A DNA stretch of 64,000 nucleotides, taken from Nitrospira sp. GTDB lineage: Bacteria; Nitrospirota; Nitrospiria; Nitrospirales; Nitrospiraceae. How positions within the stretch are numbered: position 1 is the stretch's first letter; every line of letters begins with the position of its first letter. The stretch lies in assembly GCA_024998625.1 (NCBI GenBank), contig JACOEL010000024.1:1-64000 (forward strand), written 5' to 3'. Shown here piece after piece: positions 1 through 64,000 of the stretch. Below the pieces are notes generated by a model, which searched no databases, was not told the DNA's origin, and saw only the letters and a program-made list of their open reading frames with translations. The translations under genes were made by a program, and so were the position numbers.

Positions 1-519
1 GAATACGCTACCCCTAGCACATCGCGAACGGAGAATAAATCAGAGATTCCCTAGATTATCACATAGACCATCTTATGATCTTCTACGCCAGCTCTACTCA
101 TAAACTGTCCCTGTAATTCTCATTTTCGCCATCTCCAATACCCCCATACTCATACTAGTTTTAACGCTAGGAAGGGGTGGAGTAGTGAAAACTAAATACT
201 GCGAGTGCGGCGAGCGCATCACGATCGACCCTCACCCCGGACGCAAACTGCGGTCCGGGCGCTATCTCGCGAGGCGAAACAAGGGATTCTTTTATAAGAC
301 CGACTATCACAGGCTGATGGTTAGGCCACCTCCGATTCGGAGTGTGGCTTCTGAGGAAGGCGACGCTCGGGTTGGTGATTTGCTGGGAGCATCGCGGCAG
401 GTCGGCACAATCATCCGCGACCATCAGCGTGGAACACATCGGAGGGCAGTTCATCGCCCTCCTGCTCCATGCTCACGTGGATAGAGCGGCCGAGTGATCG
501 AAGCGCGGTGGCCCCCAGC
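1..519. other. AT-richer segment, no confident gene
   Basis: The first 180 bases are clearly AT-richer than the rest of the window and hold no credible reading frame. A possible small gene begins with GTG at 185 after a GGAG-like site and runs to 484; its first 40 codons include a Cys-x-Cys pair and many basic residues, but the second half reads like non-coding sequence rich in Arg and Pro. I do not recognise it and would not call it a gene without homologues. No promoter or RNA gene was recognised here. Confidence 0.3.
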
Positions 520-687
520 TCAACTCGCCTTGCGATATTCCTGCGGCTGGTCGTACGTCTGCGCGTCCCAATCTGGTTGCTGGACTGGGTCTACAGGCAT
601 TACTTCGTCCTCTTCTTCCACAACCGTGGCATATACTGCGATCACAAGAATGAGGACTGTCAGGCCCAAGAGGAAATAGACTGGCAT
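520..687 (-). CDS. small single-pass membrane protein (55 aa)
   Basis: Predicted 55-residue protein of unknown function. Residues 2-20 form one hydrophobic membrane helix (PVYFLLGLTVLILVIAVYA), followed by an acidic stretch (VVEEEDE) and a polar tail rich in Gln, Asp and Pro. The start at 687 is chosen because a consensus AGGAGG site lies 5 bases upstream of the ATG; an extension upstream to 744 would have no such site. It stands alone, with a broken gene on the opposite strand beyond it. The tail would lie on one face of the inner membrane. I do not recognise a family. Confidence 0.6.
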   Translation of the reverse strand: MPVYFLLGLTVLILVIAVYATVVEEEDEVMPVDPVQQPDWDAQTYDQPQEYRKAS

Positions 688-856
688 GGTGACCTCCTGT
701 GTTGCTGGTGGTCCTACTGTCATGCTAGCCCTTCCGTCGGCCATCGACTACGAGGGAAATCCCCAGGTTTTGCATGGAATATCCCCGTAGTGGGAACATG
801 GACAGCCGGCCACCGCAACCTAGTCTCCAGCGCCCCCGTGCTACACTTCCTGCAGC

Positions 857-1685
857 ATGCAATCGTTCCCCGCCAGGCTTCACGTGCTGCTGGCCTTGGA
901 GGCTCCCATCGGATTGGTCATTCGCCGGGACCGTCGTGGCAGGTCTGCACGATGCTGTGGGATCGGCGGACTGATAGTTTCATGCTTGGACAGTGGGTCA
1001 ACGGCCGGATCTATGAGCGGCGATGCGATCTCTCGCCCGACGGGAAATATTTCATCTACTTCGCGATGGACGGTAAGTGGAGTGGCTTGTCGAAGGGATC
1101 CTGGTCGACCATTTCACGTGCACCGTACCTGAAAGCGCTGGCGTTTTTTCGAAAGGGCGACTGTTGGAACGGCGGCGGGCTCTTTCTCGACAACGATCGC
1201 TACTGGCTCAACGGGGACGGTTGCCATCAGCAAGAGCGCAACTCGACAAGACTACGACGCGATCAGGTCTATCGCCCTACCGGTGGCCGGGGTGGGGAAT
1301 GTTTGGGCGTCTATTACCCACGTTTGCTGTACGGGATGGCTGGATGCTGACCGACCACCTGTCGGCCGGCGTCACGGATCAATGCGATGTATTCGAGAAG
1401 ACGGTCGGGAACAGCTGGCTACTACGGAAATATGGCCATGCGCAAGTCGGCAGCCCTCCGGGCAAAGGCTGCTACTGGGATGAGCATGAGTTGATTCAAG
1501 CCCAATCCAACTTCTGCCTAAAACAGCCGGGATGGGAGTGGGCAGATCTGGATGGTACCAGATTGGTCTGGGCAGAGTCCGGGTGCCTCTGGACCGCCTC
1601 TCTCACCGGCTCCAGCCTTGCCGAAATCCGCCTGCTGCACGACTTCAACCACATGATCTTCGAACGCCGCACGGCCCCCTATTGA
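857..1685 (+). pseudogene. hypothetical protein broken by two frameshifts
   Basis: One protein can be pieced together from three frames. The first begins with ATG at 857 (MQSFPARLHVLLALEAPIGL). Near 938 it must shift to the frame reading VCTMLWDRRTDSFMLGQW and then YERRCDLSPDGKYFIYF. Near 1330 it must shift again, from GGECLGVYYPRLL to VRDGWMLTDHLSAG, and then runs to TGA at 1683-1685. Both joins need one extra base. The middle part resembles a small family of hypothetical proteins with a conserved RCDLSPDGK block, recalled from memory and not checked. The breaks could be true decay or sequencing errors. No function is known. Confidence 0.55.
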
Positions 1686-1827
1686 CCCGGCTTCCCCTTC
1701 CGCAACCATCCGTTCTCCACCTTCCTCTGGAGCACTGAAGGCCGGTGCTCACTTGCCCCCTCAGCTTCCCCCTCCGTTGTGATAGGCTGATCTCGGCACC
1801 TTGCACTTCACGATATTGGCCCTCCGC

Positions 1828-2871
1828 ATGACCGACAACGTTTCATCAACCACCGTTCTGACCACGCGCGAGATCAAGCTGCACCTGCTTGGGCTCATCC
1901 TCTTCGTCGGCCTGCTGGGTCTGTGGTATTGGGTGTCCACCGGCACACGAGCCGTGCCGACATTGATCGAAATGCTCAAGGACGACGATCCATCCACACG
2001 CATCGTCGCGGCGGAGCAGCTTGGACATGTCGGGCCCGCAGCGCAGGCGGCAATTCCTCGATTGCTGGCCCAAGCCACGCTGGACGGCAGTCAGCACGCG
2101 AAGACTACCGCCGCCGCGGCGCTGAAATCGATCGATCTGGGGGCGGCCCGACAGGTCATGACCCACTTCATTCCGCGCTTGCTGGACCAGGATGCGCCAC
2201 AACGCCGCACCGCCTGCGCAGTGCTCGGAAGCCTGGGCCCGGTAGCCAAACCAGCAGTGCCGGCGCTTCTGGCGCTGGGGTATGATCCCGATGAACTCGT
2301 GCGCCGCAATGCGCTGATGGCCTTGGCGAGCATCGGCATTCCATCCCCGCCGATCGTGGCCGCCTTGATCGCGGGACTTCGCGATTCCTCTTCACTGGTT
2401 CGCCAGACAGCCGTTACTCAATTTGCCTTTACGGTTCCCCTGACACAGTCTGTGATCATCGCGTTGACACCGCTTCTGACTGATCCGGATCGATCCATTG
2501 CCACGCTGGCTCGCAGCGCGCTGGACAAGGCAAAGCCGGACGATGCAGCAGGGCTCGAATCATTGGGCATGATGGTTCAGCATTCCGCGGCGCGCGACTA
2601 TGCCTTGCATCAGCTGGCCCAGCTCGGTCCGGCGGCAGGCGATGCCCTGCTCCCGGTCCTGCCGCTGCTCCAGGATCACAGGCCGCTCGTTCGATATCTG
2701 GCGGCAGAAGCTGTCGGTGCGATGGGAGTTTCCGCCAAGCAAGCGCTCCAGGCTCTTCAACAGCGGCAGCAGGACCCCGACCCGGTCGTACGGGAAGCTT
2801 TCGCCGAGGCCATCGCCGGGATTGAGGGCGCGATGGCAACAACATCCTCTGCGAAGGCGCCTCACCCATGA
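1828..2871 (+). CDS. membrane-anchored HEAT-repeat protein
   Basis: A 347-residue protein with a short N-terminal tail, one membrane helix at about residues 18-36 and then a long series of about 35-residue helical HEAT/PBS-lyase-type repeats to near residue 330. Typical repeat features include VPTLIEMLKDDDPSTRIVAA and the Ala/Leu-rich pairs of helices that follow. Such proteins act as protein-binding scaffolds; the partner is not shown here. The start at 1828 (ATG) is preferred over an in-frame TTG at 1801 because it precedes the helix with a normal short tail, although no strong ribosome site is visible. The stop overlaps the next start as ATGA, so the two genes are probably translated together. 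Confidence 0.75.
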   Translation: MTDNVSSTTVLTTREIKLHLLGLILFVGLLGLWYWVSTGTRAVPTLIEMLKDDDPSTRIVAAEQLGHVGPAAQAAIPRLLAQATLDGSQHAKTTAAAALKSIDLGAARQVMTHFIPRLLDQDAPQRRTACAVLGSLGPVAKPAVPALLALGYDPDELVRRNALMALASIGIPSPPIVAALIAGLRDSSSLVRQTAVTQFAFTVPLTQSVIIALTPLLTDPDRSIATLARSALDKAKPDDAAGLESLGMMVQHSAARDYALHQLAQLGPAAGDALLPVLPLLQDHRPLVRYLAAEAVGAMGVSAKQALQALQQRQQDPDPVVREAFAEAIAGIEGAMATTSSAKAPHP

Positions 2872-3368
2872 ACGTGACGACACCCGAAACCTTCTCGAGA
2901 TTCCGCGTCCTGACTCGCCTGGGCTTCTGGGGAAGTGTGATCGGCGGGCTCCTGCTCCCCTGGGCCATCATGCTGGCGGTGGAGGTTGTGGCGCATCAGG
3001 TCCCCTTTGCACGGGCCTGGCGATCATTCACCCTGCACCTCTTCGCTCCCGGCTACAATTTCTTCTTCATCGGCTTGTTGACGGCCGTTCCCTTCATGAT
3101 CCTCGCAGTCCTGATTCTGCTGCACCTGGGCGCCACTCCTGCTCAGGATCCGCTAATTGCGCATCGACGGACATTGGGTCTCACCGGTGCAGGACTCAGC
3201 ATGCTGATCCTTGCAGGCTGGACCCATCTTGAGGTGTTGCTCCGTCCGGATGCCCAGGGGGCACTTGCCTATTTATATTTGCCGGTCATTCTGCTGGCCA
3301 GCCTGCCGATCGGATATGGGTTGGGGCGCGTCATCGCCAGAATCCTACTGCCGAGGCCTTCCGCTTGA
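2868..3368 (+). CDS. four-helix inner-membrane protein
   Basis: A 166-residue hydrophobic protein with four likely membrane helices: about residues 18-40, 55-85, 105-125 and 130-155. No catalytic motif or family signature was recognised. It starts inside the stop codon of the HEAT-repeat gene (ATGA overlap), so the two are very likely one operon and may form a complex in the inner membrane. Function unknown. Confidence 0.7.
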   Translation: MNVTTPETFSRFRVLTRLGFWGSVIGGLLLPWAIMLAVEVVAHQVPFARAWRSFTLHLFAPGYNFFFIGLLTAVPFMILAVLILLHLGATPAQDPLIAHRRTLGLTGAGLSMLILAGWTHLEVLLRPDAQGALAYLYLPVILLASLPIGYGLGRVIARILLPRPSA

Positions 3369-3379
3369 CTGACACGGGC

Positions 3380-3407
3380 TGGACAGTATCGACGACGTGG
3401 GTATAAT
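3380..3407 (+). promoter_or_regulatory. sigma-70-type promoter
   Basis: TGGACA at 3380-3385 (five of six matches to the -35 consensus), a 16-base spacer, and a perfect TATAAT at 3402-3407. It lies just upstream of the FlgO/CsgG-like gene. The predicted transcript would begin near 3414, which rules out the in-frame GTG at 3408 as a start and supports ATG at 3444. Confidence 0.65.
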
Positions 3408-3443
3408 GTGGGCCATGTGTCACTATGTCGTGAGTGCGTCCCG

Positions 3444-4421
3444 ATGATCCGTCTCCTCTGGTCCCTTGTTCTGCTCATCCTCTGGCACTCCACCGCCTGG
3501 GCTGCTTCGAAATATGAAGACAGCGTGAAGGAATTGGCCGAAGGGGTGGCGGCCGAAGCCATCAAAATGAAAAAGTCACGGCTCGCGCTGTTGGATTTCG
3601 TGGACAGCGCGGGCGAGGTGACGCCCATCGGCCAATTCCTCGCCGAGGAACTGGCGACCCACCTACTGGTGGCTGGAGAGCTGAAGGTCGTCGATCGCAA
3701 GCTCCTGGTCGCTACCATGGAGAAACACCAGCTTACCCATCTCGACACATCACAGGCCAAAGCCGCCAAGAAGGTCGCCAAGGCATTACGCGCCGATCTC
3801 TACGTCACCGGCGCCTATCTTGAAATTCCCGAGGGCGTGCAAGTCACCGCCAAATTGATCGGCCCCTACACCGTGTTCCCGGTGGGCGCCGCCCGGGCGA
3901 TCGTGCCGAAAGCGGGCCCGCTCGCCGCGCTCCTCAAGCAAGCGAATGCCCCTAAACCACCCGCGCAGGCGCCCCTTCCTGGGCCGACCACCCCGGTCTT
4001 GAACGCCCATGAGAATGAGTTGTACAAAGTCAGTGTCATGGCCATCTCCAGGCAGGATGACCAGATCGAGATCGACCTGCTGTTCGTCAATCGCAGCACC
4101 CATCCGGTCAAGATCGGGTGCCAACTTCTGGACACGTACCTGGTGGATGAGCAGGGCGAACAGTGGCGGCAGGACGTCGCGCAGAATCGCGAAGGCCTCT
4201 GCACTCGCGGCATGGAACTGAACCCCAGGCGGCAACAGCAGGCGAGCCTTTCATTCATCGCGACGAACAAACCACCCACGGGACCCGTGACGTTGCATTA
4301 CCACGAGACCTCGCCGAGGCCTGATCGTGTCGTCACCCTGGACGGACTCAAGCTCGAAGCCGCGCCGGCCGCCGATGCTGAAACGCCTGCCCCGCAGGCA
4401 GCAAACACCCCCACACCATAA
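3444..4421 (+). CDS. FlgO/CsgG-like periplasmic protein
   Basis: A 325-residue exported protein. Residues 1-21 are a signal peptide ending in TAWAA. Residues about 45-150 form an alpha/beta domain of the FlgO/CsgG/TolB-N type: a strand LALLDFVDSAGEVTPIG, a helix with FLAEELATHLL, then VVDRKLLVATMEKH and a second half ADLYVTGAYLEI. A Pro/Ala linker follows, and the C-terminal 130 residues form a beta-rich domain (VTLHYHETSPRPDRVV). The family is linked to outer-membrane-associated assemblies, but no flagellar or curli genes are nearby, so the role here is unknown. The start follows a good promoter with a leader of about 30 bases. Confidence 0.7.
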   Translation: MIRLLWSLVLLILWHSTAWAASKYEDSVKELAEGVAAEAIKMKKSRLALLDFVDSAGEVTPIGQFLAEELATHLLVAGELKVVDRKLLVATMEKHQLTHLDTSQAKAAKKVAKALRADLYVTGAYLEIPEGVQVTAKLIGPYTVFPVGAARAIVPKAGPLAALLKQANAPKPPAQAPLPGPTTPVLNAHENELYKVSVMAISRQDDQIEIDLLFVNRSTHPVKIGCQLLDTYLVDEQGEQWRQDVAQNREGLCTRGMELNPRRQQQASLSFIATNKPPTGPVTLHYHETSPRPDRVVTLDGLKLEAAPAADAETPAPQAANTPTP

Positions 4422-4457
4422 GTGATGATCTCCGGAACATAGGCACAGGAAACCTTC

Positions 4458-5252
4458 ATGATTAAACAAGTCTTGACGATAGCGGGCTCGGACTCGGGCG
4501 GTGGAGCAGGGATTCAGGCGGATCTGAAGGCCATGTCGGCCAACGGGGTCTATGCCATGTCGGTCATCACCGCTATTACGGCCCAGAACACGGAAGAGGT
4601 GACCGACGTGTTCGAGTTGCCCACCTCGATCATTGCCTCCCAACTCGACGCGATCTTCGACGATTTCGACGTCGCAGCGGTCAAGACCGGCATGCTCTCC
4701 TCCACCGACATCATTAAAACCGTCGTGAAGCTCCTTAAACCGCAGCAGGTCAAGAGTCTGGTGGTGGACCCCGTAATGATCGCCAAGGGCGGTCAGGCCC
4801 TCCTGAAGCCCGACGCCATCGACACGATCAAGAAGGAACTGCTTCCGCTGGCCCTCCTGGTGACACCGAACGTGCACGAAGCCCAACAGCTTTCAGGCAT
4901 CGAAATCACCTCGCTCGCCGATGCCCGCCGGGCCGCCAAGATCATTCACCAGTTCGGCTGCGCCAACGTCCTTATCAAAGGGGGACATCTGCCAAGCGAC
5001 CGCGCCACCGACCTGTTGTATGACGGCCGCTTCTTCAACATCTACAAGGGTGAGTTTATCGATACGCCGCATACCCACGGCACGGGCTGCACCTTTGCGT
5101 CAGCCATCGCGGCGCATATCGCCCGGGGAAAAACCGTCCCCGACGCCGTCCAAACCGCCAAGACCTATCTCACCGAGGCCATCAGGCACAGCCTGGCCAT
5201 CGGACACGGAAAGGGTCCCACCAACCACTTCTTTTTCTTCAATCAAGGTTAA
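4458..5252 (+). CDS. thiD: hydroxymethylpyrimidine/phosphomethylpyrimidine kinase ThiD
   Basis: A 264-residue ribokinase-fold kinase that phosphorylates hydroxymethylpyrimidine and then its monophosphate to give the pyrimidine pyrophosphate used for thiamine. The N-terminus carries the ThiD signature TIAGSDSGGGAGIQADLKA, and the C-terminus has the anion-hole motif HGTGCTFASAIAAHIARG. The length is normal for the family. An AGGA site precedes the ATG. No thiamine genes are adjacent, and the 36-base gap upstream leaves no room for a TPP riboswitch. It is probably cotranscribed with the membrane protein that starts 5 bases after its stop. Confidence 0.95.
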   Translation: MIKQVLTIAGSDSGGGAGIQADLKAMSANGVYAMSVITAITAQNTEEVTDVFELPTSIIASQLDAIFDDFDVAAVKTGMLSSTDIIKTVVKLLKPQQVKSLVVDPVMIAKGGQALLKPDAIDTIKKELLPLALLVTPNVHEAQQLSGIEITSLADARRAAKIIHQFGCANVLIKGGHLPSDRATDLLYDGRFFNIYKGEFIDTPHTHGTGCTFASAIAAHIARGKTVPDAVQTAKTYLTEAIRHSLAIGHGKGPTNHFFFFNQG

Positions 5253-5257
5253 GCACT

Positions 5258-6550
5258 ATGAGTCGAGGGCTCGGATCCCCACTGTCGTTTCTGCTGACCG
5301 GATGGGGTTGGCTGCTGCTGACGTCACTGATCGGGCTGGCGACCTTTCTCGGCATCGTACGCGGCTCCCCGCTCCCTCCCGGGCTACGCCTGTTACATGT
5401 TCATGGGGCGCTCATAGGCGGCTTCCTTCAGCTTCTGACCGGCCTGGCGCTCACGGCGATCGCCCTCGCTGGCCACGACACCAAAGGGCAGAAACACCGC
5501 CTGCTGTTCGTCAGTATGAATCTTTCCGCCCTCGGGCTCGCCGTCGGGGCCTGGATGCGGGACTCCACCCTGACCATAGTCGCAGGACTGTTGCTGGCTG
5601 CGCTATTTATTCCCATGGCACGCCACCTGATGATGGGACTTCGGACCAGTTCCAGCTGGACTCCTTTGTCGGCCTTCTACTTTGGAATCAGCCTCACTGG
5701 ACTATTCGGCACCCTGGCCCTGGGCGAGTTCCTGGCCGGCGCCTGGTTCCCCACCTGGCACGGCATCCTGCGCCTGGGGCATCTGCACGCGGGCCTGTTG
5801 CTCTTCCTCACACTGGGGGTCGTCGGAACGATGCAAACGGCGATGCCAGGGCTGATGAACCGCCCCCTGCGCAGCGCCGGCCTCGAACAGCTCGTCCTGC
5901 TCCTTCTGCCGGCTTGCGCCGCGGGATTGATCACAGGATTTTTGTTGTCCTCCGTTCACATTCAGCTAGTCGCCGGCGGTGGATTTCTGGTGACGCTGGC
6001 ACTCGGCAGCATCAATCTCCTTCGCACCTGGAACCAGGCCGGCCAGCCGGGATCCGCCGCCACCGACCACCTCATGATCGCCCTGTGTCTGCTGCTCATC
6101 ATGACCTGTGTCGGCATGGCGGTCGGGATCAATGTCCTGTGGACCCCGCCGATGATGCCTTACGGGACGCTTCACCTGGTCGCCTATACCCACACCGCGT
6201 TCCTGGGATTTTTCCTACAAGCGATCGTCGCCGGACTGTCTTATGCGTTGCCTGAGCTGCTGGCAGCGCAACGGATCACCAGTCACAAAAAGCGGGCCGC
6301 CTATCAGGGCACTCTTGCGAAAATCGCAAACCGATGGCGGGCGCTGCAGGTGTCCACGCTCAGCTTTGGAACCTTGGGGCTTGTCCTCGTCGCCTCGCTG
6401 ACCTGGAATCTCCCGCTCTCTTCGATCTGGATCCAGGCCGGAACCTGGGGAAGTCTGGGACTTCTCCTGGTCCACCTGACGATGGTCACCATGAAGATCA
6501 CGCAGATGGTCGGAACGATGTCGACCGGCGACCGCGCAGCCACGCACTAA
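5258..6550 (+). CDS. polytopic membrane protein, oxidase-subunit-I/NnrS-like
   Basis: A 430-residue protein with about 12 membrane helices. Several helices carry His pairs in the style of heme-copper oxidase subunit I and NnrS proteins: LLHVHGALIGGFLQLLTG near residue 48, HGILRLGHLHAGLLLFLTLG near 175, and HLVAYTHTAFLGFFLQA near 310. It lacks a clear full set of oxidase ligands, and no subunit II or III gene is present. It could bind heme or metal in the inner membrane; this is inference. It starts 5 bases after thiD and is followed 20 bases later by a hydrolase gene, so all three may be one operon. Confidence 0.6.
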   Translation: MSRGLGSPLSFLLTGWGWLLLTSLIGLATFLGIVRGSPLPPGLRLLHVHGALIGGFLQLLTGLALTAIALAGHDTKGQKHRLLFVSMNLSALGLAVGAWMRDSTLTIVAGLLLAALFIPMARHLMMGLRTSSSWTPLSAFYFGISLTGLFGTLALGEFLAGAWFPTWHGILRLGHLHAGLLLFLTLGVVGTMQTAMPGLMNRPLRSAGLEQLVLLLLPACAAGLITGFLLSSVHIQLVAGGGFLVTLALGSINLLRTWNQAGQPGSAATDHLMIALCLLLIMTCVGMAVGINVLWTPPMMPYGTLHLVAYTHTAFLGFFLQAIVAGLSYALPELLAAQRITSHKKRAAYQGTLAKIANRWRALQVSTLSFGTLGLVLVASLTWNLPLSSIWIQAGTWGSLGLLLVHLTMVTMKITQMVGTMSTGDRAATH

Positions 6551-6570
6551 CCGGACTCAGAGCACCGCTT

Positions 6571-7389
6571 ATGGCAACGATTCAGCCCAGGGAAGAAACG
6601 GTCTTTTTCCATGACACGCTCGGCCACCGTATCGCAGCCGTCCTGGCCAGGCCTGAACAAGCGACCGATCACGTCGCGGTCCTTTGTCACGGGTTTCTCT
6701 CCCATAAAAACAGTTCGAGCAACCAAGCCCTGACCGAGCTCTTGATCGGCCGGGGGATCGCCACGTTCCGGTTCGATTGCTTCGGGCATGGCGACAGCGA
6801 TGGACCCTTCGCCAAATTGACGACCACCATCGGAGTCGGCCAGGCACACGCCGCCCTGCACTACCTCCTGACCCGGGGGTACCACCGACTTGCACTCGTG
6901 GGCTCCAGCTTCGGTGGTCTCGTGTCGATTCTCGCCGCCGCTGACTGGACAAGAATGCACACCTCGAAACCGGCATCCATTCCGCCACTGGCATGCCTCG
7001 CGCTGAAATGTCCTGTGGTCGATTTCGGAGAAGAGCTTCGCCTGGAGCTGGGGGAAGACGGCCTGCAAGAATGGAAACAAACCGACACAATTCCCGATCT
7101 TCACGGAGGAGCCACTCGCCTTCTCCTCGACTATGCCTTCTATCAGGACTGCCTCAACCGGATCGCCTACGAACCGGCGCGAACCCTCACCGTTCCCACA
7201 TTGATCGTCCAGGGGGATCATGATGAGTACGTGCCCCTCCACCAGAGTCAGCGACTCTTCGAGGCTTTACCGGGACCGAAACGATTGGACATTCTTCCCG
7301 GTGCCGATCACCGCTTCACAAAACCACCGGATTTCCAACGGATGTTGACGCTCCTCACCGAGTGGGTTTCCCGACATCCCAGGGCCTGA
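6571..7389 (+). CDS. alpha/beta hydrolase (serine esterase type)
   Basis: A 272-residue alpha/beta-hydrolase-fold protein. The parts seen are the oxyanion-side motif HGFLSHK, FRFDCFGHGDSDG, the nucleophile elbow GSSFGG (Ser near residue 113), the acid in GDHDEYVP near 218 and the His in LPGADHRF near 247. This is a complete Ser-Asp-His triad of the esterase/lipase kind (serine aminopeptidase S33 or dienelactone-hydrolase-like). The substrate is unknown. There is no signal peptide, so it acts in the cytoplasm. The start at 6571 is chosen because upstream in-frame sequence is the shadow of the preceding membrane protein gene. Confidence 0.85.
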   Translation: MATIQPREETVFFHDTLGHRIAAVLARPEQATDHVAVLCHGFLSHKNSSSNQALTELLIGRGIATFRFDCFGHGDSDGPFAKLTTTIGVGQAHAALHYLLTRGYHRLALVGSSFGGLVSILAAADWTRMHTSKPASIPPLACLALKCPVVDFGEELRLELGEDGLQEWKQTDTIPDLHGGATRLLLDYAFYQDCLNRIAYEPARTLTVPTLIVQGDHDEYVPLHQSQRLFEALPGPKRLDILPGADHRFTKPPDFQRMLTLLTEWVSRHPRA

Positions 7390-7664
7390 CACCGGCCGTT
7401 TCCTACTCCACAGACTGAACAACGACGATTCCTGAGCCTCGTTCACAATCCCGGCTGGTCATCGATGCTGCCGCACAGCATCCCGCCGGAGGCTTTCTCC
7501 TGCAGCTACTGCTCCATCTTGCACAGTAAAAAATAACGAACAGTAATCCGCCGTTCGATTGCCCGCAAAATGGCTCGTGACGGGGCTTTCTGGCAATCGC
7601 CCCACATCGACGCCTGGCACACTGGTTGCTCATCAAGTGTCTCGATTTTCCCGGAGGAACTACG

Positions 7665-9473
7665 ATGAAGACGTCAACGAGCGTGCTTGTGATAGGGGCT
7701 GTCGGTTGCTTATCCTCCGCCCTGCTCCAGGCAGGGGAACCTTCATATGCAGTGGCCGCAGACAGCGCCACGACGATCAGCCTGCTGCAACAGCCATCCC
7801 TTGCAACAGCCGTCACGAAAGCTCAGGGGAGCGGAACCGCACCCATTCTGCCCAACCCGACGGCACTGGTCCTGACGGCCCAGAAGGGGCAAACCGCTGT
7901 CGGCACGCTCACGCTCAAGAAGTCCAGCACCGACCAACACACGTACTATCTCAGCACCAATCAATCGTGGATCTGGATGAATCCGCCCTACGGCAGCACT
8001 CAGTCCATCGCCTCTGAAGCCGATCAACTGATCATTACCGCTCAAACCGCCAACCTACCGACCGGAACACATTCGGCCGTGGTCTATGTCGTCGACTCGG
8101 GCCCCAATAACTTCACCAACATGCTGCGCATCCCGGTCATGCTCACTGTGACGGCCTCACCAGTCGTAACACCCCCGCCGCCCGCCGTGACCCCGCCGCA
8201 GCCCAATCCGGTCGTGGTGACGCCGCCCCCCCCGCCGCCCGCGCCCGTAGCCGTGCCGCCTCCGCCATCTCCGGCTCCCCCGGCACCGCCGGTGGTCTCC
8301 GGCACCGGGATGGTTGCAAGCCCAATGGCACTCGCCCTCACAGCCGCCAAGGGAAATACGGCTGTCGGCACCTTGGCTTTACGAAAGGGCGGCACCGACC
8401 AGCACACCTATTATCTCAGCACGAACCAGTCGTGGGTCTGGATGAATCCGCCTTACGGCAGCACCCAGTCCATCGCCTCTGAAACCGATCAACTGATCAT
8501 CACGGCTCAAACGGCCAACCTGTCGGCCGGAACCTACTCAGCCGTGGTCTATGTTGTTGAGTCCGGTCCCAATAATTTCACCAACATGCTCCGGATCCCG
8601 GTCACCCTCACCGTCACGGCTTCGCCGGTCGCGACACCACCGCCCCCGCCGCCCGCAGCGCCGCAGGCCGTGACTCCGCCGCAGCCTAAACCGGTCGTGC
8701 TGACGCCGCCCCCCCCGCCGCCCGCGCCCGCAACCGTCCCACCCCCGCCGGCCCCCGCTCCCCCGGCACCGCCGGCACCTTCCCCGGTTGCCACCGGGCC
8801 GATCCAGGTCAGTCCGTCTTCGCTGGCCCTCACAAGCGCCAACGCAGTCGGCACTTTAAGCCTGCGCAAACCAGGAACGGACCAGCATGTCTATTCACTC
8901 AGCACCAGCCAGGGCTGGGTGTGGCTCAATCCCCCTTACGGGAGTACTCAGACGATCTCCACTGAAACAGATCAGATTGTCGTGACCGCCAAGCCCACCG
9001 GTCTTGCGGCAGGAACCTATTCAGCGGTGGTGTATATTGTCGAGTCCGGCCCGAATAATTTCTCCAACACGCTACGCATTCCAGTGACCTTCACGATTGC
9101 TGCCGGCCAGACAGCTGCTGCAGCACCGTCGGCGCCGACTCAATCAGCGGTCACCACGCCGCCTCCGCCGCCGCCCAGTCCGACAGCACCGCTCCCGGTG
9201 GCGACTACGCCTTCGTCGACGGCACCCAAGACTACCAGTGCCACGGTCAGCTGGAATGCGAATACCGAGCCGGACCTGGCAGGGTATCGGATCTACGTCG
9301 GAACACGATCGGGCAGCTATGGATTCATCGGCCCCTTCGAGGTCAGCAATCGAACCAGCTTCACAATCACCAATCTGCCGGTGGGTGCGACCTATTTCTT
9401 TGCCGTATCGGCATTCGACAAGTCGGGGAACGAAAGCGCCAAGTCTGCGGAGGTCAGCAAGAGCCTGTTCTAA
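7665..9473 (+). CDS. secreted BACON-like triple-repeat protein with Fn3 domain
   Basis: A 602-residue exported protein. A signal peptide (about residues 1-25) is followed by three near-identical beta-sandwich repeats of about 100 residues (about 65-164, 218-322 and 385-483). Each holds the blocks DQHTYYLSTNQSW, MNPPYGSTQSI and VVESGPNNFTNMLRIPV, as in BACON-type carbohydrate- or protein-binding domains. Proline-rich linkers with runs of PPPPP separate them. The last 80 residues are a fibronectin type III domain (TSATVSWNANTEPDLAGY). The repeats are also similar at DNA level, so they arose by recent tandem duplication. An exposed adhesin or envelope-linked binder is likely. GGAGGA precedes the ATG; an upstream in-frame codon at 7626 lies before that site. 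Confidence 0.8.
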   Translation: MKTSTSVLVIGAVGCLSSALLQAGEPSYAVAADSATTISLLQQPSLATAVTKAQGSGTAPILPNPTALVLTAQKGQTAVGTLTLKKSSTDQHTYYLSTNQSWIWMNPPYGSTQSIASEADQLIITAQTANLPTGTHSAVVYVVDSGPNNFTNMLRIPVMLTVTASPVVTPPPPAVTPPQPNPVVVTPPPPPPAPVAVPPPPSPAPPAPPVVSGTGMVASPMALALTAAKGNTAVGTLALRKGGTDQHTYYLSTNQSWVWMNPPYGSTQSIASETDQLIITAQTANLSAGTYSAVVYVVESGPNNFTNMLRIPVTLTVTASPVATPPPPPPAAPQAVTPPQPKPVVLTPPPPPPAPATVPPPPAPAPPAPPAPSPVATGPIQVSPSSLALTSANAVGTLSLRKPGTDQHVYSLSTSQGWVWLNPPYGSTQTISTETDQIVVTAKPTGLAAGTYSAVVYIVESGPNNFSNTLRIPVTFTIAAGQTAAAAPSAPTQSAVTTPPPPPPSPTAPLPVATTPSSTAPKTTSATVSWNANTEPDLAGYRIYVGTRSGSYGFIGPFEVSNRTSFTITNLPVGATYFFAVSAFDKSGNESAKSAEVSKSLF

Positions 9474-9492
9474 ATGGGGGAAGAGCGAGATG

Positions 9493-9525
9493 CCGTGAGC
9501 CGGCGCGCAGGCGCCCGGCTTACGG
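9493..9525. terminator. hairpin between convergent genes
   Basis: CCGTGAGCCGG (9493-9503) pairs with CCGGCTTACGG (9515-9525) with one mismatch around an 11-base loop. It sits between the end of the BACON-repeat gene and the end of the opposing FGE-type gene and could end transcription from both sides. No clear T-run follows. Confidence 0.45.
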
Positions 9526-10356
9526 TGAAGTGATCGGAAGGACCGTCCTGGCGCAGCGAAATCCCGTATAGCTATTGCGAGTTTCCGGCGGCAACTTCGA
9601 CCGGCCGTAGGTCAGCAGGTACTTCGGCAGATCCGACCAAGACCCGCCACGCACGACACGAAACGTTCCTCGTTCCGGTCCCACGGGATTTTTTGAAGCG
9701 CTGGTTTCGTAGTATCCCGCTCCGTACCAGTCCGCAACCCATTCTCCGACATTCCCCGCCATTTGAGACACCCCGTGGGGGCTGCGACCAGATGGATATC
9801 CCTGAACGGGCGCGAGGACCTGACTGTAACTGAATCTGGCGCCAAGCCCGAAATTCGCCACTCCATCAGCCGGAGTCCGATTGCCCCAGGGGAACAATCG
9901 ACCATCACTCCCCCTTGCGGCCTTCTCCCACTCGGCTTCAGTCGGAAGTCGTGCACCCCGCCAGCGACAATAGGCCTCCGCATCGAACCAACTGACGCCG
10001 ATAACGGGACGATCATGATGCTGGGTCGGATCCACCCCCTCCCATTGCCAGGGCGGCAACGGCCTCTCCTGCGCCAGAAACACCGCATATTGCGCCGTCG
10101 TCACCTCGTACGCATCAATTTCATACCGGTCCAGCCACACTCGATGCTGCGGCCGCTCATCCTCCAACGCATCCGTTCCGTCGGCCCCCATGAGAAAGTC
10201 TCCTTCAGGAATCGAGACCATGGGTGGGTCGAGAAGCGGCGCAGTGGCCACGTCTTTGTGTTTCCGCAGCCGCTCAAGCTGCGCGTATGCTGAATCGCCG
10301 ATGGCCAGACCGGCAATCGACAGAGACAGGATCACGAGGCTCACACCCAATCGCAT
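9520..10356 (-). CDS. formylglycine-generating-enzyme (SUMF1) family protein
   Basis: An exported 278-residue protein of the FGE-sulfatase/EgtB-like fold. A signal peptide (MRLGVSLVILSLSIAGLAIG) precedes the domain, which runs to the end. The markers are FLMGADGTDALEDERPQHRV, YEVTTAQYAVFL, VSWFDAEAYCRWRGARLPTE, AEWEKAARG, NVGEWVADWY, RVVRGGSWSD and the C-terminal NSYTGFRCAR. The paired active-site cysteines of true FGE are not evident, so it may be a structural or regulatory member. The start is uncertain: ATG codons at 10368 and 10356 both give a signal peptide and neither has a good ribosome site. No sulfatase gene is nearby. Confidence 0.85.
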   Translation of the reverse strand: MRLGVSLVILSLSIAGLAIGDSAYAQLERLRKHKDVATAPLLDPPMVSIPEGDFLMGADGTDALEDERPQHRVWLDRYEIDAYEVTTAQYAVFLAQERPLPPWQWEGVDPTQHHDRPVIGVSWFDAEAYCRWRGARLPTEAEWEKAARGSDGRLFPWGNRTPADGVANFGLGARFSYSQVLAPVQGYPSGRSPHGVSQMAGNVGEWVADWYGAGYYETSASKNPVGPERGTFRVVRGGSWSDLPKYLLTYGRSKLPPETRNSYTGFRCARTVLPITSP

Positions 10357-10475
10357 GCTGGGAAGCATACACAAACAGGCCCTGCGGCACGAGTGCTCTG
10401 CGATACTGTTGCACAAGGCATCAGCATCACAGGATGGTCAAAACGTGCGTCCAACGAACCCTCAGCCGACGGCCG

Positions 10476-10542
10476 CACCGCAGGCGTACCCTCAGGGGTA
10501 CGTTGAGGATGTGGCCGAGGTCAGAACGCAGCTGGGCTCGCT
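10476..10542. repeat. REP-like palindromic repeat, copy 1
   Basis: Core CGTACC, six bases, then GGTACG (10485-10502), followed by TTGAGG and AGAACGCAG. The same core, TTGAG and AGAACGCAG recur at 63827-63872 near the other end of the window, showing a dispersed repeat. It lies in the gap between the FGE-type gene and the methyltransferase gene. Confidence 0.55.
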
Positions 10543-10555
10543 TTCACTATCCGAA

Positions 10556-11215
10556 TTAAAGAAGGACACCACCGACGACCCAATGTCGGTCATCCGGCAC
10601 GTCGATGAGGAGCCGGGAGAGGTTCATCTCGGCCAATTGCGCAGCGACATCATCTTCGGTAAACGCGGCCAGCAATGAGTTATAAAAATCGCGTTTCAAG
10701 ATCGGATCTTCGTCGGCCGCATACTGATCCACTAAGGCTTGGGCCGCCTCAGGAGACTCCGGCCGCAAGAGATCCATCACCAGAACACAAGCGCCGGGCT
10801 TTGCCAATTGCTTCAGGCGAAACCAGAACTGCAGCGGATTCGGGGCATGGTGCAGCAGACTGTTAGACAGCAGGGCATCGGCTTGTTCCGGCAGGTCCAG
10901 CGATTGGAACCGTTCACAACGGAGGGTGATGCGATTCGCCAGTCCCGCACCCGCGATCGCCTCCGCCGCCAGGTCCAGCATGGGACGGCTGGCATCCACG
11001 GCCGTCACCCGCGCGTCCGGGAAGGAACGGAGAAAACGAATCGGAATATCTGCCGGCCCGCACCCCAGATCGACGACATGACCACCGGCCCAATCGGGAA
11101 AGTATTCGCGAAAACGATCGACGAAACCCTGATTTTCCTCAGCAAAATCCGCCTTCGAATAGGCGCGGGCCTGCGCCGCATCGTCCATCAGCTCCGGTTC
11201 CAGCACGCGCTTCAT
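10556..11215 (-). CDS. class I SAM-dependent methyltransferase
   Basis: A 219-residue methyltransferase. Motif I is VVDLGCGPADIP near residue 48, the ribose-binding acid follows in VTAVDASRPML, and LLSNSLLHHAPNP is the post-II motif. The family fits small-molecule or tRNA-type methyltransferases; the substrate is unknown. The ATG overlaps the stop of the MOSC gene (ATGA), making it the third gene of a prmA-MOSC-methyltransferase operon read on the minus strand. Confidence 0.85.
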   Translation of the reverse strand: MKRVLEPELMDDAAQARAYSKADFAEENQGFVDRFREYFPDWAGGHVVDLGCGPADIPIRFLRSFPDARVTAVDASRPMLDLAAEAIAGAGLANRITLRCERFQSLDLPEQADALLSNSLLHHAPNPLQFWFRLKQLAKPGACVLVMDLLRPESPEAAQALVDQYAADEDPILKRDFYNSLLAAFTEDDVAAQLAEMNLSRLLIDVPDDRHWVVGGVLL

Positions 11216-11715
11216 AGATCACCCCACCCGCTTAGGTCGCCCGATTCCACCACCACACGATCTCCCGGCCGTACCGTCCCTTCCTGAAGAACCCGCGCAT
11301 AGAGCCGGCTCCATCCGGGATGCGTCTCCTGAGCGATTCGCTCGTAGTCCCCGTCCTTGAACCACTGCGCATTGTATCGACAGGGTGTCGTATAACTCGT
11401 CATCTCCAGCTGCACCTGCTCACCGATTCGAAGTCGATCACCGGGCCGGATCAGGGACCAGTCAAGCCCCGCCAGCGTGAGATTCTCCCCGGACGATCCT
11501 GGCCTGATCGAATGACCTTCCGCGCGAAGGGCTTCGATCACCTCCAGGGAGAACAGGCAGACCGCCCGATCTGGCCCGCCGTGATATTTCCGGTTGCGCT
11601 GACGATCGCCGACTAACCCATCCCACGTAACCTGCGCACAAGGCACGGCCGCCTTCGGCACCCCGCCGTCGGACAGGCTCACCTGATGCACCTGTGGAAT
11701 CACCGGTTGTGCCAT
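11212..11715 (-). CDS. MOSC-domain protein
   Basis: A 167-residue MOSC (MoCo sulfurase C-terminal) protein. Markers are DGLVGDRQRNRKYHGGPDRA, the substrate loop SGENLTLAGLDW, and GDRLRIGEQVQLEMTSYTTP with a conserved Cys right after (PCRYNAQWF). Such proteins handle sulfur or N-hydroxylated compounds with a molybdenum cofactor; the exact reaction is unknown here. ATG at 11715 gives the usual family N-terminus; an ATG at 11742 would overlap prmA. It ends in an ATGA overlap with the methyltransferase gene. Confidence 0.85.
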   Translation of the reverse strand: MAQPVIPQVHQVSLSDGGVPKAAVPCAQVTWDGLVGDRQRNRKYHGGPDRAVCLFSLEVIEALRAEGHSIRPGSSGENLTLAGLDWSLIRPGDRLRIGEQVQLEMTSYTTPCRYNAQWFKDGDYERIAQETHPGWSRLYARVLQEGTVRPGDRVVVESGDLSGWGDL

Positions 11716-11722
11716 CTCAATA

Positions 11723-12658
11723 TCAGGAGCAGAGCCCGCCATCGCAGGATTCCATGCCGGTGGCCTCCAGGGCGATCCATCCGTCGCGTTCCCTCGATGC
11801 CCTCACGTAGACTCCATGCCCGGCATAGGCGGCTTCAATCTCCGCCCGCTGATCGGCCAGCAGACCGGACAGCAGCAGGCGCGCGCCGCCCGCCGCATAT
11901 CCACAGAACGTTCCAGCGGCGTTCAGCAGGGTCTGCCGATCCAGATTCGCGAGGACCAGAGTGGGCTCGAATCCGTCATGGGACTTCTGCCGCTGAGCAT
12001 ATTCCACCGCCAATGTCAGGCGCGCATCGAACCCGTTGACCTGCGCGTAGTCCCGCGCGCACTCAATCGCCACCGGATCGAAATCCTCCCCGACCGCCTC
12101 CGCGGCCCCGAGCCGGAGCGCCACCATCGCCAACACACCGCTCCCGGTTCCTACATCCAGCACGCAATCGGTGGGTGTCACCACCTCTTGCAGCCATTCG
12201 ATCAACAACTGGGTCGTCGCATGGTGGCCGGTGCCGAATGCCTGCTTGGGATCGATGATCAACTCGATGTCATCGGGATTCAGCGCCACCGCTTTCCAGC
12301 TCGGCCTGATGACCACCCGCCCCACCCTGGTCGGCTCCACCAGACGCGACCACTGGGCATTCCAATCACGGTCCGCCAGACGGTTGATGGTCATCGCGCC
12401 GGCCGGTTCGGGATGATCGAGCCGGGCCAACGCAAGCCTCAGGCCCTGCCACGTATCCGGTCCGCAACGAGCCGCGGGCCAGTACAGGTGGATACAGTCC
12501 TGTTCCTGCCAGGCTCCGGTCACATCCGGATCGTTCAGCACCCCCAGGAGTTCACCGGCATCGAGCGAGGTCTGCACATCGACTTGAATCCAGTCGCCCG
12601 GACCAGGCGTGTCGGACACATCGGCGGTACAATCAACGGTCTTCGAGGTTGACGCCAT
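11723..12658 (-). CDS. prmA: ribosomal protein L11 methyltransferase PrmA
   Basis: A 311-residue protein that trimethylates ribosomal protein L11. The N-terminal substrate-binding domain covers about residues 1-90. The catalytic domain begins with WKAVALNPDDIELIIDPKQA and the PrmA signature AFGTGHHATTQL, then motif I VLDVGTGSGVLAMVALRLGA, the acid in VGEDFDPVAI, and VLANLDRQTLL in place of the common NI motif. The length is normal. It is the first gene of a three-gene minus-strand operon and diverges from the MutS-like gene 30 bases away, so their promoters must overlap. Confidence 0.92.
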   Translation of the reverse strand: MASTSKTVDCTADVSDTPGPGDWIQVDVQTSLDAGELLGVLNDPDVTGAWQEQDCIHLYWPAARCGPDTWQGLRLALARLDHPEPAGAMTINRLADRDWNAQWSRLVEPTRVGRVVIRPSWKAVALNPDDIELIIDPKQAFGTGHHATTQLLIEWLQEVVTPTDCVLDVGTGSGVLAMVALRLGAAEAVGEDFDPVAIECARDYAQVNGFDARLTLAVEYAQRQKSHDGFEPTLVLANLDRQTLLNAAGTFCGYAAGGARLLLSGLLADQRAEIEAAYAGHGVYVRASRERDGWIALEATGMESCDGGLCS

Positions 12659-12687
12659 CTCAGACTCCCAGTATCGTCAGCGGTACG

Positions 12688-14580
12688 ATGAAACCCGACA
12701 CAGAGCTGACACGACCGCGAAGGTCGCCCACGCGGGAACACAGTCTCGTGCGCATGCTGCGCCGCGTGGCACAGTTAGAGACAAATGCCCGCCGGGCCAG
12801 CGCAGGGTTTACGACCTGGCGGCTCGCAATCTTTACCGTCGGACTCTTCGGCTCCATCCTTCCACATAAACTGGGATGGACCCTGCTCGGCAACGCCACA
12901 CTCGCATTCAGCTTCGTGCTGTTTCTCATTGTGGCCTGGTATCATAACAGGCTCGAAGATCGCTTGCACCGACTGCGCCGCTGGCAGGACATCAAGCAGA
13001 TGCACCTCGCGCGCATGCGTCTAGACTGGGCCGACGTTCCGTTTCGCCCGATACCCGTGCCTGAACGACACGGATACGCGACCGACCTCGACCTCGCCGG
13101 GCCCCATTCACTCCTGCACCTCATCAACAACACCATCTCGTCGCAGGGTCAGGAACGGCTCGCCTCCTGGCTGTTCGATCAACCTCCGGAACGCACGCAG
13201 TGGACGAGCCGGCAGGCTCTCATCAGGGAACTGACACCGCTTTCTCTGCTCAGGGACCGGTTGTCATTGGAAGCGCAGACGGTTGAAGACGCTGATATTG
13301 ACGGCCGGCGGCTCCTCGCCGTGCTCCAGAAGCGGGTCGATAGTCCCAGCTTCATGCCCATGCTGCTGACCGAAACCTTCCTCGCCCTTGCCACGGCCGG
13401 GCTCACGCTGGCTGATCTCCTGTATGGAATCGGCAACTATTGGATGTTGTCGTTCGGTCTTTATGCATTCCTGTTTCTCTCCGTCCGCAGCCGCTCGGAA
13501 GAAATCTTCGACCATGCCCAATCCCTGCACCGGCAACTGGAGCGGCTCAGCGCAGTCCTGGGTTACCTGGAACGGCGATCGTACCGTGCCGCTCCTCGAC
13601 TGGCGATTCTGTGCCGGCCGCTCCTGCAACAGGACACCCGTCCCTCCACCTCGCTGAAACAGGCCGCCTCTTTGATGAACCGGCTCAGTGTTCGGGCCCA
13701 TCCGCTGGTGCATTACCTCATCAACGCCTTCGGTCCCTGGGACCTCTACCACACCTATCGCCTCCAGCACCTACAAGATCGGATTGCCACCGTCGCGCCG
13801 CAATGGTTCGAGCTGCTGGCCGAATTGGACGCCGCCGCCTCCCTGGCAACGTTCGCCTACCTGCACCCGGATTACCCCTGGCCTTCGCTGCAGCAGCCGG
13901 ACGACGCCGCCCATCTCAACGGTACCGGACCGATCCTCGATGCGCAGGGACTGGCGCACCCGCTCATTCCGGCGAAGACCCGCGTTGCCAATCACATTGT
14001 GTTTCAGGAACGAGGGCGCATGTTTCTGGTGACCGGCTCCAACATGTCCGGCAAGAGCACCTTTCTCCGCACCGTCGGCATCAACACCTGTCTTGCGCAG
14101 GCCGGGGGTCCGGTCTGTGCCGCCTCGTTCCGCTGGTCGCTAGTGCGCATCGGCAGCTGCATTCGGGTGGACGATTCCCTCGACGGCGGCCTCTCCTTTT
14201 TTTATGCCGAGGTGAAACGGCTCAAGACAATTCTCGACAGCACCAGGGACATGAAGGGACCGCCCGTACTCTGGTTGATCGATGAAGTCTTCAAAGGCAC
14301 CAACAACCGGGAGCGGCTCATCGGAGGACGCGCCCTCATTGCGGCCCTCGCGGGAGGAAACGGGTTCGGCCTTGTCACCACCCACGACCTCGAACTGGCC
14401 GAATTGGAATGTCAACTCCCCACCGTCACCAACGTGCATTTTCAGGAAACCGTGGCGGAAGGCGCGCTGCACTTCGACTATCGATTGAAACCGGGACCCT
14501 GCCCCACCACCAATGCGCTGCGGATCATGGCGCTCGAAGGGCTGCCGGTGGAAAGTCCTCCCTCGACGTCGTCACGATAG
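12688..14580 (+). CDS. membrane-associated MutS-like ATPase
   Basis: A 630-residue protein with the MutS core and ATPase but without the mismatch-binding domain I. Two membrane helices lie at about residues 40-80 and two more at about 210-260. The ATPase holds the P-loop VTGSNMSGKSTFLRTVG near residue 448, PVCAASFRW, and Walker B WLIDEVFKGTNNRER near 530, with HDLELAEL after it. Membrane MutS-like proteins are a known but poorly understood group and are not mismatch repair enzymes. The ATG at 12688 is preferred over a TTG at 12649 that overlaps divergent prmA. A role in DNA or lipid-membrane processes is open. Confidence 0.85.
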   Translation: MKPDTELTRPRRSPTREHSLVRMLRRVAQLETNARRASAGFTTWRLAIFTVGLFGSILPHKLGWTLLGNATLAFSFVLFLIVAWYHNRLEDRLHRLRRWQDIKQMHLARMRLDWADVPFRPIPVPERHGYATDLDLAGPHSLLHLINNTISSQGQERLASWLFDQPPERTQWTSRQALIRELTPLSLLRDRLSLEAQTVEDADIDGRRLLAVLQKRVDSPSFMPMLLTETFLALATAGLTLADLLYGIGNYWMLSFGLYAFLFLSVRSRSEEIFDHAQSLHRQLERLSAVLGYLERRSYRAAPRLAILCRPLLQQDTRPSTSLKQAASLMNRLSVRAHPLVHYLINAFGPWDLYHTYRLQHLQDRIATVAPQWFELLAELDAAASLATFAYLHPDYPWPSLQQPDDAAHLNGTGPILDAQGLAHPLIPAKTRVANHIVFQERGRMFLVTGSNMSGKSTFLRTVGINTCLAQAGGPVCAASFRWSLVRIGSCIRVDDSLDGGLSFFYAEVKRLKTILDSTRDMKGPPVLWLIDEVFKGTNNRERLIGGRALIAALAGGNGFGLVTTHDLELAELECQLPTVTNVHFQETVAEGALHFDYRLKPGPCPTTNALRIMALEGLPVESPPSTSSR

Positions 14581-14652
14581 CGCATTGCATCATTCCGCCA
14601 ATTTCGGCAGACTGCATCTTCGATTCCGCACAGAACGGTTGCATACAGACAC

Positions 14653-14666
14653 AGGAGGCACCTATC
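14653..14666 (+). promoter_or_regulatory. AGGAGG ribosome site before an ATC codon
   Basis: A perfect AGGAGG at 14653-14658 is followed by 5 bases and the in-frame codon ATC at 14664. No ATG, GTG or TTG in this frame lies between the end of the previous gene and this point. The site supports ATC initiation of the LplT-Aas gene, or an ATG-to-ATC change. Confidence 0.5.
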
Positions 14667-17600
14667 GACCCCCAGCCCGACTCCTCACCGACCCGGCTTC
14701 CCTTGCGCGGGCTCTTGATCGCGCAGTTCTGCGGCGCCTTTAACGATAACGCCTGGAAATTCATGGTCGCGCTCCTGGGCATCCGAGCCGCTACGGCCAC
14801 GCTCACGCCGAGCCAGGATCTGGAAACTGCGTCTCAAACCCAGACGACCCTTGCCATGGTCGTGTTCACCCTGCCGCTGGTCGTGACCTCATTTGTGGCC
14901 GGGTTTTTTGCCGACCGCATCAGCAAACGCACCGTCATCCTCACGATGAAGGCGGTGGAGGCGGTCCTGATGGCCGCCGCAACCCTCGCGCTGCTGACGA
15001 ATCCGACCGGAGGGCTCTGGGCACTCGTCGTGCTCGCCTGCATGGGCGTTCACAGCGCGATCTTTAGTCCGGCCAAATACGGCATTCTTCCCGAACTGCT
15101 CTCGCACGAACAACTCGCGCGAGGCAACAGCATCCTGGAGCTGTTCACCTTCCTGGCGATCCTCACCGGCACCACCGCCGGAGGTTTCCTACTCGCCGGA
15201 GCAGGAACACAACCCTGGCTGGCCCCCCTCGCATTGACCCTGATCGCCCTGGTCGGCTTTGCCGCAGCCTGGGCTGTCCCGCCGGTGCCGCAGGCCCGCG
15301 ACACGGGCGGATTATTCGACACCTTGCGCGGAGCCTTGTCGGCGTTGCAGGCGGATCGCCTGTTACGTCTCGCCATCACCGGAGCGGTCTTCTTCTGGAC
15401 CATCGCCAGCCTCGTCGTCCAGAACGTCCTGGTCTATGCCAAGGCCGTGTTGGGACTTTCGGATGCGCTGGCGACCGTTCCCTCCGCCCTGATCTCGGTG
15501 GGCATCGGCATCGGCGCGCTCGTCGTCGGCCGTCTCTCCCGTTCCCGTGTGGAATACGGTCTGGTCCCCCTCGGAGCGGCCGGCGTCGCCACCTTCCTCC
15601 TGATTCTCGGCTGGTGGACTCCCCCGTTCAGCGGGACCCTCGCGCTGATGATCACATTGGGCATGTCGAGTGCGCTCATCTTCATTCCCATCAACGCCCT
15701 GGTACAGTGGCGCGCGCCTCACGCCCGGCGTGGATCGGTCATCGCCCTCGAAAACATCTGTGTCTTCACCGGTATCCTGTTGGGGTCGTTGAGTGGCGGT
15801 ATCCTGGCCAACGTAGGCCTTTCGACCGTCGGCATTTTCCTCGCAACCGCCCTCCTCACGACCATTGGAACAACCTGGGCCATGTGGCTCATGCCGGAAA
15901 CCTTTCTGCGATTGGTTCTCGTGCTGCTAACTAATACCATTTACCGGTTACGCATCCTGGGACAGCAGCAGGTGCCGGTGACTGGCGGCGCCCTTCTGAT
16001 CCCCAATCACATCTCCTTCATCGACGGCTTTCTGCTGATCGCGAGTCTGGATCGCCCTATCCGGTTCGTTGTGGATGCCCAGTACGTCAATCACCGGCTC
16101 TTCAAGCCGTTCATGCGCGCGTTGCAGGTCATCCCGATTTCATCGGCCGGCGGCCCTCGCGTGATTCTCCATGCCCTGCTCGAGGCGGGTCATGCGCTTG
16201 ATGCCGGCGACCTTGTCTGCATTTTTCCTGAAGGCCAAATCACCCGCACCGGCAACCTCCTCCCGTTCCGCCGTGGATTCGAACGGATCGTGAAAGGGCG
16301 CAATGTCCCGGTCGTGCCGGTTCACCTGGATCGCGTCTGGGGGAGCATTTTCAGTTTTGTCGGGGGCCGATTCGTCACCAAATGGCCGGAGCGTGTTCCT
16401 TATCCGGTCACCGTCTCGTTCGGGACTCCGGTTCCCGCCGAAACGCCGGCGCACGAACTCCGCCGCCTCGTCCGCGAACTCGGTGAAGTTGCCTGGCAGT
16501 TACGGAAACCCACCCGGCGGCCGTTGCACGAGGCCTTCATCCGCGCCATGCGGCGGCATCCCTTCCGCCTCGCAATGGCCGATGCGACAAAACCCCACGT
16601 GTCTTCCCTGCAGGCCTCGATCGGGGCGATCGCCCTGGCACGCGCCCTAAAAATCCACTGGCAGGGCCAGCAGAATGTGGGGCTGCTGTTGCCGCCGACC
16701 GTGGCAGGAGCCCTGACCACGGTGGCCGCCACGCTGGCCGGGCGCACCTGCGTCAACCTCAACTACACCGTGGGCAAGTCCGGACTGGAATCGGCCGTAC
16801 GCCAGGCGCAACTGCGCACTATCGTCACCAGCCGGAAGTTTATCGAGAAGGCTAAGCTCGAACTCCCGGAAGGACCCACCATTCTCTGGCTGGAGGACAT
16901 CGGCGCCACCATCGGCACGAAGGAGAAACTCACCGCCGCAGCCCTTGCTGCACTGGCTCCGCTCCGTCTTCTGGAATCGGCCTGCGGACAGACCGGGCGC
17001 GTCACCATGGATGATCTCGCCACCATCATCTTCAGCAGCGGCAGCACCGGCGAGCCGAAAGGTGTCATGCTTTCTCACTTCAGTATCGACGCAAATGTAC
17101 AGGCCGTCTCACAAGTCCTTCCCCTGGCCGAGGATGATCGGATCCTGGGGATCCTCCCGCTCTTTCACTCGTTCGGCTACCTCGTGTTCTGGTACGTCAC
17201 GCTCAACGGCGCTGCAACCGTGTTCCATCCCTCGCCGCTGGATGTGACGGCAATCGGCGACCTCTGCGCCAAACATCGCTTGACGTTTCTGGTCTGCACC
17301 CCCACCTTTCTACAGCTCTATCAACGGCGCTGCACGCCGGAGCAGTTCAGTACGCTACGGGTCGTCCTCACGGGGGCGGAGAAATTGCCCCTGCGACTTT
17401 GCGAATCGTTCCATGACCGGTTCGGTATCGGCCCGATCGAGGGTTATGGCGTGACCGAATGTGCGCCGGTCATCGCCGTGAACTGCCCGGACTTTCGCGC
17501 TGCAGGATTTTTCCAACCGGCCTCCCGGCGTGGAACCGTCGGCCAACCGCTGCCCGGCGTCTCCATCCGCATCGTCGATCCGGATACCTTCGCGATCCTG

Positions 17601-18101
17601 CCACCCGGCACGGCAGGCATGCTGCTCGTGAAAGGGCCGAACGTGATGAACGGGTATCTTAGTCGCGAGGATTTGACGGCCCAGGCCATGCGCGACGGAT
17701 GGTATATTACAGGTGATATTGCGACGCTCGACGACGATGGGTTTTTGACCATCACCGATCGGCTCTCACGTTTTTCAAAGATCGGCGGGGAAATGGTGCC
17801 GCATCGGCTGGTGGAAGAAGCGCTCCAACTGGCATCCGGTGAGGACTTACAAGTCTGCGCGGTGACCGGCGTGCCGGATGAGCGCAAAGGCGAGCAGTTA
17901 GCTGTATTGCATACGCTTCCTGAAGAGAGGATTCCGCAGCTTCTCGCCAAGGCAACAGCCGGTGGCCTGCCCAATCTGTTTCTGCCCTCGCGCAGCCACT
18001 GCATCAAAGTCGAGGCGCTGCCGATCCTGGGAACGGGCAAGCTGGACCTCAGGGCCCTCAAACGGATCGCGATGGAACGGCTGGGGGAGCGTGAAGGTTA
18101 A
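14664..18101 (+). CDS. LplT-PlsC-Aas fusion: lysophospholipid flippase/acyltransferase/acyl-ACP synthetase
   Basis: A three-domain fusion of about 1145 residues. Residues about 10-415 are an MFS/LplT-type transporter (QFCGAFNDNAWKF, FADRISKRT). Residues about 430-640 are a PlsC acyltransferase with PNHISFIDG (NHxxxxD type) near 447 and FPEGQITRTG near 521. Residues about 650-1140 are an AMP-forming acyl-ACP/CoA synthetase with FSSGSTGEPKGVMLSH near 790, GYGVTECAP and YITGDIATLDDDGFLTITDR near 1013. Together these import lyso-phospholipid across the inner membrane and re-acylate it. In E. coli lplT and aas are separate genes. The best ribosome site points to ATC at 14664; the nearest normal codon is TTG at 14703, with no site. 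Confidence 0.9.
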   Translation: MDPQPDSSPTRLPLRGLLIAQFCGAFNDNAWKFMVALLGIRAATATLTPSQDLETASQTQTTLAMVVFTLPLVVTSFVAGFFADRISKRTVILTMKAVEAVLMAAATLALLTNPTGGLWALVVLACMGVHSAIFSPAKYGILPELLSHEQLARGNSILELFTFLAILTGTTAGGFLLAGAGTQPWLAPLALTLIALVGFAAAWAVPPVPQARDTGGLFDTLRGALSALQADRLLRLAITGAVFFWTIASLVVQNVLVYAKAVLGLSDALATVPSALISVGIGIGALVVGRLSRSRVEYGLVPLGAAGVATFLLILGWWTPPFSGTLALMITLGMSSALIFIPINALVQWRAPHARRGSVIALENICVFTGILLGSLSGGILANVGLSTVGIFLATALLTTIGTTWAMWLMPETFLRLVLVLLTNTIYRLRILGQQQVPVTGGALLIPNHISFIDGFLLIASLDRPIRFVVDAQYVNHRLFKPFMRALQVIPISSAGGPRVILHALLEAGHALDAGDLVCIFPEGQITRTGNLLPFRRGFERIVKGRNVPVVPVHLDRVWGSIFSFVGGRFVTKWPERVPYPVTVSFGTPVPAETPAHELRRLVRELGEVAWQLRKPTRRPLHEAFIRAMRRHPFRLAMADATKPHVSSLQASIGAIALARALKIHWQGQQNVGLLLPPTVAGALTTVAATLAGRTCVNLNYTVGKSGLESAVRQAQLRTIVTSRKFIEKAKLELPEGPTILWLEDIGATIGTKEKLTAAALAALAPLRLLESACGQTGRVTMDDLATIIFSSGSTGEPKGVMLSHFSIDANVQAVSQVLPLAEDDRILGILPLFHSFGYLVFWYVTLNGAATVFHPSPLDVTAIGDLCAKHRLTFLVCTPTFLQLYQRRCTPEQFSTLRVVLTGAEKLPLRLCESFHDRFGIGPIEGYGVTECAPVIAVNCPDFRAAGFFQPASRRGTVGQPLPGVSIRIVDPDTFAILPPGTAGMLLVKGPNVMNGYLSREDLTAQAMRDGWYITGDIATLDDDGFLTITDRLSRFSKIGGEMVPHRLVEEALQLASGEDLQVCAVTGVPDERKGEQLAVLHTLPEERIPQLLAKATAGGLPNLFLPSRSHCIKVEALPILGTGKLDLRALKRIAMERLGEREG

Positions 18102-18107
18102 TTCGTG

Positions 18108-18152
18108 ACCCACGAGGAACGAGAGACGAACGACGAGCGACGAAATCCGCCC
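18108..18152. repeat. degenerate low-complexity tract (ACGA/GACGA-type)
   Basis: A short degenerate tract of units such as ACGAG, ACGAACG and ACGAGCGACGA lies at the junction of the LplT-Aas and amidohydrolase genes. It gives a Glu/Arg-rich stretch of no homology if translated. Comparable tracts occur at about 19668, 25606, 30379 and 32841. Confidence 0.4.
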
Positions 18153-18161
18153 CCGAAGGTC

Positions 18162-19148
18162 ATGCCGCAGGGGAAGATGCTAATCGACTGCCATGTCCAT
18201 TTGGCCGCGCTGCCGGACGGCGACAACGGTTGCTATATTTCGCCCAAGACGCTGAAGAGCCCGCTATTCCGGTTTCTGCTCTGGAAACACGGACTCTCAC
18301 CGGACAAGCCGCGCGAGGCGAATCACAAATATCTCGCCGATCTCCTGAAAGAACTACGAGCCTCACGCCACGTGCAAAAGGCCGTGCTCCTCGGCATGGA
18401 CGGCGTCTATGACCATAACGGGCATCTCCATCAGGCGCGCACCGACTTTCTCATCGGCAACGACTATGTGCTGCAGGCTGCGCAGGCCCATCCCGATGAA
18501 TTACTCGCAGGCGTCTCCATCAATCCGCAGCGGCGTGATGCCATCGACGAAATCCATCGCTGCGCCGATGCCGGGGCCGTACTGGTCAAGGTGCTGCCGA
18601 ATGCGAAACAGTTCGACCCGGCGAATCACAAGTACAAACCCTTCTATCGGGCCCTGGCGGAGCGAAAGCTGCCGTTTCTCAGTCATATGGGCTATGAATT
18701 TAGCCTCATCGGCAAGGACCAGTCCGTGGGCGAACCGGACCGGCTGCGCTTGGCACTGGATGAAGGCGCCACCGTCATCGCGGCCCACGCCTGCAGCTAT
18801 GGCTTGATTCTCTACGAGAAATTTCTTCCGACCTTGCGCGACCTCGTGACACGTTACCCGCATTTCTATGCGGACATTTCCGCCCTCACGTTGCCGAACC
18901 GGATGCGGATGCTTCTGCACTTGCGGCGGTATCCGGAACTACATGAACGCCTGCTCTTCGGCACCGACTATCCGTTGTCGGTGTTCCACATGGCGGCCTG
19001 GGGCAGGGTTGCACTCGGAACATTGCGCACGATGATCAGAACCAAAAACCGCTTCGACCGGCAGGTCGAGGTCTGCAATGGCCTACAGCTCGGATTCCGT
19101 TCCCTCGGAGACCTACTTCCCCATTCAGCAGGAATGGCGGGCCGCTGA
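18162..19148 (+). CDS. amidohydrolase-family (metal-dependent) hydrolase
   Basis: A 328-residue TIM-barrel amidohydrolase. The N-terminal metal-binding HxH is in LIDCHVHLAALP, a possible bridging Lys is in VLVKVLPNAKQF, later metal His residues are in LSHMGYEF and IAAHACSYG, and the final Asp is in LLFGTDYPLSVF. This is the Amidohydrolase-2/TatD-like pattern. The substrate is unknown. A GTG at 18105 would add 19 residues encoded by a low-complexity tract, so ATG at 18162 or 18177 is more likely. It ends 11 bases before the sigma-factor gene. Confidence 0.8.
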   Translation: MPQGKMLIDCHVHLAALPDGDNGCYISPKTLKSPLFRFLLWKHGLSPDKPREANHKYLADLLKELRASRHVQKAVLLGMDGVYDHNGHLHQARTDFLIGNDYVLQAAQAHPDELLAGVSINPQRRDAIDEIHRCADAGAVLVKVLPNAKQFDPANHKYKPFYRALAERKLPFLSHMGYEFSLIGKDQSVGEPDRLRLALDEGATVIAAHACSYGLILYEKFLPTLRDLVTRYPHFYADISALTLPNRMRMLLHLRRYPELHERLLFGTDYPLSVFHMAAWGRVALGTLRTMIRTKNRFDRQVEVCNGLQLGFRSLGDLLPHSAGMAGR

Positions 19149-19159
19149 GCGTTGTTGCC

Positions 19160-19657
19160 ATGACGCAAGACGAGATACTCACCAGCCTGCGCGAAAGGAT
19201 TCTGGCCTTCGCGACATCACGTGTATCGAGGGAACTCGCCGAGGATCTCACGCAGGAAGTCCTGATCCTGCTACATGAAAAATATGCCCGCGTCACTGAA
19301 CTGACCGAACTGGTCCCCCTGGCCTTTCAAGTACTCCGGTTCAAAATGCTGGATGTCCATCGTAAGTCACTGCGCCGGGGCGAGTACAACCAGGAATCGG
19401 TCGATGATCTGCCGTTGGCCAATCCCGGTGACGATCCGGCGACACTGTTGGATCAGAAGCAGCGAGTGGATCGACTCTTAGCCGCCGTCGCTCAACTCGG
19501 AGAACGTTGCCGCGACCTCTTTAAATTGAAATTGGAGGGAAACAGTTTCCCTGAAATTCAAAACCTCATGGGGCAGCATTCGATCAATACCATTTATACC
19601 TGGGATCTCCGCTGCCGGAAACAGTTGTTGAGTTTGATGGGCGGCACGTGGGAATGA
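19160..19657 (+). CDS. ECF-type RNA polymerase sigma factor
   Basis: A 165-residue sigma-70-family factor. Region 2 covers about residues 10-75 (ELAEDLTQEVLILLHEKYA, VPLAFQVLRFKMLDVHRKS) and region 4 covers about 105-160 (LGERCRDLFKLKLEGNSFPE, then a helix-turn-helix with INTIYTWDLRCRKQLL). A short acidic linker joins them. It would direct RNA polymerase to a set of target promoters. The next gene encodes a membrane protein with an anti-sigma-like N-terminus, the usual arrangement for an ECF sigma and its inhibitor. Confidence 0.85.
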   Translation: MTQDEILTSLRERILAFATSRVSRELAEDLTQEVLILLHEKYARVTELTELVPLAFQVLRFKMLDVHRKSLRRGEYNQESVDDLPLANPGDDPATLLDQKQRVDRLLAAVAQLGERCRDLFKLKLEGNSFPEIQNLMGQHSINTIYTWDLRCRKQLLSLMGGTWE

Positions 19658-19667
19658 TGGTGCTGGC

Positions 19668-19711
19668 CCTCATTTCACATCTTACGCTTCACGTATTACG
19701 CACTGACAGAG
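19668..19711. repeat. degenerate low-complexity tract (TTCACG/TTACGC-type)
   Basis: The gap between the sigma-factor gene and its partner consists largely of units such as TTTCACATC, TTACGC, TTCACG and TATTACGC. It is like the tracts at 25606 and inside the lhr gene at 30379. It carries no ribosome site for the next gene. Confidence 0.45.
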
Positions 19712-21109
19712 ATGCCTGAACACGATCTCGAAAAATGGCTGGGTGGATTCGCAGCGAATACGCTGACGCCGGAGGAGCGCTCACTACTCTACAAAGCCGC
19801 CCTGCAGAACCAACAGCTGTTCAACGCCTTGGCGGATGAACAGGCGCTGAAAGAATTACTGTCCGACCCCGCCGTGCGCCGGAAGCTGCTGGAGACCCTG
19901 AAGCGGCCCAACAGATCCGAAGCCGGGGGATTGCTTCCCTGGTGGGCTTGGTTCAAACGACCGGCCGGGCTCGCCTTCGCAGGGGGTCTCGCCGCCGTGA
20001 TCTTCGCACTCACGTTCGGAACCAGAATCTACCAGGAAAGTCTCGAGCGATCCGCCCGATCGGTGGCGACCGAAGATGTGACACAGGCCAGGCCGTCAGT
20101 CCAAGCTCCTCAACAGGCCGACTCACCCCGATCGCCCGAAGCGGAATCACGGCTCAAAGCAACAGCACCGGACGAACCGGCGCAGGCCCCAGCGAAGAAG
20201 GATGTGCTCACCGACACAGCCGCCAAGCGAGAGCGATCCGCAGCGGCGAAGCTACAAGGGCAACGCGCCCGCGAAACGGCGAGCGACAGCGCTATGCCAC
20301 CGCGCGAGCGCGATGAATCGCGCAGGCAGGACCAAGCTCCCCTCGCGGCATCGGGCAGGACGGCAGAGCAAGCGACCGCACCGGCTGATAAGAAACATTC
20401 GGCTGCCACACCTTCACCAATTCCAACAGCAACTCCCCCCCCACTACAGGCACCGGCTGCACGTGCCACCGCCCAGAAGCAAAGTGCCCGCGCCCTCTTC
20501 TATGACGACCCGTCGCCCCTTGCCGATGCAACCAGTCCTGCACAAGAGCGCGAGCAGGCCGACCAGCCGGCACGGAAACCGGACCAGTTTGCTCCGGGGG
20601 GAAAGGCTGCGGGGACTGTCGGCCAAGTGAAGCCGTTAGGTCTGCGGTACAGCTTTGTAACGAGGGGCGCCGACGGGCAGAACCGGGAAGTGACTGCGGC
20701 GATTGCTGCCGGAAGTAAAGAGCCGGTGCGCATCACAGTGGAGACGACTCTGGATGCGTATTTGCAAATCCTTCAAAATCTCGGCTCCGCCGGCACCAGA
20801 CTCTGGTGGCCACCACAGGAGACGGGAAAGATTTCTCTCAAACTGCTGGCGGGAAAACGAAGTGAGATTCCATTGCCTCCCCCGGCGGAGAATGGCTTAC
20901 TGGCGCTGACGATCCGCCTGTCACCGAAACCGTTCGGGCCACTGACCATGCAGGAAGTCGGCATGCTGGACCGGTTCTCGGCGAACCTCCTCATTGAATC
21001 GGTTTCTCCAGCCCACGCGTCCGGCGTACAGGAACAGGCCACCTACGTCGTGAATCCCGAGGCATCACCCACCGCCCAGCTCGCCGTTGACATTCCGATC
21101 AGTCAGTAA
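19712..21109 (+). CDS. anti-sigma-factor-like membrane protein with DUF4384-like domain
   Basis: A 465-residue protein with three parts. Residues 1-70 are a small helical domain (DLEKWLGGFAANTLTPEERS, FNALADEQALKELL) like those before the membrane helix in anti-sigma factors. A membrane helix lies at about 85-105. A long Ala/Pro/Gln/Arg-rich low-complexity linker (about 115-290) leads to a C-terminal beta domain (about 300-460: RYSFVTRGADGQNREV, LDAYLQILQNLGS, MQEVGMLDRFSANLL), which resembles the surface-presented DUF4384 type. The N-terminal part is inferred to hold the upstream sigma factor at the membrane until an outside signal arrives. Confidence 0.7.
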   Translation: MPEHDLEKWLGGFAANTLTPEERSLLYKAALQNQQLFNALADEQALKELLSDPAVRRKLLETLKRPNRSEAGGLLPWWAWFKRPAGLAFAGGLAAVIFALTFGTRIYQESLERSARSVATEDVTQARPSVQAPQQADSPRSPEAESRLKATAPDEPAQAPAKKDVLTDTAAKRERSAAAKLQGQRARETASDSAMPPRERDESRRQDQAPLAASGRTAEQATAPADKKHSAATPSPIPTATPPPLQAPAARATAQKQSARALFYDDPSPLADATSPAQEREQADQPARKPDQFAPGGKAAGTVGQVKPLGLRYSFVTRGADGQNREVTAAIAAGSKEPVRITVETTLDAYLQILQNLGSAGTRLWWPPQETGKISLKLLAGKRSEIPLPPPAENGLLALTIRLSPKPFGPLTMQEVGMLDRFSANLLIESVSPAHASGVQEQATYVVNPEASPTAQLAVDIPISQ

Positions 21110-21143
21110 CCCAAGACCTCCCGCACGTCACACCTCCCCCACA

Positions 21144-21505
21144 TCACGGATAGAACCGGAGCATCAACAGCCCTGAGATCGCCGCGACTCCTCCGGCGAG
21201 GCACAGAAAAAACCCCAGCGCACCCGCGATAAACCAGAGGCGTACGCTCTGATATTCGTCAGGCGCCAGCAATGGATGCAACTCCACCGGCCTTCCCCAC
21301 CAGCGACGCGGAAGCGCCATGCGTGCGGTCAATGTCCGGTAGAGCACGACGTGATACCACCAGCCGGCGGGATACCGATGAAGAGCCCGGCAGCCAGCCC
21401 CCACAATCCCAGTTCGACCATGAGCGGTGGTGTCATCGCGACCGTCACCAGGCCGACCAGTGCGATGCCGATGACAGTCGCGAGGACAAGGAGCAACTCA
21501 AGCAT
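21144..21505 (-). pseudogene. small membrane protein, one frameshift
   Basis: Starting at ATG 21505 the frame reads MLELLLVLATVIGIALVGL, then MVELGLWGLAAGLFIGIP, and then leaves coding sense. Moving one base restores AGWWYHVVLYRTLTARMALP and runs through LWFIAGALGFFLCLAGG to the stop at 21144. The join near 21370 needs one extra base (CCCGCC in place of a probable CCCGGCC on the coding strand). The whole would be about 120 residues with three membrane helices. The break is either a real mutation or a sequencing error. Function unknown. Confidence 0.6.
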
Positions 21506-21546
21506 GGGATGGATTATACGGCCGTCTCCCGGCCCAGGGATCCGGA

Positions 21547-22542
21547 TCAGGCCTTGGACCTCGATCGGGGCAATGCCAGAATACTCGACTTCCTGGACTC
21601 ATCGTTCGGAAACACGCGGCCGGTCAGGACCGTGTCAAAGATATGGTCGAACACCACGCCGGGCTGACCTTTTCTCCTTCCAGATCTGAAATACGAATGG
21701 CCCTTCGGCGGATCGTACACCGTGTTGACGTCATCGCAGTCGACGGCATAGACGTTCTTGGGTGTCAGATCCATGTCTTCCGGGCCGGTGTGCCCAAGGC
21801 GGCGAGAGGCCTCGGCGTTCTTGAGATTCGAGACCTTGCTCGCCCGAAGCGCCAGGTCGTCCGAGGCGTAATATACCACCACGTTGCGCGACGCATGACT
21901 GATCGGCTCGCCGGCCTCGCCCTTGTGCAACGATTCGTTCAAGATATCCGCAGCGATCAGAAAGGTATTTCGAAACAGGAGCGGCAATCCGCCCGGCTGA
22001 TCGTACTTCTGCCAGAGGCTTAATGTCTGACGGAGCACGCGATTGCCCATGGAGTGCGCCAGGACATTGATCCGCTTGAGGCATGGATCCTCGTCGGGAT
22101 TCGCATCGGACGAATTTCTCCACTCCATGAATTTCTGGAACATGCGGGCGAACGCAAAGGCGCTTTGATCCGCCGCCTTTTGATCGTCCCAATAGTCTTT
22201 GACGAGGCCCAGATCGTTATCGCAGGGCCAGATCACGGGGACCACGAGTAACTCCCCGCTCTTCTCCTTATCGCAGAGGGCTTGAAACTCCTCTGCGTCG
22301 CTGAAGACATCCTCAGGAAGATTCGAGAAGCCATGGATATAGATGAGCACCTGCCGATATTTGGACCCCTTGATCGCCGTCAAAAAATTCTTGCTGCCGA
22401 GTTCTTCAATCGCGCCGTTCTTGTTTCTGTTACAGCAGAAGAATCCACGACTCGACGAATTGTTACGAAGATCGAAGACGAAGTTCGGATTCAGTTCAGG
22501 CTCGGTGTTGACCGTCGGCATTCGACTAGTGATGAAGAGCAT
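21547..22542 (-). CDS. DUF900-type alpha/beta hydrolase
   Basis: A 331-residue alpha/beta hydrolase of the DUF900 type. Key parts are the strand and oxyanion motif VLIYIHGFSNLPEDVF, the nucleophile elbow INVLAHSMGNRVLRQTL (Ser of HSMGN), an acid region VVYYASDDLALRASK, and a late His in PKGHSYF. Homologues are often near phage-defence or surface genes, but the substrate is unknown. The start is at 22542, where AAGGAG stands 9 bases before the ATG; an upstream start at 22575 has none. No signal peptide is present. Confidence 0.8.
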   Translation of the reverse strand: MLFITSRMPTVNTEPELNPNFVFDLRNNSSSRGFFCCNRNKNGAIEELGSKNFLTAIKGSKYRQVLIYIHGFSNLPEDVFSDAEEFQALCDKEKSGELLVVPVIWPCDNDLGLVKDYWDDQKAADQSAFAFARMFQKFMEWRNSSDANPDEDPCLKRINVLAHSMGNRVLRQTLSLWQKYDQPGGLPLLFRNTFLIAADILNESLHKGEAGEPISHASRNVVVYYASDDLALRASKVSNLKNAEASRRLGHTGPEDMDLTPKNVYAVDCDDVNTVYDPPKGHSYFRSGRRKGQPGVVFDHIFDTVLTGRVFPNDESRKSSILALPRSRSKA

Positions 22543-23115
22543 GGTGAGGTCTCCTTGGTGAACGGTGATCGGCATAGCCTGATGCGCAAGCTACCGTCGG
22601 GCAGCCGCCGCTGATGTCGGTCTGCAGCATTCTGAGTAGTACAGTTCAATCGCCGGCAGCGCACGTTACAGATTGCGCCGCACATGGGAATCAAACCTGT
22701 CATCGGCGCGGGGATTCTAGCAGGACAGAGGAAATTGGCAAGACGAGGGATATTCGGGACCGCAAAGTCACCCCCTAGAAAAATTATCGACACACTTGCG
22801 GTGCTTCAGAAGGAGCACATGTTCGCCCCGATCTCCTCTCCCGTCACGGATTGAAGAAATGGGAATGAAAGCTTTCGCTATGGCTCCGGCTGCCGACCGG
22901 CAGTCGGACAAAACACCATCGTGTCGCTCTGTTCGTTCGATGAGGCCTGCGACTGACAAAAACGTGTCCACCACCATTCGCTCTGCGTTGCATCATGCCT
23001 AGACCGAAGCTGCCCGCTCTTCGTCAACCGTGGCGGCTGTGGCAACGCCCAGGCCCGCCCTGTTCTTGCCACTTTGTCCCATTCGTGATACTCAAAGATG
23101 AGGAACAAACCAACC
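22543..23115. other. non-coding/degraded stretch before the accessory island
   Basis: About 570 bases with no convincing gene. Composition falls from GC-rich to near-balanced after about 22780, marking the edge of an AT-richer segment that ends near 24560. Short frames on both strands lack ribosome sites and family motifs. Confidence 0.4.
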
Positions 23116-23535
23116 ATGAAGTCTACTGAGCCACAACCATTGGCTGATATCGACCTAAAGCTGAAGGACATCTTCTCCAGCCATCCTTCCGTTGAAATGG
23201 CCTTCCTGTTTGGTTCGCTCGCAGCCGGGCAGGGACGAATGGAGAGCGACCTCGATTTCGCAGTAGCAACCACGAATCCACTCACCCCACAAACCAAAAT
23301 TGAACTCATCGAAGATCTCGCCGTCGCAATCGGTCGTCCGGTCGATCTCATCGACCTCGCACAGGCGCATGGACCCTTGCTGCAACAGATTGTGACGAAG
23401 GGGCGGGTGATACTGTCTAAAAACCGGACGCTCTATGCCGAACTGCTTCGGCGCGTGGCCTATGACGAGGCCGACGTCATGCCCTACTATCGCCGAATCC
23501 TCGCGGAGAGAAGACAGGCATGGATCGGAACATAG
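23116..23535 (+). CDS. MntA-type nucleotidyltransferase (antitoxin-like)
   Basis: A 139-residue minimal nucleotidyltransferase. It holds the family motif GSLAAGQGRMESDLDFAV (GS, then DxD) and a matching C-terminal strand GRPVDLIDLAQ. In MNT/HEPN (MntA/HepT) systems this protein AMPylates and silences the HEPN ribonuclease encoded just downstream. Here the expected downstream gene starts in the usual overlapping place (ATG at 23520) but stops after 16 codons, so this antitoxin is an orphan. ATG at 23116 is chosen for an AGGA site 7 bases upstream; 23098 is an alternative. Confidence 0.85.
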   Translation: MKSTEPQPLADIDLKLKDIFSSHPSVEMAFLFGSLAAGQGRMESDLDFAVATTNPLTPQTKIELIEDLAVAIGRPVDLIDLAQAHGPLLQQIVTKGRVILSKNRTLYAELLRRVAYDEADVMPYYRRILAERRQAWIGT

Positions 23536-23570
23536 TCGAGGCCAAACGCGAATCGCGGCTGATGATTTAA
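23520..23570 (+). pseudogene. truncated HEPN (HepT-like) toxin gene start
   Basis: An ATG overlapping the 3' end of the MNT gene opens a frame reading MDRNIVEAKRESRLMI and then TAA. HEPN toxins of this family often begin with a very similar MDR-x-VxxKxES stretch, so this looks like the N-terminus of a lost hepT gene. Beyond the stop the sequence changes to AT-rich DNA with a palindrome at 23583. The identification rests on a short match and on gene position. Confidence 0.5.
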
Positions 23571-23582
23571 CGAATCGCAATT

Positions 23583-23601
23583 AAAGGGGTCTGACCCCTT
23601 T
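23583..23601. repeat. perfect palindrome AAAGGGGTC-T-GACCCCTTT
   Basis: Two 9-base arms around one central base form a perfect palindrome, followed by TGTTTTG. The GGGGTC-GACCCC core is a common dispersed palindrome in bacterial genomes. It could be a weak terminator for the MNT gene, or mark the point where DNA was gained or lost right after the truncated HEPN gene. Confidence 0.55.
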
Positions 23602-23632
23602 GTTTTGTCTTATTCAGCTTTCTGAATCTTTT

Positions 23633-24447
23633 TCAACTTCTGTTTAATTTTTGCGTCTGAAGATAGCAGTTAATCGAGCGGTTTTTTTCCGGCTCCAGTT
23701 CCGGACTCGGCACATGCTCTGCCAGCATTGGGGCCAACTCACCTTTCTTCCATGCTGCCGGTGTTAAGCGCTTTGGGGCACGCACTGAATTTGGAGGGAT
23801 AGTGATCTGGGCGCCACCCGCAAGGATCCTAAAGGTCAATACTCCATCGAAGATTTCATTTCGCAAGTGACCAGCAGTCCAACTTGTTAGATCACTTGGC
23901 ATTAGTGTGAACATCTCAAGTACGTTGAATCCGAATCGTCGAGTCATGGGGAACGGTTGGTGAAGGGAACCAAGATAGCGACTGTCAACAAGTAGGTTGG
24001 GGGTCGAACTTATCGCTGGCTCAAGAAATGTGAAGCGGACATAGGACTCTTCCCACGTTGTGAGCGATATGGGTCCTGAACGATCCGTTGGCCAGCCGAA
24101 GAAGGATACCTGCTGAAATGGGCGGACGCGATTGAACTCGGCCTCAATCTCTTGATCCGTCTTTCCATCTACCTCGATAAATCCATAGTATTCATTGGAA
24201 GAAATACAGCGTCTGCCTTCTAGTTCCAATCCAGTCAGGGAAACGGGACGATTCCCCGCTCGCACGTGAAAAGAACACCGACACCCCTGATTGCACTGTT
24301 CGCACCCATTACTATTTTCGGTTCGGATATATAGATAGGAATTAATTCCAGCACCTCAACAGAGGGAGGATACAATCGGTCGAACAGTGACAGCCCCCCA
24401 GCCGTAATGCCAATTAGTCCGCCGACAAATCCGACAACGGCCCCCAT
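23633..24447 (-). pseudogene. hypothetical membrane-anchored protein, one frameshift
   Basis: From ATG 24447 the frame gives MGAVVGFVGGLIGITAGGLS, a membrane helix, then VEVLELIPIYISEPKIVMG, and goes wrong after GVGVLF near 24270. Shifting frame restores RAGNRPVSLTGLELEG and continues to the stop at 23633 through FFGWPTDRSGPISLTTWEE and LTFRILAGGAQITIPPNS. Joined, it is about 270 residues: an N-terminal membrane helix and a beta-rich extracytoplasmic domain. The segment is AT-richer than its surroundings, which suggests transfer. Function unknown; no family recognised. Confidence 0.55.
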
Positions 24448-24776
24448 GTAGCAATGAACTTACCAAGCCTAGTCTGTCTCGTTTTTTCATCCATAGTGCC
24501 AGCTAACCGTTGAACATATTAACCAGCATAGTACTCCCCAATAAGCCGAAAGCTGTGGCTGATTCTTGCGCGCGTTCAACCACTTGTCAACGCTCCTTCC
24601 AGGCTTGCTAGTTGCTACCTAGCGAGCGGGCTAGACGGTCTCTCGTCGCGCGCGTCCAAGGAGGGCCTTCCGAGTCCGCGCGTTCCGCGAGCAAAGAGCC
24701 TGGGTCCGCCGCCTCGCCCCTCCCCTCCGAAAGGATTCCCCTCCTCGCCCCATACCCTCCTGTGAAGGGAGGACAC
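24448..24776. other. gap with GC-rich element
   Basis: The first 150 bases are AT-rich and featureless. From about 24618 the composition flips to very GC-rich, with runs such as CTCGTCGCGCGCG and CGCCTCGCCCCTCCCCTCC. This looks like a dispersed non-coding element rather than a gene. The ribosome site of the RnfD-like gene (GGGAGG) ends the stretch. Confidence 0.4.
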
Positions 24777-27056
24777 ATGGAGCACATCGAGGGCAAATCC
24801 CAATCGAACCCATCGGCACACCGGAGCGACCCCCGCCTCTATCAGATCGCCAGCCTGGCAACGCTGCTGGCGTACGGGCTCTTCTGGCTGCGCTTCGATG
24901 TATCGCCTTCGCAAATCGTCCTCACTATCGGAACGGCCCTACTCACTCAATATGTCGGAACGCGTGTCGCCAAGCTGCCGTTCTTCGATCCCAAGAGTGC
25001 GCTGATCTCCTCCCTCTCCCTCTGCATCCTGCTCCGCACAAACGATTTGGCCGTCTCGGCTATGGCGGCGTTCGTCGCGATAGCCAGCAAATTCGTCTTT
25101 CGTTGGCAAGACAAGCATCTGTTCAATCCGACCAACCTGGCGTTGGCCATCACGCTCGCGAGCGGGATCGGCTGGATCTCGCCGGGGCAATGGGGGCAGG
25201 TCGCCTGGTTCGGCTTCCTCGTCGCCTGCCTCGGCAGCCTCGTCGTGACCCGCGCGGCGCGGGCGGATGTGACGTTCGCCTTCCTCATCGTCTACGTCGG
25301 TCTCCTCTTCGCTCGCGCCATCTGGCTCGGCGATCCGCTGGCGATTCCGCTTCACCAGATCGAAAGCGGCGCGCTGCTCATCTTTGTGTTCTTCATGATC
25401 TCCGATCCCAAAACCACCCCGGACTCCCGCACCGGACGAATGATCTACGCCCTCTGCGTTGCACTTGTCGCACTCTACGTTCAGTTCGGATTGTTCCGCC
25501 CCAATGGGCCGCTGTGGGGGCTGATCGCCTGCGCTTCACTCGTCCCCCTGATCGACCATCTGTTTCCCGGCACTCGGTACCACTGGTCCAAGCATTTAAC
25601 CGGTCACTCATCCATAAGCACCTCGTCAAGCGTCAATGGTCAACCGTCATCCGTTAATCGTCACCAGTCTGTCCCCGTTTCTCTCGTGTCACTAACCAAG
25701 GAGGTTCTCATGAGACGTGCCATCGTGCCTTCATTGTTACTCGCTCTCGGCCTGCTCGCATGGAGCGGCGAGGCCTCGGCCTTCTGCGGCTTCTACGTCG
25801 GCAAGGCCGATACCAAACTGTTTAACAAGGCCTCTGAGGTTGCCATCGCGCGACACGAGAACAAAACCGTGATCACGATGGCGAACGACTTCAAAGGGGA
25901 TGTGAAGGAGTTTGCGCTGGTGGTGCCGGTGCCGACCATCCTGGAGAAGGAGCAGATCCATGTCGGCAATCCGGCGGTGCTGAAGCACCTGGCCGACTAC
26001 TCGGCACCCCGGCTCGTGGAATACTACGACGCGAATCCATGCCTGCGCTACGAATTAATGGAACGCCGGAGCATGGACGCGATGAAAAGCATGGCCCCGG
26101 CTGCAGCACCGGTCCGTGAGCGGGACAAGGCCTTAGGGGTCACGGTCGAAGCCCAATACACGGTCGGGGAGTACGACATCCTGATTCTCTCAGCCAAGGA
26201 GAGCAACGGGCTTGAAGCCTGGCTGACCGAGAACGGCTATCACATCCCGAACGGGGCATCGGCCGTCCTTCATAGCTATCTGAAACAGGGCATGAAATTT
26301 TTCGTCGCCAAGGTGAATCTGGGCGAGCAGAGGAAGCTTGGCTTGACCCACCTCCGACCGCTTCAGATTGCATTCGAATCGACGAAGTTCATGTTGCCGA
26401 TCCGGCTCGGCACGGTGAATGCCGACGGCACACAAGAGCTGTTTATCTATTTCCTGACGAAGCAGGGCCGGGTAGAGACGACAAACTACCGGACCGTGCG
26501 ACTCCCCGAGGCACAAGAAATTCCGCTCTACGTGAAAGATAAATTCGGGGACTTCTACCGCGACCTGTTCACCCAGCAGGTGAAACGGGAGAGCGAGCGC
26601 GGCCTAGTCATGGAGTATGCCTGGGACATGAACTGGTGCGACCCCTGCGCGGCCAATCCGCTCACTGCCGACGAACTCCGCGGTTTGGGCGTCTTCTGGC
26701 AGGATGGAACAGGACGGACGGGCAAGAGCATGCCGATGGCACAGAACGTGTTCCTTACCCGGATGCACGTGCGCTACGACGCCGCGCATTTTCCTGAAGA
26801 CCTGATGTTCCAGGAGACCTCGGATCGCAGCAATTTTCAGGCACGTTATATCCTGCGCCATCCCTGGACTGGAACCGATGTATGCACCGCCGCCACGGCG
26901 TATCGGCATCAACTGGGGGAGCGATATGAGCGGGAGGCGCAAACGCTGGCGTCACTGACGGGCTGGAACATCGACGACATCCGCAAAACGATGAACATCG
27001 CTTCCGTGTCTGCCGGCGAGGAAAAGAAATGGTATCAGCGCTTGTGGACGAACTAG
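24777..27056 (+). CDS. RnfD/NqrB-like membrane protein, open in frame into DUF2330
   Basis: GGGAGG and ATG at 24777 start a frame that stays open for 759 codons. Residues 1-285 form an RnfD/NqrB-like membrane protein with about eight helices (IASLATLLAYGLFWLRFDV, KHLFNPTNLALAI, GALLIFVFFMISDPKTTPD). The flavin-linked SGAT motif of RnfD is not seen. Residues about 280-311 come from a low-complexity tract without a stop codon. The rest is the DUF2330 protein, which has its own ribosome site and signal peptide. One fused chain would place a signal peptide in the middle, so two proteins are more likely, with the first lacking its own stop. Confidence 0.7.
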   Translation: MEHIEGKSQSNPSAHRSDPRLYQIASLATLLAYGLFWLRFDVSPSQIVLTIGTALLTQYVGTRVAKLPFFDPKSALISSLSLCILLRTNDLAVSAMAAFVAIASKFVFRWQDKHLFNPTNLALAITLASGIGWISPGQWGQVAWFGFLVACLGSLVVTRAARADVTFAFLIVYVGLLFARAIWLGDPLAIPLHQIESGALLIFVFFMISDPKTTPDSRTGRMIYALCVALVALYVQFGLFRPNGPLWGLIACASLVPLIDHLFPGTRYHWSKHLTGHSSISTSSSVNGQPSSVNRHQSVPVSLVSLTKEVLMRRAIVPSLLLALGLLAWSGEASAFCGFYVGKADTKLFNKASEVAIARHENKTVITMANDFKGDVKEFALVVPVPTILEKEQIHVGNPAVLKHLADYSAPRLVEYYDANPCLRYELMERRSMDAMKSMAPAAAPVRERDKALGVTVEAQYTVGEYDILILSAKESNGLEAWLTENGYHIPNGASAVLHSYLKQGMKFFVAKVNLGEQRKLGLTHLRPLQIAFESTKFMLPIRLGTVNADGTQELFIYFLTKQGRVETTNYRTVRLPEAQEIPLYVKDKFGDFYRDLFTQQVKRESERGLVMEYAWDMNWCDPCAANPLTADELRGLGVFWQDGTGRTGKSMPMAQNVFLTRMHVRYDAAHFPEDLMFQETSDRSNFQARYILRHPWTGTDVCTAATAYRHQLGERYEREAQTLASLTGWNIDDIRKTMNIASVSAGEEKKWYQRLWTN
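25606..25690. repeat. degenerate low-complexity tract bridging two genes
   Basis: Units such as TCACTCATCC, CGTCAAGCGTCAATGG, CCGTCATCCGTTAATCG and TCACCAG repeat in a degenerate way. The tract has no stop in the frame of the upstream RnfD-like gene and gives a Ser/Val/Asn-rich linker if translated. It resembles tracts at 19668, 30379 and 32841. Confidence 0.5.
25710..27056 (+). CDS. DUF2330 exported protein
   Basis: A 448-residue protein with a signal peptide (about 1-24, ending EASA) followed by FCGFYVGKADTKLFNKASEV, the DUF2330 signature. Conserved blocks include ALVVPVPTILEKEQIHVG, FVAKVNLGEQRKLGL, WDMNWCDPCAANPLT and VFLTRMHVRYDAAHFPEDL. The cysteines in CDPC and elsewhere suggest disulfides in the periplasm. 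Function unknown. The start has its own AAGGAGG site 6 bases upstream, and the signal peptide supports separate translation although the upstream frame is open. RnfD-like and DUF2330 genes side by side suggest a shared envelope role. Confidence 0.85.
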   Translation: MRRAIVPSLLLALGLLAWSGEASAFCGFYVGKADTKLFNKASEVAIARHENKTVITMANDFKGDVKEFALVVPVPTILEKEQIHVGNPAVLKHLADYSAPRLVEYYDANPCLRYELMERRSMDAMKSMAPAAAPVRERDKALGVTVEAQYTVGEYDILILSAKESNGLEAWLTENGYHIPNGASAVLHSYLKQGMKFFVAKVNLGEQRKLGLTHLRPLQIAFESTKFMLPIRLGTVNADGTQELFIYFLTKQGRVETTNYRTVRLPEAQEIPLYVKDKFGDFYRDLFTQQVKRESERGLVMEYAWDMNWCDPCAANPLTADELRGLGVFWQDGTGRTGKSMPMAQNVFLTRMHVRYDAAHFPEDLMFQETSDRSNFQARYILRHPWTGTDVCTAATAYRHQLGERYEREAQTLASLTGWNIDDIRKTMNIASVSAGEEKKWYQRLWTN

Positions 27057-27074
27057 CGGGAGCAGGCGAAACGC

Positions 27075-27100
27075 CGGAGGCCGCGACAACCCGGCCTCCG
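27075..27100. terminator. hairpin between convergent genes
   Basis: CGGAGGCCG (27075-27083) pairs perfectly with CGGCCTCCG (27092-27100) around an 8-base loop. It lies 20 bases after the DUF2330 stop and before the opposing DUF3617 gene, so it could end both transcripts. There is no T-run. Confidence 0.5.
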
Positions 27101-27144
27101 CATCAGCAGGCCTATCGAAGCTTCAACGCGCAGCTTGAACGGCA

Positions 27145-27585
27145 TCACTTACTGGGACAATCCCCGGTTCGTTTCGCGTCGACTTTCATAGTCACCGACA
27201 GCGCATGATCGCCCTTGGGCGTCGCTTTGCGTACCACGGAAAACCCGGTGGGAGACACCGTTCCCTCCACGCGAGTGACCGCGTGGACGCCTTCGATGTC
27301 ATAACTGACCTTCCCGCCTTGGATCGACACGTTCACCACCTTGCTGGATGGGTTGGGCTGAAACCCGTTCAAGGCGTAGTAATTAAAGATGGCATCCGGA
27401 TTGGCGAGATGCTCCTCCCTTACACAACGAGTACGGGTGTCCGGTTTCCCTGCCTCGCCGTTGCTGGCATCCGTGACCGCCGTCACGTGATACTCGCCTG
27501 GCTTCATCGGAACCGATTCCGCCCGCACCGGCGCAACCACGAGGGTGACGCCGACAAGGACATACAGCAACACGCGTGTCTTCAT
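27145..27585 (-). CDS. DUF3617 periplasmic protein
   Basis: A 146-residue exported protein. A signal peptide (about 1-22) is followed by the DUF3617 core: VPMKPGEYHVTAVTD at the start, a Cys in RCVREEHLANPDAIF and a second Cys near the end in RTGDCPSK, with the beta-rich YDIEGVHAVTRVEGTV between. The family binds no known ligand. The ATG at 27585 has GGAGG 7 bases upstream; a TTG two codons earlier is the only alternative. Confidence 0.8.
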   Translation of the reverse strand: MKTRVLLYVLVGVTLVVAPVRAESVPMKPGEYHVTAVTDASNGEAGKPDTRTRCVREEHLANPDAIFNYYALNGFQPNPSSKVVNVSIQGGKVSYDIEGVHAVTRVEGTVSPTGFSVVRKATPKGDHALSVTMKVDAKRTGDCPSK

Positions 27586-27833
27586 CTTCAAGCCTCCTCA
27601 TCTTACCGGGGTGCGCCGGCCCCTGGGTCCACTGTCCCCCCCAGACCGCCTCGCCCGAAGTTCTTGCCCCACTAAGGCCTTGGGGATTGTGCTCATGCTC
27701 CGCGCTATTGTCAACGGCGACGGCCCGCTGACGATCGGGGACGACCACACCCGATTTCGCACCTGGCTCAATTTGGTCCTCACTATGGTATAGTCGCGGC
27801 ACGATTCGGTTTGCCTCACGAAAGGAGCTACGC

Positions 27834-28229
27834 ATGATTGCCAATCATCGCCCGACCATCGCCGCATTCGGGGGGCTCTCGCTCCTCTTGTTGCTCTCGG
27901 CCTGCTCCTTCAAAGCGACCTTCAAGGAAACCACGGACACGACCTCGAACATCACCGGGACGACCTCCGGACGCATCTGGTGGAACGAAGACGGCCTGCT
28001 GAAACCCGAACACAAGGTTGCGGCCTTCACCGCCTACAATGCAGACAATCTTCAAGCCGACGCGGCCAGCGGACAGGGCGAGTACCTGGCTTCGCTGAAC
28101 CCCCTCACGGGCGCCGCCGACGCATCGGCATTTCAACCGTCCGCGCAGGATTCATTCGGCCGCTGGATCCAGTCCGGTAGCACCTCAACCGCCGATTTGG
28201 TGAACCGTCTTCAATCCGCGCTGCGCTAG
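27834..28229 (+). CDS. small lipoprotein, hypothetical
   Basis: A 131-residue protein. The N-terminus has a hydrophobic stretch and a lipobox LLLSAC with Cys at residue 24, so the mature protein would be a lipoprotein anchored to the inner or outer membrane. The rest is polar (Thr/Ser-rich SFKATFKETTDTTSNITG, then WWNEDGLLKPEHKVAAFTAY). No domain was recognised. A GAAAGGAG site precedes the ATG. Confidence 0.75.
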   Translation: MIANHRPTIAAFGGLSLLLLLSACSFKATFKETTDTTSNITGTTSGRIWWNEDGLLKPEHKVAAFTAYNADNLQADAASGQGEYLASLNPLTGAADASAFQPSAQDSFGRWIQSGSTSTADLVNRLQSALR

Positions 28230-28301
28230 CCGTTCCGTCCGGACAATGGACCGACCTGCAGCAGTGACGACCCTAGCACCTCACTGGAGTTCGACATCGA
28301 C

Positions 28302-29156
28302 ATGAATGCATTGCGCCCTGCGTTCACGATTCATCGGATCTTCCACCCCACAGATTTTTCACAGGACAGCCAGGTGGCCTTCGCCCATGCACTTAAGTTG
28401 GCGCTGGTGTTTCGTGCCGAACTGACGATCATGCATGTGGACCCGGCCGTCTCGCCGGAGGGATTCGAAGACTTCCCCCGTATTCGCCCGACCCTGGCTC
28501 AGTGGGGACTGCTGCCGGAATCCAGCTCCAAGGGCGATGTGACCAAACTGGGCATCCGGATCAGGAAAGTGCGCGCCCTGGCCTCCGATGCCAAACAGGC
28601 CATCATTCATCATCTGACGGCCTCGCCGACGGATCTCATGGTGCTGGCCACACATCAGCACGAAGGGTTCGCCCGGTGGGTCCATCACTCGCTCGCGGAA
28701 CCGGTCTCACGTGAAATGCAGGTGAAGACGCTGTTTGTCCCGTCGCATGTCGAAGGGTTTGTCTCCAGGGAGACCGGCCAGACCAAGCTCCAGCGCCTGC
28801 TCCTGCCGATTTCCATCCAACCGCCGTCACAGCACGCCATCGATGCCGCAAGCGCGTTGATCCCGAAACTCAGCACCCCGCCCGTCACACTGACCCTGGT
28901 TCATGCCGGGAAGGAACCGGACGTCAAGGCGCTGCACCTACCTCAGCACGCTGGCTGGTCCTGGAATCAGATGTTCGGCAAAGGCGATCCGGTGGAATGG
29001 ATTCTGGCGGCAGGGGCGGAATTCGACGTGGACTTAATTGTCATGGCGACGAAGGCACAGGACAGTCTGCTGGACATGCTGCGCGGCAGCACCACGGAAC
29101 GCGTGCTCCGCGGCGCGCGCTGCCCGCTGCTGGCGATTCCGGCCAAGCCTCTCTGA
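28302..29156 (+). CDS. tandem universal stress protein (UspA family)
   Basis: A 284-residue cytoplasmic protein with two Usp domains (about 1-150 and 160-284). The first begins IHRIFHPTDFSQDSQVAF, and the second ends with VDLIVMATKAQDSLL, then GSTTERVLRGARCPLLAIP, which is the ATP-binding GxxxxR/GS-type end motif. The first domain keeps ATHQHEGFARWVHHSLAEPV at the same place. Such tandem Usp proteins aid survival under stress; the target is unknown. It lies alone between a lipoprotein gene and the end of the convergent lhr gene. Confidence 0.85.
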   Translation: MNALRPAFTIHRIFHPTDFSQDSQVAFAHALKLALVFRAELTIMHVDPAVSPEGFEDFPRIRPTLAQWGLLPESSSKGDVTKLGIRIRKVRALASDAKQAIIHHLTASPTDLMVLATHQHEGFARWVHHSLAEPVSREMQVKTLFVPSHVEGFVSRETGQTKLQRLLLPISIQPPSQHAIDAASALIPKLSTPPVTLTLVHAGKEPDVKALHLPQHAGWSWNQMFGKGDPVEWILAAGAEFDVDLIVMATKAQDSLLDMLRGSTTERVLRGARCPLLAIPAKPL

Positions 29157-29185
29157 TCCGGACCGCACGAAACAGGGTCTGCGTC

Positions 29186-32100
29186 CTAACCGCCGACGCG
29201 ACCGACCTCGACGACCGGCGACACCTGCCGGTCGTTCGTCTCGCGGCCCGTCACCGTACGCACGACCATCCCGTCTCGAAAAACCACGAAGTTCGACGGC
29301 ACCGCGGCAATGCGGGGTCCCGGCAGAATGAGCCCCGCGAGGTTCAACGGATCGGCGGCGGAAATTTTGATGTCCTGCTGGGTCGCAGCACCAGGTCGCT
29401 TCTTGAGCGCCCGCAACGCTTCCAACGCGCCGGGCAATGCAAACTGCTCGCCTGTAAAGCCGCTCACAAACCGACCCCCGCGAATTTCGCCTGTCAATTC
29501 GAGCCTCCGGTAACAGACCAGCAGATCGCGCCAGGATGAGACCGTCGACTCCCGCCCCAGGAGATCTCGAAACACTACTCCATACCGCTGCAACAGTTGC
29601 CGAGCCAGGTGCTCGGTAGAGCTGATGGCCGACAGCGGACCGCTCTCAGTCGATCTCAGGAGCGACCAGCGGCCGCCCACATGGCGCGGCCGGCGGCTTC
29701 GATCCGACGCCTCCGCACGCCGCCGCTTCGGATCGATCAGCGAACGCAGATTGTCGAACCCGTCGGCGGTCACTAGGCCGGCCGCGACCAGTTCCCACAA
29801 CCCGTCTTCCACCTCGGAGGCCAGCAACCGCGTCCCATGCAACAGCTCGCTGAAAAAACTCGCGCCCCGCGCCTGCAGGCAATGTCGGATGGCTTGCGCC
29901 GAACCACTCAAGCGTGCGGACAGATCGAGACGCGCCAACTCTTCACCGGCCGCCGCCAGCAAGACCGGCCCGTCTTCGCGCGCAAAGATACCGACGGGCG
30001 CAACCCGGGTCGGAATCACCCGGCGCCCCGACACAGGATTCAACTCCTGCATCAGGCGGGGATGCGGCGTCAGGCGACCCCACATCAGCGCGCCGCTCAA
30101 ACAGAGCCGATCGAGCCACTCCGGCTGATACTTGGCCATGCGAACGCGCAGGATCTGTGATTCCCAGGCCGAGGCAGCGGCCTCAAATCCACCGAGTTGT
30201 TTGACGACTTCAAGGAGTCCGGCTTCCCCGTGCAGGCGCGCACCGGGCGCCGCATGTTGCCACTGAAACAGGAACTGCATGAACTCTGCGGCCGTGACCG
30301 GCTCGATTTCTTTGCGCAACCGCCCGATCGTCAACCGGTGAATTCTGGCCAACAGGCGACGATGACACCACTCAACGACGTCACTCGTCATTCGTGAAGC
30401 GTGAAGCGAAAACCGGCCACGGAGCAGATGGCCCTGGGACTCGAGTCGCAGAAACGTGGACTGAACGTCCGACTCGGACAGATGCAGGGTCTGTGACAGT
30501 TCCCCGGCCGTCGTTGGCCCGATGCTCTCCAGCCATCCCAGCACCACCCGGTTCAGGACCTCTTCCTGCCCCACCTGTTCCGTCGGATCAACCGGGCTGG
30601 TCGCCGGATCGATCCGCGCATCGGGAAAGAGCAGGCGAGCGTAATGACGGTACTCCGCTGCCAGCCACCCCAGTTTCGTCTCTCCCTGCCAGAGCGTGGC
30701 AATACGACCGGCCGCCGCCAGCGCCGGCACCAGCACATCCCAGCCGGGCATACGCTCGTAGGGCACCCAGCCCAGCGACAACAGCCCATCGTGAAATTCC
30801 TCCGCGTCCCGCACCACCGGCCAGGACTCCTCAATGACCTGATCGATGGCCGATTGATCCAGCGCGCCCATGTCACCCGCCAGTTCAGGCGGCAAACTGC
30901 GCCGCATGTCCACCGCCCTGGCCCGGCGTTCCTCCAACGGCGCGTCATCGAGGAAGGCATAGGGATTGGCGTTCAAAATCTCATGGCAGAAGGCGGAGGG
31001 CATCGGCGTATCGACGGCCAGGCAGGTAATCGCACCGCACTCAATCTTCTCCAGCACCGCAATCAAGCCGTCGATATCCATCGCCTCCGTCAGACAATCG
31101 CGGATCGTTTCCTGCGCCAACGGATGGTCCGGAATCTGCCGGACCGTTCGCGCTCCCTGAAAATTATCCTGACAAGCAATCGCGTCTGGAAATACGGCGG
31201 CCAGAAGGTCTTCGGCGCGCATCCGTTGAATCTGCGGCGGCACCCGCTTGCCTCCGACAAACCGGAGCAACGCGAGGGCCCGCGAGGCATTCCACCGCCA
31301 GCGCGTCATGAACATCGGCGCTTGCAGCACAGCCTGCGTGAGCACCTCCCGCAACGTGTTGACGTTCAGGAACACAAACACCGTATCGAGCGGAAGGCTA
31401 TGCTTCTCCCCCAACGACAGGACGATGCCTTCATCCGTGGCGGCGGCCTGCAACTCAAAGTCGAACGTCACACAAAACCGCTTCCGCAATGCCAATCCCC
31501 AGGCTCGGTTGACGCGCCCGCCGAACGGCGCATGGATGACCAGCTGCATCCCGCCGCTTTCGTCGAAGAACCGCTCCGCCACGATCGTCTGCTGCGTCGG
31601 GACCGCCCCCAGCACCGCCTTGCCCGCCAGGATATATTCGACCGCCTGTTGCGCGCCCCGCTGGTCGAGACCGCATTCCTGCCTGAGCCACTGCACGGGC
31701 GGTGCAGAAGCCATGGAGAGGGCCTCGTCGGCAGCAAGTCGATGGTCGATGTCGGACTTAAGACGCGCCACTTCCGCCGACAGTTCAGCCGTACGGGCCG
31801 GCGCCTCCCCGCGCCAGAACGGAATCGTCGGCGGAGCGCCCTGCGCATCCTCCACCCGCATCTTGCCGGTCTCCACACCTTTGATCCGCCAGGACGTGTT
31901 GCCCAGCAGGATGATGTCTCCGGCCAGACTCTCGACCGCGAAATCCTCATCGACCGCCCCCACCATCGTGCCGTCCGGCTCCGCAATCACGGCGTAGTTG
32001 GCCGTGTCGGGGATCGCACCGCCTGAGGTAATGGCCGCCAGGCGAGCACCGCGACGGCCCCGAATGTGGTGATTGATGCGGTCATGATGGAGGTAGGCCC

Positions 32101-33565
32101 GCCCTCGGCCCCGACTGGTCACGTACCCATCGGCGAGCATCGTGACGACGGCATCGAAGGTCGATCGGCCCAGATCGCGATAGGGCATGGCGCGCCGGCA
32201 CAGATCGTAGAGCTCCGCTTCGTCCCATGATTGTGTCGCCGCGGCGGCCACGATCTGTTGCGCTAACACATCCAGCGGCGCAGGCGGCACCTCGATGCGG
32301 TCCAGCACTCCGGCCCTGATCGCCCGGATCAACGCGGCACACTCGATGAGTTCGTCGCGCGTGGTGGCAAAAAGACGGCCCTTGGGAATGGCATGGATCC
32401 AATGGCCTGCCCGACCGATCCGCTGGAGGCCGGTGGCGATCGAACGGGGAGACCCGATCTGACACACGAGATCGACCGTCCCGACATCGATGCCAAGTTC
32501 CAGCGACGCTGTGGCCACGACCACGCGCACTGCGCCCGTTTTCAATCGATCTTCGGCCGACAGGCGGATCGTTCGCGACAGACTGCCGTGATGCGCCGCC
32601 ACCACCTCGTCCCCAAGATGCCGCAACCGCTCCTCCAAATAATGCGACACCCGCTCGGCCAGCCGTCGCGTATTCACAAACACCAGGGTGGAACGGTGCG
32701 CCTCGACCAGCGCGGCGACACGATCATAGATATCACTCCAGATCGCATTCGTCGCGACAGCCCCGAGTTCATCCTTCGGCACTTCAACGGCCAGATCCAA
32801 ATCGCGACGATGGCCCACGTCGATGACCGTGCAAGGCGCAGAGCTGATGGCGAATGGCTGGTGGCTGACGGCTTCGCATGACGTGTGACCATCGACGATG
32901 GACGGGTTTCTATTTCCCACCAAAAACTCCGCAATGGTGTCGATGGGCCGCTGCGTCGCCGACAAGCCGATGCGTTGAACCTCCGTGCCGGTGAGCGCCG
33001 CCACCCGCTCCAGCGACAGGGCCAGATGTGCGCCTCGTTTATTGGGCGCCACGGCATGAATTTCATCCACGATGACCGTGCGCACGGTCCTCAACATGGT
33101 CCGGCTTTTTTCCGCCGTCAGCAGGATAAACAACGATTCGGGAGTCGTGATCAGAATGTGCGGCGGACGCCGAAGCATCTGTTGCCGCTCGGTCATGGGC
33201 GTGTCGCCCGTACGGACGACCACCCGCAGTTCCGGCAACAACATGCCGGAAGCCAACGCCGCCTGCCCGATCTCGCTGAGCGGCTGTTGCAGATTCTTCT
33301 GCACATCGTTGCTGAGCGCTTTCAGCGGCGAGACATAGAGCACTTGCGTCTCATCCCGCAGCTCACAGCGTACCGCCTGCTGAAAGAGAGTATCGATGCA
33401 GGAGAGAAAGGCCGCGAGGGTCTTCCCTGAACCCGTCGGCGCCGAAATCAGCACGTCACGACCGGATTGAATCGCTGGCCAGGCCTGCATCTGGACATTC
33501 GTCGCAGAAGCGAATCGCGTCGTGAACCACTCGGCAATGATGGGATGAAACGGCAGGGCAGACAT
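29186..33565 (-). CDS. lhr: Lhr-type DEAD/DEAH-box helicase
   Basis: A 1459-residue helicase of the long Lhr family. The helicase core holds Q-motif-like VQMQAWPAIQSG, Walker A ISAPTGSGKT, DEIH box VIVDEIHAVAPN, motif III GLSATQRP, and motif VI QRIGRAGH; a winged helix and the Lhr core follow. The C-terminal third (after about residue 900) is the beta-barrel/winged-helix extension seen in long Lhr. It acts on DNA or RNA-DNA hybrids in repair. Residues 226-242 and about 1053-1063 come from low-complexity tracts seen elsewhere in the window, yet the frame is intact. ATG at 33565 gives a normal family start. Confidence 0.92.
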   Translation of the reverse strand: MSALPFHPIIAEWFTTRFASATNVQMQAWPAIQSGRDVLISAPTGSGKTLAAFLSCIDTLFQQAVRCELRDETQVLYVSPLKALSNDVQKNLQQPLSEIGQAALASGMLLPELRVVVRTGDTPMTERQQMLRRPPHILITTPESLFILLTAEKSRTMLRTVRTVIVDEIHAVAPNKRGAHLALSLERVAALTGTEVQRIGLSATQRPIDTIAEFLVGNRNPSIVDGHTSCEAVSHQPFAISSAPCTVIDVGHRRDLDLAVEVPKDELGAVATNAIWSDIYDRVAALVEAHRSTLVFVNTRRLAERVSHYLEERLRHLGDEVVAAHHGSLSRTIRLSAEDRLKTGAVRVVVATASLELGIDVGTVDLVCQIGSPRSIATGLQRIGRAGHWIHAIPKGRLFATTRDELIECAALIRAIRAGVLDRIEVPPAPLDVLAQQIVAAAATQSWDEAELYDLCRRAMPYRDLGRSTFDAVVTMLADGYVTSRGRGRAYLHHDRINHHIRGRRGARLAAITSGGAIPDTANYAVIAEPDGTMVGAVDEDFAVESLAGDIILLGNTSWRIKGVETGKMRVEDAQGAPPTIPFWRGEAPARTAELSAEVARLKSDIDHRLAADEALSMASAPPVQWLRQECGLDQRGAQQAVEYILAGKAVLGAVPTQQTIVAERFFDESGGMQLVIHAPFGGRVNRAWGLALRKRFCVTFDFELQAAATDEGIVLSLGEKHSLPLDTVFVFLNVNTLREVLTQAVLQAPMFMTRWRWNASRALALLRFVGGKRVPPQIQRMRAEDLLAAVFPDAIACQDNFQGARTVRQIPDHPLAQETIRDCLTEAMDIDGLIAVLEKIECGAITCLAVDTPMPSAFCHEILNANPYAFLDDAPLEERRARAVDMRRSLPPELAGDMGALDQSAIDQVIEESWPVVRDAEEFHDGLLSLGWVPYERMPGWDVLVPALAAAGRIATLWQGETKLGWLAAEYRHYARLLFPDARIDPATSPVDPTEQVGQEEVLNRVVLGWLESIGPTTAGELSQTLHLSESDVQSTFLRLESQGHLLRGRFSLHASRMTSDVVEWCHRRLLARIHRLTIGRLRKEIEPVTAAEFMQFLFQWQHAAPGARLHGEAGLLEVVKQLGGFEAAASAWESQILRVRMAKYQPEWLDRLCLSGALMWGRLTPHPRLMQELNPVSGRRVIPTRVAPVGIFAREDGPVLLAAAGEELARLDLSARLSGSAQAIRHCLQARGASFFSELLHGTRLLASEVEDGLWELVAAGLVTADGFDNLRSLIDPKRRRAEASDRSRRPRHVGGRWSLLRSTESGPLSAISSTEHLARQLLQRYGVVFRDLLGRESTVSSWRDLLVCYRRLELTGEIRGGRFVSGFTGEQFALPGALEALRALKKRPGAATQQDIKISAADPLNLAGLILPGPRIAAVPSNFVVFRDGMVVRTVTGRETNDRQVSPVVEVGRVGG
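30379..30408. repeat. low-complexity tract inside lhr (C-terminal part)
   Basis: GTCACTCGTCATTCGTGAAG and two GAAGCG units sit inside the lhr gene. Read on the minus strand it codes for SLHASRMTSDV just before the conserved EWCHRRLLARIHR block. The same kind of units occurs in intergenic DNA at 19668 and 25606. The frame is kept. Confidence 0.45.
32841..32890. repeat. low-complexity tract inside lhr (helicase core)
   Basis: Degenerate GCTGATGGC-, GAATGGCTG- and GTGGCTGAC-type units followed by GCATGACGTGTGACC lie within lhr. They code for HTSCEAVSHQPFAISSA between FLVGNRNPSIVDG and CTVIDVGHRRDLD, where Lhr proteins usually have a short loop. The frame is kept, so it is a tolerated in-frame insertion. 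Confidence 0.5.
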
Positions 33566-33782
33566 CAGAGCATTATCGTAGCACAACGGAAAACGACAAC
33601 ACATCGCGCAAGCCGCCATCAATGCGGATTGAGGAGACGGAAGACGGGGCAGCGGCGATTCTGACAATGGGGATCTTCAGAACAGAGAGACCGGGTCGAT
33701 CAGAACCGATGGGATGCGGTACGACTGATGATGTTCACGAGACGCTTGGGAGGAAATGTTTCGAGAGATGCGCTTCGCCCTG

Positions 33783-33983
33783 TTATCCCCCGTAGGTTTT
33801 CAGGATGTCGTAGGAGAGTCGGCACTCACTGCAGTAATCTCTTGAAAACCGCACTTGCGAGGGCTGCACGACATGTCGCGCCAGGTAACTGGGAAAATCG
33901 ACCCAGCTGTTTGTCCCCCAGGGCAAGGTTCCCTCATCGCGAACCCGGCGGCACAACTCACACATCGGTACCACTCGAACCAT
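33783..33983 (-). CDS. small Cys-pair (zinc-ribbon-like) protein
   Basis: A 66-residue protein with PMCELCRRVRDEGT near the start and RDYCSECRLSYDILKTYGG at the end, so two CxxC pairs about 45 residues apart. The layout matches the Cys-rich tail found at the C-termini of many sensor kinases (PICxxCKKIR ... CPxC), here as a separate gene. A zinc site is inferred. AAAAGGAG lies 7 bases before the ATG. It is downstream of a receiver-only protein and may pair with it in signalling. Confidence 0.75.
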   Translation of the reverse strand: MVRVVPMCELCRRVRDEGTLPWGTNSWVDFPSYLARHVVQPSQVRFSRDYCSECRLSYDILKTYGG

Positions 33984-34032
33984 CGTCGGTCTCCTTTTGC
34001 GCGAATCCGTCGCGTGGCCGGACAGCAGGCGG

Positions 34033-34464
34033 TCAGGTGTCTTTCGTGCGAACCACCCGCCTGTGAAGACCATCCGGACAGCAGACCCGTTCACCTTGCA
34101 GCACCCGGCCGAGATAATGTCCGAGATCGACCGTGAGATGCTTGACGAGATACCCCATGGCGCCTGCCTCGAACGCTGCCGTGACATAGACAGGGTCTTC
34201 ATGCGAGGAGAAAAACACGACCCTGCTGTTCGGCATCGTCTCATACAGCTGCCGGGCAGCCCCAAGCCCTTCGAGAAACGAGAGGGAAAAGTCCAGAACG
34301 ACCAACTCCGGTGCAAGAGTTTTTGCAGTCACGACAATGGCTTCCGCTTCGGTTTCGGAAGACACGACCTCGAATTGAGGTTCCAGCAAAATCTCCAGAA
34401 AGGCCAGCATAGCCCGCGAGGAATCGCCGATCAGGACACGTGGACGCGATATTTTCTTTCTCAT
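34033..34464 (-). CDS. receiver-only response regulator
   Basis: A 143-residue protein made of one receiver domain with no output domain. The acidic start is PRVLIGDSSRAML (one Asp where two acids are usual), the phosphate acceptor Asp is in LVVLDFSLSFLEGLGAARQL, the switch Ser is in VVFFSSHEDP and the Lys is in AMGYLVKHL. It would act by protein contact, perhaps as a phosphate relay. A GTG at 34479 is the alternative start. It lies 150 bases downstream of the NarL-type regulator on the same strand. Confidence 0.8.
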   Translation of the reverse strand: MRKKISRPRVLIGDSSRAMLAFLEILLEPQFEVVSSETEAEAIVVTAKTLAPELVVLDFSLSFLEGLGAARQLYETMPNSRVVFFSSHEDPVYVTAAFEAGAMGYLVKHLTVDLGHYLGRVLQGERVCCPDGLHRRVVRTKDT

Positions 34465-34617
34465 ATTCCTACGAGTCACTGCTTAGAAAATGGAGGCGTA
34501 TAGTAGGCAAGTGAAGGGAAAACCACACGCGTAACAACGCGGGTTACAACGGCTAAAAAATACCTGCGCTCAGACTAGTAATTCAAGGCCGAAGGAGAGG
34601 TAACGGTAGGAAGGCAC

Positions 34618-35262
34618 CTATGTCTGGCTGGTTAACCCCTGTGCCAAGGCATATTTGACGAGTTCGACGGTGGTATGAAGATTGAGCTGTTCCATGATCT
34701 GGCCTTTATGGAACTCAACGGTGCGCGGAGAGATTTTGAGGGTGCCGGCAATATCTTTTACTGTATGGCCTTCGGCCAGCAATTGCAGCACTTCACGCTG
34801 ACGCGTGGTCAGTTCCGGACCCGACGGCGCCCCGCCGTCGATCCCGCGCAACATGCTTTCCACCACATCCTTGGTCACCAGAGGGGTCACATAGAAGTTC
34901 CCGCTCCGCACAGCTCGTATCGCCTGCCCCAGCTCTTCGCCCACGCAGCGTTTGAGCAGGTAGGCGGAGGCGCCGGCCTCGAAGGCCGCCCGCACATAGG
35001 CCGGATCGGCATGCATCGTGATAAAGACCACTTTGACCTGGGGAAACTTGACCTTCAGGACACGGGCCGCATCGATCCCGTTCAGCACCGGCATCGAGAT
35101 GTCGAGAATCACGATATCCGGCTTCAACTCCGGAATAGCCTCCAGCAAGGCACGCCCGTCTCCGACGGTCCCAACCAGTTCACACTGGTCATCAAGCAGC
35201 CGCCGAAACCCTTCCAGCACCAGAGTGTGATCATCCGCCAGCAGCACGCGCGGCAGGGTCAT
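34618..35262 (-). CDS. NarL/FixJ-type response regulator
   Basis: A 214-residue DNA-binding regulator. The receiver domain (about 1-120) holds VLLADDHTLVLEGF, acceptor Asp in PDIVILDISMPVLNGIDAAR, VVFITMHADPAYV and SAYLLKRCVGEEL. A LuxR-type helix-turn-helix (about 145-210: LTTRQREVLQLLAEGHTVKD, LKISPRTVEFHKGQIMEQL) completes it. It is encoded directly after the histidine kinase with an ATGA overlap, so the two are a two-component pair. Target genes are not known. Confidence 0.93.
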   Translation of the reverse strand: MTLPRVLLADDHTLVLEGFRRLLDDQCELVGTVGDGRALLEAIPELKPDIVILDISMPVLNGIDAARVLKVKFPQVKVVFITMHADPAYVRAAFEAGASAYLLKRCVGEELGQAIRAVRSGNFYVTPLVTKDVVESMLRGIDGGAPSGPELTTRQREVLQLLAEGHTVKDIAGTLKISPRTVEFHKGQIMEQLNLHTTVELVKYALAQGLTSQT

Positions 35263-36401
35263 GTCGCCACCCGTGCTAACGGCACATACATCGACACCGT
35301 CGTTCCCCTCCCCGGATTGGATTCCACCTCGCAGGATCCCTGCACTGACAGCAGTCGCTCCCGCATGTTCAACAAGCCCAAGCCCCCTTCGGCTCTGTCA
35401 ACCGCCAGCTGATCGAACCCTCTGCCGTCGTCGCGCACCACCACGACCAGCCCCTCGTCTTCGACCGTCACCTCCACCTCCACCCGGGTGGCCTTGGCAT
35501 GTCGCGCAATATTCGACAGGCTTTCCTGGATCACCCGGTACACGGCAGTCGATGTGGTTTTGTCCAGCTGGTGATCGAGTGGTTGGTGCACGAACAGCGC
35601 CTTCACCCCTGTGCGGCTCGAAAAGTCATCGAGCAACCGTTGCAAGGCCGCTTTCAGTCCCAGATCGTCCAGGATAGAGGGATGAAATCGATACGCCATA
35701 AACCGCACATCGTCCGACAGTTCCTCCAGCCCCTTCAAGGCGTTGCGGAGACCCTCCTGAGCTTCTGCCGGAGCGGAACCGATCCGCCGGTCGACTGCCT
35801 GCAAATCCAACATCAGCAAGGCCAGCCGTTGATTGACGTCATCGTGCAAATCCTGGGCGATCCGTCGGCGCTCCTCTTCCTGGGCCGTGAGAATCCGACC
35901 GGTCAACGTATGCAGCTGCTCTTCGCTTCGCTCCAGGGCCAGACGGCTGGCGGCCAGGTCCGCCGTACGCGCCTCCACGCCTTGCTCAAGCCGTTCATTG
36001 ACTTCCTTCAGCAGTAACTCCGTGCGCCGTCGCTGATAGATAAACATGACCGGAGTCCAGATGCCGAACAGACTGAACAGGTGATTGCCCCACTCAAACC
36101 ATGCCGGAAGGCCCGGCACGCGGGGACTGAACGGTGCGGCCATGATGGTCAACAGGGAGCAGGTGATGGCTGTGACGATCGGCAGCCATCGGTAATGGCT
36201 GGCGGCGGACAGAAAGACAACGGCGCTGTACAACACCGCGTTCGCCACTCCGAGCGGTAACTGGAGATCCAGAATGAAAAAGAGACAAGCCAGCAGGCCC
36301 GCCGCCCCAACCATGAGACGCTGTCGGCGATGCGGCGGGTCATCGGCCGAGTGCCTGTTCGCTTCCCCCGTCTCCTCCTGCCTGGCGCTGAAGGGTCCCA
36401 T
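35259..36401 (-). CDS. NarX-type sensor histidine kinase
   Basis: A 380-residue membrane kinase. Four hydrophobic helices (about residues 30-130) form the sensor with no large periplasmic loop. A coiled-coil stretch (LLKEVNERLEQGVEARTADL) leads to the HisKA_3 box RRRIAQDLHDDVNQRLALL and the ATPase domain (VIQESLSNIARHAKATRVEV, VVVRDDGRGFD, GLGLLNMRERL). It autophosphorylates on the His of LHDD and passes phosphate to the coupled NarL-type regulator. The signal is unknown; a membrane or redox cue is likely. Confidence 0.92.
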   Translation of the reverse strand: MGPFSARQEETGEANRHSADDPPHRRQRLMVGAAGLLACLFFILDLQLPLGVANAVLYSAVVFLSAASHYRWLPIVTAITCSLLTIMAAPFSPRVPGLPAWFEWGNHLFSLFGIWTPVMFIYQRRRTELLLKEVNERLEQGVEARTADLAASRLALERSEEQLHTLTGRILTAQEEERRRIAQDLHDDVNQRLALLMLDLQAVDRRIGSAPAEAQEGLRNALKGLEELSDDVRFMAYRFHPSILDDLGLKAALQRLLDDFSSRTGVKALFVHQPLDHQLDKTTSTAVYRVIQESLSNIARHAKATRVEVEVTVEDEGLVVVVRDDGRGFDQLAVDRAEGGLGLLNMRERLLSVQGSCEVESNPGRGTTVSMYVPLARVAT

Positions 36402-36490
36402 AGGGGCGGGATCTTAGCATGTGTTGCTCGCCGGAGACCAGAACCAGAATAAGCCGGAATCGGCCGCAGCAATCCGATCAGCCGTTCAGG

Positions 36491-36505
36491 TATGATGCGC
36501 CGATG
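36491..36505 (+). promoter_or_regulatory. possible leaderless start: TATGAT six bases before ATG
   Basis: TATGAT at 36491-36496 matches five of six -10 bases and ends 6 bases before the ATG at 36503, so a transcript starting there would have no leader. No clear -35 element was found at 16-18 bases upstream, and no ribosome site precedes the ATG. Confidence 0.35.
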
Positions 36506-37321
36506 ACCATTCCACGCTCTCTCGTCATTCTGGGATCCGGGTATACCGGCCGCTGGATTTATAAGTTGGCCGTGCAACAATCCTTGCCCATCCTGGCCAG
36601 CAGCCGTCAGCCCGATCGCCATTTGAGTGAGGTCGAGCCGTCAAGGCGCATTCGATTCGACCTGGCGGAGCCGAGCACCTGGTCCGGACTTCCTCCCGAC
36701 GCAGACCTGATCTGGACATTTCCCGCCACGCCGCTCGAACAGGTCCAGGCATTTGCCCGACACTCTTGCCGCCCTCCGGGAAGGTTGGTGGTGCTGGGCA
36801 GCACCTCTGCGTATGACCGGGAAGGCGGCCCCGTGGATGACCTTCCTCCTTGGATCGACGAAGCCCATCCCATCAATATCGACCGTCCGCGCGTGCAGGG
36901 CGAGGAATACCTGCGTACGCATCACGGAGCGATCATTCTACGCGTCGCCGGCATCTACGGCCCGAATCGAAACCCCGTGGAATGGATCCGGCAAGGGCGT
37001 GTCGGTCCGACGAACAAGTTCGTCAACCTCATCCACGTCGAAGATCTGGCGCACCTCTGTCTCCTGGCACTGCAACGCGGACAGGCCGGAGAGACTTACA
37101 ATGTAAGCGATGGGCACCCGCGCCGTTGGGCCGATATTTGCGCAGAAGTCTCCGGTAGGTGGGGGGTGGTGAGTGCTCGACAGGCGGATCGCCGCGAGTC
37201 CGGCAAACGTATCCGGAATCACAAGATCCTGACACACGTGGGTTATACGCTCCGACACCCGGAATTCTATGACGCACTTCAGTGGATCGAAGCGCACAAA
37301 CAGCCCCCGATCAGGCTGTGA
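36503..37321 (+). CDS. NAD-dependent epimerase/reductase-like SDR protein
   Basis: A 272-residue Rossmann-fold protein of the extended SDR (YeeZ-like) kind. The cofactor motif is VILGSGYTGRWIYKLA, followed by LVVLGSTSAYDREGG, a possible catalytic Tyr/Lys region near VQGEEYLRTHHGAIILRVAG, and IYGPNRNPVEWI. The classical YxxxK is not clear, so the reaction is uncertain (epimerase, dehydratase or oxidoreductase). No ribosome site is visible, in line with a possible leaderless transcript. Confidence 0.75.
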   Translation: MTIPRSLVILGSGYTGRWIYKLAVQQSLPILASSRQPDRHLSEVEPSRRIRFDLAEPSTWSGLPPDADLIWTFPATPLEQVQAFARHSCRPPGRLVVLGSTSAYDREGGPVDDLPPWIDEAHPINIDRPRVQGEEYLRTHHGAIILRVAGIYGPNRNPVEWIRQGRVGPTNKFVNLIHVEDLAHLCLLALQRGQAGETYNVSDGHPRRWADICAEVSGRWGVVSARQADRRESGKRIRNHKILTHVGYTLRHPEFYDALQWIEAHKQPPIRL

Positions 37322-37340
37322 AGCCTCGGACGTCCGGTGC

Positions 37341-38834
37341 TCACGCCCGTAACAGGGCCATCACGCTCAAACAGACCAGCAGATTATTGATGGCATGCCC
37401 GATCATCCCGGGCCAGAGGCTGCCGGTCCGTTCATAGGCCCAGGCCCAAATCAACCCACTCCAGAACACGCTGAGGAAGCCGATCAACCCATACCCATGG
37501 GCGATCGCAAACAACGCCGCACTCAGCATGGCGGCCACGCCCCACTGAAACCGACGACGGAACACACCGAACAACAAGCCGCGGAAGGCCAGTTCCTCAA
37601 AGACGGGCGCAAAGAAGACATATTCCATCAGGCTCACCATGAGGGTCGGCGACGATCCCCACACGAGATCCGCATCGAACCACTCGGTCCAGTGACTGAT
37701 CAACTTCAACGGTTCCGCAATCCTGCCCAGTACCCATTCGCCCACGAGCCCCGCTGCGACGACCGCCAGCACCGCCAACCCCAATTGCCCCAGATGGCGC
37801 GGTTCGATGCGCAACCCGAATCCGCGCCAGAACGTCTGCCGCTGGGGCCGGAGCAGATGGTAGTAGGCCAAGGCCAACAGAGGAAGGTTCGACAGCGGCA
37901 CCGCGACGACTCGCAACGAGGGATAATCACCGGCGATATAAAGAAACGCCACGGTCAACAGGGCGCCCACCGCCCCCCCACGCAGGAGCACCCCCGCGCC
38001 CAATCGGCCGGCCCAGAGGGGCGGAAGCTCCGCGGACCCCACGCGAAACATCGCCGTGCCTCGCCCCCGCCGAACCCACAACACCAGCACGAGCAGACCC
38101 ACGATCATGAGCGTCAATTCGAGTGAGGCAAACGCCCGGAAGCGCCACAACAATGGTTCCACCCGCTGCTGCGACGAGGTCTCAATCGTCACCAGCAAGG
38201 GCCGATCTCCTGCTCGTTCGGCGATTCGAGTGGCCAGGCGGCTGTAGAACCACCCTGAAACGGACTGCTCCGCCAGATAGGCCTGCAACTCGAAGCCCGA
38301 AGCGGGAGGCACGCGAGGCTCCACGTATCCCGCTTGCAGAAGCCTGGTAAAGGTCGGGTACGGTTCACCCTGCCGAACCCATCGAGCCATTTTCTGTTGC
38401 ACATCGGGAAGGTGTCCCGACTCGGCCTCCAGGATCGCCAGGTGCAAATCGACAGAGGGGTCGGACGATTCTTCAGCGAGTTCGCGATACCATTCAATCG
38501 CCTGTTCCCGGTCGTTCGCGTCACTGCCCATCGTGGCTTCATAGAGAAACTGTTCCCAGACCGGCAGAGTCTTGAGTCCGTCTTCTTGATCCATCAAACG
38601 CCCGACCATGTGACTGAGCGCTCGCTCGGCATCCGGCACTCGCTCCACACGCGGCACATCGAACGATAACCAGGCGACCACCGCAATTGACGCACTGAGA
38701 ACGATCGCCGACAACCAGGTGATGGCACGGGAGAAGCCGGGATCGTAGGCATGTGGTGGAGGAGGCGCCCCGACGCAGGGCAACGGAGATGCGGGCGGAT
38801 GCGATGTCAGGCCGGTTGATTCGTCTGCGTCCAC
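37341..38834 (-). CDS. CPBP (CAAX-type) intramembrane protease
   Basis: A 497-residue membrane protein. One helix at about 45-65 is followed by a soluble region (about 70-220) with TPR-like helices (FLYEATMGSDANDREQAIEW, VDLHLAILEAESGHLP), and the C-terminal half has about eight helices. The CPBP core shows EE in FEELAFRGLLFGVFRR, a His in FAIAHGYGLIGF and a last His in GMIGHAINNLL, so the metal and catalytic residues of this family (Abi/Rce1-like) are present. GTG at 38834 is chosen for GGAGG four bases upstream. Confidence 0.85.
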   Translation of the reverse strand: MDADESTGLTSHPPASPLPCVGAPPPPHAYDPGFSRAITWLSAIVLSASIAVVAWLSFDVPRVERVPDAERALSHMVGRLMDQEDGLKTLPVWEQFLYEATMGSDANDREQAIEWYRELAEESSDPSVDLHLAILEAESGHLPDVQQKMARWVRQGEPYPTFTRLLQAGYVEPRVPPASGFELQAYLAEQSVSGWFYSRLATRIAERAGDRPLLVTIETSSQQRVEPLLWRFRAFASLELTLMIVGLLVLVLWVRRGRGTAMFRVGSAELPPLWAGRLGAGVLLRGGAVGALLTVAFLYIAGDYPSLRVVAVPLSNLPLLALAYYHLLRPQRQTFWRGFGLRIEPRHLGQLGLAVLAVVAAGLVGEWVLGRIAEPLKLISHWTEWFDADLVWGSSPTLMVSLMEYVFFAPVFEELAFRGLLFGVFRRRFQWGVAAMLSAALFAIAHGYGLIGFLSVFWSGLIWAWAYERTGSLWPGMIGHAINNLLVCLSVMALLRA

Positions 38835-39045
38835 AGGTCCTCCGAGGCGGTGATTGGCGCCGGAGTATACCACCGGCTTTCAAGAGGCGAAACTGGCGCG
38901 GGGCAGTGAAGATCGCAGGCGGGAACTGCCGATAATCCCATGGCTGAATCCCCTTCGGTTTCGTTATACTAGGCCCCTCTGAGTGACAGGCCGTGAACCA
39001 CACGGTGATTCCTCCCAGGACCAACAACGACGACCAGCCCCAGCG

Positions 39046-40263
39046 ATGACTACGGACTCCCGGTATCAGGACTTTGTTCCGCCGCATCGCCTGCTCATGG
39101 GTCCGGGCCCGAGTATGGTCCATCCCCGGGTGTTGCAGGCCCTTGGTCAGCCGCTGCTCGGCCATCTCGACCCGGTCTTTCTCGCTCTGATGAACGAGAT
39201 TCAAACCTTGCTCCGTGCCACCTTCCGCACAAGAAACGAGTTTACGATTGCCTTGTCCGGAACCGGATCGGCAGGCATGGAAGCGGTGATCGCCAATCTT
39301 ATCGAGCCCGGCGATCGTGCGATCGTGGGAGTCAACGGCGTGTTCGGCACCAGGCTGGCGACCATGATCGAACGAAGCGGCGGCATCGCGCTTCGCATCG
39401 AAGCGCCCTGGGGGACGACGATTCCCATAGAGGCGCTGGAACAGGAACTGGCGCGGTCTGCTCCAGTCAAAGCCGTGGTCCTGGTCCATGCGGAAACTTC
39501 AACCGGCGCATGCCAGCCTCTTGAGGACGTGGGGGCACTGTGCCACGCACACGATGCGTTGTTTATCGTCGACGCCGTCACCTCCCTGGGAGGCGTCCCA
39601 GTCGAGGTCGATACCTGGGGAATCGACGCCTGCTACAGCGGCACTCAGAAGTGCCTGAGCTGTCCCCCCGGCCTGGCCCCGCTCACCGTCAGCCCGCGAG
39701 GCATGGGCGCCATCCAGCAGCGACGTGCTCCCTGCCACAGCTGGTACCTTGATCTGTCGCTCATCGCCGACTATTGGGACGACCACAGCCGTGCCTATCA
39801 CCACACCGCCCCGATCTCGATGCTGTACGGGCTTCGGGAAGCCCTGCGGCTGGTGCACGAGGAGGGGCTCCCGGCGCGTGCCGCGCGACATCAATTGAAC
39901 AGCGAGGCGTTGATGGCCGGACTGCAGGCCCTGGGCCTGAGTCCCCTACCTCCGCCGGACCATCGACTCCCGATGCTCAATTGTGTCACGCTACCGGATG
40001 GAATCGACGAGGCGATGATGAGGACGCAACTGCTGCAACAGTACGACATCGAAATCGGCGGCGGACTGGGACCGTTACGGGGGCGGGTCTGGCGCATCGG
40101 CCTCATGGGCGAATCATGCCGACAGACGCACGTGCTGACGCTGCTCAACGCCCTGGAAGAAATCTTCGCAGGCCAGGGACGTCCGGCGCAGCCGGGTCAC
40201 GCCGTCCAGGCAGCGGTAGAAACCTATACCCATTCACTAGGATCGGCGAGGAGGGGCGCATGA
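39046..40263 (+). CDS. class V aminotransferase (alanine/serine-glyoxylate type)
   Basis: A 405-residue PLP enzyme. Markers are LLMGPGPSMVHPRVLQALGQ near the N-terminus, ALSGTGSAGMEAVIANL, LVHAETSTGACQPLEDVG, an Asp in ALFIVDAVTSLGGVPVEVD and the PLP Lys in CYSGTQKCLSCPPGLAP (near residue 202). It is closest to alanine-glyoxylate or serine-glyoxylate aminotransferases, which move amino groups between small acids. The stop overlaps the ATG of the next gene, a heme-binding sensor, and a third gene overlaps that, so this is a three-gene operon. Confidence 0.88.
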   Translation: MTTDSRYQDFVPPHRLLMGPGPSMVHPRVLQALGQPLLGHLDPVFLALMNEIQTLLRATFRTRNEFTIALSGTGSAGMEAVIANLIEPGDRAIVGVNGVFGTRLATMIERSGGIALRIEAPWGTTIPIEALEQELARSAPVKAVVLVHAETSTGACQPLEDVGALCHAHDALFIVDAVTSLGGVPVEVDTWGIDACYSGTQKCLSCPPGLAPLTVSPRGMGAIQQRRAPCHSWYLDLSLIADYWDDHSRAYHHTAPISMLYGLREALRLVHEEGLPARAARHQLNSEALMAGLQALGLSPLPPPDHRLPMLNCVTLPDGIDEAMMRTQLLQQYDIEIGGGLGPLRGRVWRIGLMGESCRQTHVLTLLNALEEIFAGQGRPAQPGHAVQAAVETYTHSLGSARRGA

Positions 40264-40862
40264 GTCGAAACGGGTTATGGATCGTGGCGGCAGGAGTGGC
40301 CGGCTTCGTGGCAGCCATCACCTACTGGATCATCGCCCTCGCGGTCGCAGAATCACACAAGGCGGAGATGGTCCCCCCCGAGCGTGTGACCGGCTTCATT
40401 CATGCGGTCATCGACGCGAATCGCGCCAACTACACCCAGAACGTCGTGGACAAGCTCCATAATCAGGGCGTCGTGGAAGCACTCGAACATTGGAAAGAAG
40501 AGAAGGGCCTCCCGCTCCCGGCCCAATTCCTCCTCGAATCCGGACGTCTGGTGGCGCAAAAGGATATGAAACTCAGTTTCCGGCTGGCCAGTCTCACTCC
40601 GATTTATGTGTGGAACGGACCGAACAGCGAGTTTGAGCGACGCGGACTCGAGGTCGTGATGAAAACGCCAGAGAAGCCCTTCACCGGATACTACCAACAG
40701 GCGGGCGTCCGCTACTTCCAAGGCATCTACGCAGACCGGGCGGTGTCCGAAAGCTGTGTGACCTGCCACAATGCCCACGTAAACAGTCCGCGACGGGACT
40801 ACAAACTCAACGACATCATGGGCGGCGTCATCGTCACCATTCCGATCAGTGAGGCGCCATGA
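40260..40862 (+). CDS. Tll0287-like (DUF3365) heme-binding sensor protein
   Basis: A 200-residue membrane-anchored protein. A helix at about 7-29 (LWIVAAGVAGFVAAITYWII) is followed by a PAS-like domain of the DUF3365/Tll0287 family with a c-type heme motif SCVTCHNAH (Cys near residue 166). Text in LTPIYVWNGPNSEF and VRYFQGIYADRAV matches the family. Heme would sit in the periplasm and could sense redox or gas. GAGGAGG precedes the ATG, which overlaps the aminotransferase stop. Confidence 0.88.
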   Translation: MSRNGLWIVAAGVAGFVAAITYWIIALAVAESHKAEMVPPERVTGFIHAVIDANRANYTQNVVDKLHNQGVVEALEHWKEEKGLPLPAQFLLESGRLVAQKDMKLSFRLASLTPIYVWNGPNSEFERRGLEVVMKTPEKPFTGYYQQAGVRYFQGIYADRAVSESCVTCHNAHVNSPRRDYKLNDIMGGVIVTIPISEAP

Positions 40863-42067
40863 CCATCGCTATCCGCCACATCCGCATTCTGGACGGTCTC
40901 GGTCACCGGATTGAGCGAGGCACTCTCCTCATCGAAGGTACCCGCATCCAGGCCGTCGGACAAGAACAGGACGTTCGGCTTCCCAAGGGCGCGGAACGAA
41001 TCGACGGCCGCGGCCTGACCGTCCTTCCCGGACTGATCGATTGCCACGTCCACTTTTGCTTGGGAGCGGAGGCGGATGTCGTGGCTGCAGTGGAGGGAGA
41101 ATCCTCATCCATCACACTGCTCAAAGCCGCCGAGCTGGCGCGCCGCACCATCCATGCCGGGTTCACCACCGTCCGGGATGTGGGATTCCGGGACCATGCG
41201 GTGTTCGCCCTGAAACAGGCCATCGAGTCCGGACTGACGCCGGGACCCAGGATTCTCGCCGCCGGTCTCGCGATCTGCATGCCCGGCGGACATGCGCGCT
41301 TCATCGGGCGCGAAGCCGACGGGGTCGAGGCCGTCCGGGCCGCCGTCTTGGATCAACTCAATGCCGGCGCCGAAGTTATCAAAGTCATTGCCTCCGGCGG
41401 CGTGCTGACCCCCGGCACCTCCCCGGACGAAGCGCAGATGACCGTGGCGGAACTGTCCGCTGCCGTCGAGGTGGCCGTCGCCCACGGGCGACATGTGGCC
41501 GCCCATGCCCACGGCGCAACCGGGATGAAGAATGCGCTCCGCGCGGGAGTCCACTCCATCGAACATGCCACCCTCATGGACGGCGACGCGGCGGAGATGA
41601 TGGCCCAACGCCACGTCTACATGGTACCTACGCTGTCGGCCCTCGCCACCACAGCGGCCTGCCCGACCGGCTGTGGCATTCCCGATAGCGCACGCTCCAA
41701 GGCGAGAAACATGGTGCAGCAGCACGAAAGAAGTTTCCGCGCCGCCCTGCGCCGGGGTGTTCCGATCGCCATGGGCACGGATGCCGGAACGCCGTTCAAC
41801 TATCACGGGGACAATGCTCAGGAATTGGAACGGATGGTCGCGCTGGGCATGACGCCGATGGAAGCGATCATGACCAGCACCTCCGCCGCCGCACGGTTAT
41901 TGGGCCTGACTCAGGACATCGGATCCATCGCGGCGGGAAAACAGGCGGACTTGCTGGTCGTGGAAGGCAATCCTCTCAGAAACATCGGAGTACTGCTGAA
42001 ACGGGAGCGGATTGCGGGGGTGATGCAACGCGGTCGATTCGTGGCGGGTCCGCTCTCCGAAGCGTGA
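40859..42067 (+). CDS. amidohydrolase (imidazolonepropionase/prolidase-like)
   Basis: A 402-residue TIM-barrel amidohydrolase. Metal ligands appear as HxH in LPGLIDCHVHFCLG, Lys in AEVIKVIASGGVLTPG, His in HVAAHAHGATGM, His in HSIEHATLMDGD and Asp in IAMGTDAGTPF. The C-terminus returns to the beta-sandwich with IAAGKQADLLVVEGNPL. It resembles imidazolonepropionase- or Xaa-Pro-dipeptidase-like members; the substrate is unknown. It overlaps the heme-sensor gene by ATGA, which links it to aminotransferase and redox sensing in one operon. Confidence 0.88.
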   Translation: MTIAIRHIRILDGLGHRIERGTLLIEGTRIQAVGQEQDVRLPKGAERIDGRGLTVLPGLIDCHVHFCLGAEADVVAAVEGESSSITLLKAAELARRTIHAGFTTVRDVGFRDHAVFALKQAIESGLTPGPRILAAGLAICMPGGHARFIGREADGVEAVRAAVLDQLNAGAEVIKVIASGGVLTPGTSPDEAQMTVAELSAAVEVAVAHGRHVAAHAHGATGMKNALRAGVHSIEHATLMDGDAAEMMAQRHVYMVPTLSALATTAACPTGCGIPDSARSKARNMVQQHERSFRAALRRGVPIAMGTDAGTPFNYHGDNAQELERMVALGMTPMEAIMTSTSAAARLLGLTQDIGSIAAGKQADLLVVEGNPLRNIGVLLKRERIAGVMQRGRFVAGPLSEA

Positions 42068-42075
42068 CGCGTCAC
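42064..42075. repeat. 12-base perfect palindrome
   Basis: GTGACGCGTCAC (42064-42075) is a perfect palindrome spanning the stop of the amidohydrolase gene. It could be a protein-binding site, or part of the TGACG-type low-complexity DNA found elsewhere in the window. Confidence 0.3.
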
Positions 42076-42092
42076 ACAACGGACGTGGGTCG

Positions 42093-42731
42093 TTACCGTC
42101 TTTCATACAGTAACTCCAAAGCCGTCGCGAAGCCGTTGATCCGGCCCCTGCGGAACATCTCCTCTAACCGACCGCGAAGCGCACGAATCCCCCCTTCGTC
42201 GCCCCTCGCGACCACCGCCTGCGACACCATCATCTGCACCGCGACCTCAAGCAAGCGCTGTTTCCGTTGCTCCATGTCAGGAGTCACGAACTCATCCAGG
42301 ACTTCCGCCCCGCGCGCTTCCACGATGGACTCCTTGAAGCTGTCATACCCCTGATGCGCCACTGTCCGTTCACGAACGAGGGCCAGTTCCGATTTTATCC
42401 GTGGCACCATCTTCATCAGGACGGCGAAGACTTCCTTCCGCCCTTCGTCAAAGAGCTTTTTCTCCATCTCCTCAAGGATCAGGGACGGGTCCACCGTCTC
42501 GGCCCGCACCTCTTCTCCCCAATGCAGACGATCGTAGGTTCTCCGGCTCTCGGGATCACCCAGGACCTCATAGGCGGAGTTGATCTCGCGGATCTTTTCC
42601 TCTGCCTGCTTGTTGTGGGGATTGCGGTCGGGATGGTGCTCGAAAACGAGCTTCCGGTAGGCTTTTTTGATGTCGTCGTCGGAAATGTCGCGCGACACAC
42701 CGAGGACACGATAATAATCCACGCGAGGCAT
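42093..42731 (-). CDS. J-domain (DnaJ-like) protein
   Basis: A 212-residue co-chaperone. The first 65 residues are a J domain: [20 protein letters not shown], then [17 protein letters not shown] with the HPD motif that stimulates Hsp70 ATPase. The rest is alpha-helical ([40 protein letters not shown]) with no zinc or C-terminal DnaJ domains. It would guide DnaK to a specific client. No dnaK gene is nearby. The start at 42731 gives a J domain right at the N-terminus. Confidence 0.88.
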
Positions 42732-42771
42732 ACAGGCCCAGACTATACCATGCCGCGTCGCCGGCTTCACC

Positions 42772-42800
42772 TTGACAGCGTCGGGTCGCCCCCGTAGCCT
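42772..42800 (+). promoter_or_regulatory. possible promoter of the MFS-pxpBAC operon
   Basis: A perfect -35 TTGACA (42772-42777), a 17-base spacer and a weak -10 TAGCCT (42795-42800), 40 bases before the MFS gene start. The -10 has only a few consensus bases, so the call is tentative. Confidence 0.35.
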
Positions 42801-42839
42801 GGCGCGGAGTCGGTCTGTTCGCAGGGGAAGGAGTTCGGC

Positions 42840-44120
42840 ATGGCGTGGGCACAAGGCGTCACAAGGTATCACTGGCTGGTTCTGTTCGTCGCCTGGCTGG
42901 GTTGGGTGTTCGACGCCATGGACGCTACGATCTATGCGATCGTGCTGCATCCTGCCTTACATGAGCTTCTACAAGCCGGAGCCTCCGGCGGAGCCGTCAC
43001 AGACGAACAGATCGGGTGGTACGGCGGGATGGTGTTTTCTATTTTCCTGATCGGGTGGGCGATCGGGGGAATCGGCTTCGGGATGGCCGCGGACTATTTC
43101 GGCCGTACCAAGACGTTGATCATCACGATTTTGTTGTATGCCGTCTTCACCGGCCTCGCCGCGTTTGCACAAGAATGGTGGCATCTGGCCGTCTATCGCT
43201 TTCTGACCGCCCTTGGCATTGGCGGTGAATGGGCCGCCGGCGCGGCCATTGTGGCCGAGACCTGGCCTGAAAACAAACGCGCCCGGGCGGCCGGGATTCT
43301 ACAGTCCGCATGGGCCGCCGGATTTTTTCTGGCCGCCGGCTTCAACCTGCTCCTGAGCAGCTACGGATGGCGACTCCTCTTCCTCGTGGGCATCCTGCCC
43401 GCCTTTGTGGCCTTACTCGTCCGTTGGTGGGTCAAGGAACCGGAGCGATGGGTACAGGCCCACGAACAGGAGGCGCAATCCGCTCGCACCAGCTTCGTGC
43501 ATCTCGCCGAGTTGTTTCAGCCGGCATTACGCCGCAACACCTGGGTGGGCTCGACCCTGGCATTCGTAGCGGTCTTCGGCCTATGGGGCGCGACCAATTG
43601 GGCCCCCACCTTGATCCGGGCCATGCCGGACCTCCAGGGGCAGGATGCCGCCACGCTGACACAAAGGGTCAGTTACGCGATCATGGCGCTCAATGCGGGC
43701 TCGTTGTTCGGGTATCTGGGATTCGGACCGCTGGCCGAACGATTCGGCCGCCTGCCCGTGTTCGGCTTGATGTGCCTCGGCAGCTTCATCATGCTGCCGG
43801 CGACCTATTTTGTCCCGCACAGTTATGCAGAAGTGTTGTTGTTACTCCCGCTGCTGGGGTTCTTCAACAATGGCATTTTCAGCGGCTTTCCGATCTACTT
43901 GCCTGAGCTCTATCCGACACGGCTCCGTGCAACCGGCTCAGGATTTTGCTTCAACGCAGGCCGCGTGCTCGCCTCGGCCGCGCCCTTCGTCACCGGGTGG
44001 CTCGTCACCCGGCTCGGGTCATTCAACAACGCGGCGAGCACCATTGCGCTGATCTACCTGTTGGGATTGGCCGTGCTGCCCTTCGCGACCGAGACGAATG
44101 GAAAACCGTTACCGGAGTGA
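42840..44120 (+). CDS. MFS transporter
   Basis: A 426-residue 12-helix transporter of the sugar/organic-acid MFS group. The inter-helix motif [16 protein letters not shown] and the helix-5 motif [19 protein letters not shown] (NanT/aromatic acid-like) are seen, with a second-half copy [22 protein letters not shown] lies 6 bases before the ATG. It is followed 28 bases later by pxpB, pxpA and pxpC, so its substrate is inferred to be 5-oxoproline or a related lactam or peptide. Confidence 0.85.
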
Positions 44121-44148
44121 TATCTCTCGGACCAACTGCCCGACTATT

Positions 44149-44853
44149 ATGAAACACCCTGAGACTGCGTTCCCGCGCATCGTGCCACTAAATGAGTCCG
44201 CCCTGACCATTGAATTCGGGGATACCATCGATCCACGCACGAATGAGTCGGTCCTGGCCTTCGCCACCGCCGTGGAACAGGCCGGACTCCCGGGCTTTCT
44301 GGAGGTGGTGCCGACGTACCGTTCCGCTACGGTGTATTTCGATCCGTTCCGTACCGATGTGTCCACGATGACCGAGCATTTCCGTGCCTTGATGGCAGCC
44401 ACGCACACGACTCCGCGACGTGCCCCCACGACTCACACCATTCCCGTGTGGTATGGAAGTAGCGCAGGACCCGATCTGATCGACGTGGCCAAGCGAGCGG
44501 CACTCACGCCCGAGCAGGTGAGTGCTCTGCATGCGTCCGTGCCCTACCGTGTCTACATGCTAGGATTCAGCCCGGGCTTTCCCTATCTGGGTACCGTGCC
44601 GGATCGCATCGCGACGCCGCGACTCCCGACACCTCGAAAACAAGTCGCAGCAGGGTCGGTCGGCATCGCCGGCACACAAACCGGCATTTATCCGCATGCC
44701 AGCCCGGGCGGCTGGCGCATCATCGGACGCACTCCGGTACCGCTGTTCAGCCTGACCAGACCCGCGCCATTTTTGTTGACGCCGGGAGACCAGGTGCAAT
44801 TCGTGCCGATCGGGGAAACAGAATTCCACGCGCTGTTCGAGAATCACACATGA
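44149..44853 (+). CDS. pxpB: 5-oxoprolinase subunit PxpB
   Basis: A 234-residue protein, the B subunit (KipI-like) of the ATP-dependent 5-oxoprolinase PxpABC, which opens 5-oxoproline to glutamate. Markers are LNESALTIEFGDTIDPRTNE near the N-terminus, VPYRVYMLGFSPGFPYLGTV, then TPRKQVAAGSVGIAGTQTGI and PHASPGGWRIIGRTPV. The ATG at 44149 avoids overlap with the MFS stop. It overlaps pxpA by ATGA. Confidence 0.92.
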   Translation: MKHPETAFPRIVPLNESALTIEFGDTIDPRTNESVLAFATAVEQAGLPGFLEVVPTYRSATVYFDPFRTDVSTMTEHFRALMAATHTTPRRAPTTHTIPVWYGSSAGPDLIDVAKRAALTPEQVSALHASVPYRVYMLGFSPGFPYLGTVPDRIATPRLPTPRKQVAAGSVGIAGTQTGIYPHASPGGWRIIGRTPVPLFSLTRPAPFLLTPGDQVQFVPIGETEFHALFENHT

Positions 44854-45626
44854 ACCAGAAACGTAGCATCGACCTCAATTGCGACCTGGGAGAGGCCGCG
44901 ACACCGGAGCAACTGGACGTGGAAGCCCGGATCATGGCCTACGTCACGTCGGTGAATATCGCCTGCGGGGTGCATGCAGGTGATGCGGCCCTGATGCGAA
45001 GCACCCTGCAGCTGGCTCGACAGCATGATCTGGCGATCGGCGCGCACCCCGGATTGCCGGATCCCGACTCTGGCGGCCGTCGCGAACAACCGCGCTCCCC
45101 TTCGTTCGTACAGGACTTGATCCTGTCCCAGGTGGGTGAACTGATGGCCATCAGTCAGGCCGAAGGTCTTCGGCTCTCGCATGTGAAGCCGCACGGGGCG
45201 CTCTACAACATGGCGGCTCGCGACCCTGCGCTGGCCGACGCCATCGCCGAAGCGGTTGCACACATTGATCCACGATTGATCCTCGTGGGACTGGCCGGAT
45301 CGGAACTCCTCGTCGCCGGCAAAGCTCGCGGGCTCCCGGTTGCCGCCGAAGGATTTGCCGATCGGGCTTACCAGGCAGACGGCCGTTTAGTGCCTCGGGG
45401 GCAGGACGGTGCCCTCATCCAGGACGAATCGACCGTGGTCTCGCGAGCACACTCACTGATCCACGACGACACCATCGCGGCAATCGACGGCTCCGTGCTA
45501 CATCTTCATATCGATACCCTGTGCATCCACGCCGACACCCCGGGCGCAGTCCGACTGGCCCACGCATTACGAACGATGTTCGACGATGGAGGGATTTCCG
45601 CAGTCCGAATCGATCATGCCGCTTAA
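44850..45626 (+). CDS. pxpA: 5-oxoprolinase subunit PxpA (LamB/YcsF family)
   Basis: A 258-residue subunit A of PxpABC. The N-terminus SIDLNCDLGEAATPEQLDVE, then SVNIACGVHAGDAALMRSTL and IGAHPGLPDPDSGGR, and LSHVKPHGALYNMAARDPAL and FADRAYQADGRLVPR are all family signatures. It catalyses ring opening with PxpB and PxpC. It overlaps both neighbours, so the three subunits are made together. Confidence 0.95.
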   Translation: MNQKRSIDLNCDLGEAATPEQLDVEARIMAYVTSVNIACGVHAGDAALMRSTLQLARQHDLAIGAHPGLPDPDSGGRREQPRSPSFVQDLILSQVGELMAISQAEGLRLSHVKPHGALYNMAARDPALADAIAEAVAHIDPRLILVGLAGSELLVAGKARGLPVAAEGFADRAYQADGRLVPRGQDGALIQDESTVVSRAHSLIHDDTIAAIDGSVLHLHIDTLCIHADTPGAVRLAHALRTMFDDGGISAVRIDHAA

Positions 45627-46581
45627 ACCACCGACCATCCACGTCGTACGTCCCGGACTCTTCACAACCGTTCAGGATCTCGGTCGTTTTGGATACCAAC
45701 GGTTCGGCGTGTCGGTGAGCGGCGCGATGGATCCTTGGGCGCTCACGGTCGGCAATCGTCTGCTCGGCAATCCCGACCGGGCCGCCGGCCTGGAAATCAC
45801 CATCCAAGGACCGGAGCTGTTGTTCGAAGAAACACTCTCCATCGCGATCACCGGGGCAGACCTCTCTCCCACCAGCAACGGCGTCGCACTGCCCATGTGG
45901 ACCGTCGTCCGCATGCCGGCCGGGAGTCGCCTTGAGTTCGGCATGCGCCGCCAAGGCACTCGTGCCTACCTCACCGTGGCCGGCGGCATCGACGGGCCTC
46001 TGATGCTCGGCAGTCGATCGACTCATATACGCAGTGGATTGGGAGGTCTAGCGGGCCGTGCGCTGAAAAAATGGGATCGACTCGATGTCGGACCGGCACG
46101 AGCTGCAGGCAAAACATGCGTAGGGAGAACACTTCCTGAAGCGCAACGCCCCCAGTATCAATCCACCGCAACGATACGGGTGATACCGGGGCCACAGGCC
46201 GATCGTTTCACGGATGATGCGCTGGAGATACTCGCAAGCCAACCGTACCGACTCGCCTCCGAATCAGACCGGATGGGCTATCGACTACAAGGATTGGCGT
46301 TGCCGCACCGAACCTCGGCCGACATCGTGTCCGATGCCGTGAGTGCCGGGAACATTCAAGTGCCGGCGGATCGACAGCCGATTCTGCTCATGGCCGACTG
46401 CCACACAACCGGCGGGTATGCCAAACTCGCGACGATGATCGCTGCCGATCGCTCTCTCGCGGCGCAATTATCGCCGGGAGACAGGCTCTTGTTCGTAGTG
46501 GTCACGCACGAGACGGCATCGACACTGCTTCGGTCAGCTCACGCCGAACTTGACCGGCTCTGGCCGCCGCACCGTGATTGA
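45616..46581 (+). CDS. pxpC: 5-oxoprolinase subunit PxpC
   Basis: A 321-residue subunit C (KipA-like, also called biotin-dependent carboxyltransferase-like). Signatures are VVRPGLFTTVQDLGRFGYQR, FGVSVSGAMDPWALTVGNRL, GLEITIQGPELLFEE, ITGADLSPTSNGVALPMWTV, GTRAYLTVAGGIDGPLMLGS and PILLMADCHTTGGYAKLATM. The ATG at 45616 overlaps the end of pxpA. With MFS and pxpBA it makes a complete operon. Confidence 0.93.
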   Translation: MPLKPPTIHVVRPGLFTTVQDLGRFGYQRFGVSVSGAMDPWALTVGNRLLGNPDRAAGLEITIQGPELLFEETLSIAITGADLSPTSNGVALPMWTVVRMPAGSRLEFGMRRQGTRAYLTVAGGIDGPLMLGSRSTHIRSGLGGLAGRALKKWDRLDVGPARAAGKTCVGRTLPEAQRPQYQSTATIRVIPGPQADRFTDDALEILASQPYRLASESDRMGYRLQGLALPHRTSADIVSDAVSAGNIQVPADRQPILLMADCHTTGGYAKLATMIAADRSLAAQLSPGDRLLFVVVTHETASTLLRSAHAELDRLWPPHRD

Positions 46582-46679
46582 GGAGATTCCCTTAGTCCGA
46601 ACACTTCAGGCCTTGCATACTGCAGTGCTCGAAAGCAACGCCTGCTACACAGCGAGGGTCCTGCCATTCCGTTGAGTCC

Positions 46680-46717
46680 TTGACATTGCCCTGAAGCGAT
46701 CTATTATTATTCGTATG
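46680..46717 (+). promoter_or_regulatory. strong promoter with leaderless-type start
   Basis: TTGACA at 46680-46685 (perfect -35), a 16-base spacer and TATTAT at 46702-46707. The ATG of the next gene is at 46715, 7 bases after the -10, exactly where transcription should begin. The mRNA would then be leaderless, and no ribosome site is possible or seen. Confidence 0.6.
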
Positions 46718-46915
46718 GACACCACACTGACTCCTCGACAAATTACCCACGATGAGAAAAAGGCGGCCGAAGCCGCTTTCGCTGGTCGCCCATTCAATCC
46801 TAAATGGTCGGACGCGGCTCGCATCGTTTATGACGGCCTCCTCGCCGCAATGGGAAAAGACGCTCGGACCGTCGACATGCACGACGAACTCGAGCCGGTT
46901 GAGCCGTTGGCTTAA
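46715..46915 (+). CDS. small soluble protein (66 aa), hypothetical
   Basis: A 66-residue protein without signal peptide or membrane helix. It is helical and charged (DTTLTPRQITHDEKKAAEAA, FAGRPFNPKWSDAARIVYDG) with an acidic end (DMHDELEPVEPLA). The family is unknown. A strong promoter ends 7 bases before its ATG, so it is probably expressed at a high level from a leaderless transcript. It lies between pxpC and the convergent tRNA nucleotidyltransferase fusion gene. Confidence 0.65.
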   Translation: MDTTLTPRQITHDEKKAAEAAFAGRPFNPKWSDAARIVYDGLLAAMGKDARTVDMHDELEPVEPLA

Positions 46916-46920
46916 CTCCC

Positions 46921-46949
46921 CCGCGTCGTGTCATCGGGCACGGGGGACG
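46921..46949. terminator. weak hairpin after the small gene
   Basis: A short CCCCGCG...CGGGGG-type inverted repeat follows the stop of the small gene, with a loop of about 16 bases and no T-run. It is a tentative terminator between convergent genes. Confidence 0.25.
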
Positions 46950-47027
46950 TTCAGCACGACCTCCCGAGGTTGTACCGCGCTCTGCGGCGCCGCCGATGTG
47001 GCTTGATACCACGCCAAGTGCGGAAAG

Positions 47028-49703
47028 TCATCCTCTCGCTCTCCCCCGGCCCTGATCAGAAAAGGTTTTCGCCAGTTCCCGTTCCTCCGCTTCAGTTTTT
47101 ACCTCGCCATCCAACCTCGCCTCGGTTAGACGCTCGAGAATCGTGCGATAGAGTGGCCCTGGTCTGAATCCAAGCGCCTGGAGGGATTTCCCGGTCAGGG
47201 CCGGTTTCACGTCGCGATACGTCGTCAGATACAGAGACAGGTGCCGCTTGGCCGATGCCGAGCCGTTCTTCGCCAGCAGAAACACGAGCGTTTCGTCCGC
47301 CAGACCGGCCAGCAGAGCCACCGTTTCGGAAGGCCGGAGCGGCATGCGCCGGCTCAAAGCCCGGCTCACCGGCTGGGTGAGGAAACGAGCCTGGGTAATG
47401 GCGCCCCGTTCCGCTTCCGTGAAGGGAAATCGTTCGAGCATGTCGCGCACGGCTTGATCGGGCATCGTCTCGGCAAGCGCCATGGCATACACCAGCCACT
47501 CCCTGATGTTCCGCTCGAGACAGGACAGCTTGTACCAGTCCAGCGCCGCTTCCACCTCGATCAACCGGCGGTCCAGTCGATTCGACCACGTCAATGTCGG
47601 GTGAATGAACCGTAGAAGATCCAGATCCGCTAACCGGCGGACGGCATGGCGTGGCCTGCGCTCGGAAAATAAGTACCGCAGTTCATCCAGCAAACGCTGG
47701 CCGGACAGTCGATGGAACAACTCCATCTTCACCGCGCCTTTAATCAACGCCAGCGTCTCCTTGCTCAAGTGAAAATCAAAGCGCAGCTCAAACCGAATCG
47801 CCCGAAAGACCCTCGTCGGATCCTCCACAAAACTCAAGCTATGCAGTACCCGGATAAGGCGTTCCTTGAGATCGCGTTGTCCGCCGTAAAAATCGATCAG
47901 TTGGCCGAACGCACGGGGATTGAGCCGCACCGCCAAGGTGTTGATGGTGAAATCCCGACGGTAGAGATCCTTCTTAATTGAGCTCTGCTCGACCGTCGGC
48001 AAGGCCGTCGGATATTCGTAATACTCCGTGCGGGCCGTTGCCACATCCACCTTGAACCCGCCCGCCAGGAGCACGACAGCGGTCCCGAATCGCTCGTGGA
48101 CCTTGACTCGTCCCGCGCACTCCTTCGCTAGGGCGCGCGCAAACGCGATCCCGTCTCCCTCCACCACAAAATCGACATCGAGATTGTCGATACCGAGCAG
48201 CAAATCACGCACAAATCCACCGACCACGTAGGCCGAGCAGCCAAGGCGTTCGCCCAATTCGCCTGCCGCCTGCAGCAGGTCATACACCTCGCGAGGCAAG
48301 CGATCCCGCAGGAGCCCCCCGACATCGCGCCGGCGCACTGCTCCCGAGGACTCCAGGTCCATCAACGATTTGGCTTTTCCCCGCGCGGATGCAATCACGT
48401 CCTCATGGAGGCTGCGGAGCAGATCGGTTCGCGTAATCACGCCCACCGTTTTGCCGCCGGACAGCACCGGCACAAACCGCTGATTCAATTCGATCATCCG
48501 CGTTTCGATATCGTGAAAGGGGGTCTCCGGTTCTGCGCTGTACTGATCGTGTCTGGCCAGATCCTCGACTCGTTGCGCTCCGAGACGATGAAACAGTGCC
48601 TTCTGAACGACCTCACGTGAAATCGTCCCGACATAGCGGTCCTTCTGATCGACGACCGGGAGAACGTTGACCCCATAGGTAGTCATGGAGCGTTCAGCCT
48701 CCGCCACGGTCGCGTCCGCGACGATCGTTTTCACCGGCTGTGTCATGACATCCCGAGCCACCAAGGTCGGGCGATATCGTTCCGTCAGGAGACGGGTCAA
48801 CCGTTCCTGCACTTCGACGAGCGTTCGGCCCTTCACGCTGGCCGCTGCCGCCACAGCATGTCCGCCTCCACCGAATTCGCGCGCAATCCACGCCACGTCG
48901 ATCTCGGGGCGCCGGCTCCGACCAATCACCTCGACTTTCTCATCCAGTGCAATAGCAACGATGACGGCATCGAATCCCTGTAATTCCGCCAACCGGTGGA
49001 CGGCCTCCGCGAGATCACCCTTGTAACGGTCATACGTGCTGGAGGCCACAAGAATTTTGCGGCCTTCCAGATAATAGATTGATCCGGACTGCAACAAATC
49101 GTTCAGCAGGGCGATCAGATCAGGATCCAGCGGATGCCGCAAGACTTCCGCCACGACGTTCAAATCCGCGCCGGCCCGCAGCACGACTGCCGCAGCCTCC
49201 AGATCGCGCGGAGTCGTCGACGGATAGGCGAGTGACCCTGTCTCCTCGTACAGACCAAGCGCCAACACCGTCGCCTCGGCAGCCGTGAGTGTGATCTGCT
49301 GCGCCTTCAGGCGCTCGATGAGCAACGTAGTCGTGGCGCCGACCGGTTCGATGTGTCGTTCAGCGAGATGAGGCCACTGAGGTCGAGTCTGCGGTTCCGA
49401 TTCATCGTCGGCTTCATGGTGATCGAAAATATACACCGCCATATCTGCGCGTGAACTGAGGGTCTTCAACGGGCCCAGCCGCTCCGGCTCCTGGACGTCC
49501 ACGAGAATCAACCGCCGCACCTGCTCCAGTGGCACGTCCTTGAGGCGCGAGATGTCCAGATGGTGGACCGCCAAAAAATTTCGTACCGACTCCTGCGCGC
49601 CGCCTGGCAACACCAGCACCGCTCCCGGATAGAGCTTGCGGGCAGCCACCATCGAGGCCAGTCCGTCGAAGTCCGCATTCAGATGCGTCGTAATCAGATC
49701 CAT
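47028..49703 (-). CDS. DHH-CBS-tRNA nucleotidyltransferase fusion
   Basis: An 891-residue fusion. Residues about 1-150 are a DHH phosphoesterase domain (TTHLNADFDGLASMVAARKL, VYIFDHHEADDES), about 200-305 a DHHA1 domain (WIAREFGGGGHAVAAAASVK), about 315-435 two CBS domains (VARDVMTQPVKTIVADATVA), and about 470-740 a PcnB/CCA-type nucleotidyltransferase head and neck (AYVVGGFVRDLLLGIDNLDV with the GG and DxD site). This layout is known for A-adding or CCA-adding enzymes in some deep bacterial lineages. It adds nucleotides to tRNA ends, probably with adenine-nucleotide control by CBS. Confidence 0.88.
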   Translation of the reverse strand: MDLITTHLNADFDGLASMVAARKLYPGAVLVLPGGAQESVRNFLAVHHLDISRLKDVPLEQVRRLILVDVQEPERLGPLKTLSSRADMAVYIFDHHEADDESEPQTRPQWPHLAERHIEPVGATTTLLIERLKAQQITLTAAEATVLALGLYEETGSLAYPSTTPRDLEAAAVVLRAGADLNVVAEVLRHPLDPDLIALLNDLLQSGSIYYLEGRKILVASSTYDRYKGDLAEAVHRLAELQGFDAVIVAIALDEKVEVIGRSRRPEIDVAWIAREFGGGGHAVAAAASVKGRTLVEVQERLTRLLTERYRPTLVARDVMTQPVKTIVADATVAEAERSMTTYGVNVLPVVDQKDRYVGTISREVVQKALFHRLGAQRVEDLARHDQYSAEPETPFHDIETRMIELNQRFVPVLSGGKTVGVITRTDLLRSLHEDVIASARGKAKSLMDLESSGAVRRRDVGGLLRDRLPREVYDLLQAAGELGERLGCSAYVVGGFVRDLLLGIDNLDVDFVVEGDGIAFARALAKECAGRVKVHERFGTAVVLLAGGFKVDVATARTEYYEYPTALPTVEQSSIKKDLYRRDFTINTLAVRLNPRAFGQLIDFYGGQRDLKERLIRVLHSLSFVEDPTRVFRAIRFELRFDFHLSKETLALIKGAVKMELFHRLSGQRLLDELRYLFSERRPRHAVRRLADLDLLRFIHPTLTWSNRLDRRLIEVEAALDWYKLSCLERNIREWLVYAMALAETMPDQAVRDMLERFPFTEAERGAITQARFLTQPVSRALSRRMPLRPSETVALLAGLADETLVFLLAKNGSASAKRHLSLYLTTYRDVKPALTGKSLQALGFRPGPLYRTILERLTEARLDGEVKTEAEERELAKTFSDQGRGRARG

Positions 49704-49801
49704 GCCGGCATTCTAGCAGGATCGAGCGAACCGATTCAGTCCCGCAGTGGAGAGAGAGGAGAAGTCCCGTCGTGCGATGAAATGAGAGGATTGGTTGGAG
49801 A

Positions 49802-49844
49802 GACCCCAGGCCGTCCACACAAGAAATGCGAACGGCCTGGGGTC
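49802..49844. terminator. strong hairpin, 13-bp stem
   Basis: GACCCCAGGCCGT (49802-49814) pairs perfectly with ACGGCCTGGGGTC (49832-49844) around a 17-base loop. It lies downstream of the minus-strand small periplasmic gene and upstream of the DHH-CBS fusion gene, so it separates the two transcripts. No T-run follows. Confidence 0.6.
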
Positions 49845-49922
49845 ACTCGACAGAATAGGCGAGTGCGGATGCCTGACTGGGTCAAAACGGTCGCTCGACT
49901 GCACGTCCGGCATCAGTGAGAC

Positions 49923-50240
49923 CTATCGCTGCTGGCGGTCGTGCTTCTGACGAGCAATATGACGCGACGTGCGATCCTGCGCGCGATTGATCCGGGCCCG
50001 TTCTTTCTTCGTCACAACACCGTCCGATTTCGCCTTATCCTCCATCTTGTTGACGTGTTCCTGCTGGTTGTTCAAGCGATTAGCTTCACGTTCGTTCAAC
50101 TGACCGCTGGCAATTCCCTGATCGATCCGTTTCTCTTGATTGGCCTGCCGCTGATCGATCCTGGGCGTCTCCGCCTGCGCAAACACCAACGACGTGGCAC
50201 ACACCGACAACAACGCCGCGCCCCACATCACCTGCTTCAT
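49923..50240 (-). CDS. small exported charged protein
   Basis: A 105-residue protein with a signal peptide (MKQVMWGAALLSVCATSLVF) and a mature part made of charged, Gln/Asn/Arg-rich helices (RIDQRQANQEKRIDQGIASG, REANRLNNQQEHVNKMEDKA, SDGVVTKKERARINRAQDRT). The pattern suggests short paired helices in the periplasm. No catalytic motif. GGAGG with a four-base gap precedes ATG 50240. Similar small proteins are common in related genomes, but the function is unknown. Confidence 0.75.
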   Translation of the reverse strand: MKQVMWGAALLSVCATSLVFAQAETPRIDQRQANQEKRIDQGIASGQLNEREANRLNNQQEHVNKMEDKAKSDGVVTKKERARINRAQDRTSRHIARQKHDRQQR

Positions 50241-50380
50241 ACGTCCTCCTTTGGTTGCCCCCGCTGCACTGTCATCCGTTTCAACGTACAAGGACGCCGG
50301 CTGGTTGACAATCGAAATGGCGGTTTGAACGGAAGCGAGAGAACAATGTCACAGACAGACAATGCGGGATGGAGATGCAA

Positions 50381-51079
50381 TCAGCGGATATCCTGAAAAA
50401 AGACGCGTGGGAGATACGGCAGCTTGAATTCCACATGTAAAATGATCAGCAAGACGCGAAGAAAACTCCGCCAGATCCCCATCTTGAGAAACTTGCGGGC
50501 ATCCGTGACGACCGGGGGTGAGAGAAGAATGGGCGTGGTGACTGTCAGCAAATTTTCACCGAAAGCCACGTCTTCCAGAATGGGCCGATCTGGAAATCCT
50601 CCAAGCCGCTCGAACAAGGCCTTCCGGATGAATAAGGCTTGATCGCCGTAAATAATATGGCTCCTGACACAGCGAAAATTGTCGAGCCAGGAGATCATCC
50701 GGAGCCGCCAGTCCGACCCTGAGAATCGGTGCTGGAATCCGCCCGCCTGGACGGCTGGATTCAGGTCCAACGCATGAAGCCGATTCAGCGCATCGACGGG
50801 TAACAGCGTATCGGCATGCAGAAAGAGCAACCACTCGCCGGAAGCCAGTTTCGCGCCCGCATTCATTTGGGAGGCCCGGCCTTTGGGCGCCGTCAGGAGG
50901 ATGAGCGGGGCCGGCAATCGACTATTGACCGGCCAGCGCCGAACGATCTCGCAGGTTCGATCGTGGCTTCCTCCATCAACCACGATCACTTCATACGACC
51001 CGGCTTGTTCGAACAACTGTCGGAGTGTGGCTGGCAGCGCTCGCTCTTCATTGTAAGCGGGAATCACGATGGAGATCAT
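50381..51079 (-). CDS. TIGR04283-type glycosyltransferase
   Basis: A 232-residue family-2 glycosyltransferase of the rSAM/selenodomain-associated (TIGR04283) kind. It starts ISIVIPAYNEERALPATLRQ, holds VIVVDGGSHDRTCEIVRRWP, the metal-binding LLFLHADTLLPVDAL and the later acid in GGFPDRPILEDVAFGENL. It would move a sugar onto a small molecule in the cytoplasm. ATG 51079 overlaps the stop of the ferritin-like gene. It is the last gene of a four-gene operon. Confidence 0.88.
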   Translation of the reverse strand: MISIVIPAYNEERALPATLRQLFEQAGSYEVIVVDGGSHDRTCEIVRRWPVNSRLPAPLILLTAPKGRASQMNAGAKLASGEWLLFLHADTLLPVDALNRLHALDLNPAVQAGGFQHRFSGSDWRLRMISWLDNFRCVRSHIIYGDQALFIRKALFERLGGFPDRPILEDVAFGENLLTVTTPILLSPPVVTDARKFLKMGIWRSFLRVLLIILHVEFKLPYLPRVFFQDIR

Positions 51080-51711
51080 GCCGTCAACCAAACGGGCAGG
51101 AAGGTACGTACATCGGCGGCCCAGGCAGACGCGTCCTCCTCGATCGTCTCGAAGAGATCGCAGAGCGTCAACACCATCGAGTCAGTCAATGCCAGATAGT
51201 CCTGCGTGCGCAGACGAAGCGTCTCCAGCTCTCTGTGTCCATCAACCATCGCTCGCTCCAACACACGCCGCCCGAAGTCATGGTGAGCCTCTTCCTGGTG
51301 CAGCAGGACCCGGCGCAATCGGCGAAACGGCGCCTGCCGCTTTTCAAGGCCGCCCTCAATCCGGGTCAGAATCGCCTCCCCCAGTCCTTCGAGGATCACC
51401 TGCTCAGCCAGAATACTCTCCAGCCAATCGCCACGTTCAAGCGCCTCAGTGAGAAGCCTGCGGAAGTCTTCGAGCGCCGGCAGGAATGGAGCATCGCCGA
51501 GGTGGCGTGGCGCGAGCCAGCCGATGGCGCCACGAAAGACCACGGCATGCATCGCCTCCTGACGTGCCTGGGTCGTGAGAAAGCGCCGGGCCTTCGAGTC
51601 GGGAGCCAACGCCGCCTGGCTCTGCGCACAGAGGTGTGCCATCCGTTCGCCATGTTCAAGAAACGTCAGCAGCCGAGCAATGGGGACTCGTTCACCAGGC
51701 AACACCACCAT
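51076..51711 (-). CDS. ferritin-like di-iron protein, uncharacterised
   Basis: A 211-residue all-helical protein with a spacing of Glu and ExxH motifs that fits a di-iron four-helix bundle: Glu19/Glu22, QEAMHAVV (Glu52, His55), Glu108-112 in VILEGLGEAIL, and HQEEAHHDFG (Glu140/141, His143/144). It could be an oxygenase, oxidase or oxygen scavenger. No named family recognised. AAGGAG precedes ATG 51711 by 6 bases. Its neighbours are DUF547 upstream and a glycosyltransferase downstream. Confidence 0.7.
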   Translation of the reverse strand: MVVLPGERVPIARLLTFLEHGERMAHLCAQSQAALAPDSKARRFLTTQARQEAMHAVVFRGAIGWLAPRHLGDAPFLPALEDFRRLLTEALERGDWLESILAEQVILEGLGEAILTRIEGGLEKRQAPFRRLRRVLLHQEEAHHDFGRRVLERAMVDGHRELETLRLRTQDYLALTDSMVLTLCDLFETIEEDASAWAADVRTFLPVWLTA

Positions 51712-51722
51712 GCATAACTCCT

Positions 51723-52496
51723 TCAGTACTGCGGGGACGGTCCATTCAAATGCCAGTCGTAGTCGAGAAACTCCACGGTGTAGTTGCCGGCCAGAAGGTC
51801 CTGCTTAAGCGACGGATCTTGCACATACTCCCCGACATACCCCAGGACTGATCCTGAACGAGCCTCGAAATCTTTGGCAAACCATTTGAAAATCATCGAC
51901 AACGAGGCCACTTTACTCGATCGGTCAAAACGATTGCGCAATGGGTCATTCACAAACTCCCTCGTGACCCGATTCAGCTGCTCATCGAGGTGCTGCCCCT
52001 CGAACGCCCACGATTGGAGTTTCGGGCAGGAGGCTGAAGCGCAGACGATAGCAAAATGTACGCGCGGTTCGTGAAACTGGGCGATAAGAATCTCCCGCTC
52101 CAGATTGTAGAGATTCACCGGCTGCCCACCAACAGAATACTCCCGCGCGATGAAGTATCGGTATCGGCCGAACAACGTGTCCGGAGAATACCCATCCAGA
52201 ATGCCCGTGACGGCAAAGGCATTGTACGCATTGATCCAGAACGCCAACCGGTCTCCAACCGACAAGCGACCCGGATCCGCTCGATTCAACAACGCGACAT
52301 AGGACGGAAGCCGCCCCTGGCGGCGAATGGCCGGGTAATCAACGACGCCATCACGGACATGCGTGCCCAGTAGTTCGTGCCATACCCGATGGGAAAGCTG
52401 CTCAGGCGGGAGCGGGTCTGAGGGGGTGAAAGCGGTCGGTACGGTCGAACAGCCTCCCAACACGATCATCAGCGCTCCGATCAGGAAGTTTCGCAT
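51723..52496 (-). CDS. DUF547 lipoprotein
   Basis: A 257-residue protein with a lipobox (VLGGC, Cys16) and a DUF547 domain. The domain shows RLAFWINAYNAFAVTGILDG, FHEPRVHFAIVCASASCPKL with the conserved Cys/His region, and LDEQLNRVTREFVNDPL. DUF547 has a fold like cysteine peptidases/transglutaminases, but the function is unknown. GTG at 52499 is an alternative start. It lies between the radical SAM gene and the ferritin-like gene on the same strand. Confidence 0.85.
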   Translation of the reverse strand: MRNFLIGALMIVLGGCSTVPTAFTPSDPLPPEQLSHRVWHELLGTHVRDGVVDYPAIRRQGRLPSYVALLNRADPGRLSVGDRLAFWINAYNAFAVTGILDGYSPDTLFGRYRYFIAREYSVGGQPVNLYNLEREILIAQFHEPRVHFAIVCASASCPKLQSWAFEGQHLDEQLNRVTREFVNDPLRNRFDRSSKVASLSMIFKWFAKDFEARSGSVLGYVGEYVQDPSLKQDLLAGNYTVEFLDYDWHLNGPSPQY

Positions 52497-52509
52497 CACA
52501 ATCTTGCTC

Positions 52510-53538
52510 CTATTGGAATCGCACCGGAGTCCGCCATGCTGTGACCGGATGTCTCAGGATCGTCCCAACCACGCGCCCATCGAGACGGTTGCAGGAAGAG
52601 CAATCGGAACAGACTTGAATCTGGGTCCGGTCGAAGCGACCGAGGATCTCCCGGTAGGGCACCTCGCGCAGGTTCCCCACCCCCGGCATCGCCAAGCAGG
52701 CTGAGACCTGTCCGGACGCATCGATGGCAATGCTATACCGGCCGGCGTCACAGGGCTCGAGCCGTTCTCCCCGCAACCAGACGGCGCTGTCCTTGACGAA
52801 GTGTCGAAAATACCCGGGAGGAATCAGGTCCTCCTTCAGAAGCAACTCGAACAGCCCGGCGGCGGCTGAGCGGCCGTACATCAACCCGGTGTCCTCTTTG
52901 CCGTAGAGGCCCACGTTCCAGTGGTACGCTCCCACGACGGGAATAAAGCCCCGAGCCTTGGCGAATCGCACGACGTCGGGCACTTCTTCGCGATTGACCT
53001 CGCTCACGATACAGGTAAGGAACTTGGGGTAGGGATACTGTACCAGAAGACTAAGTCCAGCCAGGACCTGCGGTAACTGATCAGCCCCGCGAATCTGTCG
53101 GTAGCGAGCGCGATCGAGCGTGTCCAGGCTGACTGATAGAGGCAGGCGCAGTGAGGCAAACCGTGCGACGAGGTCGGTCGTGAGCCTGGTTCCATTCGTG
53201 ATCACGGTCACCTGCAACCCCAACAAGGAGAGGTCCGACAGAATGTCGACGAGGTCCGTGCGGAGGAGCGGCTCACCCCCCTGAACAAGCACGAACCTGA
53301 TGCCTTCGGTATAGAGCTGTCCAAAGATGCCCCGGATCTCCTCTCGCGTCAGTTCATATCGTCCCTGGTTCAGAGGAAGGTCGCAGTAGCCACAGGCGGA
53401 GTTGCAACGCAGGGTCACCTGAAACGTGGCAAGGACCGGCCGCCCCCGTAAAAGATTGGCCATGGGCCGGGCATGGGCTGAAATCATCGCAAAAGCGCGC
53501 TTCGCAGTCACCGTGAATCGCCTGCTCTGAGTGAGCAT
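52510..53538 (-). CDS. radical SAM/SPASM protein
   Basis: A 342-residue radical SAM enzyme. The cluster motif is CNSACGYC (Cys45, Cys49, Cys52), followed by VLVQGGEPLLRTDLVDILSD and TVITNGTRLTTDLV. The C-terminal third is a SPASM-like domain with Cys residues in EPCDAGRYSIAIDASGQVSA, CLAMPGVGNL and VCSDCSSCNRL. It resembles enzymes that modify peptides or add carbon or sulfur, but no peptide precursor gene was found next to it. Position suggests a step in the pathway with DUF547, ferritin-like and glycosyltransferase proteins. ATG 53538 is the best start. Confidence 0.88.
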   Translation of the reverse strand: MLTQSRRFTVTAKRAFAMISAHARPMANLLRGRPVLATFQVTLRCNSACGYCDLPLNQGRYELTREEIRGIFGQLYTEGIRFVLVQGGEPLLRTDLVDILSDLSLLGLQVTVITNGTRLTTDLVARFASLRLPLSVSLDTLDRARYRQIRGADQLPQVLAGLSLLVQYPYPKFLTCIVSEVNREEVPDVVRFAKARGFIPVVGAYHWNVGLYGKEDTGLMYGRSAAAGLFELLLKEDLIPPGYFRHFVKDSAVWLRGERLEPCDAGRYSIAIDASGQVSACLAMPGVGNLREVPYREILGRFDRTQIQVCSDCSSCNRLDGRVVGTILRHPVTAWRTPVRFQ

Positions 53539-53711
53539 CTTTGAACACCTGTTGCCATTTTCCTCCTGCCCCGGCACCCTCGGTTCAGCACAATGCGACA
53601 CAATCGGCACGAATCCAGGCAATTCTGCACTCCACGCAGTGGGTTTCCAGGCATACGGTTTGCTGACTAACTCTCGACACTGCAGCCTGACTCATCCCAG
53701 GGAGGATTGCT

Positions 53712-54125
53712 ATGAACACCAAGCGCCAGCACTCGATGCTCACTATCGCCACGGCCACCCTCGCCACCGTCGCTTTTGTCGTGGCACCGGTGTCGGCAAA
53801 GGACAGGGAGCAGGCCGGCAAACATTCGAATCATACGACCACCACCTCGGCAGCCGCGGCCGCCTCACTGCTGGGATCAATCCCTGAGCAACCCACAGCG
53901 CCGAAACCTGGGCAACATGACTCCAAACCGGGAGTCGCCTGGAAGACCGTGGGCGGCACCCTCAAAGAAATTCACGGCGAGACGTACACAGTCGAAGACT
54001 TCGATGGCAGCCAAATGAAGGTGCATATCGGACAGGGAACCAAGCACCTCCGGGGCAACAAAAAAGTGGGCGACACCATTCGGGCTGAAATCACCCACGG
54101 TGGCTTCGCAAATTCAATTCAATAA
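53712..54125 (+). CDS. exported small protein, hypothetical
   Basis: A 137-residue protein with a signal peptide (about 1-29, ending VSAKD) and a Thr/Ala/Pro-rich linker. The C-terminal 60 residues form a small beta domain: WKTVGGTLKEIHGETYTVED, FDGSQMKVHIGQGTKHLRG and GDTIRAEITHGGFANSIQ, like small OB- or SH3-like periplasmic folds. GGAGG precedes the ATG. It diverges from the radical SAM operon and ends at a strong hairpin. Function unknown. Confidence 0.75.
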   Translation: MNTKRQHSMLTIATATLATVAFVVAPVSAKDREQAGKHSNHTTTTSAAAAASLLGSIPEQPTAPKPGQHDSKPGVAWKTVGGTLKEIHGETYTVEDFDGSQMKVHIGQGTKHLRGNKKVGDTIRAEITHGGFANSIQ

Positions 54126-54166
54126 CCCCCTGACTCTGCGAACCCACATCAGCCCGCCGGTGTCCT

Positions 54167-54199
54167 GGGGAGGCCGACCCTGCACAGGTCGGCCTCCCC
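54167..54199. terminator. strong bidirectional hairpin terminator
   Basis: GGGGAGGCCGACC (54167-54179) and GGTCGGCCTCCCC (54187-54199) pair perfectly, 13 base pairs with a 7-base loop. It lies between the end of the small exported gene and the end of the convergent DUF3047 gene. It probably stops both. Confidence 0.7.
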
Positions 54200-54232
54200 G
54201 CCTTTCTCAGTTCCGGCAGTTCGCCCTCCCCG

Positions 54233-54982
54233 TCACTTCAACGCCTTGACGAAGACGATGTCACCGTAATAGGCCACGGCCCGTTCCCTCGTGTTATCGG
54301 TATCGCTCATGATTGCGACGCCGCTGATCGCCGGCGGCTCTTCGCCGAAGGCCAGTCGATAATCTTCATACACATTGCGTTCTTCCTCGACCCACGTGCC
54401 GATGCGCTGCGGCCCGCTCTCCACCACGATCATCTTCGCAAAGTCGGTAAAGGCATTGTCCACCACCGTCCCGACCGGGCTCATACCGTCCCAGATGTAG
54501 TTCAGTGCACCGATCGGAATATCACCGAACAGCGCCCGACCGGCCTGGTACTTCAATTTCCGTCCGAAACTCACCTTCGCGGGTTCATAGGCAAACGTAA
54601 TATAGAGGCGCGCCGGATAGTCATCACCGTCTTTGCGGTTCACATTGCCCTTCTGCAGCAGATTTTCCACCTTCCACCGCCAGCGCACGATCGGATACTC
54701 ACGCGGATCAATCGCCACGGCCTTGGTCAGGCCCGAGGCGGACGCCTCACTCACAGCCTTCACCACGGAAACCGGTCCGTCCTTCACCAGCTCGTATGTC
54801 GTGTGCCGGTCGATCTTTTTAAACGTCAACGGTGTCCATCCCTCGGGTAACGTGACACCTTCAGTTGCGATCGAAAACCGTCCGACTTCCAGCTTCGCAG
54901 AGCCCTGCGCATGGGCGACGATCACCGTGCCCGACAAGCATATGAACAGGACAATCCCGAGCCGCATCACCTGTCCCCTCAT
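54233..54982 (-). CDS. DUF3047 exported protein
   Basis: A 249-residue protein with a signal peptide (about 1-25) and a DUF3047 domain: VGRFSIATEGVTLPEGWTPL, IVRWRWKVENLLQKGNV, RKDGDDYPARLYITFAYEP, LNYIWDGMSPVGTVVDNAF and RNVYEDYRLAFGEEPPAI. The family is predicted to be periplasmic and beta-rich with no known role. It overlaps the stop of the disulfide oxidoreductase gene by ATGA, so the two are translated together. Confidence 0.85.
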   Translation of the reverse strand: MRGQVMRLGIVLFICLSGTVIVAHAQGSAKLEVGRFSIATEGVTLPEGWTPLTFKKIDRHTTYELVKDGPVSVVKAVSEASASGLTKAVAIDPREYPIVRWRWKVENLLQKGNVNRKDGDDYPARLYITFAYEPAKVSFGRKLKYQAGRALFGDIPIGALNYIWDGMSPVGTVVDNAFTDFAKMIVVESGPQRIGTWVEEERNVYEDYRLAFGEEPPAISGVAIMSDTDNTRERAVAYYGDIVFVKALK

Positions 54983-56565
54983 CGCCTCAACCAGGCAAAG
55001 AGCCTCGTTAACAGCATCTTGGTCCGCGGGGTAAAGTGCGCCTTGCGCCAGAGGTTGACGACCTTCTTGTTGACTTCCGCCCGGGTGGGATAAGGATGGA
55101 TCGTGGCGGCGATCGTTTTCGCACCGGCGCCGGCCTTCATCAACACGGAGAACTCATTGATCATGTCGCCGGCATGCGTCGCTACAATCGTCGCCCCGAG
55201 GATCTTATCGGTCCCCTTCTGGATATGGACACGGGCAAACCCTTCCTCCTCACCATCGAGGATGGCTCGATCCACTTCATCGAGCTTGTAGGTATAGGTC
55301 TCCACCTCAAGGCCCTTCTTCTTGGCATCCGCCTCGTACAGGCCGACATGAGCGACTTCCGGCTCGGTAAACGTGCACCAGGGCATGATGAGCGAGTCCA
55401 TGCTGGCATAGCCCAGCCCCAAAGGATGCGGAAACAACGCATTTTGAATGACGATCTGCGCCATCGCATCGGCGGCATGGGTAAACTTGTAGCGGGAACA
55501 AATATCACCGGCGGCATAGATGCGTGAGTTCGTCGCCTGAAGACGGTCGTTCACTTTCACTCCGGTCTTGTCGTACTCAACCCCGACCACATCCAACCCC
55601 AGACCATGAACATTCGGCGTACGCCCCACGCCGACCAGAATTTCGTCCACGGTGACGTCGTATTGTTGTCCGTGTGAATTGACGGCCAGCTTCTTGCCAA
55701 CAGCGGTCTTGGTGATGGACAGATCCTTCCCACAACAGAGGAGCGTGACTCCATCGCGGACCATGGACTGATGAACGATGTCCGCCGCATCCCGATCTTC
55801 ATTCGGCATGATGCCATGCATCGCCTCGATGAGATAGACTTGGCTGCCGAAGCGAGCAAACGCCTGCGCCAGCTCGCACCCGATCGGTCCTGCGCCGATC
55901 ACACCAATACGGGCCGGCAGCTCCGTCAGCGAGAAGACGGTTTCGTTCGTGAGATACCCTGCCTCTTCCAACCCTGGAGTGGCGGGAGCGGAAGCCCTTG
56001 CTCCCGTACAAATCGCAGCCTTGACGAAGGACAACGTCCGATTTCCAGCCGGCCCTTCTACCTGCACCGTATCCTGTCCGGAAAACCTGGCCTGACCGAT
56101 ATAGACATCGACACCCAGCGACTTGTAACGGTGGGCGGAGTCGGTATGGCTGATCCTGGCCCGCAACTTTCTCATTCTGGCCATCGCCGCCCCAAAGTCA
56201 TATTTCACCCCCGGCGGGATCTGCAGGCCGAACTTCGACGCATCGCGCAATTCGGCCCAAGCATTGGCCGCACGAATCAGCGCCTTGGAGGGCACGCACC
56301 CAACGTTCAGACAATCGCCTCCCATCAAATGGCGTTCGACCAGCGCGACCTTTGCGCCCAGTCCAGCCGCGATGACTGCCGTGACCAACCCCGCCGTACC
56401 GGCTCCGATGACGACGATGTTATAGCGGCCGTTGGGGTCGGGATTCACCCAATTGGACGGATGCACGTTTTCAACCAACTTCTGGTTATGTTCGTCGTTG
56501 GGCAGAACCAGACTCTCGACATCGGTATTCATTGAATACAGGCTCTCCCCGTGGTGAGTAGGCAT
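54979..56565 (-). CDS. mercuric-reductase-like FAD disulfide oxidoreductase
   Basis: A 528-residue class I flavin disulfide oxidoreductase. It shows YNIVVIGAGTAGLVTAVIA (FAD), the redox-active CLNVGCVPSK (Cys85, Cys90), IGVIGAGPIGCELAQAFARF (NAD(P)H), YAAGDICSRYKFTHAADAMA and the dimer-domain HPYPTRAEVNKKV with its catalytic His. The mercury-binding N-terminal domain and C-terminal Cys pair of true MerA are absent, so mercury reduction is unlikely. Its neighbour upstream is a TVP38-like membrane protein, a pair found together or fused in many genomes; a role in redox control at the membrane is inferred. Confidence 0.9.
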   Translation of the reverse strand: MPTHHGESLYSMNTDVESLVLPNDEHNQKLVENVHPSNWVNPDPNGRYNIVVIGAGTAGLVTAVIAAGLGAKVALVERHLMGGDCLNVGCVPSKALIRAANAWAELRDASKFGLQIPPGVKYDFGAAMARMRKLRARISHTDSAHRYKSLGVDVYIGQARFSGQDTVQVEGPAGNRTLSFVKAAICTGARASAPATPGLEEAGYLTNETVFSLTELPARIGVIGAGPIGCELAQAFARFGSQVYLIEAMHGIMPNEDRDAADIVHQSMVRDGVTLLCCGKDLSITKTAVGKKLAVNSHGQQYDVTVDEILVGVGRTPNVHGLGLDVVGVEYDKTGVKVNDRLQATNSRIYAAGDICSRYKFTHAADAMAQIVIQNALFPHPLGLGYASMDSLIMPWCTFTEPEVAHVGLYEADAKKKGLEVETYTYKLDEVDRAILDGEEEGFARVHIQKGTDKILGATIVATHAGDMINEFSVLMKAGAGAKTIAATIHPYPTRAEVNKKVVNLWRKAHFTPRTKMLLTRLFAWLRR

Positions 56566-56620
56566 GGGCGTCGCCTTTCCATCTGTAGGCTTCGATCTCT
56601 GTCAGGAACCCTCGGTCTGT

Positions 56621-57358
56621 TCAGGCCGGCTTACCGGCGAATTTCTTATAGAGGATAGGCACCAACGCCAGGAGTCCCAACAGCGTAAACGCCATCAACA
56701 CATTGGGCGAGGCGATTTCCTTGAGCGAATTGATCGTACCGAGTTGGCGGCCTGCATAGGCAAAGACGAAACTACCGGGAATGATGCCCAGAGAGGTCGC
56801 CGCCATGTAAGTCCCGACGCTGACCCTGGTTAGTCCCGATACCATATTGACCAGAAAAAACGGGAACAACGGAATCAGACGCAGGGTTATGAGATAACTG
56901 AACGCGTTCTTGGCAAACCCCTCTTGAATAGGACCCAAGCGATTGCCGAATTTCTGTTCAACCCAGTCTCTCAGAAGATACCGTGCGACCAGAAACGCCA
57001 GGGTCGCTCCCACGGTGGCGCCAACATTCACATACAACGTCCCCAGCACACTACCGAAGAGAAACCCGCCCGCCAGGGTCATGATCGCCCCGCCTGGCAA
57101 CGAGAGCCCGACGACCGTACAATAGGCGACGATAAAAATGACCACCGCCATTGCATAGTTAGCTTCCGTGAACGCGAGCAGATGATCCCGGTTGGATTTG
57201 AGTCCATCGAGCGACAAGTAGTGGCCAAGATCGAAATAGAAGAATGCGGCGATTCCGAGGCCGACTGAAAGCCCCAACAATAATTTGCTGAGGCCGGCAT
57301 TTTTCGGCGCTGTGGACGATTCTACAGAAGTGGTCATTGCGCTCTGAATCGGTATCAT
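56621..57358 (-). CDS. TVP38/TMEM64-family (VTT-domain) membrane protein
   Basis: A 245-residue inner-membrane protein with about six helices and a VTT (DedA/SNARE-associated) domain: VVGLSLPGGAIMTLAGGFLF, GTLYVNVGATVGATLAFLVA, ITLRLIPLFPFFLVNMVSGL and IIPGSFVFAYAGRQLG. Such proteins help move or flip lipids or polyprenyl carriers. GAGGAG lies 5 bases before ATG 57358. It is the first gene of an operon with the disulfide oxidoreductase and DUF3047 genes. Confidence 0.88.
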   Translation of the reverse strand: MIPIQSAMTTSVESSTAPKNAGLSKLLLGLSVGLGIAAFFYFDLGHYLSLDGLKSNRDHLLAFTEANYAMAVVIFIVAYCTVVGLSLPGGAIMTLAGGFLFGSVLGTLYVNVGATVGATLAFLVARYLLRDWVEQKFGNRLGPIQEGFAKNAFSYLITLRLIPLFPFFLVNMVSGLTRVSVGTYMAATSLGIIPGSFVFAYAGRQLGTINSLKEIASPNVLMAFTLLGLLALVPILYKKFAGKPA

Positions 57359-57603
57359 GGTGTCTCCTCGCTCATGTGTCAATCGTTCGCTCACCTGAAC
57401 GGACAGTACACCCCGTTCAGTCGAAAGAATGTGGCCGACCTTACAAAGAGACTTGCCTGCTTGTCACCACACAGAGCTGTATACGGATGGCCCGGTAAAA
57501 TAGATTGCCGACGCCTCACCGTTCTCATCGACGGCCGGTGCCCCTCAAGGACCCGTCTTGTCCCTCCGAAAGAACTCTTGAAGACAGGGTACCAGTGGAG
57601 GTA

Positions 57604-57810
57604 ATGTCTCAGATGCATGCGCTGGTTGAACTCTTGGACTCGGCTATGCTGACAACACATTCGGTCTCACAGCAGTCCCAGAACTCGCACCCCGTCTATG
57701 AGACGACTTCACATGTGTGGATGCGCCCCTGCCCTCACTGCTCTTCGCGTCTGAGAAAAAAATCACCTGAGGAATCATGGCGTTGCGGATGCGGCTGGCA
57801 CGCGGAGTGA
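57604..57810 (+). CDS. small zinc-ribbon protein
   Basis: A 68-residue protein. The N-terminal half is polar and helical (MSQMHALVELLDSAMLTTHS), and the C-terminus has CPHCSSRLRKKSPEESWRCG and CGWH, giving a CxxC...CxC/H zinc ribbon. GGAGG lies close before ATG 57604; ATG 57613 would have a longer spacing. A nucleic-acid or protein contact role is likely. Function unknown. Confidence 0.6.
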   Translation: MSQMHALVELLDSAMLTTHSVSQQSQNSHPVYETTSHVWMRPCPHCSSRLRKKSPEESWRCGCGWHAE

Positions 57811-57846
57811 AGTGGTACAATTAGATCATTGTAAGGGGGTGACGTC

Positions 57847-57996
57847 ATGGGACCGCTCTCGGTACACGATATGAAAAGTGGATTTTTCCTCTTCGCAAGC
57901 TTCCTTCTCCTGGCGACGATCTGCGCCATCGCGGCCCTGGGCACGTTGATGCGTCCGCAGCGCTGGTCTGAACGAGAGACCAGACTGCACGTCTGA
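57847..57996 (+). CDS. small membrane protein (49 aa)
   Basis: A 49-residue protein with one membrane helix (GFFLFASFLLLATICAIAAL) after a short N-terminal tail and a basic polar end (MRPQRWSERETRLHV). A GGGGG site lies 7 bases upstream of ATG 57847. The frame continues open after its TGA for another 50 codons. Function unknown. Confidence 0.55.
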   Translation: MGPLSVHDMKSGFFLFASFLLLATICAIAALGTLMRPQRWSERETRLHV

Positions 57997-57999
57997 TCC

Positions 58000-58149
58000 T
58001 TGCCAAGGGAACCAACGGCCGAGCTATCGGCCGGCCGGGGGTTTATCTGCGCCGTCCGGTCACTCGAATCCCTCTCTCCCGACATCCGCCTCTTCACGCT
58101 CAATCCGCAGACCGAACTCTCAGTCAAACAGAGCATCGTCATTCCCTAG
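58000..58149 (+). CDS. possible small ORF or remnant in frame with upstream gene
   Basis: One codon after the stop of the 49-aa membrane protein, TTG at 58000 opens a 49-codon frame in phase with it. It has GC-rich third positions like real genes here (AELSAGRGFICAVRSLESLS, PDIRLFTLNPQTELSVKQ). No ribosome site is seen. It could be a small gene, a readthrough tail, or the remnant of a longer protein cut by the TGA at 57994. Nothing in the sequence proves expression. Confidence 0.3.
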   Translation: MPREPTAELSAGRGFICAVRSLESLSPDIRLFTLNPQTELSVKQSIVIP

Positions 58150-58243
58150 CGAACAGAACAGGGCCATCCCGCTCCATGCATCGAGAATATCGGCCTTGTA
58201 AGATACTGGCTTCTTGTCCTACTCTGTCTCCAGGAGGCTGGGC

Positions 58244-58888
58244 ATGGATCAGAATGACCGTTTGATCAAGACCAAGGAAAACTGGGCCAAGGCCCGGCGC
58301 GGCGGGGAAGAACGCGAGGTGTTCTACGAGGGAGACGATCGGCTCCCCCCAGGCCAGCACCTCGTGGAAACCTGGCCGGTGCTCGACCTGGGCCAAAAGC
58401 CGGACATTCCCCTGTCAGAATGGACGTTGACTATCGGAGGTGCGGTGACTACGCCTGCCACCTGGACCTGGGCAGACTTCCTTGCGCAACCGCAACACAA
58501 AGACGTGTCGGACTTCCATTGTGTCACGTCCTGGAGTCGTTTTGACAATGAGTGGGAAGGGGTCAGTTTCAAACAACTGATGGCCGTCGTCCAGCCGCTC
58601 CCGTCGGCCAAATTCGTCCTGTTCAAATCCTACGACGACTACACCACCAACTTACCGCTCGACGCCTGCCGAACCGATGACGTGCTTCTCACGTACAAGT
58701 GGAACGGCCAGCCGCTTACGAAAGAACACGGCGGCCCGGTTCGCATGATCATCCCGAAACGGTATGCCTGGAAAGGCGCCAAATGGATCAAGGAAATCAC
58801 CTTCTCCGATCACGACGAGAAGGGGTTCTGGGAAGTGCGGGGCTATTCGAACAGCGCCCTCCCCTGGCAGAATGACCGGTACGGATGA
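58244..58888 (+). CDS. cytoplasmic sulfite-oxidase-fold molybdoprotein
   Basis: A 214-residue molybdopterin oxidoreductase of the YedY/sulfite oxidase fold. The molybdenum-binding Cys is in DVSDFHCVTSWSRFDNEW (Cys93), and the pterin site includes VRMIIPKRYAWKGAKWIKEI. Unlike MsrP/YedY it has no Tat signal peptide, so it stays in the cytoplasm. AGGAGG lies 6 bases before ATG 58244. It overlaps the dipeptide epimerase gene (ATGA). Substrate unknown; sulfite or sulfoxides are possible. Confidence 0.88.
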   Translation: MDQNDRLIKTKENWAKARRGGEEREVFYEGDDRLPPGQHLVETWPVLDLGQKPDIPLSEWTLTIGGAVTTPATWTWADFLAQPQHKDVSDFHCVTSWSRFDNEWEGVSFKQLMAVVQPLPSAKFVLFKSYDDYTTNLPLDACRTDDVLLTYKWNGQPLTKEHGGPVRMIIPKRYAWKGAKWIKEITFSDHDEKGFWEVRGYSNSALPWQNDRYG

Positions 58889-60006
58889 GCGAACACAACT
58901 CTCCGGCAAACTCACACATCATACAGCGCGTTGAAATCTGGCCGGCCGATATTCCGATCACGGACCCGTTCGTCGTCGCCACGGGCGCACGGGTGACGGC
59001 GCAAAACCTGTTCATGCGAGTGACCTTACGGGACGGAACTCAGGGCGTGGGAGAAGCCGCGCCCTTCCCCGAGGTCGGAGGTGAAGAACGGGCAACCTGC
59101 TTCACTGCAGCCACGGAACTGGCGCAGACCATGATCGGCCAGTCGGTCGGGCACTATGAGTCCCTGGCAAGCCAGCTCAACGAACAGGCCCCACGCCACC
59201 CTGCCGCTCGTTGCGGCCTGGAAACCGCAATGCTCGACGCCTATTGTCGATCGCAGCGCATCCCGCTCTGGCAACTGTGGGGAGCCGTGGACGTCCGCGA
59301 GCGGGAAACCGACATCACCATCCCGATCTGCAGTCCGGAAAAAACGCTGGAACTCGCGCGTGGCTGGTACGCCCGGGGATTCCGCCTCTTCAAGATGAAA
59401 GTCGGAACGGATGTCGATCAGGACATTCGCCGATTACAGGCCGTGCACAACGCACTCCCCGAGATCGCCTTTATCGGCGATGGAAATCAGGGTTTCTCCC
59501 GAGAAGACTGCCTCCGATTCGTCAGCGGAGTGAAGCAGTTCGGCGGGCGGCTGGTCTTGCTCGAGCAACCGGTCGTGCGCGATGATCTCGAAGGACTACA
59601 GGCGATTCGGCACCTGACGGGCATTCCCGTGGCGGCTGATGAGTCGGTCCGGTCACTGGACGACGCGCGCGAGGTTGTCCGGATGCAAGCCACCGACTAT
59701 ATCAACATCAAGATCATGAAAACCGGCGTGATAGACGCATGGCGAATCGCCGCTTTCACCCGCTCCGCGGGCCTGCGTCTCATGGTCGGCGGCATGCTGG
59801 AAACCCGTATCGCCATGGGCTGCTCGTTCAGCCTCGTGCTGGGCCTCGGCGGCTTCGATGTGCTGGATCTGGACACACCGCTCCTCCTCTCAACCGACCC
59901 GGTCATCGGGGGCTATCGATATAGCGGCCCGCACCTCCAGCCCTGGTATGAGGCCGGACTCGATATGCAAATACCTTGTCCCGCAGACTGCACCAGCATT
60001 CAATAG
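58885..60006 (+). CDS. L-Ala-D/L-Glu (dipeptide) epimerase-like enzyme
   Basis: A 373-residue enolase-superfamily enzyme. The catalytic KxK is in LFKMKVGTD (Lys170, Lys172), the metal ligands are Asp199 (IGDGNQ), Glu227 (LLEQPV) and Asp252 (AADESV), and the second-face Lys is Lys276 in YINIKIMKTG. This matches dipeptide epimerases that act on L-Ala-L/D-Glu from cell-wall turnover; other substrates are possible. It is coupled to the molybdoprotein gene by an ATGA overlap, a surprising pair. Confidence 0.88.
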   Translation: MSEHNSPANSHIIQRVEIWPADIPITDPFVVATGARVTAQNLFMRVTLRDGTQGVGEAAPFPEVGGEERATCFTAATELAQTMIGQSVGHYESLASQLNEQAPRHPAARCGLETAMLDAYCRSQRIPLWQLWGAVDVRERETDITIPICSPEKTLELARGWYARGFRLFKMKVGTDVDQDIRRLQAVHNALPEIAFIGDGNQGFSREDCLRFVSGVKQFGGRLVLLEQPVVRDDLEGLQAIRHLTGIPVAADESVRSLDDAREVVRMQATDYINIKIMKTGVIDAWRIAAFTRSAGLRLMVGGMLETRIAMGCSFSLVLGLGGFDVLDLDTPLLLSTDPVIGGYRYSGPHLQPWYEAGLDMQIPCPADCTSIQ

Positions 60007-60193
60007 CCCGGGTTCCAACCTTCTCACGCAAGGTCGCTACTCTCTGGCTCCCCCGACAATGCACTGCAGGTTTCCCGAAATATTTTGCCGTTTTCCCACT
60101 TTTCTGAAAAATTATCCTCAGGCACAGCGGCTCCGCACAGGCGGATCACCGATCCCAACGACTGGCACCGTACGTACCCGGGAGGAAGGTCCC

Positions 60194-61021
60194 ATGCAAG
60201 CAATCACTCCACGTCCGATACTCGCGACTGCGTCTCCCTGCAACATCCGACCCATCCCACGCTGCTGGATGCTTGGAGTCGCGGCCTTGATGCTGGGGGG
60301 CTGTGTTTCCCAACAAACCTATGAGACAGCCAGACACGAGGTGAAAACGCGGGCCGCGGAACTCGCCCAGACGCAGGCGGACATTCAGAGCCTCGAACAG
60401 CAACGAGAAGAGACGCACCTCGCCAATCAGCGTGAGGAACGCACTCTTGCCGCTCTCAAGGGCGAACTGAAAAAGATCCAGCTCGCCTACGAGCAGCTTC
60501 ACAAGAGCAACCAGGCCAAACTCGCATCCCTCGAGTACAACATCGCCGCATTACGCGCCCGGCATCAGGCCATGTTGAAGGAAATCAGCGAGACCAAACG
60601 GATCGAGAAACGGCTGGAAGCGCTCACGGCCCAACACGAACACACGAGGGCGACAACACAATCCGGCCCGGAGGCCCGTGTGACCACGGTGGACGAAAGC
60701 CCGCAGGAGCCACACCTGGTCGCGGTCATCACCCCGCAAACGCCACAGGTTGATTCCACACCGACTCCGGCAGCCTCTGCGCCGAGCGCATCGCAGGCGC
60801 CGGCGCCCCCAGCCGCCAGGGCCGCCACGACACCGGCGGTGCCTCAGCCTGCACCGGTCGTCGCAGCCCCGACTTCACCCAATACCCCCGCAAAGGCCAC
60901 GCAGGCACCCGCTGCGCCACCAGCCTCGCGACCCGCGATCACAGCAGCCCCCCAGGACGAATCCTGGTTCGCAAGTGTGACGGGATGGTTCACGTCCCTC
61001 TTCGACTGGATCTGGGCCTAG
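60194..61021 (+). CDS. coiled-coil lipoprotein
   Basis: A 275-residue lipoprotein. The lipobox is LMLGGC (Cys37), after a long N-terminal region. Residues about 45-155 form a coiled coil (LAQTQADIQSLEQQREETHL, LEYNIAALRARHQAMLKEIS). A Pro/Ala/Thr-rich linker (about 175-250) leads to a short aromatic C-terminus (WFASVTGWFTSLFDWIWA). GGAGGAAGG lies before ATG 60194. It may span the periplasm and bind a partner or membrane through the Trp-rich end. Confidence 0.75.
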   Translation: MQAITPRPILATASPCNIRPIPRCWMLGVAALMLGGCVSQQTYETARHEVKTRAAELAQTQADIQSLEQQREETHLANQREERTLAALKGELKKIQLAYEQLHKSNQAKLASLEYNIAALRARHQAMLKEISETKRIEKRLEALTAQHEHTRATTQSGPEARVTTVDESPQEPHLVAVITPQTPQVDSTPTPAASAPSASQAPAPPAARAATTPAVPQPAPVVAAPTSPNTPAKATQAPAAPPASRPAITAAPQDESWFASVTGWFTSLFDWIWA

Positions 61022-61081
61022 CGATCGGGCTCAGCGCCTCTCTCCATCAGTTCTGATCCGGGCGTATCACCGCCTTATCAG

Positions 61082-61117
61082 CCCCACCGGAGCCCTCAAG
61101 ACTGGGCCCCGGTGGGG
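61082..61117. terminator. strong hairpin overlapping the end of the DUF3565 gene
   Basis: CCCCACCGGAGCCC (61082-61095) pairs with GGGCCCCGGTGGGG (61104-61117), with one mismatch, around an 8-base loop. The TGA of the opposing DUF3565 gene is in the loop region (61096-61098). It ends the coiled-coil lipoprotein transcript and probably the opposing one. Confidence 0.6.
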
Positions 61118-61317
61118 TCAAACCCGTCGCCCCCCTCTTCACACTTTTTACAGTTCAACTCGGTTCCGAGGAACGCTCGCCGCCCCTCCTCGGTCAATAC
61201 CCACGGACGACTCGTCATGGGCGGCTGGTGTCGCACATGTTGGCCATGGCCGCAGCGAAGGTCGGCCACCCAATGGCCTTCGTCGTCCTGGTGATACCCG
61301 ATAATCGCCTGTCGCAT
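61096..61317 (-). CDS. DUF3565 protein
   Basis: A 73-residue protein: MRQAIIGYHQDDEGHWVADL, CGHGQHVRHQPPMTSRPWVL and FLGTELNCKKCEEGGDG. This is the DUF3565 signature with Cys and His groups (CGHGQH, CKKC) that likely bind a metal. GGGGAG lies 6 bases before ATG 61317. Function unknown. It is convergent with the coiled-coil lipoprotein gene; its last codons lie in a terminator hairpin. Confidence 0.85.
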   Translation of the reverse strand: MRQAIIGYHQDDEGHWVADLRCGHGQHVRHQPPMTSRPWVLTEEGRRAFLGTELNCKKCEEGGDGFDPTGAQS

Positions 61318-61458
61318 GCCGGACTCCCCATGTTTCGTCTCGCTCTTTTGAATTGACGCACTCACCTGACAGAACCGGACGCGTGGATACCTGCATCCGT
61401 AGGGACTGTGGTAGACTTCCGCGCCCGGCAGAGTAGCATGTTTTCCAGGAGGTTGCGG

Positions 61459-62358
61459 ATGGCACAGTCAGAATTTCGAATCGGTATCGTAGGAATAGGC
61501 CGAATGGGGGCCAACATGGCCCGGCGGCTCCACGACCTCCACTATGCAATCGTCGCAGTCTATGACACCGACACGGAACGCGCAGAGGCGCTCGCGAAGG
61601 AACTCGAGTGCACGGCGGCCAAGACTCCGGCGCGTGTAGCTGAGTTAGCCGATACGGTGCTGACGGTGGTGTCGGACGATGCCGCCATGCGCCAAATCTA
61701 CTCACCCGCCGGACCGGACAGTCTTCTCCGTCATGCCACTCATCGCCTCTTCATCAATTGCGCCACCCTCTCCCCCGAGCTCCATAGAGAAGTCCATATG
61801 TTGGTCGAGCAACAGGGCGGCCGAAGTCTTGAAGCCTGCATGGCGAGCAGCATCCCACAAGCGCGCCAGGGCACCCTCTATTTGATGTGCGGCGGACGAC
61901 CCGAGGTGTTCGAACGGGCGAAGCCGCTCTTGGAATGTCTGAGCGCACACCTGCGATATATCGGACCTGCGGGCGAAGCCGCCAAGGTAAAAGCGCTGGT
62001 AAATATGGTTATGAATGCCAACACCGCCGCCCTGGCCGAAGGCCTGGGATTGGGGGCGGCGCTCGGTTTGGACCTTGCGATGCTTCGCGAAGTCTTTTCA
62101 CAAACCGGCGCCCACTCCCGCGTGCTCGAAACCGACGGTGAGGACATGCAACAGCGGGCCCACGATTGCTATTTTTCAGCCGCCCACGCGGCAAAAGACT
62201 CGGGGATCGCCTGCGCATTGGCGCAACAGGCAGGCTTGGACCTGCCCCTAGCTAAATCGACCTACGATCAATATCGACGCCTCATCGACCAGGGTAAGGG
62301 AGAATTAGACAAATCTGCCGTCGCCGAGCTGACCTTCAAAGACCGGCTGAACCATTGA
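61459..62358 (+). CDS. beta-hydroxyacid dehydrogenase (3-HIBDH/GLYR family)
   Basis: A 299-residue NAD(P)-dependent dehydrogenase. The Rossmann motif is IGIVGIGRMGANMARRLHDL, the substrate motif is CMASSIPQARQGTLYLMCGG, and the catalytic Lys is in AAKVKALVNMVMNANTAALA near residue 178. The family reduces small aldehyde acids (glyoxylate, succinic semialdehyde) or oxidises 3-hydroxyisobutyrate. AGGAGG lies 6 bases before ATG 61459. The substrate is not clear from context. Confidence 0.9.
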   Translation: MAQSEFRIGIVGIGRMGANMARRLHDLHYAIVAVYDTDTERAEALAKELECTAAKTPARVAELADTVLTVVSDDAAMRQIYSPAGPDSLLRHATHRLFINCATLSPELHREVHMLVEQQGGRSLEACMASSIPQARQGTLYLMCGGRPEVFERAKPLLECLSAHLRYIGPAGEAAKVKALVNMVMNANTAALAEGLGLGAALGLDLAMLREVFSQTGAHSRVLETDGEDMQQRAHDCYFSAAHAAKDSGIACALAQQAGLDLPLAKSTYDQYRRLIDQGKGELDKSAVAELTFKDRLNH

Positions 62359-62466
62359 CGATCTGCCGTCCTACACACTCCGCCGATGGAAGCGGCGCCC
62401 CGGCCACAGCGACACCGACCACCCTCGCAGCAGTTCACACGGGCCAAACCTCGGGGCAATTCCCTG

Positions 62467-62931
62467 CTAATGCTTTTCGAACGATCGCTCCGGTCGCACG
62501 GACGCATCAAGAAATCGCCATCGCTTCCGGGCATCGACATCGAACGCGCCAAGAAATGCGGCCTGACCAACCAGCGATTGAAACTCCACCAGGCGAAGGC
62601 TGCACGTGGCGGGATCGAACACCCGCGCATCGTATTGCCCCAAGACCGTGATAAGGCCTGACGGCTGTTGGTAGACATTCCGCCGCCCGGCATACCCCGT
62701 GTCGGGAAATAATTCCGCCGTGGCCGAACAGTCGCCCGGCCCTTCAACCCGAAGGGTCAATCGATAGCGGGAGAGAAAGGGGTGCGTGGCGAGGCGAGTC
62801 AGGTGCAGCCGAAGCCCGGCCGAGGGAAGATCGAACTCGGCCGGCTCAGGGCGATCACTATTGCAGGCCGAAAAGAGGAGGACCAGAGCGATCAGAGCCC
62901 AACCCGGTCCTCTCCCTCGTCCCCTCATCAT
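62467..62931 (-). CDS. small lipoprotein, hypothetical
   Basis: A 154-residue protein with a lipobox (VLLFSAC, Cys23) and a beta-rich domain (AGLRLHLTRLATHPFLSRYR, LTVLGQYDARVFDPATCSLR are the clearest parts by eye). Its ATG overlaps the stop of the HbpS-like gene, so the two are an operon. No family recognised. Confidence 0.65.
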   Translation of the reverse strand: MMRGRGRGPGWALIALVLLFSACNSDRPEPAEFDLPSAGLRLHLTRLATHPFLSRYRLTLRVEGPGDCSATAELFPDTGYAGRRNVYQQPSGLITVLGQYDARVFDPATCSLRLVEFQSLVGQAAFLGAFDVDARKRWRFLDASVRPERSFEKH

Positions 62932-63479
62932 TTGGCCGTGGGCATCTTCGAGGCCGCTCCGATTGCATCAAGGCCAGCCTCAGCGCAGGCATCGTCCAGA
63001 TGCGTACCAGGCGCGCCCCCGACCCCGATCGCTCCGACCACCTCGCCGGCGATTTCGATGGGTAACCCGCCACCGACCATCAGAATACTCTCATTCATCT
63101 CTCGCAATGCTTGCAACGAGGGCTGCTTGGCAATCATTTCGGCCAAGTCGGTCGTCGCGCGCCGCAAGCTGGCAGCGGTATAGGCCTTCTTTCTGCTGCT
63201 ATCGACGGTATGGGGACCAGCCCCGTCGGCCCGCATCATGGCCCGCAAGACCCCTGCGCGATCTACGACCGACGCACTCACACGATAGCCGTCCTTCTTG
63301 CAGAAATCGAGCGCTGCTTGCACGGCTTTGCCCGCGAGCGTCGTCGGCAGCACGGCTTCTTTGGGTAATTCATCCGCCGCCGACACCACCATAGGCCACC
63401 CGCCGGCCAGGAACAGAATTCCCGCCATCATGCCGACACGCCCCATACCCCGTTTCAACGATTGTATCGTCCCCACCAT
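62928..63479 (-). CDS. HbpS/GlcG-like heme-binding protein
   Basis: A 183-residue exported protein of the GlcG/HbpS family. A signal peptide (MVGTIQSLKRGMGRVGMMAG and the following Leu/Ala stretch) ends before ADELPKEAVLPT. The domain holds VSASVVDRAGVLRAMMRADG, SSRKKAYTAASLRRATTDLA and the Gly-rich IVGGGLPI-like end (ILMVGGGLPIEIAGEVVGAI). HbpS proteins bind heme and can sense redox stress. GGAGG lies 6 bases before ATG 63479. Confidence 0.85.
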   Translation of the reverse strand: MVGTIQSLKRGMGRVGMMAGILFLAGGWPMVVSAADELPKEAVLPTTLAGKAVQAALDFCKKDGYRVSASVVDRAGVLRAMMRADGAGPHTVDSSRKKAYTAASLRRATTDLAEMIAKQPSLQALREMNESILMVGGGLPIEIAGEVVGAIGVGGAPGTHLDDACAEAGLDAIGAASKMPTAK

Positions 63480-63785
63480 TACAAGCCTCCTTAGGTTCAC
63501 ATGCCCTGCGCGATCTGCGGTCCATCCGCACCTACGTATGACGTGCGAGGGTACGGCCATCACCCCGCTCTGTCAATACTCAGCGCTCAGGCTTTCAGAT
63601 TGAGTGTGAACAAGTACCGGCGTGCTAGGAATACAGGGCGAACTTCGCGGCAAGTCAGCCCAAGAATGGGGGCACAGTGCGATGCGTGAGGAGATCGTCA
63701 CACGATTCGTAGGTTGTGAATAACCAGTCGTCCGTCCGGTGTTTTTCTGAATCGGCCGTGATCACGTATTCCATGCACACCACTC
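63480..63785. other. gap without recognised gene
   Basis: About 300 bases upstream of the HbpS-like gene with no convincing coding frame on either strand. The promoter of the HbpS-lipoprotein operon must lie here but no clear -35/-10 pair was seen. Confidence 0.35.
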
Positions 63786-63898
63786 GCAGGCCGTCCAGCA
63801 AGGCCGCAGCGAATGAAGGGCCGAGGCGTACCCTCTGCGGTACGTTGAGACTTTGAATGAAGCGAGAACGCAGGCGGCGGACTTTTTCAACGGCCTGC
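63786..63898. repeat. REP/MITE-like palindromic element, copy 2
   Basis: GCAGGCCGT (63786-63794) and ACGGCCTGC (63890-63898) are inverted ends of a 113-base element. Inside lie CGTACC-six bases-GGTACG (63827-63844), two GAATGAAG copies and AGAACGCAG. The CGTACC/GGTACG core with TTGAG and AGAACGCAG recurs at 10485-10532. It is a dispersed non-coding repeat, here beside a transposase end. Confidence 0.6.
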
Positions 63899-64000
63899 TA
63901 GTGTCCTATCTCTGAAGTTCGCTGACAAAATCGGGCGACACTGGCCAGGATTTCGTCGGCTGTTTTGGTCCATGTGAACGGTGTGGGATGCGTGTTCGTC
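63898..64000 (-). CDS. IS630-family transposase, C-terminal end (cut by window edge)
   Basis: On the minus strand the frame from the window edge reads THPTPFTWTKTADEILASVA, then RFCQRTSEIGH and TAG (63898-63900). This matches the C-terminus of IS630-family transposases (the PFxWTxTADEIL block). The rest of the element lies beyond the window. The inverted end of a REP/MITE-like repeat abuts the stop codon. Confidence 0.75.
   Translation of the reverse strand, partial: TNTHPTPFTWTKTADEILASVARFCQRTSEIGH

Follow-up and report, generated by a model that had tools for sequence, protein, structure and literature searches.

What do four tightly packed genes of a Nitrospira-type genome (4.42 Mb) make together, and to which known pathway are they related? 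The window, that is, the whole stretch of 64,000 nucleotides that was analysed, carries on its minus strand at 50381-53538 the genes of a radical SAM protein (rSAM), a DUF547 lipoprotein, a ferritin-like protein (FER) and a glycosyltransferase (GT). Their arrangement was checked against the open reading frames, and the locus comprises the following features, where ADO denotes the aldehyde-deformylating oxygenases.

50381-51079, minus strand: GT2 glycosyltransferase (ATG at 51079), TIGR04283 family, a module-specific paralogue
51076-51711, minus strand: FER, with an ADO-like predicted fold and a candidate di-iron site, outside any Pfam or NCBIfam family
51723-52499, minus strand: DUF547 lipoprotein (PF04784, 9e-26, 90.7 bits), lipobox GGCS
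52510-53538, minus strand: rSAM (ATG at 53538, stop at 52510), Radical_SAM CX3CX2C and a C-terminal twitch-like auxiliary-cluster domain
53539-53711, no strand: divergent intergenic region, no conserved small ORF
53712-54125, plus strand: small secreted protein of no family, divergent from rSAM; a conserved neighbour of uncertain membership
54233-54982, minus strand: DUF3047 secreted protein (PF11249, 7e-79), upstream in the same island
54979-56565, minus strand: MerA-like FAD oxidoreductase (NF004991, 776 bits, cut-off 620)
56621-57394, minus strand: VTT/TVP38 membrane protein (PF09335, 4e-27)

The gaps between rSAM and DUF547 and between DUF547 and FER are 10 nt and 11 nt, respectively, and the GT start overlaps the FER stop as ATGA, so that the four one-strand genes lie just as the initial annotation had placed them. 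Its outline of the operon holds for these four but left out the VTT, FAD oxidoreductase and DUF3047 genes, which lie upstream on the same strand, separated from rSAM by the one small divergent gene. These three belong to the gene set too, and they provide the link to the ArsS loci discussed below. No sigma-70-like promoter was matched in 53539-53711. The initial annotation had seen no precursor peptide, and the small-ORF search that it proposed agrees for this same interval: a precursor there was ruled out because the reading frames differ among six relatives. The small protein at 53712-54125 adjoins rSAM in most loci; it was rejected as a precursor since it occurs in loci devoid of rSAM (L033, L085) and is missing from other loci.

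Conservation of the neighbourhood was assessed by a scan with a single FER sequence as query, which samples Nitrospirota and not distant relatives outside that phylum. The scan yielded 37 loci, nearly all labelled Nitrospira, and the order rSAM-DUF547-FER-GT recurs in 33 of them. The other four either have no rSAM (L016, L033) or lie on contigs that end before GT (L007, L034), and some assemblies contain broken rSAM or FER copies (e.g. L006, L010, L011, L036-L039). Of 245 Nitrospirota genomes, 37 have FER and 29 have rSAM, the latter always together with FER; within the order, FER is present in 106 of 235 genomes. DUF547 and the FER-linked TIGR04283 GT accompany FER in 15/15 FER-positive genomes of the genus and occur in 0/10 FER-negative ones (Fisher 3e-7); like the other conservation counts, this value is uncorrected for kinship. 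The shared order, the invariable presence of FER with rSAM and the all-or-none pattern in the genus argue that the co-occurrence is not due to chance, and the reading of the locus as a conserved, uncharacterised operon of biosynthetic appearance is upheld. FER and GT form the steadiest pair, rSAM has been lost in several lines, and DUF3047 is syntenic in most related loci. A search of plasmids returned one weak match.

Conservation of this kind could also arise if unrelated housekeeping or stress genes were held together by inherited order and shared no common product. Most of the data do come from one taxonomic order, and loss of rSAM leaves FER, DUF547 and GT in place. However, these three genes are all-or-none across the genus and are retained through rearranged gene orders in the sister family f3, which makes mere inheritance of gene order very improbable, the least probable of the explanations considered here.

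Several loci lie outside the general pattern. One locus labelled Verrucomicrobiota (L007) and two labelled Nitrosospira (L016, L024) contain Nitrospira-like module genes with FER identities of 94% and 69-70%, respectively; these labels are probably binning or labelling errors. The FER copies of genus g12 (L096, L134, L135, L138) have no DUF547, GT or rSAM alongside. A remote relative of FER with 28% identity (L095 7128-7799, genome G073), from a different family of the phylum, stands alone among unrelated genes.

The window rSAM matches the Pfam Radical_SAM family with 76.9 bits (2.7e-21). It had been called a radical SAM/SPASM enzyme, of which the first half stands. The SPASM match of 21.4 bits falls just below the Pfam cut-off of 21.5, and the C-terminal region contains four cysteines, invariant in 27 homologues, arranged as C264-X12-G-X4-C282 ... 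C311-X5-C317, a pattern seen in twitch domains. Judged by sequence, a 4-Cys twitch domain thus fits better than a full 7-Cys SPASM domain. No NCBIfam equivalog model is passed; the nearest are MoaA, NirJ and PqqE, none of them near its cut-off. The closest sequences in the PDB are those of tetraether lipid synthase and SkfB. Two specific assignments were rejected, ArsS (TIGR04167; 25.2 bits versus a cut-off of 300) and the antiviral viperin, for which the PADLOC matches are at the generic rSAM level (55 bits).

The AF2 model of FER is all-helical (pLDDT 86). Comparison with the PDB placed ADO structures in all of the best 21 matches, with Z scores of 20-23 and 200-201 of the 210 residues aligned (22-23 and 201 for the nearest); R2-like ligand-binding oxidases come next with a Z score of ~19. 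Foldseek alone gave E values of ~1e-3. Residues E22, E52, H55, E108, E140 and H143 (numbered from M1) are invariant in 43 sequences of two families and form the pattern E-X29-E-X2-H-X52-E-X31-E-X2-H. The arrangement E, ExxH, E, ExxH, with four carboxylate and two histidine residues on helices, is the mark of di-iron ferritin-like oxygenases, and FER shares it, with a spacing similar to that of the ADO ligands. The relative with 28% identity keeps all of these candidate ligands except E22, which is replaced by Asp. The predicted fold together with the invariant six-residue motif makes FER a good di-iron candidate, so the earlier guess of a possible di-iron protein has been sharpened to an ADO-like predicted fold with six candidate ligands. 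Nevertheless, neither profile nor partner gene identifies it as an ADO: its identity to the cyanobacterial enzymes is ~16-20%, the ADO family profile is absent from the Pfam matches of 27 FER members (E 0.1) and from the NCBIfam matches, a PDB sequence search with the FER profile found no relatives, and the gene neighbourhood is different. On the evidence of the model, FER is a previously undescribed family of ADO-like, putatively di-iron proteins.

The resemblance to ADO bears on a second alternative, lipid or hydrocarbon chemistry, in which FER would be an aldehyde-deformylating or related oxygenase acting on a lipid and GT would make a glycolipid. The ADO-like fold over the whole length of FER and the similar spacing of the six ligands speak for it. 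However, acyl-ACP reductase (TIGR04058) has no match in the genome, although the same model does match in Synechococcus; moreover, FER lacks an ADO family match and its fold also resembles the R2-like oxidases (Z 19). This alternative is considered very unlikely.

The DUF547 protein is the only one of its family in the genome. It contains a conserved VCASxSCP motif, and C153, C158 and H148 are invariant. The initial annotation had ascribed to it a cysteine-peptidase-like fold, for which no backing was obtained: the AF2 model (pLDDT 87) has an unrelated protein as its best PDB match, with a Z score of only 5.3, there is no peptidase-like chain among the aligned PDB matches, and a PDB sequence search with the DUF547 profile found no relatives. 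The assignment of GT to the TIGR04283 family of the rSAM/selenodomain-associated set proved correct (213.5 bits, above the cut-off of 182), though the GTs of the module group as paralogues in a single clade (100/98), far from the canonical TIGR04283 proteins (branch 2.0). The canonical TIGR04283-TIGR04282 pair of the same genome lies on contig C17. A third TIGR04283-type gene, far from both other clades, is near-identical in two Nitrospira genomes (L165 8735-9403, L166 8893-9558). The canonical pair also occurs in two genomes of family f4 (G030, G033) where no protein passes the ArsS cut-off, and hence its tie to ArsS is not a strict one.

According to a passage of PMC12159101, which cites Cheng 2021, ArsS adenosylates arsenic in arsenosugar biosynthesis; the part ascribed to TIGR04283 in that synthesis is taken from its database name. 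Plasmid loci of other phyla, a small, hand-picked and non-random sample of six DUF547 loci and a few FAD oxidoreductase loci, place homologues of the window genes around ArsS. In Acinetobacter portensis the order is ArsS - VTT/FAD oxidoreductase - DUF547 - TIGR04283 - TIGR04282, and in Burkholderia glumae it is DUF547 - rSAM ... ArsS ... TIGR04283 - TIGR04282 ... VTT/FAD - DoxX - DUF2063 - DUF692 - DUF2282. The Roseomonas plasmid has a DUF547 homologue with VTT-FAD oxidoreductase near ArsS and TIGR04282/TIGR04283, Hymenobacter has ArsS ... TIGR04283 - DUF547 and no VTT, Cupriavidus KK10 has ArsM - ArsS - FAD - VTT - TIGR04283 - TIGR04282 ... DUF547, Pseudanabaena has VTT - FAD - ArsM - VTT - ArsS, and Pseudoalteromonas has VTT/FAD-DUF547 in the absence of ArsS. 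Overall, ArsS or TIGR04282/TIGR04283 is found close to DUF547 in five of the six plasmid loci of this gene, and the VTT and FAD oxidoreductase are often fused in the DUF547/ArsS loci of other phyla. The companion set of VTT, FAD oxidoreductase, DUF547 and TIGR04283 was met together in the window and in plasmid ArsS loci, and the relative order of its genes in the window is that of Acinetobacter portensis, with identities to the Acinetobacter proteins of 37% for GT and 29% for DUF547. The TrsS-like rSAM of the Burkholderia glumae and Roseomonas plasmids likewise adjoins DUF547, there in an ArsS/TIGR04282 island, but it is a protein of 465 aa with 26% identity to the window rSAM over the core only.

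A Pfam and NCBIfam scan of the nine proteins of 49923-57394 returned no match to ArsS, ArsM or TIGR04282, whereas the locus has its own rSAM and its ADO-like di-iron candidate, and its GT belongs to the separate clade. The genome does not need the window locus for the missing functions: on contig C17, ArsS occurs with ArsM-like methyltransferases, Acr3 and ArsC in addition to the TIGR04283-TIGR04282 pair noted above, and on contig C3 its neighbours are a phosphate transporter and a methyltransferase. DUF547 is found in none of the Nitrospirales ArsS loci examined. With ArsS and the canonical pair elsewhere in the genome and a GT clade of its own, the window operon appears to be a paralogous variant and not the arsenosugar locus itself. 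Since VTT-FAD oxidoreductase-DUF547-TIGR04283 adjoins ArsS in other phyla, the preferred reading, to which we assign a probability of about 0.5, takes the locus to be a version, specific to Nitrospirales, of the ArsS companion set found there.

If so, rSAM would carry out a radical modification of a sugar- or nucleoside-type intermediate, the putative di-iron protein FER would oxidise the modified intermediate with O2, and GT would attach it, at the membrane, to an acceptor. The product would then pass to the VTT protein and the DUF547 lipoprotein, acting at the membrane or beyond it, and the pathway as a whole may help the cell to respond to metal or metalloid stress. More tentatively, the twitch-type rSAM could work with FER, as an ADO-like di-iron oxygenase from a family not described before, in a new pathway that nitrifying Nitrospira would possess beside their arsenosugar and bufferin stress systems; its product would be either a glycosylated metabolite, possibly containing a metalloid or sulfur, or a metal-binding peptide in modified form.

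The main rival to the ArsS-companion variant is peptide tailoring, because in the sister family f3 the same genes adjoin a bufferin-2/MNIO cluster. Bufferin core genes were defined as in PMC12452194. In this alternative, a secreted Cys-rich peptide or lipopeptide resembling bufferin-2 would be modified or processed by rSAM, FER, GT and DUF547 in concert with MNIO and DUF2063, and Nitrospira would have kept the tailoring set with a precursor that is unlinked or different. The f3 module adjoins BufA2, MNIO (PF05114) and/or DUF2063 in varying gene order (L091, L092, L093, L108, L109, L116-L119, L142), and the precursor beside it is a six-Cys bufferin-2-like lipoprotein. FER is present in 10/10 of the f3 genomes with that MNIO type and linked in nine, and rSAM goes with the linked MNIO (p 0.012, uncorrected for kinship). 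VTT-FAD-DUF3047 directly adjoins BufA2 in two genomes (G035, G032), and a second DUF3047-FAD-VTT set adjoins the bufferin-1 locus of the window's own genome. Nonetheless, none of BufA2, MNIO and DUF2063 lies near the window module, the window has neither MNIO nor a precursor, small ORFs are not conserved at 53539-53711, BufA2 has no match in its own genome or in 28 other genomes of the genus searched, and many f3 FER-GT loci have no MNIO. Furthermore, bufferin gene clusters also occur within ArsS islands, as in Burkholderia glumae, where one island holds both ArsS and a bufferin-1 cluster, so that the bufferin link may reflect either a shared metal-stress island or direct tailoring of a peptide. 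Direct tailoring is thus regarded as possible but doubtful.

The gene set described here is a defined and testable one in globally important nitrifiers. It ties together two little-understood stress systems, the ArsS companion genes and the MNIO bufferins, supplies the undescribed ADO-like, putatively di-iron family and offers a clue from gene context to the roles of the widespread VTT, FAD oxidoreductase, DUF547 and TIGR04283 genes. A literature search, in which coverage of ArsS gene sets was thin, found no paper that links DUF547 with radical SAM proteins or names TIGR04283.

An MNIO linkage in one Nitrospiraceae genome (G143) was set aside because unknown bases lie inside the join and the FAD oxidoreductase is cut. 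At L141 ~14100, the FAD oxidoreductase of the module is connected to a bufferin-1 locus through a stretch of unknown bases, possibly a misjoin through repeated FAD oxidoreductase genes. The bufferin-1-type locus of the window's own genome (L101 5995-8612; G000:C3, ~23-26 kb) comprises a DUF2282-like precursor, MNIO, a DUF2063-like protein and DoxX. It is followed by a molybdopterin oxidoreductase, a cytochrome and the second DUF3047-FAD oxidoreductase-VTT set, and an ArsS gene lies ~17 kb away.
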